Shown piece by piece: positions 1 through 64,000 of a stretch of DNA of 64,000 nucleotides. Source of the stretch: Styela clava (lineage: Eukaryota > Chordata > Ascidiacea > Stolidobranchia > Styelidae). The stretch is from contig NC_135262.1 of assembly GCF_964204865.1 (NCBI RefSeq), forward strand, positions 10,540,001 to 10,604,000. The letters run 5' to 3'. Below the pieces are notes generated by a model, which did not search any database, was not told the origin of the DNA, and saw nothing but the letters and a program-made list of their open reading frames with translations. Position numbers and translations under genes: made by a program. The stretch's first letter is position 1, and the number at the start of each line of letters is the position of its first letter.

Positions 1-325
1 TATATACACTAAAATAAATCAACTATACAAAAGAATCAACTGGATCATATTCCATAATGAAGAAGAAATCGTTAAATAGTTTCATATCCCAGATAACGAT
101 AAGCATGGACTGTAAACATCACTGGGGTACAGTCAATTTTTATTCCACTGACAGCGAAAATTCGGGCAAGGAGCAAATTCGCTGGTAAATTGTAGTAAAA
201 TTGTTTCTACAGGTGTATTCATTGCTTGCAACGGTGCCATGAAAAAAAAAAAAAATTGAATAACGGCGTAATATTGTTTGGGTAATGAAAAGTCCATATC
301 AGCGGGGTTAAATATAAATGCTTCA

Positions 326-1321
326 TCAATATTGCGGAATTGTAGCATGGGATTCGCACTTATCCAGAATGGTAGCATTAATCAAATTTACCTGACTTAT
401 GAAAGGAAATAACCTAAGTCTCCAATCTTCAAACAGACCAATAATACAGAGTGTTGCTATCAACAGTATGAAATCCATAATAATGGAATCGAAAATAGAA
501 ATCACCCATCCCGAAGTTAAAAAAGCTATAAATGAGCCTAAACCAAGAACAGCAATTGTTGTAATTGCCGATGTCAACGTACGCTTGATGGATTTCTTCA
601 TAATTCTAAAATTTGCATTTCTATTTTTGAATTTCAGCAAAGGATGGATAAATAAACTTACCAAAATGACTTGATAAGCAATGGTGAGAACAAAAAAGAA
701 AACACCGAGTGGTTTTTCAACCAAACTAGAACAGACCACCACGCAACCGACAGGGGAATTTTTAAAAACCCTACTGTTCATGAATAACAAGGAACCGACT
801 ATACTGAATGCAATTATAAACAAAACAAATATGTTCAGAGATCGTGCAGTTTTTCCAAACAGATAAGATAAATGTGAAGTGTAAAGCTTTCGTTGCCGCA
901 GCCACAACACCAAGAAAAGAGGCAAGACGCACAATAAGTACAAAACGTATTTTGCCATACGGACGCTGTTGCATATGTCGTCACCATAGAAAAAGTACAA
1001 TTCCAAAGCTTCTATGCCTTGCGAAACGACGGATAAGATGACTGATATCATTACCATATACCTCATTGCTTGCTCCAGGGGATTCCAACGTATTCTATCA
1101 TAGGTTCCCTTTTGCATTGCTCTTTCTTCAATTTCTATATTCGCTTGTCTCACTTTCCACGCATGATATAATGTCACGATCAATAAGAATATTTTGATAA
1201 GTGCTAAAATGGCTGTTAAAATCACAGCGGTCAACCACTGCGAATAAATCCCATCTTCATCTATTTGGTAATATCTTGAATAATTCTTCGCTGTCGCGTT
1301 GCTACAATCGACCAGCGCCAT
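326..1321 (-). CDS. Orphan seven-transmembrane protein, main exon
   Basis: An ATG at 1321 opens a 331-codon frame with seven strongly hydrophobic segments at about residues 29-53, 90-112, 122-142, 163-183, 205-232, 250-272 and 277-300, which fits a 7-TM membrane protein. I see no DRY motif after TM3 and no NPxxY in TM7, so it is not an ordinary class A GPCR; the family is not recognised. The frame probably does not end at 326. On the minus strand CAG|GTAAAT at 392/391 is a good splice donor just after the last helix and a short basic tail, so the final 22 codons are likely intron read-through. A second open stretch at 133-250 (minus), preceded by a long T tract near 241-255, could hold the last exon, but I cannot fix its acceptor. 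The 7-TM call is firm from hydropathy; ligand and pathway are unknown. Confidence 0.7.
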   Translation of the reverse strand: MALVDCSNATAKNYSRYYQIDEDGIYSQWLTAVILTAILALIKIFLLIVTLYHAWKVRQANIEIEERAMQKGTYDRIRWNPLEQAMRYMVMISVILSVVSQGIEALELYFFYGDDICNSVRMAKYVLYLLCVLPLFLVLWLRQRKLYTSHLSYLFGKTARSLNIFVLFIIAFSIVGSLLFMNSRVFKNSPVGCVVVCSSLVEKPLGVFFFVLTIAYQVILVSLFIHPLLKFKNRNANFRIMKKSIKRTLTSAITTIAVLGLGSFIAFLTSGWVISIFDSIIMDFILLIATLCIIGLFEDWRLRLFPFISQVNLINATILDKCESHATIPQY

Positions 1322-4098
1322 TTTGATATTAGAAACTACGTAAAAAGCAACAGTGGGAAAACTTGATATAACTACAAAAATATATAAGATAATTTGTAGA
1401 TAATCGTGAGATAGTATAGTAATAGATAGTTATAGATAATCACAAACAAACAACCTCGGGAACATCGTGTTCTCTTCTTCCGTTATTCTATGTTATTGCC
1501 AAATCAATGTATTCCAGCGAAATAACTCCGGTTTACGCAGACGATGGAGTGGCGAGTTCTATGATATCATGCGTGGATTGGATCCAGGAATTTTCTCCAA
1601 TTCGAAACAAGAGAGCAATGCTCAAATATATACAGACACGGAGGCCAAAACGATGTAGTATTAAATCTTTCACAGTACCGGTAGTCTGGCAACCAGATCA
1701 CCGAGATGTGATCACGGAACCACGGCACGGTGCCCAATTTTTAATTTTGAGGATGTCATCACGCTAAACTTCGAAGTGGGAAACGAATCCCATAGAGCCA
1801 ACAGATATTTTTATAAATAAAAATAATGGCCTTCTCGCGACAACAACATGCTTTAACTACTGGAATATAAGGCAATTGGTCCAGTAGCGATTTTCACAAA
1901 TCAGCAACATATTACCAAAACTATCCTTAGATCCAATTCGTGCGCAACAAGTATTTTTACGAGTTTTTTTTTAATATACGATTTTTGATTCGAGTTATTT
2001 TAGAAATGGTAACGAAATATGATTACTCGTGCAAGAATCGCTATGGCGTCGAGCCAGCAACGGCTTTTCATTCTTGCGTATGGCTGTACACCCACTTATG
2101 TTGGCTTTGTTCGCATTCGTAGGTAGGTGTGTGGTATGCTTTCCGTGTTTCAACATAAACGAAAGCCTAATTAACTGAATCACAACACTAGAACTCGAAT
2201 GTCTAACGAAAAAAAAACTGAAAATGCCAGCCGATTAATTCAAATACTTCATTATGGAATATTTTGGCCGTTTTTCTTAAATTTAATTCTTTAATAATCT
2301 GTAATACAAAGTCGTCTAATAGTGTAAACCGACCACCGTAATGTAAAAAAATCGATGAATTCAATTCGCCCGAACATTGTGATCAAATAACATATATATA
2401 CCCTATTGTTCAACTATATACTTCCAACTTATTCTAAACTTATATGAAGGCAGACTACATGCAGCAGTGCACAGCTAGCAATATTTGACTATTTAGCATT
2501 GGCACTCAATTCCTATATATGCATTTTTCTTAGTGTCACTTTTTTTGGATCTGTCTGCATCGGTAGCTAAATATAAAGTTTGACTAACGTTTAGTTTTGC
2601 ATCAGTGTGTTCTAAATCTGGTTAGCATAAACACAAAAACTATATTTGGAGACTGCAACAAACGGGGAAATTGCATGACTCGTTCTTACATCCTGTTCCA
2701 GCACTTTCGTAAATAGCCAGTTTCATAATACGTTGTGCAATTTATGGAAAGATTCCTTTGTTACGTCACAGCGAGACATGAATTCAAAGTGAAATGACGA
2801 TCTTATCAAACTGCTTACTTCGGAAAATAAGTAGTCAAAGCCAGTCAACTCATTTTGTGAGGTGTTTTCCCACTTTCACTCCGGACATATCTCTCTCTAT
2901 ACAAGCTATTTATTCGTGATTTGCAACAGTTACAGTTTTTAGAAGAAAAAAATTTCTGCTTCGGCATTGCTCACCAAATTTTATTGCGTGCCCGAATAGA
3001 GTGTTGGGGAGGCTCTAATTATTATCTCGAGTCGAGTGACCATTTAGCAAAAACTCGAAAAGATTAATCCCAATGTTTCAACCACTATTCCACCATAACA
3101 CGACTTCCGTGCCTATATATTTTAGCATTGCTCTCTTTTTATTATTATTACCAAAGCCATCATCCGCGAAATCGAGAATATGCGGCAGCGAGTTGTTTCA
3201 ATGACCAGTATCACTATCGAATGTATAAAATCTCAGGTTATACCCTCTCGTGTAGCTTTCTTCCGTGTAACAAGAAATAGTCATGCAGATATCCGTATAT
3301 TTCAAGAGTATGGTGTGAAGCAAAGGCCGGTTACCAACCGATCGTTGGATTTACGAAATACATTATCATAAATCATTCATTCCACTGCGTTAATCATCGC
3401 CTCAAAATATGCGGGAGTTTATGAAGCACGTTAGCACATAACCTTCACCGTAATCTAACGTTACCAATGCAAGATGTGGAAAACAACATGTCCTTCTGGA
3501 AAAAAAATTCCCCTTCCTCAGTTTCGAAGAATAATGTAACAGTAAAAGTGCAATCATGCAAAGCAAAAGCATTCAAAGACATTTTGGTGTACATTTATGG
3601 TCAAATATGACTCACGTTTATTGAGAATGATGATAAGTATATTTGTTATTTTCTGTATCTACCATATTTTATTCGATTCATTTTGTATTATAACGAACAA
3701 GGAACAATAATATTAATTTGTTTTTGTTAGAGAAAGAGAGAGAAATTTATTTCCTCAACCAGAATACAAGCACGAAACAATAAAAATTATAAACAAAATA
3801 CACAGTTATATGTTTTCGACCGGGGGGAGCGATACGACCATACGATAGGTTGTATGTTTGTGACATTATAAGCAACATATATAAAATAATTCAAACATAA
3901 TACGTCATGACAAACATTATACTATGGACATTGATAATTAATCATCAAATTACTTTATACCAGAGAAAACACAATGTTCAGATCAGGATTGATTATGTTA
4001 CGGATATACTACGAGGCATATCGTATTTAAATAGGTTATGTTATAGTAATCATTACCGAATAGATATCTATCTATATATTGCATTATATATTAAGATT
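1322..4098. other. Intergenic, no gene recognised
   Basis: This AT-rich stretch holds only short frames (86 codons or fewer) with no recognisable domain or splice-consistent chain. Near 3110-3145 a short stretch resembles the 3' tail of the LINE family seen at 26755-27003 and 57158-57325. TTTATT at 3746-3751, read on minus, is an AATAAA that could end the HSP70 transcript. Confidence 0.5.
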
Positions 4099-6021
4099 TC
4101 AGTCTAATTCTTCAATGGTAGGCCCAGCAGATGACTCTGATTTTGAGCTCGGTCCCGCATCGCCGGCTCCGTGAAAATCGGCACCACCAGCTTCTTGGTG
4201 AAGTTTAGTCAGGATTGGTGACGAGATATTTTCAAGTTCCTTTTGTTGATCTTCATACTGTTCTTTTGAAGCTGCTTGATTGTTTTCAATCCATTCAATG
4301 GTTTCTTTGCATTTTTGCAAAACCGCTGATCTGTCGTTTTCTGTAAGTTTATTTTTCGAGCTGTCGTTTTCTACAGCGGCTTTTACGTTGTACACAAGTG
4401 ATTCCAAGCTGTTTTTAGCTTGGATGCGACTTTTTTCTCTCTCGTCCTCCTCTTTATATTTATTTGCGTCATTGATCATTTGCTGGATTTCTTCTTTCCT
4501 GAGTCGGCCTCTGTCGTTTGTGATAGTAATTTTGTTTTCTCTGCCGGTACTTTCGTCTAGCGCTGAGACGTTGAGAATCCCGTTTGCATCAATGTCAAAG
4601 CATACATTGATTTGAGGTATTCCCCTCGGCGCCGGTGGAATACCTGAAAGTTCGAATTTTCCCAAAAGATGATTATCCTTTGTCATTGCCCGTTCTCCTT
4701 CGAAAACTTGTATAAGAACACCAGGCTGATTGTCGGCATACGTTGAAAATTTTTGGGTAATTTTTGAAGGAATCGTCGTGTTTCGTTTCACTAATGCAGT
4801 CATAACTCCACCCGCTGTCTCAATACCAAGAGACAAAGGTGCCACATCAAGAAGTAGCACATCTTGGATTTCTTCTGCCTTGTCGCCAGATAAAATAGCC
4901 GCCTGTACTGCGGCCCCATAAGCAACAGCCTCGTCTGGATTGATGGAGTTGTTTAATTCTTTTCCATTGAAAAAATCTTGCAGCAATTGCTTAATTTTAG
5001 GAATCCGGGTTGACCCACCGACCAAAACAACTTCATCAATGTTACTTTTATCTAGCTTGGCATCACGTAAAGCTTGCTCAACCGGCACTAAAGTGCTGCG
5101 AAAAAGATCAGAACAAGTGTCTTCAAATTTTGCTTTAGTAATGGTGGTGGAATAATCAACCCCTTCGAATAGAGAATCAAGCTCAATGCTCGCTTGCGAC
5201 GAAGATGAAAGTGTTCGTTTTGCTCGTTCACAAGCTGTATGTAGTCTTCGTAGTGCTCTCTTGTTCTGAGATAAATCCTTTTTGTGTTTTCTTTGAATCT
5301 CAATCAAAATTTTGCTTACCATACGATTGTCGAAGTCTTCACCACCAAGATGAGTATCACCTCTTGTGGATTTAACTTCAAATATTCCATCGTCGATGGA
5401 TAAAACGCTAACATCAAAAGTGCCACCACCCAAATCAAAGATTAGTACGTTGTGTTCTCCGCCACCTTTTTTATCGAGTCCGTATGCAATCGCGGCGGCG
5501 GTCGGCTCATTGATAATTCGTAAAACGTTCAGTCCAGCTATAGCTCCAGCATCTTTGGTCGCCTGTCTCTGCGAATCGTTAAAATAGGCTGGAACTGTCA
5601 CAACCGCGTCTTTCACCTTTGAACCCAAATAAGATTCGGCGGTTTCTTTCATTTTTACCAAGACCATCGAGCTTATTTCTTCAGGATAAAATGATTTAGT
5701 TTCATTCTTATAATTAACTTCAATTTTTGGTCTACCGTCGACTTCTAAAACTTTGAAAGGCCAGTGTTTCATATCGCTACGCACAGTCTGGTCTTCGAAT
5801 TTTCTACCAATCAATCGTTTTGCATCGAAAACGCTGTTTGTAGGATTCATTGCAACTTGATTTTTCGCCGCATCTCCTATGAGTCTCTCTGTATCGTTGA
5901 AAGCAACATAGCTCGGCGTTGTTCTATTGCCTTGATCATTCGCTATAATTTCAATTTTCCCGTGCTGAAAAACACCTACGCAAGAATAGGTAGTACCAAG
6001 ATCAATTCCTATCGCAGGCAT
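4099..6021 (-). CDS. HSP70: Cytosolic HSP70 chaperone, intronless
   Basis: ATP-dependent folding chaperone of the cytosol and nucleus. The 640-residue protein has all three HSP70 signatures: IDLGTTYS near residues 6-13, [11 protein letters not shown] near 195-205 and [12 protein letters not shown] near 332-343. A substrate-binding beta domain (about 395-505) and a helical lid with a Gly/Ser-rich tail follow. Length matches the family. No intron interrupts the frame, as in stress-inducible HSP70 genes of many animals. The tail lacks GGMP repeats. It ends IEELD where cytosolic HSP70 normally ends IEEVD, the TPR-cochaperone docking motif, so the Val position carries Leu. A TATAAAT lies about 125 bp upstream of the ATG. 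I looked for perfect nGAAnnTTCn heat-shock elements upstream and found only imperfect ones, for example around 6211-6218, so heat induction is inferred from the intronless structure. Confidence 0.97.
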
Positions 6022-6146
6022 AATACTATTATGTACTGTTCAAAACGTTCGCGAAAAATCGAACTATTCTGGTGATCGGTTGTTCACGTTTGCGACAAAT
6101 TCGACAGACGACGCTCTTTTTCATCGAGCCTTACCGGAACCAGATG

Positions 6147-6153
6147 ATTTATA
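6147..6153 (-). promoter_or_regulatory. Probable TATA box of HSP70
   Basis: The minus strand reads TATAAAT about 125 bp upstream of the HSP70 ATG, which would leave a 5' UTR of roughly 95-100 bases. Placement is inferred from motif and distance only. Confidence 0.5.
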
Positions 6154-7038
6154 TCGATCGTGAACGGACATCTGTCATCATTGATTAGCAGGCGAATCTG
6201 ATTAATCACATTCAAGATTATACCAAGACCTCATAATACACTAACAACGCGTTTTTTTTACAGAGTGGTTCCAATTATCTTGCATCGCACTTTCGCAAAT
6301 TTAGTTCTGTAACGTTACACCTGGCCAACGTCAGATTTCCCCAAACGAGTAGTTTACAACGATAGTTGTATAATGTTTAATGAATAAATATTGTAAAAGG
6401 GGGGAAGAAAGCGCCATTTGTAACACGCTACTCAACCATACAACACATTTATTTAGTAATTTTTCCATTTTAATAAACTTTCGTGTCAGATATTGGGGCC
6501 TTATCCTACAAGGGAAAAATATCCCGAAGACAGAAGGCACATATTCAAAGAAATCGATTAAAATGAATTGATTATGGCGTTCCAATATTGATGTGGAGAT
6601 AACTCATCAAAAGACTGGCACTGTATAAACGATTTCAACAGACATTATCTCTACCTCTTAAGTCGCCGATTGCTTTGCTCTCACCGTTTTTTTTTCAACT
6701 TTAAAAAACCCTGGCATCGCAGCGTTCCCTCAAGCGAGTAACGAATTTTCAAGTTATACTTTCCAAGTATTCACTTTTATGTAAGAGTGTTTCGTCTTCT
6801 ATCATACTTTAGAACTTACCGCGTAGTTGTATTGTCTTCAATGTTCACTATATTTTAATGAGAAAAAAGTGGAAGAATGCATTCTGTGCAGACTGTGCAT
6901 TGTGTATTTCGGAATGTGGTAAATTGAAAAAGATAAATAAAATTTAGAGAAATAATGAACAAGCAATATTATATAATATTAAAATGAATTCATTGACGCA
7001 TTAGATTCCAGTGTTTATCAACTTCAATTAGTAAATGG
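6154..7038. other. HSP70 upstream / zinc-finger gene downstream region
   Basis: This spacer contains the distal HSP70 promoter and the 3' flank of the zinc-finger gene. I see no convincing coding frame or repeat in it. Confidence 0.4.
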
Positions 7039-10000
7039 TCATCCTGCATTATTACTCTCAAAAGATTTATCTTCCGACAAACTTTCATCTTTTTGGTTTC
7101 CATCAATAGTTATGTTTGTTTTCACTTTTGGTATAACAGATAAGTCCAGTGATTTGGAAGGCCGAGATTCTGAATTGAAAATTGCAAACAATGATCCACA
7201 TTTCATTATTGCGTCCTTTTTAAACTTAAAAAGTGCAGCATTTTTTGGCACTATCTATATAACATTATGTGGGGTGACCCGAAGAAAAAACAGGACTATG
7301 AATTTCTTCCTTACTTCTGATAAAATGAAGAAAATATATTGACACTTGAACTTCTGTTTGTGTATGGTTGTGAAAGTTTCAGTAATCTACAACGCAACAA
7401 TGCTAGAAGCACAAATGATTTTACTTTTCCATTTACAAGAAAACTCCCCGTTCTTCTTAGTTTTCATTGCTTGATAAGGCTATTTTACATTTTTTTTTCA
7501 CTTTGTTGAGCATGAATTGTTTGAACGTAATGGGATTTCGAATACACCAATCAAAATAACACTCATGAATACCACTGAAAAGATAAATAGGGGGCCCATG
7601 AGTGCTAAAAGCCTGGGGCCACGAGCCATAACAGTTTGGGAACCTGATTCATAACTTGATGATTAGCAGTTAATGAACTTAAATTTAAATGAAATACCTG
7701 TATTCTCGTTAGTCACGTTACTTTCTGTTGGTAATTCTACTTCTTGCTGTTGGATAACTAATAAATGGCCATCTTGCCTTCGAATCACAATTTCACCAGT
7801 ATCCTAGAAATCAATATAATAATGGAAGTGTATACAAAATTTTTTTTAATAAGAATAGCCAAGTTTCTCTGAAACATGGAACCGTTTACCAAAATTCAAA
7901 TAGTAATTACAGAAGTAGTTTACTAAAAGGAAATGTAAAATTACGGTACATCTTGTATTATGATATAACTGTAATTGTGTATTTTGATGACATATGCTGT
8001 GTATAGTATACAAATCAAATATCATAACAACGGTCACCGGTAGATTCATGTGTCATCTAACATTACCAGTCATTTGTTAATGTCACCAATGTAGAGTATT
8101 ATTACAACAGGAAGTATTATTATGCATTTTTAGGTGACCAGTACAAAACTAGCCTTTGTATTTTAATTATAAATAAGATTTCTAATTAGTCTTTATACAT
8201 AAATAAATCATACTTTTATGAGATCCCATTCTATTCTCAGTATGATTTTTAGATAAAAGTTACCTGAATAAAAACAGCATCCCCTGGTTGGTGGATTTGT
8301 TGCAATAAATCAGCTTCTAATCCACCAAGTTGTACCATAGCCACCTTGAAGTATAAAGAAATATTTTTGGTTAGTAAATTATTTGTAAATAACAAAACTA
8401 TTACTATTCTACTTTATATCTTGCTTGTAATATAAAATCATAACAAGCTAACAATATTAAATTGTGAACTGTTATATGCATCTGCAACAAAAATAAATAA
8501 TTGAATAAATATTCAATAACTCGAAATGGGCTGGTGAATGAATATAATTTCGTTCATCATAACATTAGGCCACCTTATTGTATTTTCTCTCGCCAGGGAT
8601 AAATGTGAAAATCTCATCTTAATATCAAGGTTTTCATTTGGATAAATTAGTGACTATTAACATTTAATTACCGAACAGTATACTGTGATATTTGTTTTCC
8701 GAATAGACCATGATAAAAAAAACTAACGCATAAAGCAATTTGCCACATTGAAAAATCCACCAGGTTATCCAATACATATACCAAATATGAATATATGATA
8801 TAGGAAAATATATTTTACAAAAAGGGTGGAAATAATATTTAAAACTTGTATATATAAAAAGAAATCCTGTAATTATTGTACCTCTTCTTTAGAATCTGAT
8901 AAATTATCGGATGTGACAGACTTTTTATTATCTGGAAACACAAAACCAATTTTAAGATTAAAACCAACATATGAACAAGGCATACTAATCTCTACATATT
9001 TGGAATCCCAGAAATTAGTTTTAATATGTTACTTATTCAAGCTTTGCTTTGCTCCGAACAAGGCCACCGATATCTAACAATGTGTTACCTAGCGCATGAT
9101 TGCCACCAGGTATATTCATGTCAAAGATAAATAAAGCACAACCGGTGTATAGCAAAACGATATAATTTGCCTACGTTTCGAATTTCTATTCAGAAAAACT
9201 TCATCAGGGCATGATATGAAGAGTACACACACTATCATATATATATAGAGTAGAAAAATAAAAAAGTTAGTAAAAATTAAACGGCGTGAAAAACTGAAAA
9301 AAAGGGACAATATGATAATATATCCGAGTGAATAAGCGCAAGTTCAAACAATTACGCGACTATCTACACAATGATTTATATACATGCGGGAACAATGTAG
9401 TTTCTTTATATCAACAAAGAGAAAAATTCAATGAACGATAAATGAATGAACGATTTTTACTATCTTTTTTATTTTTCTACTCTATATATATACGATAGTG
9501 TACTCTTCATATCATGACCTGATGAAGTTTTTCTGAATAGAAATTCGAAACGTCGGCAAATTATATCGTTTTGCTATACACCGGTTGTGCTTAAATGTGT
9601 TACCTAAATAGCTACTGTTATTTGGAAGGACTTTTCGCTTCAGCATTGCCTACGCAATTTATTACAGTCTAGGTGTGGTGGGGGGGGGGGGGGGATTCGA
9701 CACACTCAACAACTCGTGAAATCTGCAACACTGCAACAAATTAAAATAGAAGAATCGGCTAACATCAAAAAAATTTCATCTGTTGAGTCAGATGTGATAA
9801 GACATTATATTATGTATCATTTGGAGAAGATGAAATCAATCCTACATAAATTACACGATATATGTGTAGTATGATATATACATATTAAATAATTTAAACA
9901 GAAAAACAAAATCAATTTCATTGCCTTTTAATATGATCAATAAAAAACATCAAAAACGTGTTTTTACTTTGTTTTATACTTCCTTGTTGTGAAACCTGGA

Positions 10001-13000
10001 TTAAAACTGATTTGTTATCTTCGGATTCTTGCATTTCTTTATTTGAAGATTCTTCAATCTAAAATTAACAGAAAATAGATATTACAAAAAAAGAAGCTGA
10101 ATAAAGGGTAAATTGACAAAATTTAAAATCAAATTAGGCCTTGAAAATACTTTTTTATGAATGATTTTCTCATGAAATTTTGCACATTTAAACAGATGGG
10201 CAAATAAAAAAATACTTGAATGAGAAGAATCTTTCTCGTTTAGCATATCCTACTACAGCGGTTTATCTTTATTGTTACATAACAACAGAGATAGACACAA
10301 CTTGCCATAATTTCGCAAGCTACAGTTAATTTATCTGCTGAATCGAGTTTAGCAAACATGAGTGATTTTTTGGGCATTTCAAAGGGAAAATCAAGCATAG
10401 ATGGTGGCGCTTCAGAAGTGTGTGTACCAATATGGAGGTAACTAATTTTGTTCGCCTACTTTACATCAAGTTGTTTGAAGGGACGAAAGCCTATGGGTGG
10501 GGGGGAATATTCACTTGGTTAACACAGATAGTCCCCGAACTCGTAATAGAACTAAAATAAAGAAAATCTGAATAAAATTATGGTCTAACGGCTAACCCCA
10601 ACCTGGCCCAACCCCAATTGCCATTGACCGACACTTACCACAGTATCTTTACCAATCACAGTTGATTTCAATACCGCTCCAGAAGGTAGAGTTATATAGG
10701 TAGCAGCTGGTCTTTTAGGACTATCAGCAGAAATAGTATTTGTTAAACTTTCTGTTTTTTCTTTGTCATTTTCATCTTGAATTTCAATCTCATGCGTCAG
10801 TGTGCCGTCTGGATTTTGGTGTCGCTTAAAATGTTGATTGAGACCGTATCTATCGTGCGTAGCATAGTGACATAAACCACAAACGAACTGCTCTCCAGTG
10901 TGCTTTCTTCGCATGTGAGTATCGAGGCAATGCTTCTGAATGGACCTGAAAAAGGAAGAGAAAAACATTGTTTTGGATTTCATGAAAGTTCTAATTGAAG
11001 AGAAAAAAAAGAGGATTAAACAATTATTGATATAAAAATAAAGTGTATAAAATAGAGGAAAACTTATATTTAAAATTACTCATATTAAAAAAAAGAAGGT
11101 GTTTGATTATATTTTTGTGAAAAATCCAGATATTGGAATGTAAAATTTAACATTCGTTATGTTTTTCCGCGTAATTGGTTTTCAACTTATTGGAGAAGAA
11201 GAGTTCCAGAATTCCAATCAATACATTTTTAACCTTTCATTTGTGTTACCTGTAATTGCAATACTGACAACTGTATGGTTTATCATCAGTATGTGTACGT
11301 TTATGTCTTCTTAGTGATGATCTATCTGGAGTAGCATAGTCACATAGTTCATGGTCACATTTATACGGTTTTTCACCTGAAATTATATAAATAACAATAA
11401 ATATTACTAAAAAATTTAGTAATTACCCTTCTGTACCTCATATTTGGTAACCAATCAATACTTCATATTTATAGTTTTTCACCTCACATGTATTTAAATA
11501 AAAGTAGATAAAAAATAGTACACAGGATTCAACCTTAGTAGAACAACAAGGAGGCAAAAACAAGTGCATTCCATCGTCTAGACTTGAATTGCTAGACGAT
11601 GAATCTATATTCTTAGGAATAGAATTTTTAAAATATTCCTTATTATAGCTGTAACTACTGGCCATTCCTGACAGGAATATAATTGCTGGGGTGTAATTAT
11701 GAATTAAACCAATCCAACACATACTGAATCAAAAATGTTTAAAATAATAGGTTGACCACGATGCTAACCTGTGTGTATTCTTTTGTGCATTATCAGAGAT
11801 TCTTTTAATCGAGTTGAATGTCCACATTGATCACAAACAAATGGTTTCACATCGAGATGGATTTCCATATGTTTATCTAAATTCTTTTTCGTTGAAAGTT
11901 GTCTTTTGCATAACCTGAAAACAGAGATTGGGATTGGTAAACCATAAAATATTTATCAAGTAGCATTTGTCCTAAGACTGGTTTTACAGCATTTTCCATT
12001 CGTACCACTGGGGTTTTCCAGAAAGACACCCAGTCTTCAGTCCGCCCATGGGCACTTATTTTAGGTAGGCATTTATATCATGCTAAGATTCAACCCTTTT
12101 CGTGCCTTAATTATAAATTTATATCGGCCTCCAAAGTACACTGAAATTACCATTTGACAAGAAAAATGAGAGGCAACTCGAGACGCAATATATCTCATCT
12201 TTGTTTATATATGGAGCAGCTGGATGCAATATTTCCAGACACGTGATCGAACAGCTGTTCAGCGGAGTCAAAGGCCATATACAGATGTCATAAAACAGCT
12301 CGGGTGATTATGTGGACCATGTCTTATTTTACCAATTTGCCCGTTTTTCAATAAACAGTACTCGGCAGCTTTCCAGAAAACCCTGATATCATTTTACTGC
12401 ACAACAAATACCCCCCAAAATAGACAAATTCATCGAACTATCAAATCAAACTGAAAGCTTACTCGCAAATATATTTTTCTTCAGATTCTATTCTCTGTGG
12501 TTTACCGGATTCATCGAGACCAGAACAAGTTCGCTGATGTGCTATCATATTTCTCCGATGCTTAAAAGTACGTTTGCACCTACCGATAAAAAAGAAAATT
12601 AAATTCTGACTGTCTAAATTTGTTCAAAAAAGGATTTTCAACATAATTAATTTATTAAATATTTTTAATTTAAAATTCGACAACTTGGTGAAAAGAGCAA
12701 GTTGCGTAAAGATAATTAATATAAAAAGTCAATTAATCAAGATTTGAAATTTCATGGTGAAGCCTCACATACAACAACTAAAGCAGGAAATGATAAATCG
12801 GGAAATTATTCATGTCTAACAAGAAAGATTCTGGGTACTTGAAAAGCTTCTTAATGTATGTGAGATATTTCTGGAGATTCTTGTTCATATAGTGTGAAAT
12901 GCCATATAATACAAAACGTTTTTGAACAGTACCATAACAATGAGGGATAAATAAAATAATGACTAATAATGCTGTAGAAGCGTATTCAATATGTTCTTAT

Positions 13001-16000
13001 ATGTAACAGTAGTTTAGGTATTTAAAAAGTCATTTGGAATCGAAATGATAAGATAAACTGATGAATATTTTTCAAACTTACTTGACACAACTAAACGCTT
13101 TTAGATTGCTGTGCACTGCCATATGAGCATTGAGATCACTTTTATTAATACACGAAAATGCGCATTTGGTACATTTAAACGGCTTCTCAATTCCATGTTG
13201 AAAGAGGTGATTATACATCTGAAAACATAAATTAATGTTTAGCAAGATAAGAGCATGGTAATCAAGTGCAACAGAAGGTTTAAATTACATTGGATTAAAA
13301 CAGAATCAATTTTGAATATTAACTGTCGAGCATTGACAGCATGAAATAACTAATTTTACAATAGGGTGTCAAAACAAAATATAGGGAGTAAATAGTTTAG
13401 TGAAATTATAAATTGATTGAATGAGATGGCAGTCATTAAAATTATCATTAATGGAAAAACATAGAATATATTTTCAAAATCATAGGATTCACATCGCAAG
13501 TCGCAGGTTTTTATTTTCTTCTTATGAAATATTTGTTACCAACATGGGTGTAATTCACATCTAGGGCTGCATTGTGGGTAAATTTTCAACATTTTTCTTC
13601 CCTTCTTATGGAACAGGGGTTCCCCAACATGGGGGTAATTTACTTCTTAGGGGTGCATCATGGGTAAATTTTGAGCGTAATGAAGTACATGGCCAAATGT
13701 GGCTGTTGACCACTTAATAGATCGCAATGTACTACTGTTTAATTGATCTATATCTTCCTTCTGCGGAGATAAAATCTAGCTTAGTGCCCCTTTATTATAT
13801 TTCACAAAACAATAGAATAAATAATCTACAATAATGGTTGAGAACCCATTTTATGAAAAATTAAACTATTTCTCATTCTCCATACAGTTACTAGTTAGAC
13901 ATTTTTATTTCTTACCTTTAACCATTGTGAGTCTGTATATTCACAAAATAAGCATTTATAATTTCTTAATGAATGTTGATGACATCTGACATGCATATCT
14001 CTTAGTTCTTCAGTCACAAATTTAAGGCTGCAACTGAAAAAAATTTCGCTTATTGATCAACATTCAAAATCGTACCATCTGATTAAAATTTACATAAACA
14101 ATAGGGCTTGGAAGTTAGGTCAAAAATACTATGGCTCCAGCCCATATGCAGTTTTGGAGTTGAATTTAAAAATACAACTTGAACTTAGAACTTTAGAATT
14201 AAAACTAATAATTAAATTTAAAAAAATTATCAGCTGAAGAAGAAAGATTTTATAATTTGTATCAAGTAATAAAAAATTATAAATGTGAAAAAATATTTAA
14301 ATGGTCAAAAGCTGGCTCCACAGCCCCGATCAAAATGACAACAGTTTTCATGAAGGTAAATTACAACATAAAATATAATTATACTAACCTTGAGCATTTA
14401 TATTTCTTCCAACTCTCTTTACCAGAAATTTCCACTCTTATTGTTGGAAAATTTTCATCATGGCTTCCCTGGATAATAAAGTATATCATTGAAATCATGA
14501 TTCACATTTAATTATAAAAAAAATGCAAGGTATTGCACATTTAAAAACATTCGAATTACATTCACAGTGTATTTTCTAAAAATTCTGCAATATTATGCAA
14601 GATGTTTTCATTGGCACTTTTCAGTAAAATGGCATTTGTAAACTAGAAGTTGTATTTCAGACTCTAGGTTCCGCAAGTTTTCCATTCAAATTAGGAGTCA
14701 ATATCAGTGGCGTGCAACTTTTAATACAGGAGGGCCAGATAGAAATAACTGGGTGAAATCGCGGGGCCGGACACTTATTTAACATAGGTTTTCTAGTAGT
14801 TGCAGCACAAAAATTTGGTTCATTGATCTTTTGACATGCGTTGTTCACTTCGCACATGCTAACTGTTAGGGCATTGCAACGTCAGATAATAGGCATAGAT
14901 AATAAACTGGACTCAGATATAGGTTTTCAACGCAGATGGATTGGAATTAATAAATTAAAAACTCATTTCGCAGGCTACACATCATTCGAAATTGACACTT
15001 CTCGAGAGGGCCGCATTTGGCGCGTGGGCCACAGGTTGTACAGCATTACTTTATATTAATATATGTATTTTGTTTAAATATAATCAAATTCTATCGGGTT
15101 TGCCACTATTATTAATAAACTTGCTAAGTTTAAAGATCATTTTGTTTTGCCAGTATTATGTTTGCTGTCACAAATATTTAGGGTTTATACAATTCAGATA
15201 AAAAAAGATGATTATTAAACTACTGCAAAGGGGTCCTCGATCCTCTGCAATGTTTCATTGGGGTTCCGCACCACCATGAGGTTGAAAACCACAGCTCTGA
15301 AGGGAGGTAAGTGTTAAATATGTTTGAATATTCAATATATCATCTACTGAGCGAAACATACACTTTCTTACTATCAGCATTCAGCATAGTCATGTACGTG
15401 AGAAATCATCATAGACTAACCCTTAATAACCATCAGTTTTTACATTGTTTTACACTAATTTCAATGAAGAACATTAGTTTTTATCACCTTATGTTTTCGT
15501 TTCAATTTTTTCGGTTCTGAAGAAGTCTGAGTCATGACTTCTCTCTTGAGAATTTGGCCATCGAGACTTTGAACTTCCGCAACAAGTTCATATGATAAGT
15601 CCAAAGATGATCGATCTTGATGACAGATAAAATTTTCATTTTCTGAAGTCAATCTTGTTCTTTTAGAACAACTACCTGGAAGCATAGAAAAAACAGTTAA
15701 AGTGTTAGACAGATGGGCAGATTACACATCTCAGGTTAGGCCATAATTTTATTCCGATTTTCCTTAGTTTAGTTCAATTACGAGTTTGTCACTGTGTTAG
15801 TCAAGTGAATATACTCCCTGCCTTTAGTTTTAAGTCCATTTACACAGTAAAATAGGCGAACAAAATTAGTTACCCCCATATTGGTACACACAATTTTGGA
15901 GCACCACAAAATATATAAAAAAATAAAGTTAAGCTAAAAACAATCCCTCAAGCATTAATATTTCATGATACAACATTCTAATAAAATATAAACCCTATTT

Positions 16001-19000
16001 ATTTGTGCCTACTTTAATTTCTCAAATAGTACCACATACCTTCAGTCTCGGACATTTCACTTGTATCGTCGATCAATGTGATTGTCATAGGTTGGTTGTC
16101 ATTAGCTGATTTCATAGTAATATTATTGTCATCTATGTTGGTATTATCACCAGAAAATATCACCTGTAATTAATATATTTTTATAAATACATTTCAATAA
16201 AGTAAACTATAAGGAAATGGCCGTTTTATAAAAATTGAGCTTGCAGACCACAGTTTTGTTCCAGAGTCGATAAAAGTACAAAATAAGAAAAGGCAGGAAA
16301 TGTCTAAGATGGTTAGTCAAATTAAATAACAAGATTTCATAAAAATTGTTGAAGAATTCATAGATGAGGAGAATATCTTTAATGCAAAATGTGTAAGGCC
16401 GAAGCTAAAAACAGAACCCAGGCGACATGGAATACATTCTGGAGGGTTCTCAAACGGCGAGGCGCTCCACTAGAGGGGGGGGAATGAGGGGGCATAGACA
16501 ATTTTTGGACCTCCAGGTCCAGGAGTATGCGCACCAAGATGGCGCACAACCTGAACATGGTATGTGTGTACCAGTTAGGATCCAGGTTGTGCGACATCTT
16601 GGTGCGCATACTTCTGGAGCACCCAATTTTTTGAGGGGGCGTGAAGCTAATTAAAAATAGAAATATTTGTTGGATTTGATCTTGCCCGCCTTGCCTCATC
16701 TGTTTTTAAAACTTTTCATTTATTTCAATATTCATGTTCAATCCATGTATTTTGAATGTGCTTTTTCGCTAAAACATACTTTCGCCTTACTATCTGTTAT
16801 TTATAGCTTATTGTTGGCTAGTTATTTTTAATACGGAGCGCAAGACTTGACGAATCCTAAAAAGGGAACGCAGATTGAAAAGTTTGAGAATCACTGTTCT
16901 AGAGAGAATGTTATTTTTGTGCCAAGTGTCCTGGATTTCTGAATCTTTGTATAGAATCAAACAAAAAACAAAAGTTCAAGTGTTGAATCAATTTTCTTCT
17001 TTCATAAAAGTGATTAAGAAATTTGTAGGTTTGTTCTTTTCAAGTCGCTCTGTATCAGGAATTTAAGAATCAAAGAAACACAAGGCAACATTTTAGAATA
17101 CCACCTATTACCTAAGACTATCTATATTAAAAACAATTTCATAAAAATTCAATTCTAAGCCAAATGTTAGATACCTAAATTATTAACATAACATTTTAGT
17201 GATTAGTATACTTGATATTATAACCGAAACCCTTCTATTCGATTATTTGTATACAAAATACAAGAGAGCATTTTAATTTACGTGGGAGATTACATTATTC
17301 CTCTTTTCCGTATGTATACTGTTAATTACTCACAACTTGCTGTTTCTCAAGTTCAAAATCATGTTCGACCAATTTATCTTCAGATTCCATCTCCAAATTT
17401 TTATCGTCTTTTTCTGAAAATAATTCCACTGTTGGTGAATCTGATTGGTCAATGGGTCGAATCGATGGATGAATTCCTTCCGAGTTAATTACAAATCTTT
17501 TCAACATGTCCTGAAATACAAATTGTAGTGTTTTTAATCTGACTTTACATATTGACAGCTAAAGTCAATTTAATTTCTTAAGTTTGTTCGAAGCATTTAG
17601 CTAACTCAGCTACAAAGTAAGCAAACAAACTATAAAAACAGTGGGGAATTCCTTTGGTTGCAATGACTGCCCTATAATAAGAATTTTTGTGTTATAGGAA
17701 AGGTAGGAATTTCACAATAGAAAGTAATGGCTTAATCATATGACAAACCGTCATCCGTTTACCAGTCCATGTCGAGTATGAGAATAGTTAACCAGTTATT
17801 TGTTTCAGATGCATGGACTTGATGGTGGAGAAAGCTATAACCGATAAGCAGTTATGTGAATGTGAACCACCCTACACTCTTACAGCTGTTGGTCCCGAAA
17901 TCCTTTCACACATAATTATCCCCACAGGATTCGAACCTGCAAACTCATGTGAGGTAATTAGATTCCTGATGCTTAGCAAGATGCACCAACCCCATATTAC
18001 GAGAATATCGGTCAAAGAGCGAAGACTTATCGATTGAAAGTTAAGAGATCCCCCAAAACAGCGCTCTTACCCCATAGTGACACCTTGTGTCCCATCACTA
18101 ATTAATTAATAACTCGCTATTTATATGACATAATTCATCCAAAATCAATAGGCTTCTGGTCCGACATATGATGAATGCACATGCAAAATCTGGCGCAGAT
18201 TCAATCTCGCTTTCGCGGGATATCGCGTGCATCTAACAGACAGACAAACAGACAAATACCTATCAACATACTTACCGATTAAAATCGATAAGTAATAAAA
18301 AAAAACATCATACAATGTAGAGAAAAATTAATATTAATAAAATTAAATTTGAATGATTATTCTATCTACCTTGGAAACATTATCTTCAACTTGAAGTTCG
18401 TTTAAATCATTAGAAGAATCATGAATAATAGTTATAATATGAGGTCCAGAATCAGGAATAGATTCCATTAAATGTGACATGCCAGTTTCATCCATATCCT
18501 TGTCTTCTTGATTGCAATTTTCTTCCGCCTTAATCATACACAATATAAATACATTTTCTTCCGCCTTAATCATACACAATATAAATACATTTTGTAAATA
18601 AATTTTTGTAGCCTGCATTCATATAAAAATGAAATATATAGATGAAAACACTGATCAGTTTGATAGAACATCAAAGTATATGGATTTGGGAGGACTGATT
18701 GCAAATTATTCCCATTAACAACTGGACGAGTGAAATTCTTCGTGGTAGAAATGATTTAGTTTTCAACATCACAAAAAGATTTACAAATCATAACATTAAG
18801 TTAGTTAACATTTTTATTTTCGATACTTACTTGAGTGCAAACAATATCAACATCCTGATTGGATGCGTCAATTAAAGAATGAGTGGTGTCGTATATTAAA
18901 TTGTCTTCTGCTTTCGATTCTGAAGATGAATTTGCAAACAGATGAAGAGGAACTTCCAATGACGGTCTTGCCGGATCCTCTAACAAAATAAAGAAGTAAA

Positions 19001-19555
19001 GAAGAATCTTAAATGAACTTGCTTTGTAATTACTAAAATGAGCTTAAAGATATTTAAGCACTTTTTGAAAATATTAGTTGAATTTAATGATGGCTGACAT
19101 AGTTGAAACGGAGATGAAAAAACATTATTAATATCATTTTAACAATTCATAGTTTGGGTTGGATATTGTAAGTAAAGTTTCGAATTGGGTCAAAATATTC
19201 TAAATATTGAATGTAGTTTCATCACTATTTCCATGGATAGGGGGGAGGAACAAAAATATTCTCTGGTGAGTTGCATGTGGCCCACAGTTTATATTTCTGC
19301 CCATCCCAGGACTAGAAAATATTACATGAGGTGAAATGATTTATAACAGCTCATTAAACTTTGTTATTTAGCTAAGCCGAAATCATATAGTACCTTCCGG
19401 TAATAAAAAAATAGACTTTGCTCACCTTCAGATTGATAGAGAGTTAATTCTTCGATTCTGTCTCTTTCATCATTTTCACTGATTTCTTCAATCGTGAGAC
19501 TACAAGCAGTATCATTTAATGAGTTCTCGTGACCAAGATTTGACTTATTATCCAT
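7039..19555 (-). CDS. Nine-finger C2H2 zinc-finger protein, 17 exons, 806 aa
   Basis: Exons on minus: 19555-19426, 18979-18831, 18528-18370, 17510-17334, 16163-16040, 15675-15488, 14468-14389, 14033-13916, 13218-13082, 12579-12463, 11914-11769, 11376-11250, 10945-10639, 10058-9996, 8344-8264, 7803-7698, 7250-7039. All junctions are GT-AG and phases agree, giving 2421 nt including TGA. Residues 1-309 are acidic, Ser/Asp/Glu-rich and probably disordered. Residues 330-590 hold nine fingers, mostly C-x2-C-x12-H-x3-H. Finger 4 ends H-x3-C, finger 7 has C-x4-C, finger 8 H-x4-H. TGEKPY-type linkers join fingers 6-7. The C-terminus (654-806) has no finger. Six fingers are split by introns, unlike KRAB-type genes with all fingers in one exon. 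Probably a nuclear DNA-binding regulator; finger organisation recalls ZNF335/ZFP64-like proteins but orthology is not established. The weakest junction is the exon 14 donor, CAG|GTTTCA. Confidence 0.88.
7323..7400. repeat. 80-bp segment shared with the SELENOL 3' UTR
   Basis: This part of the last zinc-finger intron aligns over its whole length with 20161-20237. Both contain TGAAGAAAA, then ACTTGAACTTCT, then GTATGGTT, then GTTTCA and AATCT in the same order and orientation. It is a dispersed repeat or a duplicated UTR piece of unknown class. Confidence 0.7.
9134..9593. repeat. Foldback repeat with 130-bp inverted arms
   Basis: Arms at 9134-9266 and 9464-9593 are near-perfect inverted copies about 130 bp long, separated by about 200 bp, inside intron 14 of the zinc-finger gene. 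Each arm carries CCTGATGAAG followed 18 bases later by TTCGAAACGT. That spacing resembles the CTGATGA...GAAA core of hammerhead ribozymes found in Penelope-like element ends. I could not trace paired stems I and III, so the ribozyme reading is only a hypothesis. No transposase or reverse transcriptase frame lies between the arms. Confidence 0.75.
9678..9694 (+). repeat. Poly-G run
   Basis: An uninterrupted run of about 16 G occurs in an intron. It could form a G-quadruplex or reflect assembly uncertainty. Confidence 0.7.
12008..12386. mobile_element. Probable hAT-like non-autonomous element
   Basis: The ends are imperfect inverted repeats sharing GGGTTTTC..GAAAG: CTGGGGTTTTCCAGAAAG at the left and CTTTCCAGAAAACCCTG at the right. 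It is about 380 bp, has no coding frame, and sits in intron 10 of the zinc-finger gene. I could not find a clean 8-bp target duplication, so the class is inferred from terminal sequence style. Confidence 0.4.
13515..13690. repeat. Degenerate tandem pair in an intron
   Basis: Two diverged units of about 90 bp lie side by side. Both contain CTTCTTATGRAA, then CCAACATGGG, GTAATT, and GTGGGTAAATTTT or CATGGGTAAATTTT. It lies in intron 8 of the zinc-finger gene and is probably transposon-derived. Confidence 0.5.
14707..15050. mobile_element. Diverged hAT-like element
   Basis: The ends CAGTGGCGTGCAAC and GTTGTACAGCATTACT are imperfectly complementary. The interior carries TTTCGCAGGCTAC...GAGGGCCGCA, which also occurs in the hAT element at 53822-54846. 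No transposase frame and no clear target duplication are visible. It lies in intron 6 of the zinc-finger gene. Confidence 0.4.
15215..15296. mobile_element. Solo hAT-type terminus
   Basis: GGTTCCGCACCACCATGAGG...AACCACAGCTCTG is typical of hAT terminal inverted repeats read inward from a CAGAGCTGTGG end. I could not locate the partner end. Confidence 0.35.
16507..16623. mobile_element. 117-bp palindromic MITE, copy 1
   Basis: Almost the whole element is one inverted repeat. Each arm contains CTCCAG, GTATGCGCACCAAGATG and CGCACAACCTG(G)A. It is flanked by a perfect 8-bp duplication CAATTTTT at 16499-16506 and 16624-16631, as expected of hAT-mobilised MITEs. Related copies lie at 21991-22102 and 26268-26377. 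Confidence 0.85.
17697..17997 (-). mobile_element. tRNA-derived SINE (family A), copy 1
   Basis: Read on minus, the head has a box A-like CTAAGCATCAGG and a box B GGTTCGAATCC, the internal pol III promoter of tRNAs. A roughly 200-bp body shared with 22424-22765 and 57341-57650 follows. It lies in intron 3 of the zinc-finger gene and abuts a family B repeat. Confidence 0.8.
18000..18297 (+). mobile_element. SINE-like repeat (family B), copy 1
   Basis: This shares ATCGGTCA.AGA.CGAAGACT, AATCAATAGGCTTCTGGTC and a CAGACAGACA-rich segment with 34566-34841. The 3' end is a small hairpin CTTACCGAT...ATCGATAAG followed by TAATAA. No coding frame is present. The constant 3' end with variable 5' truncation (see 28684 and 29765) fits a retroposed short element. 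Confidence 0.75.
18522..18593 (-). repeat. 36-bp tandem duplication spanning a splice acceptor
   Basis: Two exact 36-bp units (18522-18557 and 18558-18593) each carry the minus-strand acceptor TGATTAAG|GCGGAAGAAAAT of zinc-finger exon 3. Either acceptor gives an open, in-phase exon; the distal one adds 12 codons. Confidence 0.9.
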
Positions 19556-19813
19556 TTTATAAATTGAAATTAATTAGGAATCTAAAATGAGACACATGGT
19601 TGGCATTTTAAATAGTTGAACATCAATAATCTTATATATTCTGACCATTTAAGTTTTCAATAGTTTAAAAAACAAGTATCGTAATTTAATGATGAACCAT
19701 TAAAATGACGTTTCCAATTATTAACAACATTTTTCAGTAACTAAATATAATAGAGAAATTACACTTCAAGTTGAATTTGCATAAAAAAGAAATCGTTGAA
19801 AAATGAAGAATTA

Positions 19814-19819
19814 TTTATT
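19814..19819 (-). terminator. Poly(A) signal of SELENOL
   Basis: The minus strand reads AATAAA about 40 bases past the SECIS hairpin and about 520 bases after the stop codon. It closes the transcript shortly before the zinc-finger gene starts at 19555. Confidence 0.7.
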
Positions 19820-19858
19820 GCTAGACTCATTCAAATTATATTTTATCACTAAATTTTT

Positions 19859-19905
19859 TTCAGGCATTCTTGACAGTGTAAACTGTTTTCCAAGAATGCT
19901 ATCAT
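19859..19905 (-). promoter_or_regulatory. SECIS element (type II) in the SELENOL 3' UTR
   Basis: The minus strand reads ATGA at 19905-19902, helix GCATTCTTG at 19899-19891, unpaired AAA at 19889-19887, a second small helix ACAGT/ACTGT with loop TTAC, the complementary strand CAAGAATGC at 19872-19864, then TGAA at 19862-19859. This is the eukaryotic SECIS layout: a non-Watson-Crick UGA/GA quartet, a helix of about ten pairs and an apical A motif. The extra apical mini-helix makes it form II. It starts about 430 nt after the stop codon of the upstream gene. It would recruit SBP2 and eEFSec to decode UGA as selenocysteine. Confidence 0.93.
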
Positions 19906-20335
19906 ACACAGTGATAAATGATATAAAAAAGAATAAAAGTCTACACAATGGATTGTAATATTGTGTTGATAATGTTCGAGATACTTCACAGCAGTGAAAT
20001 GAGTTATCTGACCTAAGAATATAATCATTGCGTAAAGTGTAATTGTGGAATGTGTAAAATATATAAACCACATAAATAAATGCACATCAAAGAGTTAGGG
20101 AATGTAACTGCAAAATGACTAAAAAATAAAACTCGTAAATTTTCTAATTGCTTTTACGAAAATGAAGAAAAATTATTCAATACTTGAACTTCTATTTAGG
20201 TATGGTTCACCATTCAAGTTTCAATAATCTGGGACGCTTTGAATAAAAATTATGTTCTCTGATAAATGTTCCAAATGATCTGGGTTTTTTTTTATTTTGG
20301 TGGTGGAGGGAGTAATATATGAAGATCAGAAATAT

Positions 20336-21253
20336 TTAGCCAGTTTCACGAAGATGGCTCAGGATTGCTGATACATTGGGCCGATCGGCTGACGTCTTAC
20401 TTCTGTGTATCATTGAAAGTTTCCATCCGGTGTTATCATGATTTGAAAAAATGAAATCTCCTCCCATCTGATGAGGATCGTCTTTAACATCCTTGTATGT
20501 AGCAATGAGTTCTGCACCTTTTGCCATTTCAATCCCATAATGAATAAGAGGAGCAATGCTCCATACTTTAAAAAACGATCTTTCTAGATGAAAAGCAGAA
20601 TACAGTGAACGATTTTCATCAGTATATAAATCAAATATTGCACCAGTATCATTTTTCCATCTGGTAGCACCTATTTGAGAACCAAATGAAATTAAAACTA
20701 CTTTGCACTTTAGATCGTGCAGCTCTTTCTGATGTTTCTGCAGTTCCGCAACGTGCTGACGTCACGGAAGTCAAGCAAAATGACGTAATAGGATTAATAA
20801 AAAACTTGTAAAATGTCCGTCCTCACAAAACTTGTCAACTGAACTCACAGAATGATCACCAAGAACTTGCTTTACATTGAAATTGCTGGTAATATTGTCA
20901 CCAATGGTTAACAGCTTTGATGGAGTAGTTTTCTTCAAAATTTCTTTTTCCAGCAACAAAATGAACTCATCCCATGATTGTTCAAATTGAAGATATTCTT
21001 CCACACTTTCACGTAAATCACAATGATTATGATATTTTTCCAGGATTTCATCCATCTGTTTTCTTTCTGTAATATGCAACTCCTTCATCAAGTCTTTATA
21101 CATATTCATAAGGCCACACAAAGATCCAAGTTTTGATTCAGTAAATGAATGTACACCAATTTCAGACAGAACATCTGTGGATTGTCTTAATAATTCATTT
21201 GCACGAGATAGAAAATCATTCAATGCTCCTGCAATTCTTTCCGACTGATCCAT
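20336..21253 (-). CDS. SELENOL: Selenoprotein L (UxxU thioredoxin-like selenoprotein)
   Basis: The frame runs from ATG 21253 to a stop at 20336, 305 residues, if UGA at 20773-20771 and 20764-20762 is read as selenocysteine. The local sequence is RHFA-U-LP-U-RQHVAELQ, where peroxiredoxin-like proteins have a CxxC active site, so both cysteines are replaced (Sec161, Sec164). The C-terminal half has PRXL2/AhpC-TSA family features: LYTDENRSLYSAF, ERSFFKVWS, DDPHQMGGDFIF and SKTSADRP. The N-terminal 150 residues are mostly helical by appearance. Selenoprotein L is the known family with a UxxU motif forming a diselenide, reported mainly from aquatic animals. The coding region has no intron. A SECIS and an AATAAA follow. 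Standard gene callers would report two fragments (20771-21253 and 20336-20527). Predicted role: thiol/selenol redox enzyme; the substrate is unknown. Confidence 0.93.
20762..20773 (-). promoter_or_regulatory. Two in-frame UGA (Sec) codons, U-L-P-U
   Basis: On minus, TGA CTT CCG TGA sits in frame between two coding halves. Both TGAs occupy the Cys positions expected in the thioredoxin-like redox loop, and no other stop interrupts 305 codons. This spacing is very unlikely from random decay. Confidence 0.93.
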
Positions 21254-21643
21254 GCTATATTGCAGTATTGTTTGACTATTTCTACTATAGATTATGTCTA
21301 CACCATTTTATTGTCAAAATATCTGATGATATATATAAGCATGAAGTAATATTAAAAAGTATAGTGAGGACGGCATGTCAATGTCTCGGAGATGATGTCG
21401 AAGTCATCTGCTGTCTGGGATAAGCAGGGAAAAAAAGCTTATGAAACAGTTGAAGTACCAAGAAACATTCCTCTGATTTCCGAAGACCGAGGTAAAGTAG
21501 AGGCTGTAATGAAGCCTCGACAACGTATCAACAATGGTGTTTGAATAATATTGATTACAGAAGTTTAGAAACCAGTCAACGAGTTGCTATTTGATATTGT
21601 CAAACCTAATATCAGTTTTAAAAATTGAAGAAATGATGGATGA
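21254..21643. other. SELENOL upstream region
   Basis: This holds the presumptive promoter and 5' UTR of SELENOL, up to the target duplication of the foldback element. I could not place a TATA box with confidence. Confidence 0.4.
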
Positions 21644-21652
21644 TGTTCAACG

Positions 21653-22395
21653 CGGTCTTACTACTTACTGAATAAAGCGCGAAACACCGCAAAGAGCGCA
21701 AAACAGCGCGAAACAGCGGAAAACAGAGGGAAACAGCGCTAAACAGTGGGGAAACAGCGCAAAACAGATGGAAACAGTGTGAAGCAGAAAAAAATTTTGC
21801 AATGAGTTCGAGGCACCTTGTTTTGAGTTGGAGTACCACGGCAGCAAATTAAAAACACAAACCAACGTATGTAGCCAGTAATGCTGTAATGGCAGGTCTG
21901 CCCCTGCTGGTGACACATTTTAGGTACCATAATTAGAACATTTTCCATATGGATATGGTTGACTTTGGGGTTAGGGTTAGGTAAAAAGGGTCCTCCAGAA
22001 GTATGTGCACCAAGATGGCGCACAACCTGAAAATAGTATGTGTGTGTGTGTGTAGCGGATTCAGGTTGTGCGACATATTGCTGCACATACTTCTGGAGCA
22101 CCAAAAAGGTAGATAAAATTTCGCATGATGACCTATAATCCGGTACATAACCTTGTAAATATACCGGAAATAGCGCCATGAAACCATGGCGAGAGGCGCC
22201 GTGGTTCTTTCGTGGCAGGAGGTGGTAATGACTGCGTCTCCTGTTTTGCGCTGTTTCCCTCTGTTTTGCGCTGGTTTCCTTCTGTTTCGCGCTGTTTTCC
22301 TCTGTTTTGCGCTGTTTCGCGCTGTTTTGCGCTCTTTTGCTCTGTTTTGCGCTCTTTGCGGTGTTTCGCGCTGTATTCAGTAAGTAGTAAGACCC
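21653..22395. mobile_element. Foldback transposon with minisatellite arms, 9-bp TSD
   Basis: A 9-bp duplication TGTTCAACG flanks the element at 21644-21652 and 22396-22404. The inverted ends begin GGTCTTACTACTTACTGAAT and continue for about 140 bp as irregular repeats of GCGCAAAACA or GCGCGAAACA. The 9-bp target duplication and long inverted ends fit a Mutator-like (MULE/foldback) non-autonomous element. No transposase frame is visible. A palindromic MITE is nested at 21991-22102. Confidence 0.85.
21991..22102. mobile_element. Palindromic MITE, copy 2, nested
   Basis: This has the same arms as the 16507-16623 copy (CTCCAGAAGTATGTG, CACCAAGATGGCGCACAACC). It is flanked by AAAAAGGG and AAAAAGGT. 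A short TG repeat fills the loop. It sits inside the foldback element and so inserted after it or moved with it. Confidence 0.8.
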
Positions 22396-22423
22396 TGTTC
22401 AACGTATCACATAATCTGCTTCA

Positions 22424-22765
22424 GGATAGGATTTACATATTTATCCTGGGAGAGAGGAAAGCCGATAAGACAGCTTAATCATATGGCGAACCACAGCCTC
22501 TCATCCAATTACCAGTCTAGGTCGGGTATGGGATTAGTTAGCCAGTTATTTGTTTTCGGAAGCATGGACTTGATGGCGGAGGAAGCCGTAACCGACCAGC
22601 GGTTACGTGAACCACCCTACAGCCCTACGGCGGCGAGAAGTCCAGCAATCCTTTGCACATGATCATCCCCGTATGGGATTCAAACCTGCGATACCACGAA
22701 GGGTAATCAGAGATGCGGTGGCGTTCGTAATCTTAACGCTTAGCGCGGTGCGCCACACAGCCGAA
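22424..22765 (-). mobile_element. tRNA-derived SINE (family A), copy 2
   Basis: The head on minus has GCGCTAAGCGTTAAG (box A region) and GGTTTGAATCC (box B with one change). The body includes GGTTACGGCTTCCTCC and CATCAAGTCCATGCTTCC. The 3' end is AAATATGTAAATCCTATCCTG.. type. It is nearly full length. Confidence 0.85.
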
Positions 22766-23175
22766 TCTCTGAATCTACAAAGACTCAAAGTTGTAAATTA
22801 TAACTAAGTCAAGATCCGATTGCATAAGTTATACATACTACTCTTATGCCTGATATTGACAACTTTCCTGAATTTATATTCTCTGTGTACAGACAGACAG
22901 AGGTATAACTACGGTATGTCTTGTATTTTAATATATTTTTGTACCATGGCCAAGTTTATGATACTGAAATAAGTTAATTAATTTCATCTATACTTTCAAA
23001 TGACCCCAATCCAGTACCGGTAATCATTTTAAACCCAGCCCAAACAGAAAAAAAATCATTGGTGGCATATCCAAGCAATTTTTAACATACTGCAGTACTG
23101 ACATACGGTAAGCAAGCAACACAGCAAGGGTTACTGCAGTACCGATAAGGGTGATATCAAACCATGGTGATATAT

Positions 23176-23962
23176 ATAAGGAGGCACACGCGTTCGATCA
23201 CCACTTATGCTAGGCACTTCGAGAAATAAAGAAAGTGGGAATTATCACCAATAAAAAAGACAGAAAATAAAATTATTAGTCACAATGATTAGCCTAGGTC
23301 TGTAGGTGAATATCGTATCCACCTGAGACTAGTAGTGATATTTGAGAATAATAAATTGTCACCTGTAGGTACTTCTTTAGGCACTTCGGAAAAAGGGTAA
23401 AATGGGGGTGATAACTTTTGAAGATAATGAATTAGTTGAAATAAATCAAATTAAATATTGAACATGCAAATTGCAAGAAGTAAACCCAATGGTAATATTC
23501 GAAACGTAGTATTAAAGGTAAATGGAAACGCACGCTCTCGATCACCACCGTTAGTCGTTGATCACCACATATGCTAGGCACTTATTTAGGCACTTCGAAA
23601 AATATCGAAATTATCACCCATAAAAAAAGACAGAAATTAAAAATATTGGTCAAAATGATTAGCCTAGGACTTAGGTGAATATCCAATGAATCAGAGCATA
23701 GATTTTAAATAACAATTATGTAACATGGTATGTAACATCTATGAATGAATGCACTTGAGTCTAGTAAGGGTATTTGAGAATAATCAATTGTTACCGGTAG
23801 GCACTTCGAAAAAAGAGTAAAATGGACCTAATAACTTTAAAAAAAATAATGAATAAATTTTAAATATGCAAGTTGTGACATGTAAACCCAATGATAATAT
23901 TTAAAACGTAGTTTTATAAGGAGGCGCACGCGCTCGATCAAAAAGTCACCGCCCCTGTTGCG
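23176..23962. repeat. Diverged tandem repeat, about 345-395 bp units
   Basis: Three unit starts are visible at 23176, about 23519 and 23915: ATAAGGAGGCACACGCG, ATGGAAACGCACGCTC and ATAAGGAGGCGCACGCG, each followed by TCGATCA. Shared internal landmarks are TGCTAGGCACTT, GATTAGCCTAGG, TTTGAGAATAAT, and GTAAACCCAATG. The third unit is cut off by a SINE fragment. It lies just upstream of the Kelch gene. Confidence 0.75.
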
Positions 23963-24048
23963 GACGAGAGGCCGTGGTTCGCCATATAATTGAGCCGTGT
24001 CATCGGCTTTCCTCTCCCCCCGTGATGAATATGTAAATCCTATCCTAA
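23963..24048 (+). mobile_element. SINE family A, 3' fragment
   Basis: GAGAGGCCGTGGTTCGCCAT, then CATCGGCTTTCCTCTC and ATATGTAAATCCTATCCT match the 3' third of the family A SINE in plus orientation; the tRNA head is absent. Confidence 0.8.
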
Positions 24049-24334
24049 CTACGAGAATTCAGTAAATCAATTCACAAGTCTATTTCGTGCCTAACCAGTG
24101 TCAACTCTTTAAACTTTGCATCGAGCATTTTAAAAAATGTTATGACCGGATGCATGGCGGGTATGATTTCTGAAAAATGGGTAGCTCTCAGTTAAGTGAA
24201 AATATTTCTTGGTTTTCCCCGAAGTGACTGTAAAGTGTTAACTTATAGTCACTTTGGTTTTCCCAAGAATTTGGTTTTCGTTTGTTGCGTGTATCTCGTT
24301 CTGCCCGTTAGTTGTTCGGAACAGCAAAACTGAA

Positions 24335-25996
24335 ATGGAGCTCGAAATTAACTGTGATAAGAACAATAGAATATGGAGAGTTTTCCAGCGACTCGACAGA
24401 TTAAGGAAAAATAAAGATCGTTGTGACGTTTTAATCAAGGTTGGATCTGATGAAATCCCGGCTCATAAGAATGTGTTGTCTGCTAACTCGGATTATTTTG
24501 ATACGATGTTTGAGCATGACACGGAAGAAAAAAAATCAGGAATATGTGAATTGAAAGAAATTGATGCATTTTGTGCTAAAAAATGTGTTGACTACATGTA
24601 CAGCTGTGAAATTGCTGCTCCATTCGAAAAACTCAGTGATTTATTGCATGCTGCCACATTAATGCAACTCGATGAAATTTGTGGCGGAATTGTGGAACTT
24701 CTTGTAACAAATCTGAGTATAGAATCAGTATTTGAAACCAGAAAAATTTCCAAAATGTTTAATCTGACAAATCTTAAAGAAATATGCAACCAATTCATTT
24801 TGGATAAATTTGAAGAAATCTCAAAGGGTGATGATTTTGGTTTTTTCGATAAAAAGGGAGTTATAAACATGATAAAATTTAAAAAATTGAAAGTTTCGGA
24901 AGACGTGAAACTTAGGGCTGTATTCAACTGGATTAAATTTGATTACAAACATCGTAAAAAGTTTGCAAGCGATCTAATTGCATTGGTTGATTTATCCAAA
25001 TTATCTCTTGGGTATCGAAGATATGTCATTGCCAATGAAGATATTGTCAGAAAAAATGCTGATCGTCAGTTCAAATTCAGCATGTCTGTGATGGATTCCA
25101 TGAATATTACGCCATCGAGTGTTGCTGAAAGTGCGAGTGAAAAGGGTATTGTCATTTTTAATAAAAGATCTGGCCACCTGCATTGTTATAATCCTGAAAA
25201 CAACTCGTGGGTTCAAATGCAACAAATGAACGAAGACATGGAGGATGAAAATTTTTCTGCTGTTGCTGTTGACGACTTCATTTATGTTATGATGGAAAAC
25301 AAGGCTTTTTACAGGCTTAAGTATAATGATGAAGATGCCTCCTGGGATAATATGGCTGATATGCTTGTAGAGCATGGCGAGTATCCTCCAGCTGTTGTTT
25401 CGAATAACAACATTTATGTCATCGGGACTTCTTCTCCATACAACGATACCAACGCTGTTGAGAAGTATGATCCCAGTTTAAACATATGGACAAGATTAAA
25501 AAATATCTCACAACCCTTGTATCGACCAGGATTATTAGTTTTTCAAAATAAGATTTATTGTTTTGGTGGCTACTCCTCTGGACAGTTACTAAATATAGTC
25601 GATCAGTTTGATGCCGAAGCTGATGTTTGGAAAATAGTCAGTCATATGCCTGATGCAAAATCAGATGCTGCTGTTGTTACAGTTGGTGAAAGCATTTATA
25701 TTCTTGGTGGACTTGTCGATGACTCCGAATCCACTACAGCAGTTCAACGATTTGATCCAATAAGTAATCACTGGCAATCTTTAAATCCAATGCTTACCAG
25801 CCGATGTTCATTTAATGCTTTTGTAATTCAGGATTTCATTTATGCAGTTGGGGGATGTGGATATTGTAACAGCTTAGAGAAATACAACATTGCAGAGAAC
25901 AAATGGGAGATGATCGAGAAACCAGAAAAAATGGAATTGGAAATTTCCGAGTCAGTAGTAATCCAAGGTTTTCACCATTATTCAAGGATTAATTAA
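24335..25996 (+). CDS. BTB-BACK-Kelch protein, intronless
   Basis: The 553-residue protein starts at ATG 24335; the frame is open further 5' but without an ATG, and the sequence turns BTB-like only after this Met. Residues about 20-120 form a BTB domain (DRCDVLIKVGSDEIPAHKNV, then LSANSDYFDTMF), 125-235 a BACK domain, and 260-540 Kelch repeats with GG doublets and spaced Tyr/Trp (YCFGGYSSG, YILGGLVDD, YAVGGCGYC). Members usually act as substrate adaptors of cullin-3 ubiquitin ligases or bind actin. The single-exon structure suggests an intronless KLHL-type expansion gene or retrogene. An AATAAA follows 42 bp after the stop. The specific orthologue and substrate cannot be told from sequence. 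Confidence 0.93.
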   Translation: MELEINCDKNNRIWRVFQRLDRLRKNKDRCDVLIKVGSDEIPAHKNVLSANSDYFDTMFEHDTEEKKSGICELKEIDAFCAKKCVDYMYSCEIAAPFEKLSDLLHAATLMQLDEICGGIVELLVTNLSIESVFETRKISKMFNLTNLKEICNQFILDKFEEISKGDDFGFFDKKGVINMIKFKKLKVSEDVKLRAVFNWIKFDYKHRKKFASDLIALVDLSKLSLGYRRYVIANEDIVRKNADRQFKFSMSVMDSMNITPSSVAESASEKGIVIFNKRSGHLHCYNPENNSWVQMQQMNEDMEDENFSAVAVDDFIYVMMENKAFYRLKYNDEDASWDNMADMLVEHGEYPPAVVSNNNIYVIGTSSPYNDTNAVEKYDPSLNIWTRLKNISQPLYRPGLLVFQNKIYCFGGYSSGQLLNIVDQFDAEADVWKIVSHMPDAKSDAAVVTVGESIYILGGLVDDSESTTAVQRFDPISNHWQSLNPMLTSRCSFNAFVIQDFIYAVGGCGYCNSLEKYNIAENKWEMIEKPEKMELEISESVVIQGFHHYSRIN

Positions 25997-26037
25997 CTTT
26001 CAATACAATAATATTATCCAATTTGTTTAATTGTTCG

Positions 26038-26043
26038 AATAAA
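26038..26043 (+). terminator. Poly(A) signal of the Kelch gene
   Basis: AATAAA lies 42 bp downstream of the TAA stop. Confidence 0.65.
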
Positions 26044-26267
26044 TATTGGTTATTTTGTGACATTCAGATAATTTATTTTTGTCATGCATGAAACGTAAAC
26101 ACAAATAATAATAACTCAAGTCAAAAGAAAAAAACAGACACACAATGTTTCGACGGCAATTGACAGAAGCCTCGAAATACTATCAAATCAGCGACACCAT
26201 AAATGCTAAGTTCAGCTGCAGATGACCTAAAAAAACATCAAATAATTTAACTACGGGTAGATTTAAG

Positions 26268-26377
26268 GTTCCTCCCGAAGTATGTGCACCAAGATGCCAC
26301 ACAACCTGAACCCTAACCTGGTACACATACTATGTTCAAGTTGTGCGTCATCTTGGTGCACATACCTCCGGAGGTCC
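26268..26377. mobile_element. Palindromic MITE, copy 3
   Basis: Inverted arms contain GTATGTGCACCAAGATG and ACAACCTGAAC or ATACTATGTTCAAG. It is flanked by GATTTAAG and GATTTCAG, an 8-bp duplication with one change. It belongs to the same family as 16507-16623. Confidence 0.8.
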
Positions 26378-26754
26378 GATTTCAGTACGTTCAGACATAA
26401 CATGGAAACTCCCAAAATGTGTTCTTCAAACAATTTTAATTCCAATTTAATCTCAATGAGTTTCTTCTTCATATACATTCTTATTGAATAGAACTTGTAT
26501 AAATTTCATTGGTAAACTGTGCAGTGCTCAAAATGATCGCAAAGTCTTGCTTATCCCGTTTTAGTTTCAGTATGATTGACTAAGACTGTTCCTGAAGAGT
26601 TCAATTCACCTATGAGGCATTTATCATAATTATTTGTTTTTTAAATGAATTTCTTCTGCAATTTTTTTATTTAACTCATCACTGTATTTTGATATAATAT
26701 GCAGTATCTTATATAAATCAGCAGTCTTTTTTACTGTACTGTATTTTCGTTGAT

Positions 26755-27003
26755 AATCTATCTGCTTATTGGACACGTAGTGGACATAACGATCGTTTCA
26801 ATATTATGTTGTTGTTGTTGTTCTTTGACACGTTTTTAAAAAGTCGCTTTTCTCTTCGAATACTGGACCAATTGCTTTGAAATTTTCAGTGGTTAAGATA
26901 AAAAATTTCTCCAGAAGGCTATTACTTTTTTTTTCGCTATGACGTCATCAAAATTATGTGACTCTACGTGTCCATATATTTGAGCATAGCTCTCTTGTCT
27001 TCA
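26755..27003 (+). mobile_element. LINE 3' end, truncated copy
   Basis: GTGGACATAACGATCGTTTC, then TTGTTGTT and TTTCTCTTCGAATACTGGAC match the 3' end of the minus-strand LINE at 58401-60480. The tail contains GACGTCATCAAAATTATGTG and TATTTGAGCATAGCTCTCTT. It is 5' truncated and keeps no RT. Confidence 0.8.
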
Positions 27004-27005
27004 AT

Positions 27006-27107
27006 TGGATTCTCATGGTTCAGTATAGCAGTGAGCCCACGTGGCCCACCTGAGGATGTTTCTGTGGTGCAGCATGGCTCGCTGCTATACTGAACCATGA
27101 GAATCCA
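27006..27107. repeat. Near-perfect 31-bp-arm palindrome (hairpin)
   Basis: GGATTCTCATGGTTCAGTAT extends to an arm of 31 bases that recurs inverted with one mismatch after a loop of about 40 bases. It is either a small MITE or a hairpin-forming transcript. No family was recognised. Confidence 0.8.
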
Positions 27108-27699
27108 GTAAACTTTGATTGAAGAAGCAATGAATGATGAGGTTGTTTTTGCTAATGAGTGGTAATTCTCATTTTAAATATTGAAGTGGAAGTGTCTATG
27201 AAAGTGATCTAAGGTTGAGAAACACTGGTTTTGTAACATGGGATTTCACAGGGTTTTGACTCACCAAAAATGCTTTTTAATAATGAGCACAGTATCTAAT
27301 ATTTATGAGCCATTTTCCAACGAACAATTCCCGGCTTAGAAAGTCTTATCATAGTAGACTAGGCACAAATATAAATGTAATTTATCTTTGTGCGCAGTAT
27401 TCCTAGTAAAGTTAATGCCGTAAGTCACGCTCCAGTGATAATTATTACTGTAAGTAATTTAACTTTAGCGCAATATTTCCAGTTAATTATGTTTTTGCTT
27501 GTGTTTTCATCATTCTAATGTCTTAGGTTTATGTATTTAATTCATTTGTTTAATTCACTATGCAATACTTTTTAGTCAGCAGTGTTTTTTTTTCTATTGA
27601 ACGATTATATTCTCTTTGATAAGCTGACCTTGGTAACCTTAGTTCAGCACTGGTCTACTTGAGCTTTTTTCAAAACTATACACTATGTGGGATCGGAAC

Positions 27700-28100
27700 C
27701 AGTGATGAGCTGGAAAAATCGTAACAACCGGAACGCACCTAATTCGCAAAAATGTAATATATTACAACACAACGCGGACAGAATGTTTTGACTGTCTTAA
27801 GATAGAGTCGAAGAACTGCAATGAAATATGGAGAAATTATCTGAAATATGTCTGTGTAGAATTAAAAGAATATTTATAGCAAATCAATACAAATGTTATT
27901 TTTAGAAAGGTATAAAATGAATTTCCATGGAATCAAAGGTCGGGGAAATATCTATTACACGTTACTTTTGTACTAATTATTTGCGCGATGTGATGTAAAA
28001 AGAATTACGAATTATATTTTAACAACAGGAACGCAAATGCAATAAAATGTCCAACAACCGGAACGCCGTTCCGGTGCGTTCCGGCTACAGCTCACCACTG
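27700..28100. mobile_element. hAT MITE, 401 bp, with 8-bp TSD
   Basis: The ends are CAGTGATGAGCTG and CAGCTCACCACTG, flanked by a perfect 8-bp duplication ATCGGAAC (27692-27699 and 28101-28108). Subterminal CCGGAACGC and GCGTTCCGG repeats occur at both ends. No transposase frame is present. It is inserted in the box B region of a minus-strand SINE. A second copy lies in the FMO gene at 43031-44051. Confidence 0.93.
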
Positions 28101-28108
28101 ATCGGAAC

Positions 28109-28199
28109 CTGCGAAGTGCGAACTCATCCAGGGTAGTCAAAGGTGCGATGGCGAGCGTATCCCTAATGCCTAGCACAATGTGCCACACCGCAGAGCCCC
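28109..28199 (-). mobile_element. SINE family A, tRNA-like head fragment
   Basis: On minus this reads GTGTGGCACATTGTGCTAGG, with a box A-like GCTAGGCATTAGG. It continues toward box B, where the hAT MITE has inserted; the few remaining body bases lie just left of 27692. Confidence 0.6.
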
Positions 28200-28217
28200 A
28201 TGCATTTGTTATAGCAG

Positions 28218-28606
28218 GGTTTCCCAAACTGGTGACTGCACAGAGGGTCCGCAGCGATGTGAAAATAGTCTGATCGATATTTAATGTTTGGATTTAACCA
28301 AAAAAGCATCTTTTTGGTTTTGCTGTCAGAAAAGACAATTAGAACTTCATTGCCTTTTGCAATAATGTACATAGGTAAGGCAGCATTTTCAGCTCCTACA
28401 TGATATATTAACAAAATATAGGACCTCGGACCCTACGAGAAAGCTTGTCACAAATTGCTCTGAAGATTGATAAATTGTGCGGTAAAAAGCAACCTCATCC
28501 ATCACAAATGAAACATCATCATCCTCGTTGCTCAGGCACAGAAGTTGATCCATCAAAAATAAAATTCACAAACAGGGGTCCGCGGCTCAAAAATTTGGAG
28601 AAACCC
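28218..28606. mobile_element. Diverged hAT-like element
   Basis: The left end is CAGGGTTTCCCAAACT and the right end is AAATTTGGAGAAACCCCG, with GAGGGTCCGC and GGGGTCCGCGG just inside. The flanks TGTTATAG and TATTACAG are similar in six of eight positions. No intact transposase is visible. Confidence 0.65.
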
Positions 28607-28683
28607 CGTATTACAGGATTCGATGTGTAACATTTGTGACCAAGAGCAGAACCAGTCCAACTTTTTTGTGGGGTTACAGGGGT

Positions 28684-28860
28684 TTACAACACATTATACG
28701 ACACATTTCATCTAAAATCAATAGGATTCTGGTCCGAGATATGATGAATGCACATGCAAAATTTGGAGGAGATTCAACATCGCTTTCGTGAGATATCGCG
28801 TTCGTCTAACAGACAAATACCTATCAACATACTTACCGATATTAAGATCGACAAGTAATA
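28684..28860 (+). mobile_element. SINE-like family B, 5'-truncated copy
   Basis: It shares AAAATCAATAGGATTCTGGT, GATGAATGCACATGCAAAAT, and the CTTACCGAT..GATCGACAAG hairpin with TAATAA end. Confidence 0.75.
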
Positions 28861-30519
28861 ACCTCTAAAACAGAGCTGATTAAAAAATACTGCATACTAC
28901 GATAACCGATAATTAAACATATTTTTAAAACAGTGGTCAGCTTGTTAAAAGTGAATACAGTACGTGCGAAACATGAGGCCATTTATATATTTTTGGAGCA
29001 ACTGTTGAAACAGCTCGTTGACGTTGGAGCTAGTGCTTCAAAGCCGGCCGGATTTTCATGATTTTTCCGCTACTGTTTTTAGCGAATTCGAACACCACTA
29101 GTTGGAGCAAGCACATCCTTCCCGAGAAAATTCGAGAATTTCATCAGCTCCTGGAAGGAACAGTGTAAAACGCATGGATTTAAACGTTCGGCATGGTGTT
29201 AACAAGCGTCATAATACCATTTCAAACAACATCTCCTTTGCTCCTTAGAGATCTGCAGTTTTTGCTTCTGCTGCTTTTCACATATTTTACAATCGAACGG
29301 TAACAACACTGTATATTTTAGTTAGACAAATTTTGAGGCTAGACGCAATTCGTATATTCGCTTGTATGTCGCTGGCCGATGTAAACGTATGACCTTAAGG
29401 AAATGACGTTACACACATGTGAGGAAAAGCGATAGAATATACATACTACGTTTGATTGTAGATATGCGACTTTGCCGAATATATCAAAAACAAACACGAA
29501 CCGTTTTATTACAATTAGTCATTCGTATTTGCACTTAGGCGCTTCAACTACGTCGCATCAGTACGGAATCGAACAGGCGGGACACATCTGTAAATAGCGA
29601 GATGATACAAAATAGCACCTCCCGTATCATCGCCCATATGAGACTATCGGAAGATTTTAGGTTGAACGTTTTCCCTTTATTTTTCAATATGTATTTGTAT
29701 GTAGTGGTGATATTTATGGGTCGTTGGGCCTTGCAGTACAATAAGTATCCACTCTTTACTACGTTATCACTTATCGATCTTAAATCGGCAAGTATGTTGA
29801 TAGGTATTTGTCTGTCTGTTTGTCTATATATTACTATTGCAATTTATATCAAGTTCGGTTATCATCAAATTTTGTATATGAATCATTTGAAGGTCGCAAT
29901 CTAGCAAACGCTATCGTCAAGACAAGTGGTACTTTTGCCTGCGTCAATTGTACATTTAATTTAACTGATGATTTGGTTTGCATTCGTTAATTCATTCAGG
30001 CTAGATGTATCTAAGTGATGAGCGTAAACTGATGACATCACTAGGTTCCACCCCTCGTCCGATTAAAGGGAAAGGAAATACGAGAGAGAATAAATGGGAG
30101 AGAAGCTCTCTCGTTTTGACCGTGGCACTAAAATGACTAAATGTTAAAATTGAAAACTTGAACTCGGCACGGATAGTGTTCACCCCTACAAATGTGTCGA
30201 CAATCTATTAGGTTAAAACAAGAAAAAATCGAAGTTTTCATTTATATAATTTGGGAGCTTTTCAGAAATTTTGCATGCTTTTCAATTTTGCCGATTTTTG
30301 TACGATAATTGCAACTTTTTATCGTCATTTCAGAATTATAATTAGTCTTATTAATTGTCTTCCAAACGATGTAAATCTTGTCCAAATATAATATAAGGTT
30401 CGCGAGATATGAGGTTTCAATATGAGTTGCATACCTCATAAAGGATTCCGAATCTGAAAAACCGGCTTTCAGGATTCAAAGAGTTTTAATTAAAATTAGA
30501 ATACCTCGTTGGTACTTAT
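28861..30519. other. Spacer upstream of peroxidase 1
   Basis: No gene is recognised here. Apart from the family B tail at 29765-29826, only short frames without motifs are present. Confidence 0.4.
29765..29826 (-). mobile_element. SINE-like family B, 3' tail
   Basis: Read on minus, CAAACAGACAGACAAATACC is followed by ATCAACATACTTGCCGAT and the matching half of the tail hairpin. Only the last 60 bases are conserved. Confidence 0.6.
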
Positions 30520-30667
30520 GTAACGTTGTCAGCGATATTAGCGGTTTTAGTACAAGTTTTGTGCTTCCTTAGGCTATTTTTAAATACCTGAATGTTTTTA
30601 CAATATACACGATTTACGTATGTAATTAACGTTCATAAAAACGTCGTTGAATTTTCATGTATAAATA
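30520..30667 (+). promoter_or_regulatory. Peroxidase 1 core promoter with TATA box
   Basis: TATAAATA at 30660-30667 lies 53 bp before the ATG at 30720. About 150 bp upstream, including CGATATTAGCGGTTTT and TTCCTTAGGCTATTT, is conserved in order with the upstream region of peroxidase 2 (50050-50210, minus). The conserved TATA overlaps the more 5' ATG at 30657, which argues against that upstream start. Confidence 0.65.
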
Positions 30668-30719
30668 TGTCTATCCGCCGATGATCCATGTATTGTGTAA
30701 AGATAAGTGTGCTGGAATA

Positions 30720-33344
30720 ATGTGGGTTTCTACGATTGTTGCGTTTTCTTTGATTCAGTTAATTATTGGTCAGCATAGGTCTTCCAAACAATGCCTAACC
30801 AGACGAGCAAACTGTGTTTATCAAACTTTTCCGTCCTTGGATGGAACCTGTAACAACTTGAATAATCCTACATGGGGCGCTAGTAATACAGTATTAAATC
30901 GTTTGTTGCCACCAGAATATGCCGATGCAAGGGGACAACCGAGATCACAAGGTGTTTTTCGCAACCTTACATCTGCAAGAAGTATATCTAATGGACTGGT
31001 AGAATCTAAAAAGAAAATCTCAAACGGTGTATCTCACATGCACGTATTGTATGGACAGTTACTGGGTCATGATTTAGCACTTACGCCTATGGTAAAAGGT
31101 AATGACGGTACCAACTTAGAATGTGACTGCGACAAACCTGTCTCAGATTGTATGAACATAAAAATCTCCCCTAGCGATATTCAATCGCAAACGGCTAACA
31201 TAAAATGTATGCCCCTGGCTCGATCAAGAGCTGCATCTGGTATCGATGGATGCGTATTTCGTCATCGCGAACAGCTAAATGAATTGTCAAGTTACATCGA
31301 CGCGACTGTTATTTACGGGAGCTCAGACCGTATTGCCAAAGAACTAAGAGATCCGAGGTCGAATGCTGGTGAATTGGCAACTGATATGAATCCGGTGGGT
31401 GGGCCTCATCGTAATCTCCCGAATCAAGACCAATTAAAAAATAAAGAGATTTCTAAAGTTGTTCGATGCCCGATAAAAGTCCACACGCCCAAAAATATTC
31501 CATGCTTTGTAGCAGGAGACGTCAGAGCAAACGAGAATCCAGGACTTACTTCTTTGATTACGATAATGGTTCGATATCACAATTATGTTGCAAGAAATCT
31601 CAAGTCCATTAACGAAGCATGGCCGAGTGACAAAGTATTCAACGTCGCTCGACGTATTGTGTCTGCTATTCATCAATCAATCACATACCGAGAATTTATT
31701 CCTCTGTTACTGGGGCCATTGTGGTCAAAACGGTTTAATTTGAGGTTAACAGACGGATATGCGTATTGGAACGGATACGATCCGCGTTATAATTCAGGTA
31801 GAACGAACGAATTTACAACGGCAGCTTTTCGGTACGGCCACAGTCAACTTACTGACACTTTCACCAGGAGGAATTCTTTTTTCAATCCCGATATTATACC
31901 AAATGTTACATCCAAAGGCATATTTTTCACTAGTGACTCACTTCTAGAAAAGGAGGGAGGGGGATCTGGCGCTTTTATGCGCGGGTTTATGGTTGATAAT
32001 GCGGAGAAAACTGACACTAGTGTAAATGATAACTTACGGAATCAACTGAACACAGAAATGGGAGAAAAATTTGGTGGAGATCTCTTTGCAATCAACTTGC
32101 AACGAGGACGAGATCATGGTTTACCAGGCTACAATAAATACAGGGAGTTGTGCGGTCTAACAAGAGCAAAAGTTTTCGTCGATTTCTCAAATGAAATACC
32201 CACGGATATTATTGATCGATTTAGACAAGTTTATGACTCAGTTGAGGATATTGACCTTTATGTAGGTGGATTGGCTGAAAATACAGTTGATGGAGGAGAA
32301 GTCGGACCAACATTTGCCTGCATCTTGGCTTTCGAATTCCGCGCGATGAGAAAGGGAGATCGCTTTTGGCACGAAAACGAACATTCTCCTTCTCCTTTCA
32401 CAACTGAACAACTCTCTTCAATTCGAAAGACAACTTTTGCAAGTATTTTATGTAAAGTTAGCGAAGACATGAAGTTTGTGCTGAAGTCACCTATGAAAAT
32501 AGGCAACGCAAATTACGATAGATTTGTCAGCTGCGGCAGCGTTAACGATCTAGATTTTTATGCGTGGAAGGATGGCGATCAAAGAAATACGTATAGCAGA
32601 AAATCTCACGTTAACTCAGAGTGGACAACTTGGTTTATCACAAAGTATACAAATAATAGGTTCGTTGATTGGCGACAAGTAGCGTCACAAATATCAAAAT
32701 CAAGACCTGAAGACATATGCGAAAATAGACTTGGGTTCGAAACTCGAACTGTGCCTAAAAGCAATTTTATACAAATCCGGTTTACATGTCAAGCTGGTTC
32801 AATACAATCTTCAGACTTTCCTTTCCAATTATCACAAAATTATTATTGGTCACAATGGATTCACGCACGCGACAATTCGGTCGAAATATATGAATTTAAA
32901 TGTAAAACAATTGTTGCAATTCAGGCAATGTCGGGCGACAAATTTGCTGGCGAAACTGGTGACGTTTTTGAAAAATTTGGAACTGAAGCGGGTTTTCTAT
33001 GTCGAGACAACGATCAATACAATGGAAAATGCCACAAATATCAAGTTCGTGCTCTCTGTCTTAGAAATAATAAAATGGGAAAAGAACATTTTCAGGAACA
33101 ATTTATATCCAAGCAATCAGTTACTTTGTATCCCGAGTCTATCATGTCGACTCAGCATCTCTATCCTAAGCCTACTACTACAGCTGTTCCGAAGAAGGCT
33201 TTGGATAGGGCAAATTCATACTGTGTGGCGTACAATGTGTGCTGTATCCCTCCTAGACGTCACAATCTAAAGTATTCGCCAAACCGCGTTCTGACTTACG
33301 CCGCGAATTTGTGCAAATATTATGGTATCTGTTGCAACCCTTAA
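30720..33344 (+). CDS. Secreted animal haem peroxidase 1 with WxxW-like C-terminus
   Basis: The 874-residue, single-exon protein starts at ATG 30720, matching the paralogue start; the open frame from 30657 adds 21 residues that the paralogue lacks. Residues 1-18 form a signal peptide. The animal peroxidase (MPO/peroxinectin-like) domain follows: distal GQLLGHD with His117, calcium-loop SSYIDATVIYGSS near 190-202, GDVRANE with Arg269 and Glu272, proximal RYHN with His287. Gly116 replaces the Asp (MPO Asp94) that makes one haem ester; the Glu for the second is kept. After about residue 620, WTTW and WSQW motifs and a Cys-spaced stretch ending QVRALC resemble WxxW (CILP/mucin) modules. A Cys-rich tail ends CKYYGICCNP. 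Likely role: extracellular H2O2-dependent oxidation in defence or matrix cross-linking. It is oriented opposite to the other copies. Confidence 0.93.
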   Translation: MWVSTIVAFSLIQLIIGQHRSSKQCLTRRANCVYQTFPSLDGTCNNLNNPTWGASNTVLNRLLPPEYADARGQPRSQGVFRNLTSARSISNGLVESKKKISNGVSHMHVLYGQLLGHDLALTPMVKGNDGTNLECDCDKPVSDCMNIKISPSDIQSQTANIKCMPLARSRAASGIDGCVFRHREQLNELSSYIDATVIYGSSDRIAKELRDPRSNAGELATDMNPVGGPHRNLPNQDQLKNKEISKVVRCPIKVHTPKNIPCFVAGDVRANENPGLTSLITIMVRYHNYVARNLKSINEAWPSDKVFNVARRIVSAIHQSITYREFIPLLLGPLWSKRFNLRLTDGYAYWNGYDPRYNSGRTNEFTTAAFRYGHSQLTDTFTRRNSFFNPDIIPNVTSKGIFFTSDSLLEKEGGGSGAFMRGFMVDNAEKTDTSVNDNLRNQLNTEMGEKFGGDLFAINLQRGRDHGLPGYNKYRELCGLTRAKVFVDFSNEIPTDIIDRFRQVYDSVEDIDLYVGGLAENTVDGGEVGPTFACILAFEFRAMRKGDRFWHENEHSPSPFTTEQLSSIRKTTFASILCKVSEDMKFVLKSPMKIGNANYDRFVSCGSVNDLDFYAWKDGDQRNTYSRKSHVNSEWTTWFITKYTNNRFVDWRQVASQISKSRPEDICENRLGFETRTVPKSNFIQIRFTCQAGSIQSSDFPFQLSQNYYWSQWIHARDNSVEIYEFKCKTIVAIQAMSGDKFAGETGDVFEKFGTEAGFLCRDNDQYNGKCHKYQVRALCLRNNKMGKEHFQEQFISKQSVTLYPESIMSTQHLYPKPTTTAVPKKALDRANSYCVAYNVCCIPPRRHNLKYSPNRVLTYAANLCKYYGICCNP

Positions 33345-34019
33345 CGTTTGTGTGATAGTATTTAATTTTGTTCGGTTCTAATTAATTTACTCCAATTAAG
33401 TCTTTATACAAGCATATGCTTTACCTCCACCTAGAATGTATTATAAATATCAATTTCAATTATCGTTACTACCTGATTTTGTATGTATGTTTAATTGTCT
33501 CGTAAAAGCAATATAAAAGCGTAAGTAATTGTAGATACTGAAGACGGGATGTATACACAAGGTCATACTGGCATAAAACACAAATGTGGGACTTGCACCC
33601 CTATTGATAAGTATAAAATATATTAAATCCAATAGCATATTATGGTCCTTTTTACAGACAGCTGTGCGATGAGGGTGAGTGGGTCTGGTAACAAGCGTTA
33701 GGGTGTAGTTTACAGAACTGTATGTACAAAGGAGTTTGTAAGACAAAACAACATCTTCAAATAGAGACACAACACAACATGAAACACACTGCATGTAGAC
33801 ATAGTAATAAAATTAAAAATTTGGACGTAAATACAACACCTTTTAGTGAAGTGATGATACTATAAATGGGGGGAATAGTCAAGTTTAAAAGGTGTGTGCA
33901 TATATGGTATGCACTACTCAAGGGTCTTCAGTAGTCTATGGCTATTTTAGCAAATATGTGACGCTACAATGTTATGTATCAAATTCTATCAATTTCTCGC
34001 TATTTCAAGGTATTTTCTA
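33345..34019. other. Spacer after peroxidase 1
   Basis: The first 60 bases (CGTTTGTGTGATA..) resemble the 3' flanks of the other peroxidase copies; the rest shows nothing recognisable. Confidence 0.4.
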
Positions 34020-35290
34020 ATTCTAAATACAGCCAAAAGCGACGAGGATTCGAGAAAAAAACCTACTATGGGGTCAAAAATATCGAACCCAGAAATCATC
34101 CAGCAAATAAAGAGGTTAAAAAGAAATTGAAAGGGGAGAAATATAATTCAAATGCCGAACCGCTAAAATAGAACACTTAGGAAAAAATGAGAAACCATCG
34201 AAGTATTTTTTTGATAAAATCACGGAGAGAAAGCGAAAAACTTCATTGAAAGCTTGTATAAAGAGATGGGTGAAATAGTAAATATGAAAGAAGATGTACT
34301 CGATGTGGCGTACGAATTCTACAAAAAAAACTGTAGAACCAAGAAACTAATTCCAATGAGCAGTTGATGGACGATTATTTACAACCATATATAGATAACT
34401 GATCAAGAAAACGAAAAAATGAGACAATTAGTAACAGATGAGAAAAATTAAGCAAACTATAAACAATATGGAGACAACGATAAAACACCAGGACCAGGCA
34501 AGCTCTCTAAGTAATTCTATCAAACCTTTTACACACTTCTTTAAAGGATTTGAATCAACTTATGAACGGGAATATCGGTCAGAGACCGAAGACTTATCGA
34601 TCGAAAGTTCCAAAAACAGCGCTCTTACTCCATAGTGACACCTTGTGTCCTATCACTAATTAATTAATAACTCGCTAATTATACGAGATAATTCGCCCAA
34701 AATCAATAGGCTTCTGGTCATGCAAAGTCTGGAGCAGATTCAATCTCGCTTTTGTGAGATATCGCGTGCATCTAACAGACATACAGACAGACAGACAAAT
34801 ACCTATCAACATACTTACCGATGAAAATCGATAAGTAATAACGCTATAGCCTTCAGTCTCTTACTGGACAGTACAAAGAGCGCGAGTATAACGCTGATAT
34901 TAAAAAAGGGCGACCCAAGGAAACTAGAAAATTTAAGACCTATATCGAACCTGAACGTTGACTATAAAATAAAAGCAAACAGAATTTAAATAATAGCAGG
35001 TAAATATATCCCTGAAACACAAAAATGTAGCCTACTATACCGGGCAGGTCAATTCAGGACTATTTGAGGAACATTCAAACCATTTGGAAAAAAAAATTCT
35101 AAAACTCAGGACATGCTACATTGTCAGTTTTGATCAAGAAAAAGCCTATTCCTATTCAAAATTATGAAGAAAATTGGATACAATAAAATATCAATCATTA
35201 ATATAATCACGGGAACAACAACTTAGAAAACATACAACAGCATAGGAATAAGACAAGGATGCCCTTTAAACCCTTTCTTTTCCCACACGT
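34020..35290 (+). pseudogene. L1/Tx1-like LINE remnant (reverse transcriptase)
   Basis: Broken frames carry recognisable RT pieces in order: SKYFFDKI near 34200, TPGPGKLS near 34485, ITLILKKGDP then LRPISNLNVDYKI near 34885-34970, SFDQEKAYSY (motif A region) near 35135, and GIRQGCPLNP near 35250. Stops and frameshifts between them mean it is dead. A family B SINE-like repeat (34566-34841) splits it. Similarity to L1/Tx1-type elements is from memory of the motif spelling. Confidence 0.85.
34566..34841 (+). mobile_element. SINE-like family B, nested in the LINE remnant
   Basis: This is the longest copy with 18000-18297. It has AGACTTATCGATCGAAAGTT, ACAGCGCTCTTAC, GTGACACCTTGTGTCC, the CAGACAGACA run and the CTTACCGAT..ATCGATAAG tail. 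LINE sequence resumes on both sides. Confidence 0.8.
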
Positions 35291-35343
35291 TTTAGATTAA
35301 TCATTTAAAACGTGTAGGAGGGATTTCTTGCTATCGACTAGGT

Positions 35344-36234
35344 CAGGGATGGCGAACCACTGACCCGCGGGTCACAAAGTGACCCACCGCGTTTTATTTG
35401 TGACCCGCCAAGCGAAGGCACGAATAAAATTAAAAAAAATGCTAACATATCAGTGATAAAAATTGATAAAACCGGCCTTAAATTAATCTAACAATAACTA
35501 AACTATTATAATGTACCGTCAGTTGGACAGTCAGGAAGGGCTGCGATGGCTCATGTTCAAAATGTTGATTTTTGGGCAGGTATGGTAATTTTCAAAACCC
35601 CTAATCTTGTACGCATGTATGCACCGCTGTGTACCGTTATTCAGTTATTGGGCCTGACATCGTTTATGACATAACAATGCAATTGATCTGTTCATTTCTC
35701 GCAACGCCTGTTTTTTTTTGGAAGTGCATTTGCAGACTGTTTTAGGGGTTATACGAGAACTAGATGCTACTTTGCATTTTATTAGTTTCTCGTCTACAAT
35801 GCCGTTGTGAAAACAAAAACTTTCAGACTTGAAATAAAAATCTAGAAATCTGATACAACAATGGGGCAGTGCAAAAGTGGCTTAATGTGGTTGGAAGCTG
35901 ATCGAAAATTATAACACTATTCAAGCGGAATTACCTTCAAACACTAGAACCTTAAAATAATTTAACGCATCATCCTTCAACGCATCAACGTTTTTGGTAA
36001 TTCATGTGCGTGTTTTCGTACTCTAATATCATAAAACCGAGTGCCATGAAAAGTCCCTGATAGAAGTGCTGCATAAGTAGAGCCCAAAACTACACCAACA
36101 CTAGCTTATACGATTTGTTTCGGAAGTTTCTTATAGATACTAACGTGAATTAAATATCTGTGACCCACTCTCTTCTGTTCCGCGAAAAAATTATAATTTT
36201 TGACCCATTCATTGAAAAAGGTTCGCCATCCCTG
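35344..36234. mobile_element. hAT element, 891 bp, with 8-bp TSD
   Basis: Perfect 15-bp inverted ends CAGGGATGGCGAACC and GGTTCGCCATCCCTG are flanked by an exact 8-bp duplication GACTAGGT (35336-35343 and 36235-36242). Subterminal TGACCCGC and TGACCCA repeats occur. No intact transposase is present, so it is non-autonomous or decayed. Confidence 0.93.
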
Positions 36235-36654
36235 GACTAGGTCAAAAAAATATTTCGTGCTGTCGACTAGGTCTCATTTCAGGGGGATAGCTTATATTAA
36301 AATCATTTTCAAAATCCAGGCTATAGTTCTTATTTTCAGACAAGGTCTTATTTTCGGGGAAACACAGAAACTTTCTAGCAGAGTTTTTCATAGTGCCTCT
36401 GTATTTAATGAAATGTTTGGTCAGGTGATTAAGCTCTCAATATTGGCCCGGATGAAATAAATTTTGCTTGTTTATTTTTCTCAAGTATCATCTTAAACCT
36501 ATATAAATGAGAACTATTTTCAACAAAATATGTAAATTAAATACTGAAACTTACTCATTCAGTTCCAGATAACATAGTTTAATTATTATTTTTACATTTA
36601 GGGCACCAGTCTTAAGTGCTCAGGGCCGGCCTCCAAAGGCCATGATCTGAAACT

Positions 36655-36735
36655 GGCAATGGGTGCAAATGTCCAGGGTGCAAATTCCGCGGGTGAAAAT
36701 GTTTGCGGGTCAAACTCGTGGGTTGCACCCGCATT
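36655..36735 (+). repeat. Degenerate minisatellite, GGGTGCAAATGT-like
   Basis: Irregular repeats of about 16 bases (GGGTGCAAATGTCCAG, GGGTGCAAATTCCGC, GGGTGAAAATGTTTGC). The same motif recurs at 37545-37790 and, inverted, at 56494-56659. Confidence 0.65.
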
Positions 36736-37474
36736 GCATTTTGGGAATTGTGCAAAGGGCCGCAAACAGTTTTTGATATATTTTAATTAATATTGCTTAC
36801 TTGAAGCGTATTTTTAGATAGGTGTAGTTTGTGACATATATTGTGATGCAAGTAAACAGCCGAATAAAGTTTTGTTATTTTCCTAAATTTCAAATGCCAT
36901 TTACATAATAATTTTTACACTTCGTTATTATTGCAATTTACTGTATTTATTACAAAAAATCATAAATTTTTATGTCAACTATCCGAAACATTTTTGAACA
37001 AAGTTTTGATAAGGAAAGAATAATACATACACTAAAAATGACTTAATCCAAATATATACCCCTAAAATTTGAAAAAATTATACAGAATAAACTGTATAAA
37101 CTAAAAATGTTTTTTTTATTACATATGTCCTGGCGTTTGGCATCTCTTTTGTGCCACCAGCTTACTAATATCCGTCTGAAATGATTTTATTACAGTACAA
37201 ACCTTAATTAACGAGGTCACATGATCATCAATTGAGAAGGTTTGATTAATGTCAGTAAAGCAAAAATGTTACATTATCATTTTATGTATAATTGAGATCA
37301 GTAAACAAACAAATGACTGACTTTTCGGACCAGACATTTCCCGCCACATTTCGCGACAAACGACATCGTCGTTTTCGTTGTGAATAATCAATTTCACCTC
37401 GAAAGGTTTGAAAAATGTATTCAATTTAGATAAAAAAAACTTACAAAATTTTACAAATATTCTTAAGCGTTCGA

Positions 37475-37541
37475 GGGCCGCATTAGAAGTACTCGGGGGC
37501 CGCATGCGGCCCGCGGGCTGCGAGTTTGACACCCCTGAGAT
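37475..37541. mobile_element. hAT-type terminus, partner end unclear
   Basis: GGGCCGCATGCGGCCCGCGG followed by GAGTTTGACACCCCTG is a typical hAT right end. A possible partner is the GGGTCAAACTCGTGGGTTGC stretch near 36706, but it is diverged and lies inside the minisatellite. Confidence 0.5.
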
Positions 37542-37544
37542 AAA

Positions 37545-37790
37545 ACATGTGAGTGTAAAAGTATGCCAGTGCAAATTTCATGGGTGCATATGTACGCGGG
37601 TATAAATGTACTTAGGTATTTTCGAATCCAAACTCACTTAGATGTGAAAGTACGCGGGCAGCCCCATACGCGGGTGATAAAATATGTTGGTGCAAATGCA
37701 AACGTTAGCGGGAACTGAAGTCTGTGGGTGCAAATGTTTGTCATTTGTCCAAGGTGCCGGTAATGGTTGAAATGTACGTGGGAACAAAGC
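37545..37790 (+). repeat. Degenerate minisatellite, second tract
   Basis: Repeats such as GGGTGCATATGTACGC, GGGTATAAATGTAC and GGGTGCAAATGTTTG continue the tract interrupted at 36735. Confidence 0.65.
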
Positions 37791-37799
37791 TTCGAGTCC

Positions 37800-38630
37800 A
37801 TCAAGACGCAACAAGTTTGATTTACATACATGCACTATTTGTAGCAGTGAAAGCAACATACATACATATATCTCTGCAACATACATATGCCTACTGCCAC
37901 TGTGCATACCCCAAATCTCTGTACAAACATATTTATATTCTCTGAGGATGAGTCTAATCACATAATCGAGCCATTATAGGGATAATCTTGTTATTTTAGT
38001 GAGATTTACTGTTGTTTTTTAAATTAATAATGTTAAAGGGAATAAAACTAGTTCAGACAAAAGACTTGTCAGAATTATAAAACAAGTTTTTCACTGGACA
38101 TAATTAGGTTAATTAGCCCCAAGCCATATCACAATTACGAATCAGTTTTAATATAATTCATCTTTGTTACACACTTGATTAGAACATTCCCATGCATGCC
38201 TATTTACTATAAAATATCACGATTTACTGTTTAATCCTATCCGGTTGGATCATTCTATTGTATCGTTGACAATAAAGACATTGCCTCGTTAACGTGTGTC
38301 AGACAGACTGGGGGATTGGTGCAGGCGTTAGAGTGGTATTCGTCGTCGCCTGACAACAGAGAAAACATCCTCAACCAACAACGAAAATTAGCAAGAATAT
38401 ACTATTCCTGTCTATACCATAACTCGAAGTGATGCAACACATGACTCTTATATTTTACGAGGTACGTGACTTTGCACAAATATTTAAGTGGAATCAAAAA
38501 ACTTGAACAAGACTTTAGGAAGGGAAGGCAAAAGTTGGTTGGCGACGAGGAATATGGTTATGTTAAATATATGTAGTCAGTCTGAAAGTCGCCAAATGAA
38601 AGTATCTGTTATTGAGTTAGGTTATCTGTT
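37800..38630. other. Non-coding spacer, nothing recognised
   Basis: AT-rich with no long frame, RNA gene or clear repeat. Confidence 0.4.
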
Positions 38631-39130
38631 ATGTCGAGTGTAGCGAATGTGCATGTGTAACTATGGATTATAAGGTTATTTAACCCTTTCATATTGATAG
38701 CATGTTACATTGCACAAAATAGGCCACTTCATGATTCGCGACAGCAAGAAAGGCTACATTCTATAGTATATAGACTTCTTTGTAAAGCGACCAATTTGTT
38801 GACGTATCATTTCCGGCCATGTCGAGAAAACTGTAATATATTGTGCTTTCGATTATCTGATTTTTACTGCATTAAGACGTTAAGTGTTTTTCAATTTATC
38901 CGTATTCGGATTGGATTGTGCATCTTTCAATAATATAACAATAATTGGCATTCAATACATATGATTGCTTATTAACGTTTGAAGGGATCCAAATTGGAGT
39001 CACATTCCTTAACGCGTGTCAATTTAATAACGCGGGAATCGATCTTTACAGATATAGGGTGTTAATAGGAAGGGGGTGAATAACATTATAGTCCATAGTT
39101 ACACAATGTACATTCGCTACGTCGAGCATA
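38631..39130. mobile_element. 500-bp element with 48-bp inverted ends
   Basis: The left end reads ATGTCGAGTGTAGCGAATGT then GTAACTATGGATTATAA; the right end is the inverse with a few differences (39079-39130). No transposase is present; a 79-codon frame inside has no known motif. The target duplication is not clear, so the superfamily is unknown. Confidence 0.65.
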
Positions 39131-39529
39131 AATGTTGTATGGTGATCCACATGTTAGGTAATTTCCGGCTCAAAGTGTCACTATACTGTATTCTGATCCC
39201 AATCACAAGTGTATTAATACAGCATATAACGGAGTTATTTATATGATATATAGAAGTCGTACCGGTAGTTAAGTAGGCCTACTGGAACGTTACGCCTTAT
39301 GCCCTAGTTGATATGATTTGATTTCAATACTCTTAAATACGCGGACACATTTACCTCGATATCTATGAAACAACGAATGACAAAGCATCAGCTGTGATTG
39401 GGAAGTGATACGTAGCGAGTTTAATATCTTTTAGTTAACTCATTTGACAATATTTGCACTGAAGTCTGTCTACAAGTTGCTTTGGACGCAACCAGTTTGT
39501 CGCAGTGTATCTCGGTGATACATAATCCA

Positions 39530-42500
39530 ATGGCAAAGAGAGTTTGTGTTGTAGGAGCCGGTGTATCAGGAGTTTGCACTGTTAAATCATGTGTGGAAGA
39601 AGGATTGGATCCTACCTGTTACGAAACGAGAGAAGGTGTAGGTAGGTAACCTATCTGTAGAATTTAGTCACCTATTATTGGTCGAACGAATAATGCATTA
39701 GCATAAGATTATTTTATTTCCCAGGCGGCCTGTGGCTCTACAAAAAAGGAGAAAGTTTACAAAGATCGAGGGTTTATGAATCGCTCGTCTCAAACGTCAG
39801 CAAAGAGGCGTCTTGCTTCAGTGATTTTCCGTATCCGAAAGTATTTGTCTATTTGTCATAATCTTGCTTTCTTTTGCATGGGGCCTTTTATGGGCTGTGG
39901 CGTATGTAAATCACACGCCAGTATTGTATTTGACGAAAAAATTGGTCACCTGCCAATAAGGCTCAAATTTGAACCGCTCAGTAAGCTGAAATTTTCTCTT
40001 GGGCGCCAGTCAGAAATATGATTTCTAGAGTACTTGTGAGGAGGCATACATTGTTCTCTCATCATGATTTTCAGCCGATGTCAAACTTCAGTCTTATTGT
40101 CAAACATACAGTGCTGTCGCGTAACAAGCTCTCGTTTACTGAGGTCAGATTTGGCGTCAATGGCTCGATTATTTTTCGAAACAGCGAGTGTTTAAATGAG
40201 TTTAATCAGAAATACTCATTTCAAAAAGTATGAGCCGCGACATTAAATATGTCAATAAAAATAGATTGGGATCGTTTGTACAAAGACTTAAAAAAAAAAA
40301 AAAACTTCCGCCACCACTCAAAATAAAAATCAATGATTATTCAAATAGGGTGAGGGCTGGGAAAGAAGATTGCACTAGAAATTCAAATTTTCAAATCATC
40401 CTATAATTACTTAAGTTGTTATTTAAAAACGTGACGCTTTCTCAAATCATATTCCAATGATTGAGGGGATAAATCTTATGACTTGCATCTTTGTTATCCG
40501 GGAAACAGAATGTTCACTTGACCTTGTTTATTTTACATCTTCGAGAATTTAACCCTGTAAATAGTGTATCATGTTTTCAGAATCAAACACCTTACTGTTC
40601 TCATACCAAAATTGTGGAGTATTTGACTAGTTACGTAGAGCATTTCAATCTCGGAAACCGATTCATATTCAATACAATTGTCGAAAATATCGAACGTCAA
40701 GGATTACATAAATCTGGTAAGAATTAAGCAATAAATATGAACAATTTCCTATCTATACGAAGATGCATTTGACCACCCTAGAGACGAGCATAATAGCAAG
40801 AACTTGTATTGATATATTATTAAACAATGCGATTATTGCGACTGTATTTTCTAGTTTTGTTGAAAATGACATAGGATTGATAAACCGATTGATTTGATGT
40901 ACTTAAGATATACAGAATGCAATAAGTATTTTTTTTTAATATTTTTTTTTTCATTTCGAATTTCCATCAAAATTTAACAATATTGACATTGACTAAGCTT
41001 TGAAGTGGAAATTTTCCGCCTGAAAAATACCGACTAAGTCGGTTATACCTGTCTTCTATTTATCTGTACGTTTTGGTTATTTAGCCACCATGTTGCTTCA
41101 TTTTTTCGAACTATTTTAGTATAGCATCACAAAAAAAATCTTGTAAAACTCAAATAGGTGAGCCAAAATGGAGGGTAACAATTCGGAATTTGCATACTTC
41201 ATCGAGGGAAACGTTGGAGTACGATGCAGTTATTATATGTGGTGGACGGGATGGCAAACCAAAAATGCCGGATATTGACGGCTTATCGGACGGAATGTTC
41301 GAAGGGGAAGTCATGCACTCTTGCCAGTTTGACTCCTCGGAAATTTTTCTAGGTATCAAGATAATTTTTCACATTTTGTCTTTCTGTTACTTTTTACATA
41401 ATTTAACGAGTATTTGTTTTTATCTCAGATAAAACCGTAGTTGTTATTGGTCTGGGAAATTCTGGAGCTGATATTGCTGTCGAAGTAAGTAGGAAAGCAA
41501 AGAAAACAATAATGAGCAGATCAGCTGGGTCGTGGATGATTCCTAGAATTATGAAAGTATGTTGTTGAAAAGTTTTGCAGGTTCAATTTTGTAATCAAGT
41601 AGAATCACATTGTCAGATCATATGATTTTTTTTCAGTTTTATTATGAGGCACGTGTACCATTTCAACTGTCAAATAGTTATAAGTTGACTCAACGGCCTC
41701 AAAACCAAATATATTCAATTTTCAGGGAGGACTGCCTGAAGACATGCAAACTAGTTCACGATTCAATGCCTTTTTGAAGTCGTGGCTTCCGGAATTTGTA
41801 GGCGATTGGCTTGTTCGAAAAATTGTGAATTCTCGCTTTAATCATGATGCATTGGGGATATCTCCGAGGTAAAGTGTTCAAAATTGTGTTAATATGTTTG
41901 ACATTGTTGAAAACAAAATACTTCATAACATGATCTACATAAATCAAGAATATTAATTCAAACTTCTTATTTTTTAGGTATAAACCTGGTGATCGTCCCA
42001 ATTATCTGGTAAATGATGAATTTCCTTCAAGAATTGTTTCCGGTAAAGTTGTAGTAAAACCAGAAATCGAAAAACTTGATGCAAATTCTGTTTATTTTTC
42101 TGATGGAACAAAGGAAAAAGTTGATATTGTTATTTGTGCAACTGGATATGATTCGTATTTCCCATTCATTAGTGATGACATTTTACCAGGTTTGATCACT
42201 TATTTCCATATTATGATCAGATTTAGTCATTTTTGGAGATTTGCATATTTGTATCCGAAACTGTTTGTATAAGAGGGATTATCAATTAGTACTAACATCA
42301 ACAAAGCAGGTAATTCATATTTCATGCACACCGTTGATGTCATCAAAATTGAAAATTGTGGCGGTTTCGCGTTAGTAGTCGTGAAGGCTGTGTTACCGGT
42401 AGTCTACTGTGACTGATTCCATACCCGTACTACTTCGTTTGACTTTCGTGTTCATATATTTGAGCATCACTCTCTTGTTTTATGTCTAATAGACGATCGC

Positions 42501-44309
42501 TCACAAATGAAATTGTTTGAGTGGATGTTTCCCTTTGAAATGGATTATCCGGAATCATTGGCAGTAGTTGGAGTGATCCCTTTTTCAGGTGGATCGCAAA
42601 TCCTTCAAATAGAATGCCAGGTAAATAACAAGATTTATTAAAAGATTTAAAATAACTTGTTTTTAGTCTGGTTCAAGCTCTTATCTGTTGAAAAAATATA
42701 CTTATCAAAATTATCTTGGCAATGCGCCTAGGTTTGGCTTTTTTTGTGCCTTGATGGCAATTACCAAAAGTATATTTATTTCTGCATGTTTGTGATATTT
42801 TCAATACATAATCGCAGTCTAGATACGTTGCACAAATAATGAGTGGCATAAAAAGACTTCCCTCAGTCGAGGAAATGAAAAAGGCATACGAAGATGATAT
42901 AAGTGATTTTGTTGGGCAAGGAAGGACCTTCATTTTTCGGGTAAGTAACGAAATACAGAACATCTCTTTTTTTATACTTGCCCTCAGTGTTTTTCTATTG
43001 CCATTCTATGGATTTAATGAATGGTCTTTCCGGCGTTCCGGTTGTTGGACATTTTATTGAATTTGCGTTCCGGTTGGTAAAATAAAATTATGGTACAAAA
43101 AGTCTAGTTTCTCTGGTTAAACTAGTAATTAATTTATGTTTTGTTACAATATAATTCGTAATTCTTTTTACATAACATCACGCAAATAATTAGTACAGAA
43201 GTAACGCGTAATAGATATATCTTCGACCTTTGACCCCATGAAAATTCATACTATATGGTACCTTTCTAAAATAACATTAGTATTAAATTGCTATAAATAT
43301 CCTTGTCATTCTACACAAACATATTCCAGAAAATTTCTTCATATTTCATTGCAGTTTATCCACTCTATCTAAAGACAGTCAAAACATTCTGTAAACGTCC
43401 GCGTTGTGCTGTAAATACCGTATTTCTCGGAGAATAAGTAGTCTACCCGGCAAATAAGACGAGGCCCGTTTTAAAGCCTGGAAAAATGGGTTTTTGCATA
43501 TAACCTGCCAATAAGACGGGGTGGTAAAATCGCATCAATATCGAAATCTTAAATTACCATGCAAAAGCTTTTGAGTGGCAAATTTGTGACTTGAGGAGAA
43601 GAAATGCTGAAATGGAACATGTTTACGGCTCAAATAAGACATCTCACTGACATAAACAATTGGCGGTTTTCACAAATTGCAATCCCATGTGTATGGGTAA
43701 TAGCCTTTCACTCGTGATGCACACACAAATGCGTAACTTCAAATTTGATAATCAAAGGATTAAATTCCTGATTCACAGCGCGAGAATGCCGATTTATTTA
43801 AACTAACCTGATGATGACGTGGAGGGTGCTATCGCCTAAGTTATTTTATGGTCCGAATTGAATAATAAGCGACACACAAAAAATTAAAAAATTATCATAC
43901 TCGCCTATAATAAGGTGCCCCTGACCCCCCAAAAAAATCAGGCCAAAAATTTGGGTCTAGAAAAGCGACTTATTCGCCGAGAAATACGGTATATTACATT
44001 TTTGCGAATTAAGTGCATTCCGGTTGTTACGATTTTTCCAGCTCATCACTGTACACAACCATTTTTTTCCAGAGAAAAATAGGATTCGAATATCAAGATC
44101 GAGTTGCCAATTTAGGAGGATTTTATCCAATATTATGGAAGCTACTGTTACGTGACCCTAAACTTGCATTTGCAGTTTGCTTCGGTCCTTTCATGTCGTA
44201 TCAATATCGTTTGTTTGGAAGACACCAGTGGAAACAAGCAAGAGAAAGAATATTAAACGCGATTCCTAATACGTTATATGCTATTAGTTCTAAAGAGCGG
44301 TTTCAATAG
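39530..44309 (+). CDS. Flavin-containing monooxygenase, ten exons, 509 aa
   Basis: Exons: 39530-39641, 39725-39840, 40581-40716, 41158-41352, 41429-41556, 41726-41868, 41978-42189, 42493-42620, 42818-42940, 44073-44309. All are GT-AG and phases join without a stop (1530 nt). Motifs in FMO order: FAD-binding GAGVSG (residues 9-14), the conserved Asn in [11 protein letters not shown], the FMO signature [16 protein letters not shown]-binding GLGNSG, and ICATGYD (FATGY-type). FMOs oxygenate soft nucleophiles (N, S) using NADPH and O2, usually at the ER. Here the C-terminus ends SSKERFQ without the hydrophobic anchor of vertebrate FMOs, so it may be only loosely membrane-bound. The last intron is enlarged by a hAT MITE carrying another element. 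AATAAA lies 25 bp after the stop. Confidence 0.92.
42310..42480 (+). mobile_element. LINE 3' tail-like fragment in an FMO intron
   Basis: GATGTCATCAAAATTG and CATATATTTGAGCATCACTC match the tail of the LINE copy at 26755-27003; the middle is diverged. It lies just before the exon 8 acceptor. Confidence 0.5.
43031..44051. mobile_element. hAT MITE, copy 2, in the last FMO intron
   Basis: This is an inverted-orientation copy of 27700-28100. GGCGTTCCGGTTGTTGGAC is at the left and CCAGCTCATCACTG at the right. The left terminus is missing about 30 bp. It is interrupted by a 572-bp element at 43418-43989. Its right end is 21 bp from the exon 10 splice acceptor. Confidence 0.88.
43418..43989. mobile_element. 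TA-flanked MITE nested in the hAT MITE
   Basis: Inverted ends CCGTATTTCTCGG(A/C)GAATAAG are directly flanked by TA on both sides, as expected of Tc1/mariner-type target duplication. Copy 1 of the host hAT MITE (27700-28100) gives the empty site, in which the two halves are contiguous. No transposase is present. Confidence 0.88.
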
Positions 44310-45160
44310 CAGTTTGCAGTCGTCAATTGAGATAATAAAAATATACACTTCGTAGACCGATGAAAGCAGTCCATGTTTCTGCCTTATAAAGAGTTGATAG
44401 GATAAGGTATAATTGCTAATGCGTATTTCAAAGCTGTATATAACAGCATGACATACACAAGTATATATATGATTGAAAAATATTCGTACAACATTAATTT
44501 TACATGACTAGCTGATCACACAAAGTTGAAAAAGATATACGCAACTGTGTTCGTAGCAATTTTCTAGTAATTGACATTACGATATAAGATATACTTGAGG
44601 CGGCTGCACTCCAACAATTCGTCTCCATCCAGTGAAAGTTGCACTGATAACAAGTGCACTAACCGTATTACCGAATCTGCCTGTTCTTTTGAGCTGTGTT
44701 CGTCTCATCTGTGTCGTTGTGTGAGTGGTGTACTGTGGCTAATAATTATCATGTTCACCAAAATTTACAAGGCTTTCCCAGTTTCTGAGATCAAATAAAT
44801 GTTAATTACTATTAGGGAAATGAACCCTTGGAAAAATTTATTTCTGTGAACGGTATTTTGTGCGTGCATTTTTGCAACTATGCAGTTCTGCCGAATTCTG
44901 TCTATTTGTGTTTAGGCGATTTAGCTTTTTTTGCACAATAATTTTGTATAATCAATTATCTAATTATTTGTATTGAACTAACATGGCACTGTAATTTAAT
45001 AACGACAGGAACATAGTGTGATAATGTTAAGTTAATTCATGCTTACATGCAAATCTATAAATAAAATTGCATCCTCTGTGAGGAGATGGTTATTGAGCTA
45101 AAATCTAACCAAGTCTACCGGCATGTCTATAAACTGCGATGGTGCTAGTACTCAAACATA
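44310..45160. other. Spacer downstream of FMO
   Basis: It contains the FMO poly(A) signal AATAAA at 44334-44339. A 75-codon frame at 44571-44798 has no recognisable motif and is not called. Confidence 0.4.
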
Positions 45161-45983
45161 TCGTCACGCCAATAACCGAATTGCGTAAGTCATTTTTAGC
45201 AGTTTTGAGAAAAACGTAAAAAACTTCATAATGATATTGTTATGCCATTGAGAGTCAATAATTTGCCATGGTTCAATTTTTCGATCGTAGCCGGATTTAA
45301 GTTAATTTGTATGACGCAGTTAAGTGACGTCATAATGGCGCACTGTGACTTAGGCAGAAATGTGTCTATGACTTGTGACATACGCAATTTTGCAACTTTA
45401 CTATATGCACCAGTCCTGAAAACTAAACATTCCAAAAACGAATGTAATTCTCAGTATCTGCAATGTCTAATCCCCAAAATAACTATTCAGTTTTAATTAC
45501 ATTATTTTTTATGTTTAAAAATATATAGTTCATCAATATAACACGTTCTGCACACCCACCGAAATAAGACTAAGATTAAATATAAAGAATAAAACAGCAA
45601 TGTACCCAATATAAAAGCCAACCAAGGTGAACTGGACTCGGACAGTGAATATCACAAGTGCACGTCTCCCTATACTGTAGTATAAATTCAAATTAATACG
45701 CGCTAATCTAGAATCCGAGATGCAAAAACGCGAAAATACTTCGTAGAGGTTATTTTGCCCTGGTGACGTCACAATAGTCCTGCGGCAACAATGATAATTC
45801 ATTATGACGAAACAATTGCAAAAATGTGCATGTCAAACTAAATCTCCATTTTTATGGGTTTCGGAATTCTTAAAATGGGATCTGAGTTAACAGACAGGTG
45901 CACAGCAGTACATAAATACCTATTTTATAAAAAACTCAAAATCGCCAAAAATGACTTACGCAATTCGGTTATTAGCGTGACGA
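45161..45983. mobile_element. TA-flanked DNA transposon remnant, 823 bp
   Basis: Inverted ends TCGTCACGC(C/T)AATAACCG continue for about 40 bp (AATTGCGTAAGTCATTTTT) at both ends and abut TA dinucleotides. The interior has no transposase. Probably a Tc1/mariner-like non-autonomous element. Confidence 0.8.
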
Positions 45984-47370
45984 TATATAATACAAATTTG
46001 TGAATTTGTTGTAATTCGAATTTGTGTAGAATTTGTGAGAATTGTTTCCCGAGATTAGAAAAATATCTAAGATAAAAGTCTTGTCATGAAATAGATATCG
46101 AAATTGTATTATTTGTTATGTTGTATCGACTTTTCGCACTTGCGCTACTTTCTTCGTGTTCATTTTTACGCAAGAATACCTTGTTAATCGCAAATACATT
46201 TGGGAAATAAGATGTTTCGTTAAAATAACATTCGTTGTTGCCAATACGGAGCACTACAAAATTTTATTTATTTATAAATTTGACAAACGCGTAATAGGTC
46301 AGATCTCTCAGATTAAAAATGAATTGACGAACGTGGTGAACATATTTTAACAAGATTTTATCTACCGGTTCATCATGTCTTGCGTGTTCTGTTTGTATTG
46401 ACTTGTCCTATACTTACGCCTGTTTATCGCTTCAGTATACAAAGATATATATAATTCAATCTGTTATTCACTATACAATTTCATGGCTCATATCCAAAAC
46501 ACGAATAAACTGATATATACAATCTTCAGCAGATATTATCAAGCGGGATATCTTATACAACACATAACGTGACATTTTTATTGTCTAAATTCTAGAACTG
46601 GCATTCACAACTGAGATTAGGATTTTATTACGTTTGGATTTGTGTGTACAAACCTTTTTAACTATTTATTGCTAACCATGAACTATTTTATCAAATTATT
46701 ATTTGTCTATTATAGCCATTTTCGTTTGCTCAAGTGCATTTGTATCAATTAAATGATATATATATAATTCCGACATTTGATACCCAATTTTCAAATACGT
46801 ATCTGGTAAACCAGACTATTTAAGTTTAACAAATGCTAAACAGTTGGGTTGATTGTAACGTAGAATAAAACGCCATTCACACAAACCAATGATATGTTAG
46901 CACCGCGGTTAATCTATTGGCCATGCAGCGACATATCAGTGTTTTTGAGGTTAAAATGTTATAGTTCTCACTAATTAGAATGGGAATATATGCAACAAAG
47001 AAAGCCGTCTATAATTTATCTGTTAAAAAAATGCAAACTTTGCTTTTTAAAATTGGAAACAGGTTAAAAATGAAGGATGGTTCAATATTGAATGTCGAAG
47101 TCACTATTTTCTAATGTGGGGGCTCCGAGGCTTCAGCCTGCCTTGCATGTTGGTAAATCCGGTCCTGCGACCACGACCAGCCCTTGCCCAATTTTTTCAG
47201 TCAGGATGCAACAAATCGATTGAGTTGTACACAAAACCAGGAAGTATCGATAATTGAACTTGATATTTATTTAAACCAGCTCCTCGGTAGGGTTAAGCGA
47301 ATTATTGTATGAAAAGTTAATTAGAATAAATTAATTAAAACTTAACAAAATTAATTGTATCACACAAACG

Positions 47371-49998
47371 TTAAGGGTTGCAACAGATACCATAATATTT
47401 GCACAAATTCGCGGCGTACGTCAGAACGCGATTTGACGAATACTTTAAGTTGTGACGTCTAGGAGGGATACAGCACACATTGTACGCCACACAGTATGAA
47501 TTTGTCCTATCCAAAGCCTTCTTCGGAACAGCTGTAGTAGTTGGTTTAGGGTAGAGATGCTTAGTCGGCATGATAGACTCGGGATACAAAGTAACTGATT
47601 GCTTGGTTGTAAATTGTTCCTGGAAATGTTCTTGTCTCATTTTAATATTTCTAAGACAGAGAGCACGAACTTGATATTTTTGGCATTTTCCATTATACTG
47701 ATCGTTGTCTCGACATAGAAAACCCGCTTCAGTTCCAAATTTTTCAAAAACGTCACCAGTTTCGCCAGCAAATTTGTCGCCTGACTTAGCCTGAATTGCA
47801 ACAATTGTTTTACATTTAAATTCATATATTTCGACCGAATTGTCGCGTGCGGGAATCCATTGTGACCAATAATAATTTTGGGATAATTGGAAGGGGAAGT
47901 CTGAAGATCGTATTGAACCAGCTGGACAGGTAAACCGAATTTGTATAAAACTGCTCTTAGGCACGGTTCGAGTTTCGAACCCAAGTCTATTTTCGCATAT
48001 GCCTCCAGGTCTTGATTTTGATATTTGTGACGCTGCTTGTCGCCAATCAACAAATCTATTATTCGTATACTTTGTGATAAACCAAGTTGTCCACTCTGAG
48101 TTAGCGTGAGATTTTCTGCTATACTTATTTGTTTGATGATCATCTTTCCAAGCGTAGAAATCTAAATCGTAAACGCTACCGCAACTGACAAATCTATCAT
48201 AATTTGCGTTGCTTACTTTCAAAGGTGACTTCAGCACAAACTTCATGTCTTCGCTAACTTTACATAAAATACTTGCTAAAGTTGTCTTTCGAATTGAAGA
48301 GAGTTGTTTAGTTGTGAAAGAAGAAGGAGAACGTTCGTTTTCGTGCCAAAATCGATCTCCCTTTCTCAATGCGCGAAATCCGTAGGCCAATATGCAGGCA
48401 AATGTTGGTCCGACTTCCCCTCCGTCCACTAGATTTTCAGCCAATCCTCCTACATAAAGGTCAATATCATTAACTGAGTCATAAACGAGTCTTAGTCGAT
48501 TAATAATATCCGTGGGTATTTCATTCGAGAAATCGCCGAAAACTTTTGCTTTTGTTAGACCGCACAATTCCCTGTATTCATTGTAGCCTGGTAAACCATG
48601 ATCTCGTCCTCGTTGCACGTTAATTGCAAAGAGATCTCCACCAAATTTTTCTCCAATCTTCCTGCTCAGATGATTCCGTAAGGAATCGTCCACACTAGTG
48701 TCAGTTTTTTCCGCATCATCAACCATAAACCCGCGCATAAATGCGCCAGATCCCCCTCCATCCTTTTCTAGAAGTGAGTCACTGGTAAAAAATGTGCCTT
48801 TGGATGGAACGTTTGCTATAATACCAGGATTGAAAAATGAATCCCTCCGAGTCAAAGTGTCAGTAACTTGACTGTGGCCGTACCGGAAAGCTGCCGTTGC
48901 AAATTCATTTGTTATACCTGAATTATAACGCGGATCGTATCCGTTCCAATACGCATATCCGTCTGCTAACTTCAAATCAAACCGTTTTGACCACAATGGC
49001 CCCAGTAACGGAGGAATAAATTCTCGGTATGTGATCGATTGATAAATAGCAGATACAATACGTCGAGCGACATTGAATACTTTGTCACTAGGCCATGCTT
49101 TATTAATGGACTTGAGATTTCTTGCAACATAGTTGTGATATCGAACCATTATCGTTATCAATGAAGTAAGTCCTGGATTCTCGTTTGCTCTGACGTCCCC
49201 GGCTACAAAGCATGGAGTATTTTTGGGCGTGTGGACTTTTATCGGGCATTGAACAACTTTGGAAATCTCTTTATTTTTTAATTGGTCTTGATTCGGGAGA
49301 TTACGATGAGGCCCACCTATTGGATTCAATTCAGTAGCCAATTCACCTGCATTCGACCTCGGATCTCTTAGTTCTTTGGCAATCCGGTCTGAGCTCCCGT
49401 AAATAAAAGTACCGTCGATGTAACTTGACAATTCATTTATCTGTTCGCGACGAGGAAATACACATCCATTGATGCCAGATGCAGCTCTTGATCGAGCCAG
49501 GGGCATACATTTTCTGTTAGCCTTTTGCGATTGAATATCGCTAGGGGGAATTTTTATGTTTATGCAATCTGAGACAGGTTTATCGCAGTCACATTCTAAA
49601 GCTGTGTCATCATTACTTTTTACCAGGGGCGTAAGTACGAAATCATGAGCCAGCAACTGTCCATACAATACGTGCATATGAGATACACTCTTAGAAGTTA
49701 ACTTTTTAGATTCTACCAGTCCATTAGATATACTTCTTGTAGATGTAAGATTGCGAAAAACACCTTGTGACTTCGGTTGTCCTCTAGAATCGGCATATTG
49801 TGGCGGCAACAAACGATTTAATACTGTATTACTAGCACCCCATGCAGGATTATTCAAGTTGTTACAGGTTCCATCCAAGGACGGAAAAGCAGTTTGATAA
49901 AAACAGTTTGCTTGTCTGGCTAGGCACTGATCGGAAGATCTATGCTGACCAAAAATTAACTGAATTGACGAAAACGCAACAATCGTATAAATCCACAT
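47371..49998 (-). CDS. Secreted animal haem peroxidase 2
   Basis: The 875-residue, single-exon paralogue of peroxidase 1 is aligned end to end. It has a signal peptide (MWIYTIVAFSSIQLIFG), the distal GQLLAHD (His118), SSYIDGTFIYGSS, GDVRANE, proximal RYHNYVARNL, WTTW and WSQW motifs in the C-terminal module, and the same Cys tail CKYYGICCNP. Ala replaces the residue equivalent to MPO Asp94, versus Gly in copy 1, so both paralogues lack that haem ester ligand. Gly replaces the Ala/Asp-following residue in the calcium loop (IDGT for IDAT). The frame is intact and both haem-ligand His are kept, so an active enzyme is expected. A TATAAATA sits 52 bp upstream. Confidence 0.93.
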   Translation of the reverse strand: MWIYTIVAFSSIQLIFGQHRSSDQCLARQANCFYQTAFPSLDGTCNNLNNPAWGASNTVLNRLLPPQYADSRGQPKSQGVFRNLTSTRSISNGLVESKKLTSKSVSHMHVLYGQLLAHDFVLTPLVKSNDDTALECDCDKPVSDCINIKIPPSDIQSQKANRKCMPLARSRAASGINGCVFPRREQINELSSYIDGTFIYGSSDRIAKELRDPRSNAGELATELNPIGGPHRNLPNQDQLKNKEISKVVQCPIKVHTPKNTPCFVAGDVRANENPGLTSLITIMVRYHNYVARNLKSINKAWPSDKVFNVARRIVSAIYQSITYREFIPPLLGPLWSKRFDLKLADGYAYWNGYDPRYNSGITNEFATAAFRYGHSQVTDTLTRRDSFFNPGIIANVPSKGTFFTSDSLLEKDGGGSGAFMRGFMVDDAEKTDTSVDDSLRNHLSRKIGEKFGGDLFAINVQRGRDHGLPGYNEYRELCGLTKAKVFGDFSNEIPTDIINRLRLVYDSVNDIDLYVGGLAENLVDGGEVGPTFACILAYGFRALRKGDRFWHENERSPSSFTTKQLSSIRKTTLASILCKVSEDMKFVLKSPLKVSNANYDRFVSCGSVYDLDFYAWKDDHQTNKYSRKSHANSEWTTWFITKYTNNRFVDWRQAASQISKSRPGGICENRLGFETRTVPKSSFIQIRFTCPAGSIRSSDFPFQLSQNYYWSQWIPARDNSVEIYEFKCKTIVAIQAKSGDKFAGETGDVFEKFGTEAGFLCRDNDQYNGKCQKYQVRALCLRNIKMRQEHFQEQFTTKQSVTLYPESIMPTKHLYPKPTTTAVPKKALDRTNSYCVAYNVCCIPPRRHNLKYSSNRVLTYAANLCKYYGICCNP

Positions 49999-50049
49999 AA
50001 TTTCGGCACATTTATGTCTAAAAATGCACGGATCATCGGCAGATATATA

Positions 50050-50210
50050 TATTTATACATGAGAATCTAACGAAAAAATGTTCATAAACGTCACACACGT
50101 AATTCACCCAAATATATCATTCTAACATTTGCGTTTTTACCAAATAGCCTAAGGAACACACAATAAGGACTTCGTACAAAAACCGCTAATATCGCCGACA
50201 ACAATATATA
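50050..50210 (-). promoter_or_regulatory. Peroxidase 2 core promoter
   Basis: TATAAATA (minus, 50057-50050) is at the same distance from the ATG as in copy 1. Conserved upstream blocks include TTCCTTAGGCTATTT and GGCGATATTAGCGGTTTT. Similarity fades just before the hAT element begins at 50283. Confidence 0.65.
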
Positions 50211-50282
50211 AGGACCAACGTCGTGATTCAATACAGATAACGACACGTAAGATGTTGGGCCAATCAAAAGAAGACATCGTTA

Positions 50283-52407
50283 TAGGCTTGCACGTAATTT
50301 ACGGATTTACGGAATTACGTAATTATTTGGAGTTACGGAAGGGAAGTTACGAATTACGTAAAGTCGTAATTATTGCATTGAAACGAGCTTTCTTCAAAGC
50401 AGTCAATTTCGTCGATTGCGAAAAATGAAAGCTCAACAAGTAGAAGAAGTTAGAGTTCCGGTATTCGCAGCCGTTTTTCTCTCTCTTGTTACGTAGGTGA
50501 AGGAAGGCATGACGCGTTGCCATTTACTAACCTATTATCAATTTATCTGGCATGGCCAATGTAAATTATTAACGTAGTTAAGGGGGAAGAACTGAGTAGG
50601 GCCGTTTGACGCCAGCACACCTGGTTTTAACTTCTCCTGCAACTTAACCGTAGATAAGGGATAGAATTGCGTTGAGACCGATTGACGCCAACACACGTGG
50701 TTTCAACTTCTCACGCATCTTATCTAGCATGGCCATGGCCAATGTACATAACAACCGTAGATAGGGGGAAGAATTGTGTTAAGACCGATGGACGATAACA
50801 CGCCCGGTTTCAACTTCTTCGGGTGAAATAACTAATGAACGCAGGAGATCAATCTATCAAACATTTGTATCCATTTTACTTTTATTTATTATTTACTTGT
50901 TCCAGTTTTCCGTTACTTATGGTATATATGTTCTGTTTCTATTTTATAGTCACGCGTTTAAATAGTGGGAATTCCCCACCAAGTGTGGATTAGCAATGCT
51001 TAACCATTCTTTATTGTTAATAGCAACACTTGATATATGAACATGGAATATCATACTGTTTTTGGCTGTTTTATTTCAGACTTGGGGTATAAACAGGAAA
51101 ATATCCATAACCTTTCAACAGGACGATCTTGTGAAATTTAACGAAGAGCTTTCGCGACGAATTGGAACCAAATAAGCGAAAAGAGCGATTGATCCTCGCG
51201 CCAATACCTCGCCGTGATAATAAATGTCGCGCTTATCAAATAGCAATATAACGACAAAAGAGAGATTGCGTAATGAACCAACGCAACTTCGTCTTCTCGG
51301 CATCGGTAAAGCGATTGAGACGGCAGAGAAACAACAAAACGACGGATTCCTCGCGGACCGCTAAAAATTTAACTGCTATCAAATATGAGCCAGTGTGTTT
51401 ATTCTGTGCGAGATCCATTTTCTATTACAAAATCTTGATGTTCTGTTAACGGTTTTATCGTTATATATCAGTCTGGACTTGGCCTTGCTCATGATGTTTT
51501 TCACAATTCCTCTCAATATTTCGGCCATATATGATTAACTGTCTTACCAAATGCGGCAACTTATTTTGATTTATCGCCGACTCGAATACCGACCAAATTT
51601 GTGTCTATCTTGGCCGATAGGATCGCCGACTTGAGTTAGCAAATAAATGTCGTGAGTGTAAAATAAATGTCACAAAATGCATTGTTTTGCGATATAACTT
51701 TGTATTTTCGGAGAAGGCATATCATATAAGTTCGGTATTTAATTTATACGCAAATAATAATATTTGATCTAAATTTATCGCAAATAATGTTATAAACATT
51801 CAGTCCGCGAAATGATTAAATGTAAAATGAAGCATAGTAATCGGAATATCGTCAATAAGTCGACATCAATAATTATTATTATAAAATGCTAACAAGGCAG
51901 TAATGTCGGATAATGCAGAAGACGCTGCAAAAACAAGTCGAGGAAATCGCAAGTATAATCAAACGAGAGAATACGCTCGTCGTTGGTTAATAAATTAGAA
52001 ACCCGTAATTTTTATTCAGTACTAAGGTGGTTTTAAAAAACTATCGTTTTCATAAATATCCGTATACCAGTGTCGGTAATGATAAAATAAAATTGATCGC
52101 ATAAAAATGGGACGGTTAATTTGCGAAGGTGATAAAGGAAAACCAAAGCTAACACAAAAGATAAAAATCAGAATAAAATTAATTTGAATTCACTCCTTGA
52201 TATTTGTCTTTAACATCTGACGACGGCGTGTAGTACTGCCAAGAATATGAAAACCCAACTTCAATGTCCCATTCGGAAAAGAAGTGGATTCAATTGGTTG
52301 TTATGATAGGTTTAAATGCGTGGAAAAATATCGCAATTACGGGGTCATTACGTAATTGATTTTGCCGTAATTACGGAATTGATTTTTGTCAATTACGTGC
52401 AAGCCTA
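50283..52407. mobile_element. hAT element, 2.1 kb, with perfect 8-bp TSD
   Basis: Ends TAGGCTTGCACGTAATT and AATTACGTGCAAGCCTA are exact inverse copies and are flanked by CATCGTTA at 50275-50282 and 52408-52415. Subterminal regions are packed with TTACG and CGTAA motifs on both sides, the usual transposase-binding pattern. I found no intact transposase in the interior. The perfect duplication suggests a fairly recent insertion. Confidence 0.93.
50575..50822. repeat. Three diverged tandem units inside the hAT element
   Basis: Units of roughly 90 bp each carry GGGG(A)AGAA.TG, GACCGATTGACGCCAACACA and GGTTTCAACTTCT variants. Confidence 0.7.
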
Positions 52408-52415
52408 CATCGTTA

Positions 52416-53821
52416 CTATAATAATTTAGTGAAAATCCGCGCAAAAAGTGTAACAATATAACAGATAAATTTAGGTATTTAACATCAGCAATAAAAATTG
52501 TTTTCGATGCCATAGTTATTGAGAATTCGAAATGGATCGAATCGTGACTTCCGCCATCAGATGTAAACAAATCAAATAATTCGCATGTTATTATTAGCAA
52601 TATACATGATTTAGGCCTATCTTGTTTTACGTGGATTTTTATCATGTGAATTGTTTCGCAATAATGAAACCGAGGCAAAACCCTGCTCCGCAAAGACGAA
52701 TGGTTTTTAATATAAAAAGAGAGAGTTTACTTTAACGAGTAATATGAAATGTATACGATCATTTTTAGGGTAATTCTCAAAAACAAATGTATTATTAGTT
52801 AACTTTATTCAGTTGGCAACAAAAATAAGTTAGATACATCTGTTTTGTTTATGTGACTCAGTTGTATTGTATGTAATATTGATATCGGAGATAATAAATC
52901 TTATAGAGGCATTCTTATGGTCCTTACTGTTATATCAAATCAACAGAAATTCCAGTTCGAGCACGTAACCTATATTATTTTTTTATATTTCTGAGTCGCA
53001 TTAGTATCTTTTTCTATAACTAGTTAGTTGATACTTGACAGTAGTTGTTATTGTAACATCAGATGTTTAGTGGTAATCCGCGCAAAAAGTTATCTCGTTA
53101 TAATTCGTTCAACAGATTTTGCCTCGCGGTATGACACCTCCGGTATGTGTATGTTGAAATGTACTTTACCAGACATAAATATTGGCAACAAGATTTGATA
53201 TACTGGTTAGTCTGCGGTAGGATAAGGCGGAATAGCTGCCTGAATAGAAGCAAAAATATTTGGATCAAAACAATTCCGGGTATAGCCTATATAAACAATC
53301 GCGCTTCTGTCAATTCTTCGAATCATCACGAAAATTATGAATCAGAATAAACCAGCAATTCATCCACATAAATTGAGTACATTGAACAGTTTATTAGAAA
53401 AAAGTTCGATTCCCATGCCTAAATGCTAAACCAGCAAATAATTATGGCCTAGCCCTAGGACAATCAAATATAGTAGTGAAAAACAGGTGACGCAGATGCA
53501 CAACACACCTTTCCTCCAGCAAGAAATGAACACCGCCATTAAATAACACGTTGGTTTACAATGAGCCATCAGCTCAATATATCCATTATTGATCCTATTT
53601 TATGGAGATTACACCAAGGTAGTGTTCCGGTTAATATATGTCTGTGTTCATCACTTTTGTTTTATATTGCTTCTCTATATATTATGACAAGCTCAAAGTC
53701 GGTAGATCCGCACTTTACAATTGGGCGAATAGTACATCCAGGCTGAACCAAAATGTTGCAGCCTATCTGCACCGATAGGGTGCACCGTATGAAATAGGGA
53801 TATTACATTAACTTTATTATA
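52416..53821. other. Spacer, nothing recognised
   Basis: Only short frames without motifs; no repeat family is recognised here. Confidence 0.4.
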
Positions 53822-54846
53822 CAGAGGTGTGCAAACTGCGGCCCGCGGAGAAGTGTCAATTTTGAATGATGTGCCCGCGAAACGAGTTCTTAGTTTAGTT
53901 AATCTGGTACGTGCGAGCAATTCCAGCCGTTTTGCATCGCAAAACCTATACCAGTGCCTGAGTGCCACTGTCACATTAGCAAAACTAGCTAGCAAAATAC
54001 ACAATGGTATAAAAACGTGTTTCTCACTGAGTTCCTTTAATGTCGGTCTAACAATAAATTTCAAAAACAGTTTTCTTTAGAAATTTTTGCGTTTTCGTCA
54101 ACATTTCTGCGAGGACCCCTAACAATGCCGTCAGATTAATATCAAAAATAAACAATTTTTTGTGCTTGCAACTACAGTAGAAACTCCACCTACGAAATTA
54201 ATTCGTTCGGGAAGCCCCTCCGTAGGTAGAAAGGTAGTTGAGAGAGGATGTAATGTGTAAAAATGAGCACACACACACACATGAAATTAAAAATTTTCAT
54301 TTTTTTTCATTTTCTTTTGTTTTAACTGTTATTGTCTTCTCACTGAATTTCGCTAGTAACACATAGTATATACGTACCGGCGGGAAACAAACGGGCCAAT
54401 GAGATGGAAGATAATTTCTTACCGCGCCGCACACGGCTGCATTTGATTACGATAAGAAATGAAATACTTGTAAAATGTTTTAAAATCAAAACGTGGACGA
54501 CGTTGCTAGGATATGTGCGCCATATTCGGTATTCTTATGAACACGAAAAACGATATTTGAAAGTCGCTATATTCGAATATTAAATTCTAATTAGACATCC
54601 CTTCTTCAAGCACTGCGTTAAATTAACCTAAAATAAACAAATATCACTACACGCGTTTTCAAGTTTTCGGCCTTTCGTATGAAGAAAATCTTACGTTAGC
54701 CAAAAGAATATTTTTACGAGAACAGTTTTCGCAAGTTGGATTTTTCGTATCCAAGGCCTTCTGTAGGTAACGTTCCTAGGTGTGGTCCGGGGCTTCACCC
54801 AGTTACTTGTATTTGGCCCTGCTGTAATAAAGATTGTACACCCCTG
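53822..54846. mobile_element. hAT-like element, about 1 kb
   Basis: The ends CAGAGGTGTGCAAACT and TTGTACACCCCTG are inverse with mismatches. The flanks TTATTATA and TTATAATA form an 8-bp duplication with one change. CGGCCCGCGG lies subterminally. No intact transposase. Confidence 0.75.
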
Positions 54847-54920
54847 TTATAATATATCACATAACGTATATGCAAAAATGAATGTCTAGTATCATTCTAT
54901 TTCTTTGTTCTAGACTAGGG

Positions 54921-55470
54921 TTACCGAATATTTGGTTGTAAGCTTGTCAAAATAGACCCCAGTCGTTTCAAACCTATCCCATGCCAAAAAAGGTGGTTAA
55001 CGAACATTTTAATGTTAGGTCTCAAAAGCAATTTGGTTGCGGTAGATAGGATTCTCATAGGGAACTTTTGTGTTGTAGCAAAAGTGAATTCAGGCCGTCC
55101 GTCAGAATTCGAGACGTACCACCCGGCATTCTCTCGACTATCGGATAATTGCAGTAGCGATGAACGATAACTAGGTAGTTGACACCTTTGTAGTGGAAAA
55201 ATCGGCACAAATGCATTGGAACGGTTAAGATGATGTATATGGAGATGTAGATGGAGCGCATGGCTGTGATGGAGCCATGCGATTGCATTCTCGGCACTTG
55301 TTGCGTGTTGTCAAGATCGCTGCTGTAATTCTTGGCCAGAACACGAATGTTTCTGCCCTTGAGGTCATTAATGAAACTCCCCAGTGTTCGGCGTGTAGGA
55401 GGCGCAGTTCGTACCACTTCATGGCAGCTCCTGCCACGAACGAACCGCGGGATCTACCTGTAATGAAACG
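54921..55470 (-). pseudogene. Ty3/gypsy-like integrase remnant
   Basis: Broken minus-strand frames carry an integrase zinc-binding HHCC region (LHAEHWGVSLMTSRAE, then NKCRECNRMAPSQ) and core pieces such as FFHYKGVNYLVIV and SDGRPEFTFATTQKF. The pieces fall in different frames, so it is inactive. No LTRs or gag were seen nearby. Confidence 0.8.
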
Positions 55471-55629
55471 TCATGACACCAGAGAAGAGACGGCATAATA
55501 CTAGTCGCTGGGCCTGGCTTAAATACTGGTAAATACAACATTACTGATAAATAAAGTTATAATTTCATTTCTCAAATAAGAAATTCGTTGTTGTGGATAT
55601 AAATCAATACAGTTATTATCATTTTCATG

Positions 55630-56205
55630 GTACCGTTAATGTTTTTAAAGTCAAAATGACATAGTTCTTTCTAATTAGAATAGGAATATTTGTAACAAAG
55701 AAATCCGTATATAATTTATCTGGTCAAAAATATAAACTTTGCTTTTAAAATTAGAAAACCGGTTGAAAATGAATGAAGGTTCAAAATTGAATGTCGAAGC
55801 CATTATTTTCTAATTTACAGGTTCAGAGGCTTCAGCCCGCTTTGTATGTTAGTAAATCCGGTCCTGCGACCAGCCCTTGCCCATAATTTCAGTCAGGATG
55901 CAACAAATCGATTGAGTTGTGCACAATACCAGACAGTTACGATAATGGAACTTTATATTTATGTAAACTCCTCGATAGGGTTAAGCGAATTATTGTATGA
56001 AGATTCAATTGGAATAAATTAATTGTAACCTAACAAAAATAAATAGTATCACACAAACGTTATGGGTTACAACAGATACTATAATACACAGTATGAATTT
56101 GCTCTATACAAGGCCTTTTTCGGAACAGCTATAGTAGTGGGCTCAGAGTAGAGATGCTTAGTCGGCATATCAGACTCAGGATACAAAGTATCTGATTGCT
56201 AGGTT
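55630..56205 (-). pseudogene. Peroxidase 3'-end fragment with flank (partial duplicate)
   Basis: 55630-56056 matches the 3' flank of peroxidases 2 and 3, and 56057-56204 matches their last coding segment. About 90 bp of the Cys-rich tail is deleted between ACAGATACTATAATA and CACAGTATG. Upstream of 56205 the match stops. It is a relic of a third duplication event. Confidence 0.85.
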
Positions 56206-56487
56206 TGATAACATATATCAAACATATATTTCATTCGGACAAAATTGAGCCAGTTATAAGCACCATTATAAAGATAATAGGCCAATTTTGTTGACGTCCA
56301 ACTTATATGTAACGTAATGTAACCACTAATTGCAAACCGCCTCAAATGGTATCTTGAAAAGATTAGTTTGATAACGACGAAACATATATCACCATTCAGA
56401 CCAATTTCGTTGACGTCTGACTTATGTGAGGTGATGGAACCGCGTATTGCAAATCACCTCAAATGGTATTTTGAAAAGTTCAGTTTC
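56204..56487. repeat. Tandem dimer, about 120-bp period
   Basis: Two units share GTTTGATAAC, CCAATTTTGTTGACGTC or CCAATTTCGTTGACGTC, and CCTCAAATGGTATCTTGAAA (near-identical in both). Confidence 0.75.
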
Positions 56488-56493
56488 GTGACT

Positions 56494-56659
56494 GCACATT
56501 TGAACTCACGTACATTTGACCCGTAATTTGCACCCATGGACATTTGCACCCGCGGACATTTGCACCCATGTACATTTGCTTTGCACCCACGAACATTTGA
56601 ACACATGGGCATTTGCACCCACGTACATTTGTACCCATGCAAGAACATTTGCACCTTCC
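56494..56659 (-). repeat. Minisatellite GGGTGCAAATGT, inverted tract
   Basis: About ten irregular copies of ATTTGCACCCATGGAC-like units of 16-17 bp. This is the reverse complement of the motif at 36655 and 37545. Confidence 0.8.
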
Positions 56660-57157
56660 ATATTGCCGAAACTGGAGGTAACCCAATCGCAATGTTTACG
56701 CATTTGCTAGGGTGCATTGAAAAGTACTCCTATTGTAGCTCTACAACCCCAGTGTAACGAAATGTCTTTACATATTATACATTATAGAAAATGTCAACAT
56801 TTCAAATGCAGAATGATTCCTCATGACAGCGAAATTACAGCACAATTATTCAAACAGTCTTGGAAGGAATATTTTCCTGACAAACCATCTATTGCAACGT
56901 TCAATATGAAAACAACTAACCGCTTTCACCAACAATACTTCAATCGTCATTTTTTGACCATTTGCACGAAAATTAAGACTATGTAAAAGTATTCACTGAT
57001 GGTGGAGGTGACGCATAATATGTGATTCAAGCAAAATTAGAGAAAAAACTGAAGTTACATCGTTTCGTCTCTTCAGTCTTCACATACATCGGAGCTATAC
57101 GCAATACTGAGTTGTCTAAGATGGATCGCAACAACAAGACCGGAAGCTTATTGATAA

Positions 57158-57325
57158 CAAGAGAGCTATGCTCACTTATATGGGCACGCAGCGCCACATA
57201 ATTTTGATGACGTCATAGCAAAAATCAAAAGTATTGAGCCTCTAGCAAAAAAGATAATCTTTACTCAATGAAAATTTCAAAGCAATGGGTCCAGTAATCA
57301 AAAAGAAAAGCGACATTTTAAAAAC
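57158..57325 (-). mobile_element. LINE 3' end, truncated copy
   Basis: On minus it reads TTTCTTTTTGATTACTGGAC, then GCTTTGAAATTTTCATTGAG, TATGACGTCATCAAAATTAT and GAGCATAGCTCTCTTGTT, matching 26755-27003. Confidence 0.75.
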
Positions 57326-57340
57326 CATTCTCCTTGATTG

Positions 57341-57650
57341 GCGGTATGGCTCATCGTGCTAAGCGTTAGGAATACGCGCAGGTTCAAATCCCACGCAGAG
57401 ATAATTATGTGCGAGAGGATTGCTGGGCTTCTCGCCGCCGTAGGGTAGTTCACGTAACCGCTGATCGGTTACGGCTTCCTCCACCATCAAGTCCATGCTT
57501 CCGGAAAACAAATACCGGTGACTAACTAATCCCATACCCGACATGGAATTGTAACCGGGCGAGAGGCCGTGGTACGCCATATGGATAAGCCGTATTATCG
57601 GCTTTCCTCTCCCCTGGGATAAATATGTAAATTCTATCCTATCCTAACAT
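57341..57650 (+). mobile_element. tRNA-derived SINE (family A), copy 3
   Basis: A plus-strand copy with GTGCTAAGCGTTAGG (box A), GGTTCAAATCCC (box B), GGTTACGGCTTCCTCC, and the 3' end GTAAATTCTATCCTATCC. It abuts the LINE tail fragment. Confidence 0.88.
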
Positions 57651-57939
57651 CAATTGAAATATCACATGATCTGAGTCACTCCTGTATTACCGGATCAGGT
57701 ACTGCAGTCAAACCTTTTTCCGTAAAAACGTCCCAAAACCATATGCCTCAACTTAGCAGCACCTGAATCGGGGTACAAATAACGGTACACGGACTGTAGT
57801 CCTTCCATGTCCTGTGGTAATGATCTTTTCGTCTCCATTCAATTTCAACGTGAATTGAGATACCAAGTGATCCAAGTCACTTCTCCATCACGGTACCAGG
57901 GCAAAATAAAAAGAAAATATCGATTCCCCAATAATTATA

Positions 57940-58240
57940 TGCGGTACGGTAGCTTACCAGTGACTGATATTCGTTCGCGGAACGGTTCTCCCTTGTCATA
58001 TAAGAACTCAATTCATTTCCTCTTATCAAATGAAAAAAATATTGTAGGCTACAAAATTTATGTTGTTAATTTCAGAACTGTAACGAAAAGATGAGAGCGT
58101 AATTCAGTGCCGTACCGTACCTTACCAGTACCTGTTGCTGTATGTGGGCTTGCTATTCAATCGTGAAACGGTTCTTCTCTGGCATATAAAAACTCACTTC
58201 AATTTGCTTTTATCAAAATGAACAAATACGGTAAGCTAGA
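57940..58240. repeat. Diverged tandem pair, about 170-bp period
   Basis: Two units share GTACCGTA or GTACGGTA, CTTACCAGT, GGAACGGTTCT or GAAACGGTTCT, CATATAAGAACTCA or CATATAAAAACTCA, and CTTATCAAA or TTTATCAAA. Confidence 0.6.
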
Positions 58241-58400
58241 TTTGCTAGAAAACCTTCAGGCTTGATCACGCAACCGCTTGATATAAGTTTCAAAACAGTG
58301 TTCCCATGAGTAAATTCTAGAACAAAGAAATTTTGAATGAAATATTAGATTTCATAGAAAATTTAGGAATAAATAAAAGTAATAGCCTCCTAGAAAAAAA

Positions 58401-60480
58401 ATCAAACTTTAACCACTGAAAATTTGAAAGCAATTGGTCCAGTATTCGAAGAGAAAAGCAATTTTATAATGATGGTGACGAAGAATAACAATAACAACAA
58501 CATAATATTGAAACGATCGTTATGTCCACTACCGTTTGATGACTTTTTGATGGCATTAGGTAGGGAATTACAAGCTTTTGGTCCACATACTGCAATTGAT
58601 TCTTGTGAAATACTTTTACTGACATATGGAATAAAAAAAATTATCTTTGTTTCTGCTGTTTGAATTTGGGTTTGCTCGGAACAGGCTGGACGGAAGTTCT
58701 CCAATGTAGCAAGAGAACATCATAGTACATATTTCGAATTTAGCTAAATCCACAACTCGTAGTAGCCTATGCTCTTCAAATAAGCTATCAATTTTTTCGC
58801 GATTACCTCTATGAGAAACTCTTTTAATAAAACGATTGCAAACACTTTTGAATTTTTCTGAGAATGGATGATTGGCGATGAACATACGTTGAGGCTCAAT
58901 ATCAAATATGGCTTTCTATCAGAGAGTGGTATAGATGTATTCTTAGTGGTGAGTGGTATAGATGTATACATCTTAAACAAGATGTATTCAAATTGTTGGC
59001 TATTTTCGTAATGGCACTAAAAGACGATCTCGTTTTCGATAGAACCATATTGGTGTGTTGTTACCAAGACAATTTATCATCGATTATTACACCCAGAAAG
59101 CGAGTCTGGTTAACCCTTTCTATATTTATTCCATTTAATTCCAAATTTTATTGCGGTGTTGAACACTTTTGCTTTGGCGCGCTAAATACCATGTTTTTAG
59201 TTTTATTCACAATAATAGTGAGTTTGTTTTCAAACAATCAAGCTTGAATATTTTCTAAGTCAATATTTGCTTTGGTCAAAAGTTCAGGCAAGTCTTTGCC
59301 TCGAAGATATGACGTTGAGTCATCAGCAAAAAGTATGATATGACGTTGAGTCATCAGCAAAAAGTATGATATCAAAGTGAAAAAAGCATTCGGATAGTCG
59401 TTAATAAAGATTGAAAAACATGAAGCCAAAATAGATCCTTGTAAAGTGTCTACAGTCAAATGACAGTATGTGTTAGATTCTACATCATAGTATATTACTA
59501 CTTGTTTCCTTCATAATAAGTAGCTTTTAAACCAATTATAACTCTGACCTCTAACGCCAATATGATGCAATTTGGCTAGTAAGATGTCATGGTCAATTTC
59601 AAATGCCTTGGAAAGGTTCAAGAACATAACAAGAGTATACTCATTCTTATCAAATCCTTCTAAAATTTTACTGACAAGTAAAGATGTTGCATGACATGTT
59701 GAGTTATTTTGGCGAAAGCCAAATTGCTGGGAATAAGAGAAATTTTTTTGGTCTAGGAAATGGTTGAGTCTCTTGTACATAATTTTTTCTAGAATTTTGG
59801 AAAATGCGGACAGTAAGCTGATCGGTCGGTAGTTTTTTACATCCTTTGCATTTCCTTTTTTTAAACAATGGCATAACTTTGGGTAATTCGAACTGGGGTA
59901 TGTATTTACCAGATTGTAAGGAGCGGTTAAAGATATGTGTGAAGGCACAAATACAATTCCAGGGCATCATTTGTATAACTTTAAAGGAAATTCCATCTAT
60001 TCCACAACTGGTTTTGGGTCGAAATGATTTCATAATATTTTGGACTTCGAAAGCTGATGTCATTCAAGGAACATGGAAGTTTTACTGGGATGACCCATAT
60101 ATTGCTTAAAGTCATCCCTTCCAGTATGAGTAAACTGTTCGATCATTTTATTTCCAATTGTAGAAAAGTACGAGTAAAAATGATCTGCTATTTGACTGGA
60201 TCCGTGGTTGCCTGGCCATTAATAGAAATACTTTTGTTAGATTCGGTTTAGAACGCCCAAGCAGATCGTTTATAGTACGCCAAGTTGTCTTAAGATCATC
60301 ACGGTGTCTGCCTAGTAATGACTTGTAATAATTTTGTTTTTAGCAGTTATCAATTTCTCATATTCTTTCTTGCATTCTGAATGTTTGAATTTGGTCCGCT
60401 CTGATTTTTCAGTTAGATAGTTTTTGTATATATAGTTTATACTTTTTTTCTGCCTTTTTAAGAGTTCCTTATCAAATCAT
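58401..60480 (-). pseudogene. Jockey/CR1-like LINE, decayed reverse transcriptase
   Basis: Minus-strand frames in order: TSCGIDGISFKVIQ near 60000; NYRPISLLSAFSKILEKIMY near 59820; FGFRQNNSTCHA near 59700; MFLNLSKAFEIDHDILLAKL (motif A) near 59600; GSILASCFSIFINDYPNA near 59400; LFADDSTSYL (motif C) near 59330; and a C-terminal block ending at 58402. A 32-bp tandem duplication over the FADD codons (59306-59370) and several frameshifts disable it. 3'-end copies exist at 26755-27003 and 57158-57325. Confidence 0.88.
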
Positions 60481-61483
60481 TTATTGATATTTTTGATATT
60501 TCTTTTCTTCAGAGGGAAACCTCGTTAATATTATTCGCAGTTGTCAACAATAGGTTTTTTTTTTTATAAATTTGATAAACACAGAATATGTCAGATCTTT
60601 AGATCAGATCAAATTAACGAACATGACGAACATATTTTAACAAGATTTTATCTATATAACGTCTTATACGTGCGTGTTCTGTTTGTATTGACTTGCCCTA
60701 TACTTACGCTTGTTTATCGCATCAGTATACAAAGAAATATACAATTCAATCCATTATTTACTACATAACTTTATGGCTCATATCCAAACACGAATAAATT
60801 GATATATACCATCTTCAGCAGATATTAGCAAGCGGGTTATCTTATACAACACCTAACGTGATATTTTCATTGTCTAGCACTAGCATTCACAACTGAGATA
60901 ATTTGTTTTACTGTCAGTTCGATATCGCTTCACCGGCGGCCTAAAGTGGACTAACTAGTGTGGGATAATGGCATTTTCGTTAACTGTTTACTTGTTGACT
61001 GTTGCGTTCATTATCAAGTTTGGAGCAATCCATTTGGTTTTGGTATAGGCAAACAAGTAGATCTAAAGAATAAAGGCAAAAATTCAACTCTTCTTTCTTC
61101 ATCTCCGCCTGGTTTAATTTTGAAAGGCTGGAAAAACTTCTTATTTTCACTAAACTCTGTTCAGCAGATAAATAAACTACAGGTCTGCAGCTCGAAATTG
61201 CGTCAAGTATTTCTATCTTCATTAGAGGCTAACACTACGTAATGGAAAGCAAACGACATAAAATGGTAAAATGAATTAGCTGATTCATATACTCAGCATT
61301 TAAATTAAGAAACAATAAAACATTTATAGTAAACGCAATAAGTAAAATATTAAATCATATTTTAAGTATATTTAACACAATTCTGTCAGTTTTCACGGCT
61401 CATTTGGTAACTCGCCACGAGAACCTACTGGGAACGGTATCATATCAGCACCGTTTTTTTTTTTTATCAATTGCACACTTTCA

Positions 61484-61553
61484 TTTTTTGGTGTTCCGTG
61501 AGGCGAGATAAAAGTGTAAGTGTTCCGTGGCCGAAAAAGTTTGGGAAACGCTA
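61484..61553. mobile_element. hAT-type terminus within the inserted segment
   Basis: GGTGTTCCGTGAGGC, then GTTCCGTGGCCGAAAAAGTT and TGGGAAACGCTAG are typical of a hAT end. The partner end is not located. Confidence 0.4.
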
Positions 61554-62164
61554 GTTTAGTGTGGTCAACGACTGACATACCATGGGTGTGGTATACTGTA
61601 TTATGGATCGCATTATTTCATGCATGAGTGACCTTGGTTTTCTCGCTCAAGTCTATGACTGTGTGTTTCTGTAATACATTTTGAATTCCTACAAATATCG
61701 CCTTTTCTTCGAGTTCACGACACAAGGTTTGGATTTGCGTGTACAAACCTTTTTATTGCTTAACCACGAACCATTTTACCTATATTGTCGGGAATATTTG
61801 CAACGAAGAATCCATATACAATTTATCTGGTAAAAAATGCAAACTTTGCTTTTAAAATTATATAACCGGTTAAAACTGAACGATAGTTCAAAGTTGAATG
61901 TCGAAGCCATTATTTCCCAACCTAGAGAATCCGAGGCCTTAGACTGCTTTGCATGTTGGTGGATCCGGTCCTGCGACCAGCCCTTGCCCATAATTTCAGT
62001 CAAAATGCAACAAAGCGATTAAGTACACAAAACCAGAAAGTAACGATAATTGAACTTGGTATTTAAAATAGCTTCTCGGTGGAGTTAAAGCATATGCTTG
62101 TATAAATATTTAATCGGAATAAATTAATTAGAACCTAGCAAAATTAAATAGTATCACACACACG

Positions 62165-64000
62165 TTAAGGGTTGCAACAGATACCATAATATTTGCACAA
62201 ATTCGCGGCGTATGTCAAAACACGGTTTGACGAGTTCTTTAGATGGTGACGTCTAGGAGGGATACAGCACACATTCTACGCCACACAGTACGAATTTGCC
62301 CTATCCAAAGCCTTTTTCGGAACATCTTTAAAAGTAGGCTCGGGGTAGAGATGCTTAGTCGGCATGGTAGACTGGGGATACAAAGTAACTGATTGTTTGG
62401 TTGTGAAATGTTTCTGGAGATGTTCTTCCCCCATTTTATTATTTCTGAGACAGAGAGCACGAACTTGGTATTTTTGGCATTTTCCATTGTATTGATCGTT
62501 ATCTCGACATAGGAAACCCGCTTCAGTTCCAAATTTCTCAAACACATCACCAGTTTCGCCAGCAAATTTGCCGCCCGACTTTGCCTGAATTGCAACAATC
62601 GTTTTACATTCAAATTCATATATTTCGACCGAATTGTCGCGAGGGTGAATCCATTCTGACCAATAATAATTTTGTGATAATTGGAAAGGAAAATCTGAAG
62701 ATCGTATTGAACCAGCTGGGCAGGTAAACCGGATTTGTATAAAACTGCTCCTAGGCACAGTTCGAGTTTCGAACCCAAGTCTTTTTTCGCATATGTCTTC
62801 AGGCCTTGATCTTGATACTTGTGACGCTGCTTGTCGCCAATCAACAAATCTATTATTTGTAAACTCTGTGATAAACCAAGTTGTCCACTCTGAGTTAGCG
62901 TGAGATTTTCTGCTGTACGTATTTTTTTGATGATCATCTTTCCACGCATTAAAATCTAGATCGTAAACGCTGCTGCAACTGACAAATCTATTGTAATTTG
63001 CGTTGATTATTTTCATAGGTGACTTCAGCACAAACTTCATGTCTTCGCTAACTTCACATAAAATACTTGCTAAAGTTGTCTTTCGAATTGAAGAGAGTTG
63101 TTCGGTTGTAAAAGGAGAAGGAGAACGTTCGTTTTCGTGCCAAAAGCGATCTCCTTTTCTCAACGCGCGAAATCCGTAGGCCAATATGCAGGCAAATGTT
63201 GGTCCGACTTCTCCTCCGTCCACTAGATTTTCAGCCAATCCTCCTACATAAAGATCAATATCATTAACTGAGTCATAAACTAGTCTTAGTCGATTAATAA
63301 TATCCGTGGGTATTTCATTTGAGAAATCGCTGAAAACCTTTGCTTTGGTGAGACCGCACAATTCCCTGTATTTATTGTAGCCTGGTAAACCATGATCTCG
63401 TCCTCGTTGCAAGTTAATGGCAAAGAGATCTCCACCAAATTTTTCTCCAATTTTTGTGTTCAGTTGATTGCGTAAGGCATCGTCTACACTAGTGTCAGTT
63501 TTCTCCGCATGATCAACCATAAATCCGCGTAAATATGCGCCAGATCCCCCTCCTTCCCTTTCCAGGAGTGAGTCACTTGTAAAAAATGTGCCTCTAGATG
63601 GAACGTTTGGTATATTACCAGGATTGTAAAAAGAATCCCTGCGGGTTAATATGTCAGTAACTTGACTGTGGCCGTACCGAAAAGCTGCCGTTGCAAATTC
63701 ATTTGTTATACCTGAATTATACCGCGGATCGTATCCGTTCCAAAACGCATAATCGTCTGTTAACTTCAAATTAAACCGCTTTGACCACAATGGCCCCACC
63801 AGCAGAGAAATATATTCTCGGTATGTGATTGATTGATAAATAGCAGATACAATACGTCGAGCGACGTTGAACACTTTGTCACTAGGCCATGCTTTGTTAA
63901 TGGATTTGAGATTTCTTGCAACATAGTTGTGATATCGAACCATTATTGTGAGTAGAGAAGTAAGTCCTGGATTCTCGTTTGCTCTAACATCCCCGGCTAC
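62165..64000 (-). pseudogene. Haem peroxidase 3, partial, premature stop
   Basis: Coding similarity to peroxidase 2 runs from 64000 (5' part outside the window; first codons read VAGDVRANEN) down to a TAA at 62167-62165. It keeps Arg/Glu of GDVRANE, the proximal RYHN, and the WTTW and WSEW module. A single TAC-to-TAG change at 62278-62276 truncates the frame after SYCVA, removing 37 residues including the Cys-rich tail; downstream codons remain otherwise open to the ancestral stop. It may be a recent pseudogene or a functional tail-less form; the distal-His half is not visible. Confidence 0.85.

Follow-up and report, generated by a model that had tools for sequence, protein, structure and literature searches.

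A probable selenoprotein L gene with two in-frame UGA codons and a SECIS-like element in Styela clava

Coding frame and RNA elements at the locus

We analyzed a 64-kb stretch of Styela clava DNA (the window), which carries on its minus strand a coding frame interrupted by two internal stop codons, here called selL. The features of the locus are collected in Table 1. The frame opens with an ATG at 21253 that has a favorable initiation context (A at -3 and G at +4), is preceded by an in-frame TAA at 21310, and closes with a TAA at 20338-20336. Its only internal stops are codons 161 and 164, both TGA. The initial annotation had described a minus frame from 21253 to 20336 whose sole stops are two TGA codons spaced as U-x-x-U, and codon-by-codon reading confirmed this. 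Translated around the pair, the frame gives RHFA-U-LP-U-RQHVAEL, placing the two UGAs where a peroxiredoxin-like domain has its active-site CxxC. ORF calling with table 11 returns selL as two frames, and routine gene finding is likely to split it into two genes.

Table 1. Features of the selL locus (coordinates within the 64-kb window)
Feature	Position	Strand	Basis or remark
Selenoprotein L coding frame	20336..21253	(-)	single exon as read; 305 codons + TAA; two in-frame TGA
N-terminal helical extension, about residues 1-110	20924..21253	(-)	common to P0004; helices in AF2 model
Peroxiredoxin-fold domain, residues 112-305	20339..20920	(-)	fold matches of predicted structure
UGA 1, predicted Sec161	20771..20773	(-)	frame; upstream half of relative P0004 ends exactly here
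UGA 2, predicted Sec164	20762..20764	(-)	Sec 3/15, Cys 11/15, Ser 1/15 in bacterial relatives here
11-bp hairpin with 4-nt loop, candidate selenocysteine redefinition element	20744..20769	(-)	fold stability tests
SECIS-like element with apical mini-helix, 3' UTR	19845..19915	(-)	Rfam SECIS_1 score, fold z, pattern match
Possible polyadenylation signal AATAAA	19814..19819	(-)	sequence

About 430 nt past the stop codon lies a SECIS-like hairpin composed of ATGA (19905-19902), a 9-bp helix, an unpaired AAA, an apical mini-helix, and CTGA/TGAA. Every element that had been listed for this hairpin beforehand, and the AATAAA that follows it, is present in the sequence. This region has a folding energy of -24.1 kcal/mol; shuffled versions average -10.9 (z -5.33), and none of the 200 folds as well. 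The absence of a SECIS score had been named as a finding that would count against the selenoprotein reading; Rfam SECIS_1 does score the hairpin, and the full-length match reaches 31 bits (E 0.0014, searching 2.2 kb), short of the gathering score of 35. A scan of the 64 kb with Rfam, which applies stricter filters, did not list the hairpin at E<=1. A SECIS_1 search of the whole genome returned nothing at E<=0.001 and is uninformative, as only 150 of 7,261 candidates were scored and its own controls were missed.

We also scanned the window with a SECIS pattern, which matched at one site, the hairpin downstream of selL. In 25 random sequences of 64 kb each, generated with a first-order Markov model, the mean number of matches was 0.28 and the highest 3. 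The pattern was written after the site was known, so the scan is not a blind test. That the sole match falls just 3' of the two-UGA frame and on the same strand is a stronger point than the scan count. Judging from the consensus parts, the selL 3' UTR likely contains one eukaryotic SECIS.

A second RNA structure lies within the coding region. It begins 1 nt after UGA 1, contains UGA 2 in its 5' arm, and is the most stable among 889 30-nt windows of the selL CDS. Synonymous recodings reached the same stability in 0 of 2000 cases under the codon usage of the gene and in 18 of 2000 under uniform codons, as did 27 of 12,792 40-nt windows drawn from the minus strand across the 64 kb. Dinucleotide shuffles gave less support, with z -2.03 and 9 of 200 shuffles reaching the stability of the hairpin. 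Local GC content is 58% over 33 nt, compared with 36% in the gene. Structures directly after a Sec UGA are described as redefinition elements in SELENON and SELENOT (PMC8704476, in the excerpt cited). The selL hairpin resembles these elements in being a coding-region RNA structure close 3' of a Sec UGA, as the available portions of PMC8704476 and PMC3541580 present them; it differs in that it spans a second UGA and starts one base past the first, and its role as such an element is a candidate one.

Relatives and family assignment

The selL product scores 124.6 bits against NCBIfam NF040769 (SelL_rel_redox, "SelL-related redox protein"), for which the curated cut-off is 120. It also matches the Pfam families PF13911 (AhpC-TSA_2; 2.7e-13) and PF00578 (1.3e-7). 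A first AF2 model, built from 4 sequences, was poor (pLDDT 58), and the fold matches that define the peroxiredoxin domain come from the second. The top Foldseek match of the model is human prostamide/PGF synthase, which we take to be PRXL2B. Searched against PDB sequences, the protein alone gave three matches, all with E above 1, and the selL profile gave one weak match, a thiol peroxidase (E 0.006). Among 774 candidates, a search with the full-length protein found no relative at E<=0.001; related loci were likewise found neither by protein profile in genome_contigs and viral_contigs nor by tblastn in plasmids.

Three proteins in the protein database are informative about the UGA pair. P0004 (160 aa) is 57% identical to the upstream half of selL, has the same start Met, and ends with LLRHFA exactly at UGA 1. 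P0002 (142 aa) begins a few residues after the UGA pair and is 79-80% identical to the downstream half, which is thus the better conserved of the two. The contigs that encode these two proteins share their source and their length of 1,152 bases, from which we infer that both proteins come from one and the same contig of a second organism. P0003 (36-41% identical; 90.6 bits against NF040769, below the cut-off of 120) reads WLPW at both UGA sites, which, to judge from this protein sequence, is what would be expected if TGA had been called as Trp.

Bacterial relatives were collected in two ways. The first used a degenerate pattern, [LF][RS]HF[AG]-UGA-xx-UGA-[RS], which gave 70 hits in genome_contigs and 4 in viral_contigs. 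A script read 73 of the frames, and 13 of these belong to the family by profile (E<=1.5e-6): 12 from Chloroflexi/SAR202/Dehalococcoidia and one from Acidobacterium, with none among the four viral frames. UxxU conservation in this set is by construction. All four pattern-found proteins that were tested pass the NF040769 cut-off. L044 (Dehalococcoidia), which contains an N and stands outside the 73, encodes a family protein too, by eye; among the SelL-related UxxU sequences, L019 is a fragment.

The second collection is more telling because it was not chosen by motif. We searched the NF040769 model in 148 genomes of one bacterial class and found a match at E<=0.001 in 94 and a match over the cut-off in 14. 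Among these 14 best over-cut-off matches, three have two TGA codons, seven have one, and four have none. With one further match at 117.3 bits, the resulting 15 relatives read UxxU (3), UxxC (6), UxxS (1), and CxxC (5) at the places of the selL UGAs; one of the UxxU genomes, G001, is the seed found via the UxxU pattern, which leaves 2 of 14 as independent UxxU cases. The initial annotation had held that homologues lacking Cys at these positions would speak against it. Of the 15 bacterial relatives, 14 carry Cys or Sec at each of the two places, and the exception is the UxxS protein.

The bacterial NF040769 proteins belong to the same fold family as selL and have the motif at the same place, with UxxU in the 13 pattern-found frames, but they are only 25-35% identical over the common part and, in the 11 that were aligned, lack the N-terminal extension. 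Joint folding of 12 bacterial genes (L009, L011, L020, L023, L025, L032, L047, L048, L049, L052, L059, and L069) gave a hairpin with an AGUU loop and 7 pairs, 2 of them with double changes, located at +22 to +39 when counted from the first base of UGA 1. This hairpin is probably a bacterial SECIS. In selL, by contrast, the hairpin lies at +5 to +30 and is accompanied by the SECIS-like element in the 3' UTR. Of 5 bacterial UxxU genomes tested, 4 contain a tRNA-Sec that exceeds the gathering score, and the best match in the fifth reached 43.7 against the required 47. A literature search on selenoproteins together with selenocysteine in SAR202 found no paper.

The N-terminal extension is common to selL and one relative, P0004. 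It is absent in all 11 aligned bacterial rows; in 10 of these 11 genes an upstream stop lies 47-86 codons before UGA 1, and L047 runs off its stretch after 80 codons. P0003 does not show the extension; just about 60 residues precede its motif, and the protein may be incomplete (its contig has 1,324 bases). This part of selL yields no Pfam match above a family cut-off, and the structural match lists, being filled by the peroxiredoxin domain, barely probe it. In a further bacterial alignment (A6), the L086 row stood one base out of frame and was disregarded.

Selenocysteine decoding and alternative readings

The source genome contains a tRNA-Sec that scores 79.6 bits (gathering score 47) and has the anticodon tca; it is the only one of 44 matches to exceed the cut-off. 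Six SepSecS matches fall within a single stretch of contig C6. In two of these the matched frame contains one stop, as would be expected where exon ends read into introns. By gene content, namely the tRNA-Sec and the SepSecS exons, this genome appears able to decode UGA as Sec. As a separate observation, 40 of the 44 matches to the tRNA-Sec model lie on contig C3 at about 23.49-23.76 Mb, with 38.8-44.4 bits, below the cut-off of 47. They are probably a tandem cluster of another tRNA. A search of the assembly for COX1 gave no match.

The identification as SELENOL, put forward in the initial annotation, is therefore supported by several lines of evidence: the NF040769 score over the cut-off, the UxxU at the CxxC place, the SECIS-like hairpin, the relatives, and the tRNA-Sec together with SepSecS. 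We conclude that the gene very probably belongs to the selenoprotein L family, with both active-site UGAs likely decoded as selenocysteine and one likely SECIS in the 3' UTR.

We considered several alternative readings. The first is that selL is a dead or decaying copy, e.g., a retrocopy, that has acquired two stop codons. Its coding frame has no introns, and lack of introns is listed among the signs of spurious selenoprotein copies (PMC12822975, in the section cited). However, a search of the source genome (376.6 Mb, 379 contigs) with the selL protein gave one match, the selL frame itself. This search returned no parent copy from which a retrocopy could derive, and the single match speaks against a retrocopy of an intron-bearing parent. 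The frame is otherwise open over 305 codons, its only two stops are both TGA and both at catalytic positions, a diverged relative keeps both halves with the same start and the same break point, and the SECIS-like hairpin is intact. On the strength of the single genome match, the open frame, and the break point of the relative, we rejected the pseudogene or retrocopy reading, which we regard as highly improbable.

There is an equally slight chance that UGA 1 is a real stop, giving a 160-residue protein, with the downstream half untranslated or a separate frame. Such a reading would agree with the two frames of the table-11 ORF calling and with the presence of the relative in the database as two proteins. 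A stop at this point would, however, cut through the middle of a single peroxiredoxin fold, and it is the half beyond the stop that is better conserved (79-80% versus 57%), in a genome that carries tRNA-Sec and SepSecS. Splicing around the UGA pair, which the initial annotation had named as a third finding that would count against it, is also unlikely, by argument: the bacterial homology runs without a gap across the pair, and excision of an intron of ordinary length would take conserved residues with it.

Slighter still is the probability that the gene encodes a selenoprotein of the PRXL2/SelU branch of AhpC-TSA_2 and not SelL: AhpC-TSA_2 also matches two other genes of the source genome and the top Foldseek match is the human synthase named above, but selL scores 124.6 bits against NF040769 where the PRXL2-like gene on C4 (L002) scores 59.9, C4 and C8 of the source genome carry PRXL2-like genes of their own, and two Sec residues two positions apart are described for SelL (PMC3316567, in the excerpt cited).

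Under the selenoprotein L assignment, SBP2 and eEFSec, recruited by the SECIS, would bring Sec-tRNA to both UGAs. The strong hairpin after UGA 1, which holds UGA 2, likely slows the ribosome or hinders the release factor, and would in this way favor readthrough. The product would be a redox enzyme of peroxiredoxin fold: Sec161 would attack the substrate, a peroxide or a disulfide, and Sec164 would resolve the intermediate as a diselenide with Sec161, the enzyme cycling between diselenol and diselenide. The helical N-terminal domain would likely direct partner binding or oligomer state. A bolder proposal, which we put forward tentatively and consider somewhat unlikely as a whole, has two parts: (i) the selL mRNA contains a second, local recoding device, in which the UGA-straddling hairpin couples the two Sec insertions so that both or neither take place, with the distant SECIS supplying the machinery; and (ii) the protein is a two-domain SelL with a conserved helical N-terminal module.

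Animal SelL and neighboring loci

Animal SelL proteins (fish, sea squirt, amphioxus, Capitella, Nematostella, Trichoplax, and sponge) resemble the predicted selL product in being Prx-like with two Sec residues two positions apart and one SECIS for both, as described in the available portions of PMC3316567, PMC3541580, PMC2397514, PMC2398784, PMC2874816, and PMC3473315. SelL is reported to hold a diselenide, to have its two Sec residues served by a single SECIS, and to range over fish, invertebrates, and marine bacteria (PMC2397514, PMC3316567, PMC3541580; excerpts). Sea squirt SelL is known from ESTs, according to the part of PMC2874816 cited here, and the table in PMC3473315, in the portion available, gives SelL for sponge, Trichoplax, Nematostella, Capitella, and amphioxus and shows Lottia without it. 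We compared selL with animal SelL by published description, and the cited excerpts do not mention an N-terminal helical domain or a UGA-spanning hairpin. The gene described here is a further, well-supported member of the known selenoprotein L family and not a new kind of protein; what may be new are its N-terminal domain and the candidate hairpin across the UGA pair.

SelL is among the worst annotated selenoproteins: in Ensembl, the grade "well annotated" applies to fewer than 1% of the genes for SELENOE, SELENOL, and SELENOJ (PMC12822975, in the section cited). With its single exon, a SECIS-like element in the 3' UTR, and a hairpin across its UGAs, selL is a compact system in which to study how two closely spaced UGAs are served by one SECIS. 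In addition, the bacterial series of UxxU, UxxC, UxxS, and CxxC proteins within one class provides natural Sec-to-Cys pairs for gauging the contribution of the diselenide.

The two other AhpC-TSA_2 genes of the source genome, on contigs C4 and C8, are presumably PRXL2-like. The gene on C4 (L002; G000:C4:13704520-13704849, minus; ORF L002:1408-2115) is an AhpC-TSA_2 paralogue that reads RHFLDYVTREYV. By eye, its active-site places hold D and T, and since neither Cys nor Sec stands at the two places, it is probably not a redox enzyme of SelL type. The gene on C8 (L004; G000:C8:18259655-18259861) is PRXL2-like, has seemingly several exons, and shows an ordinary FGCPVCQ motif in an upstream frame; by its sequence, it would be a Cys counterpart within the genome of selL itself.

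Several other features lie in the window. About 390 bp upstream of the selL start sits an element of about 760 bp (21645-22403) whose terminal inverted repeats are long but imperfect (105-nt arms, 89%) and which has a 20-mer tandem repeat inside; its inner inverted repeat gives an Rfam mir-559-like match of 38.6 bits, below the cut-off of 95. An Rfam mir-580-like match at 26996-27114 (49.3 bits against a cut-off of 83) is perhaps a repeat hairpin. Long single-frame ORFs encode HSP70 at 4099-6021 (-) and a BTB-Kelch protein at 24254-25996 (+). Three further long single-frame ORFs, which by their content suggest an animal source, encode animal haem peroxidases with a Mucin2_WxxW tail, at 30657-33344 (+), 47371-49998 (-), and 62276-63943 (-), and form a local gene family, the third member of which covers only the second half of the peroxidase profile.
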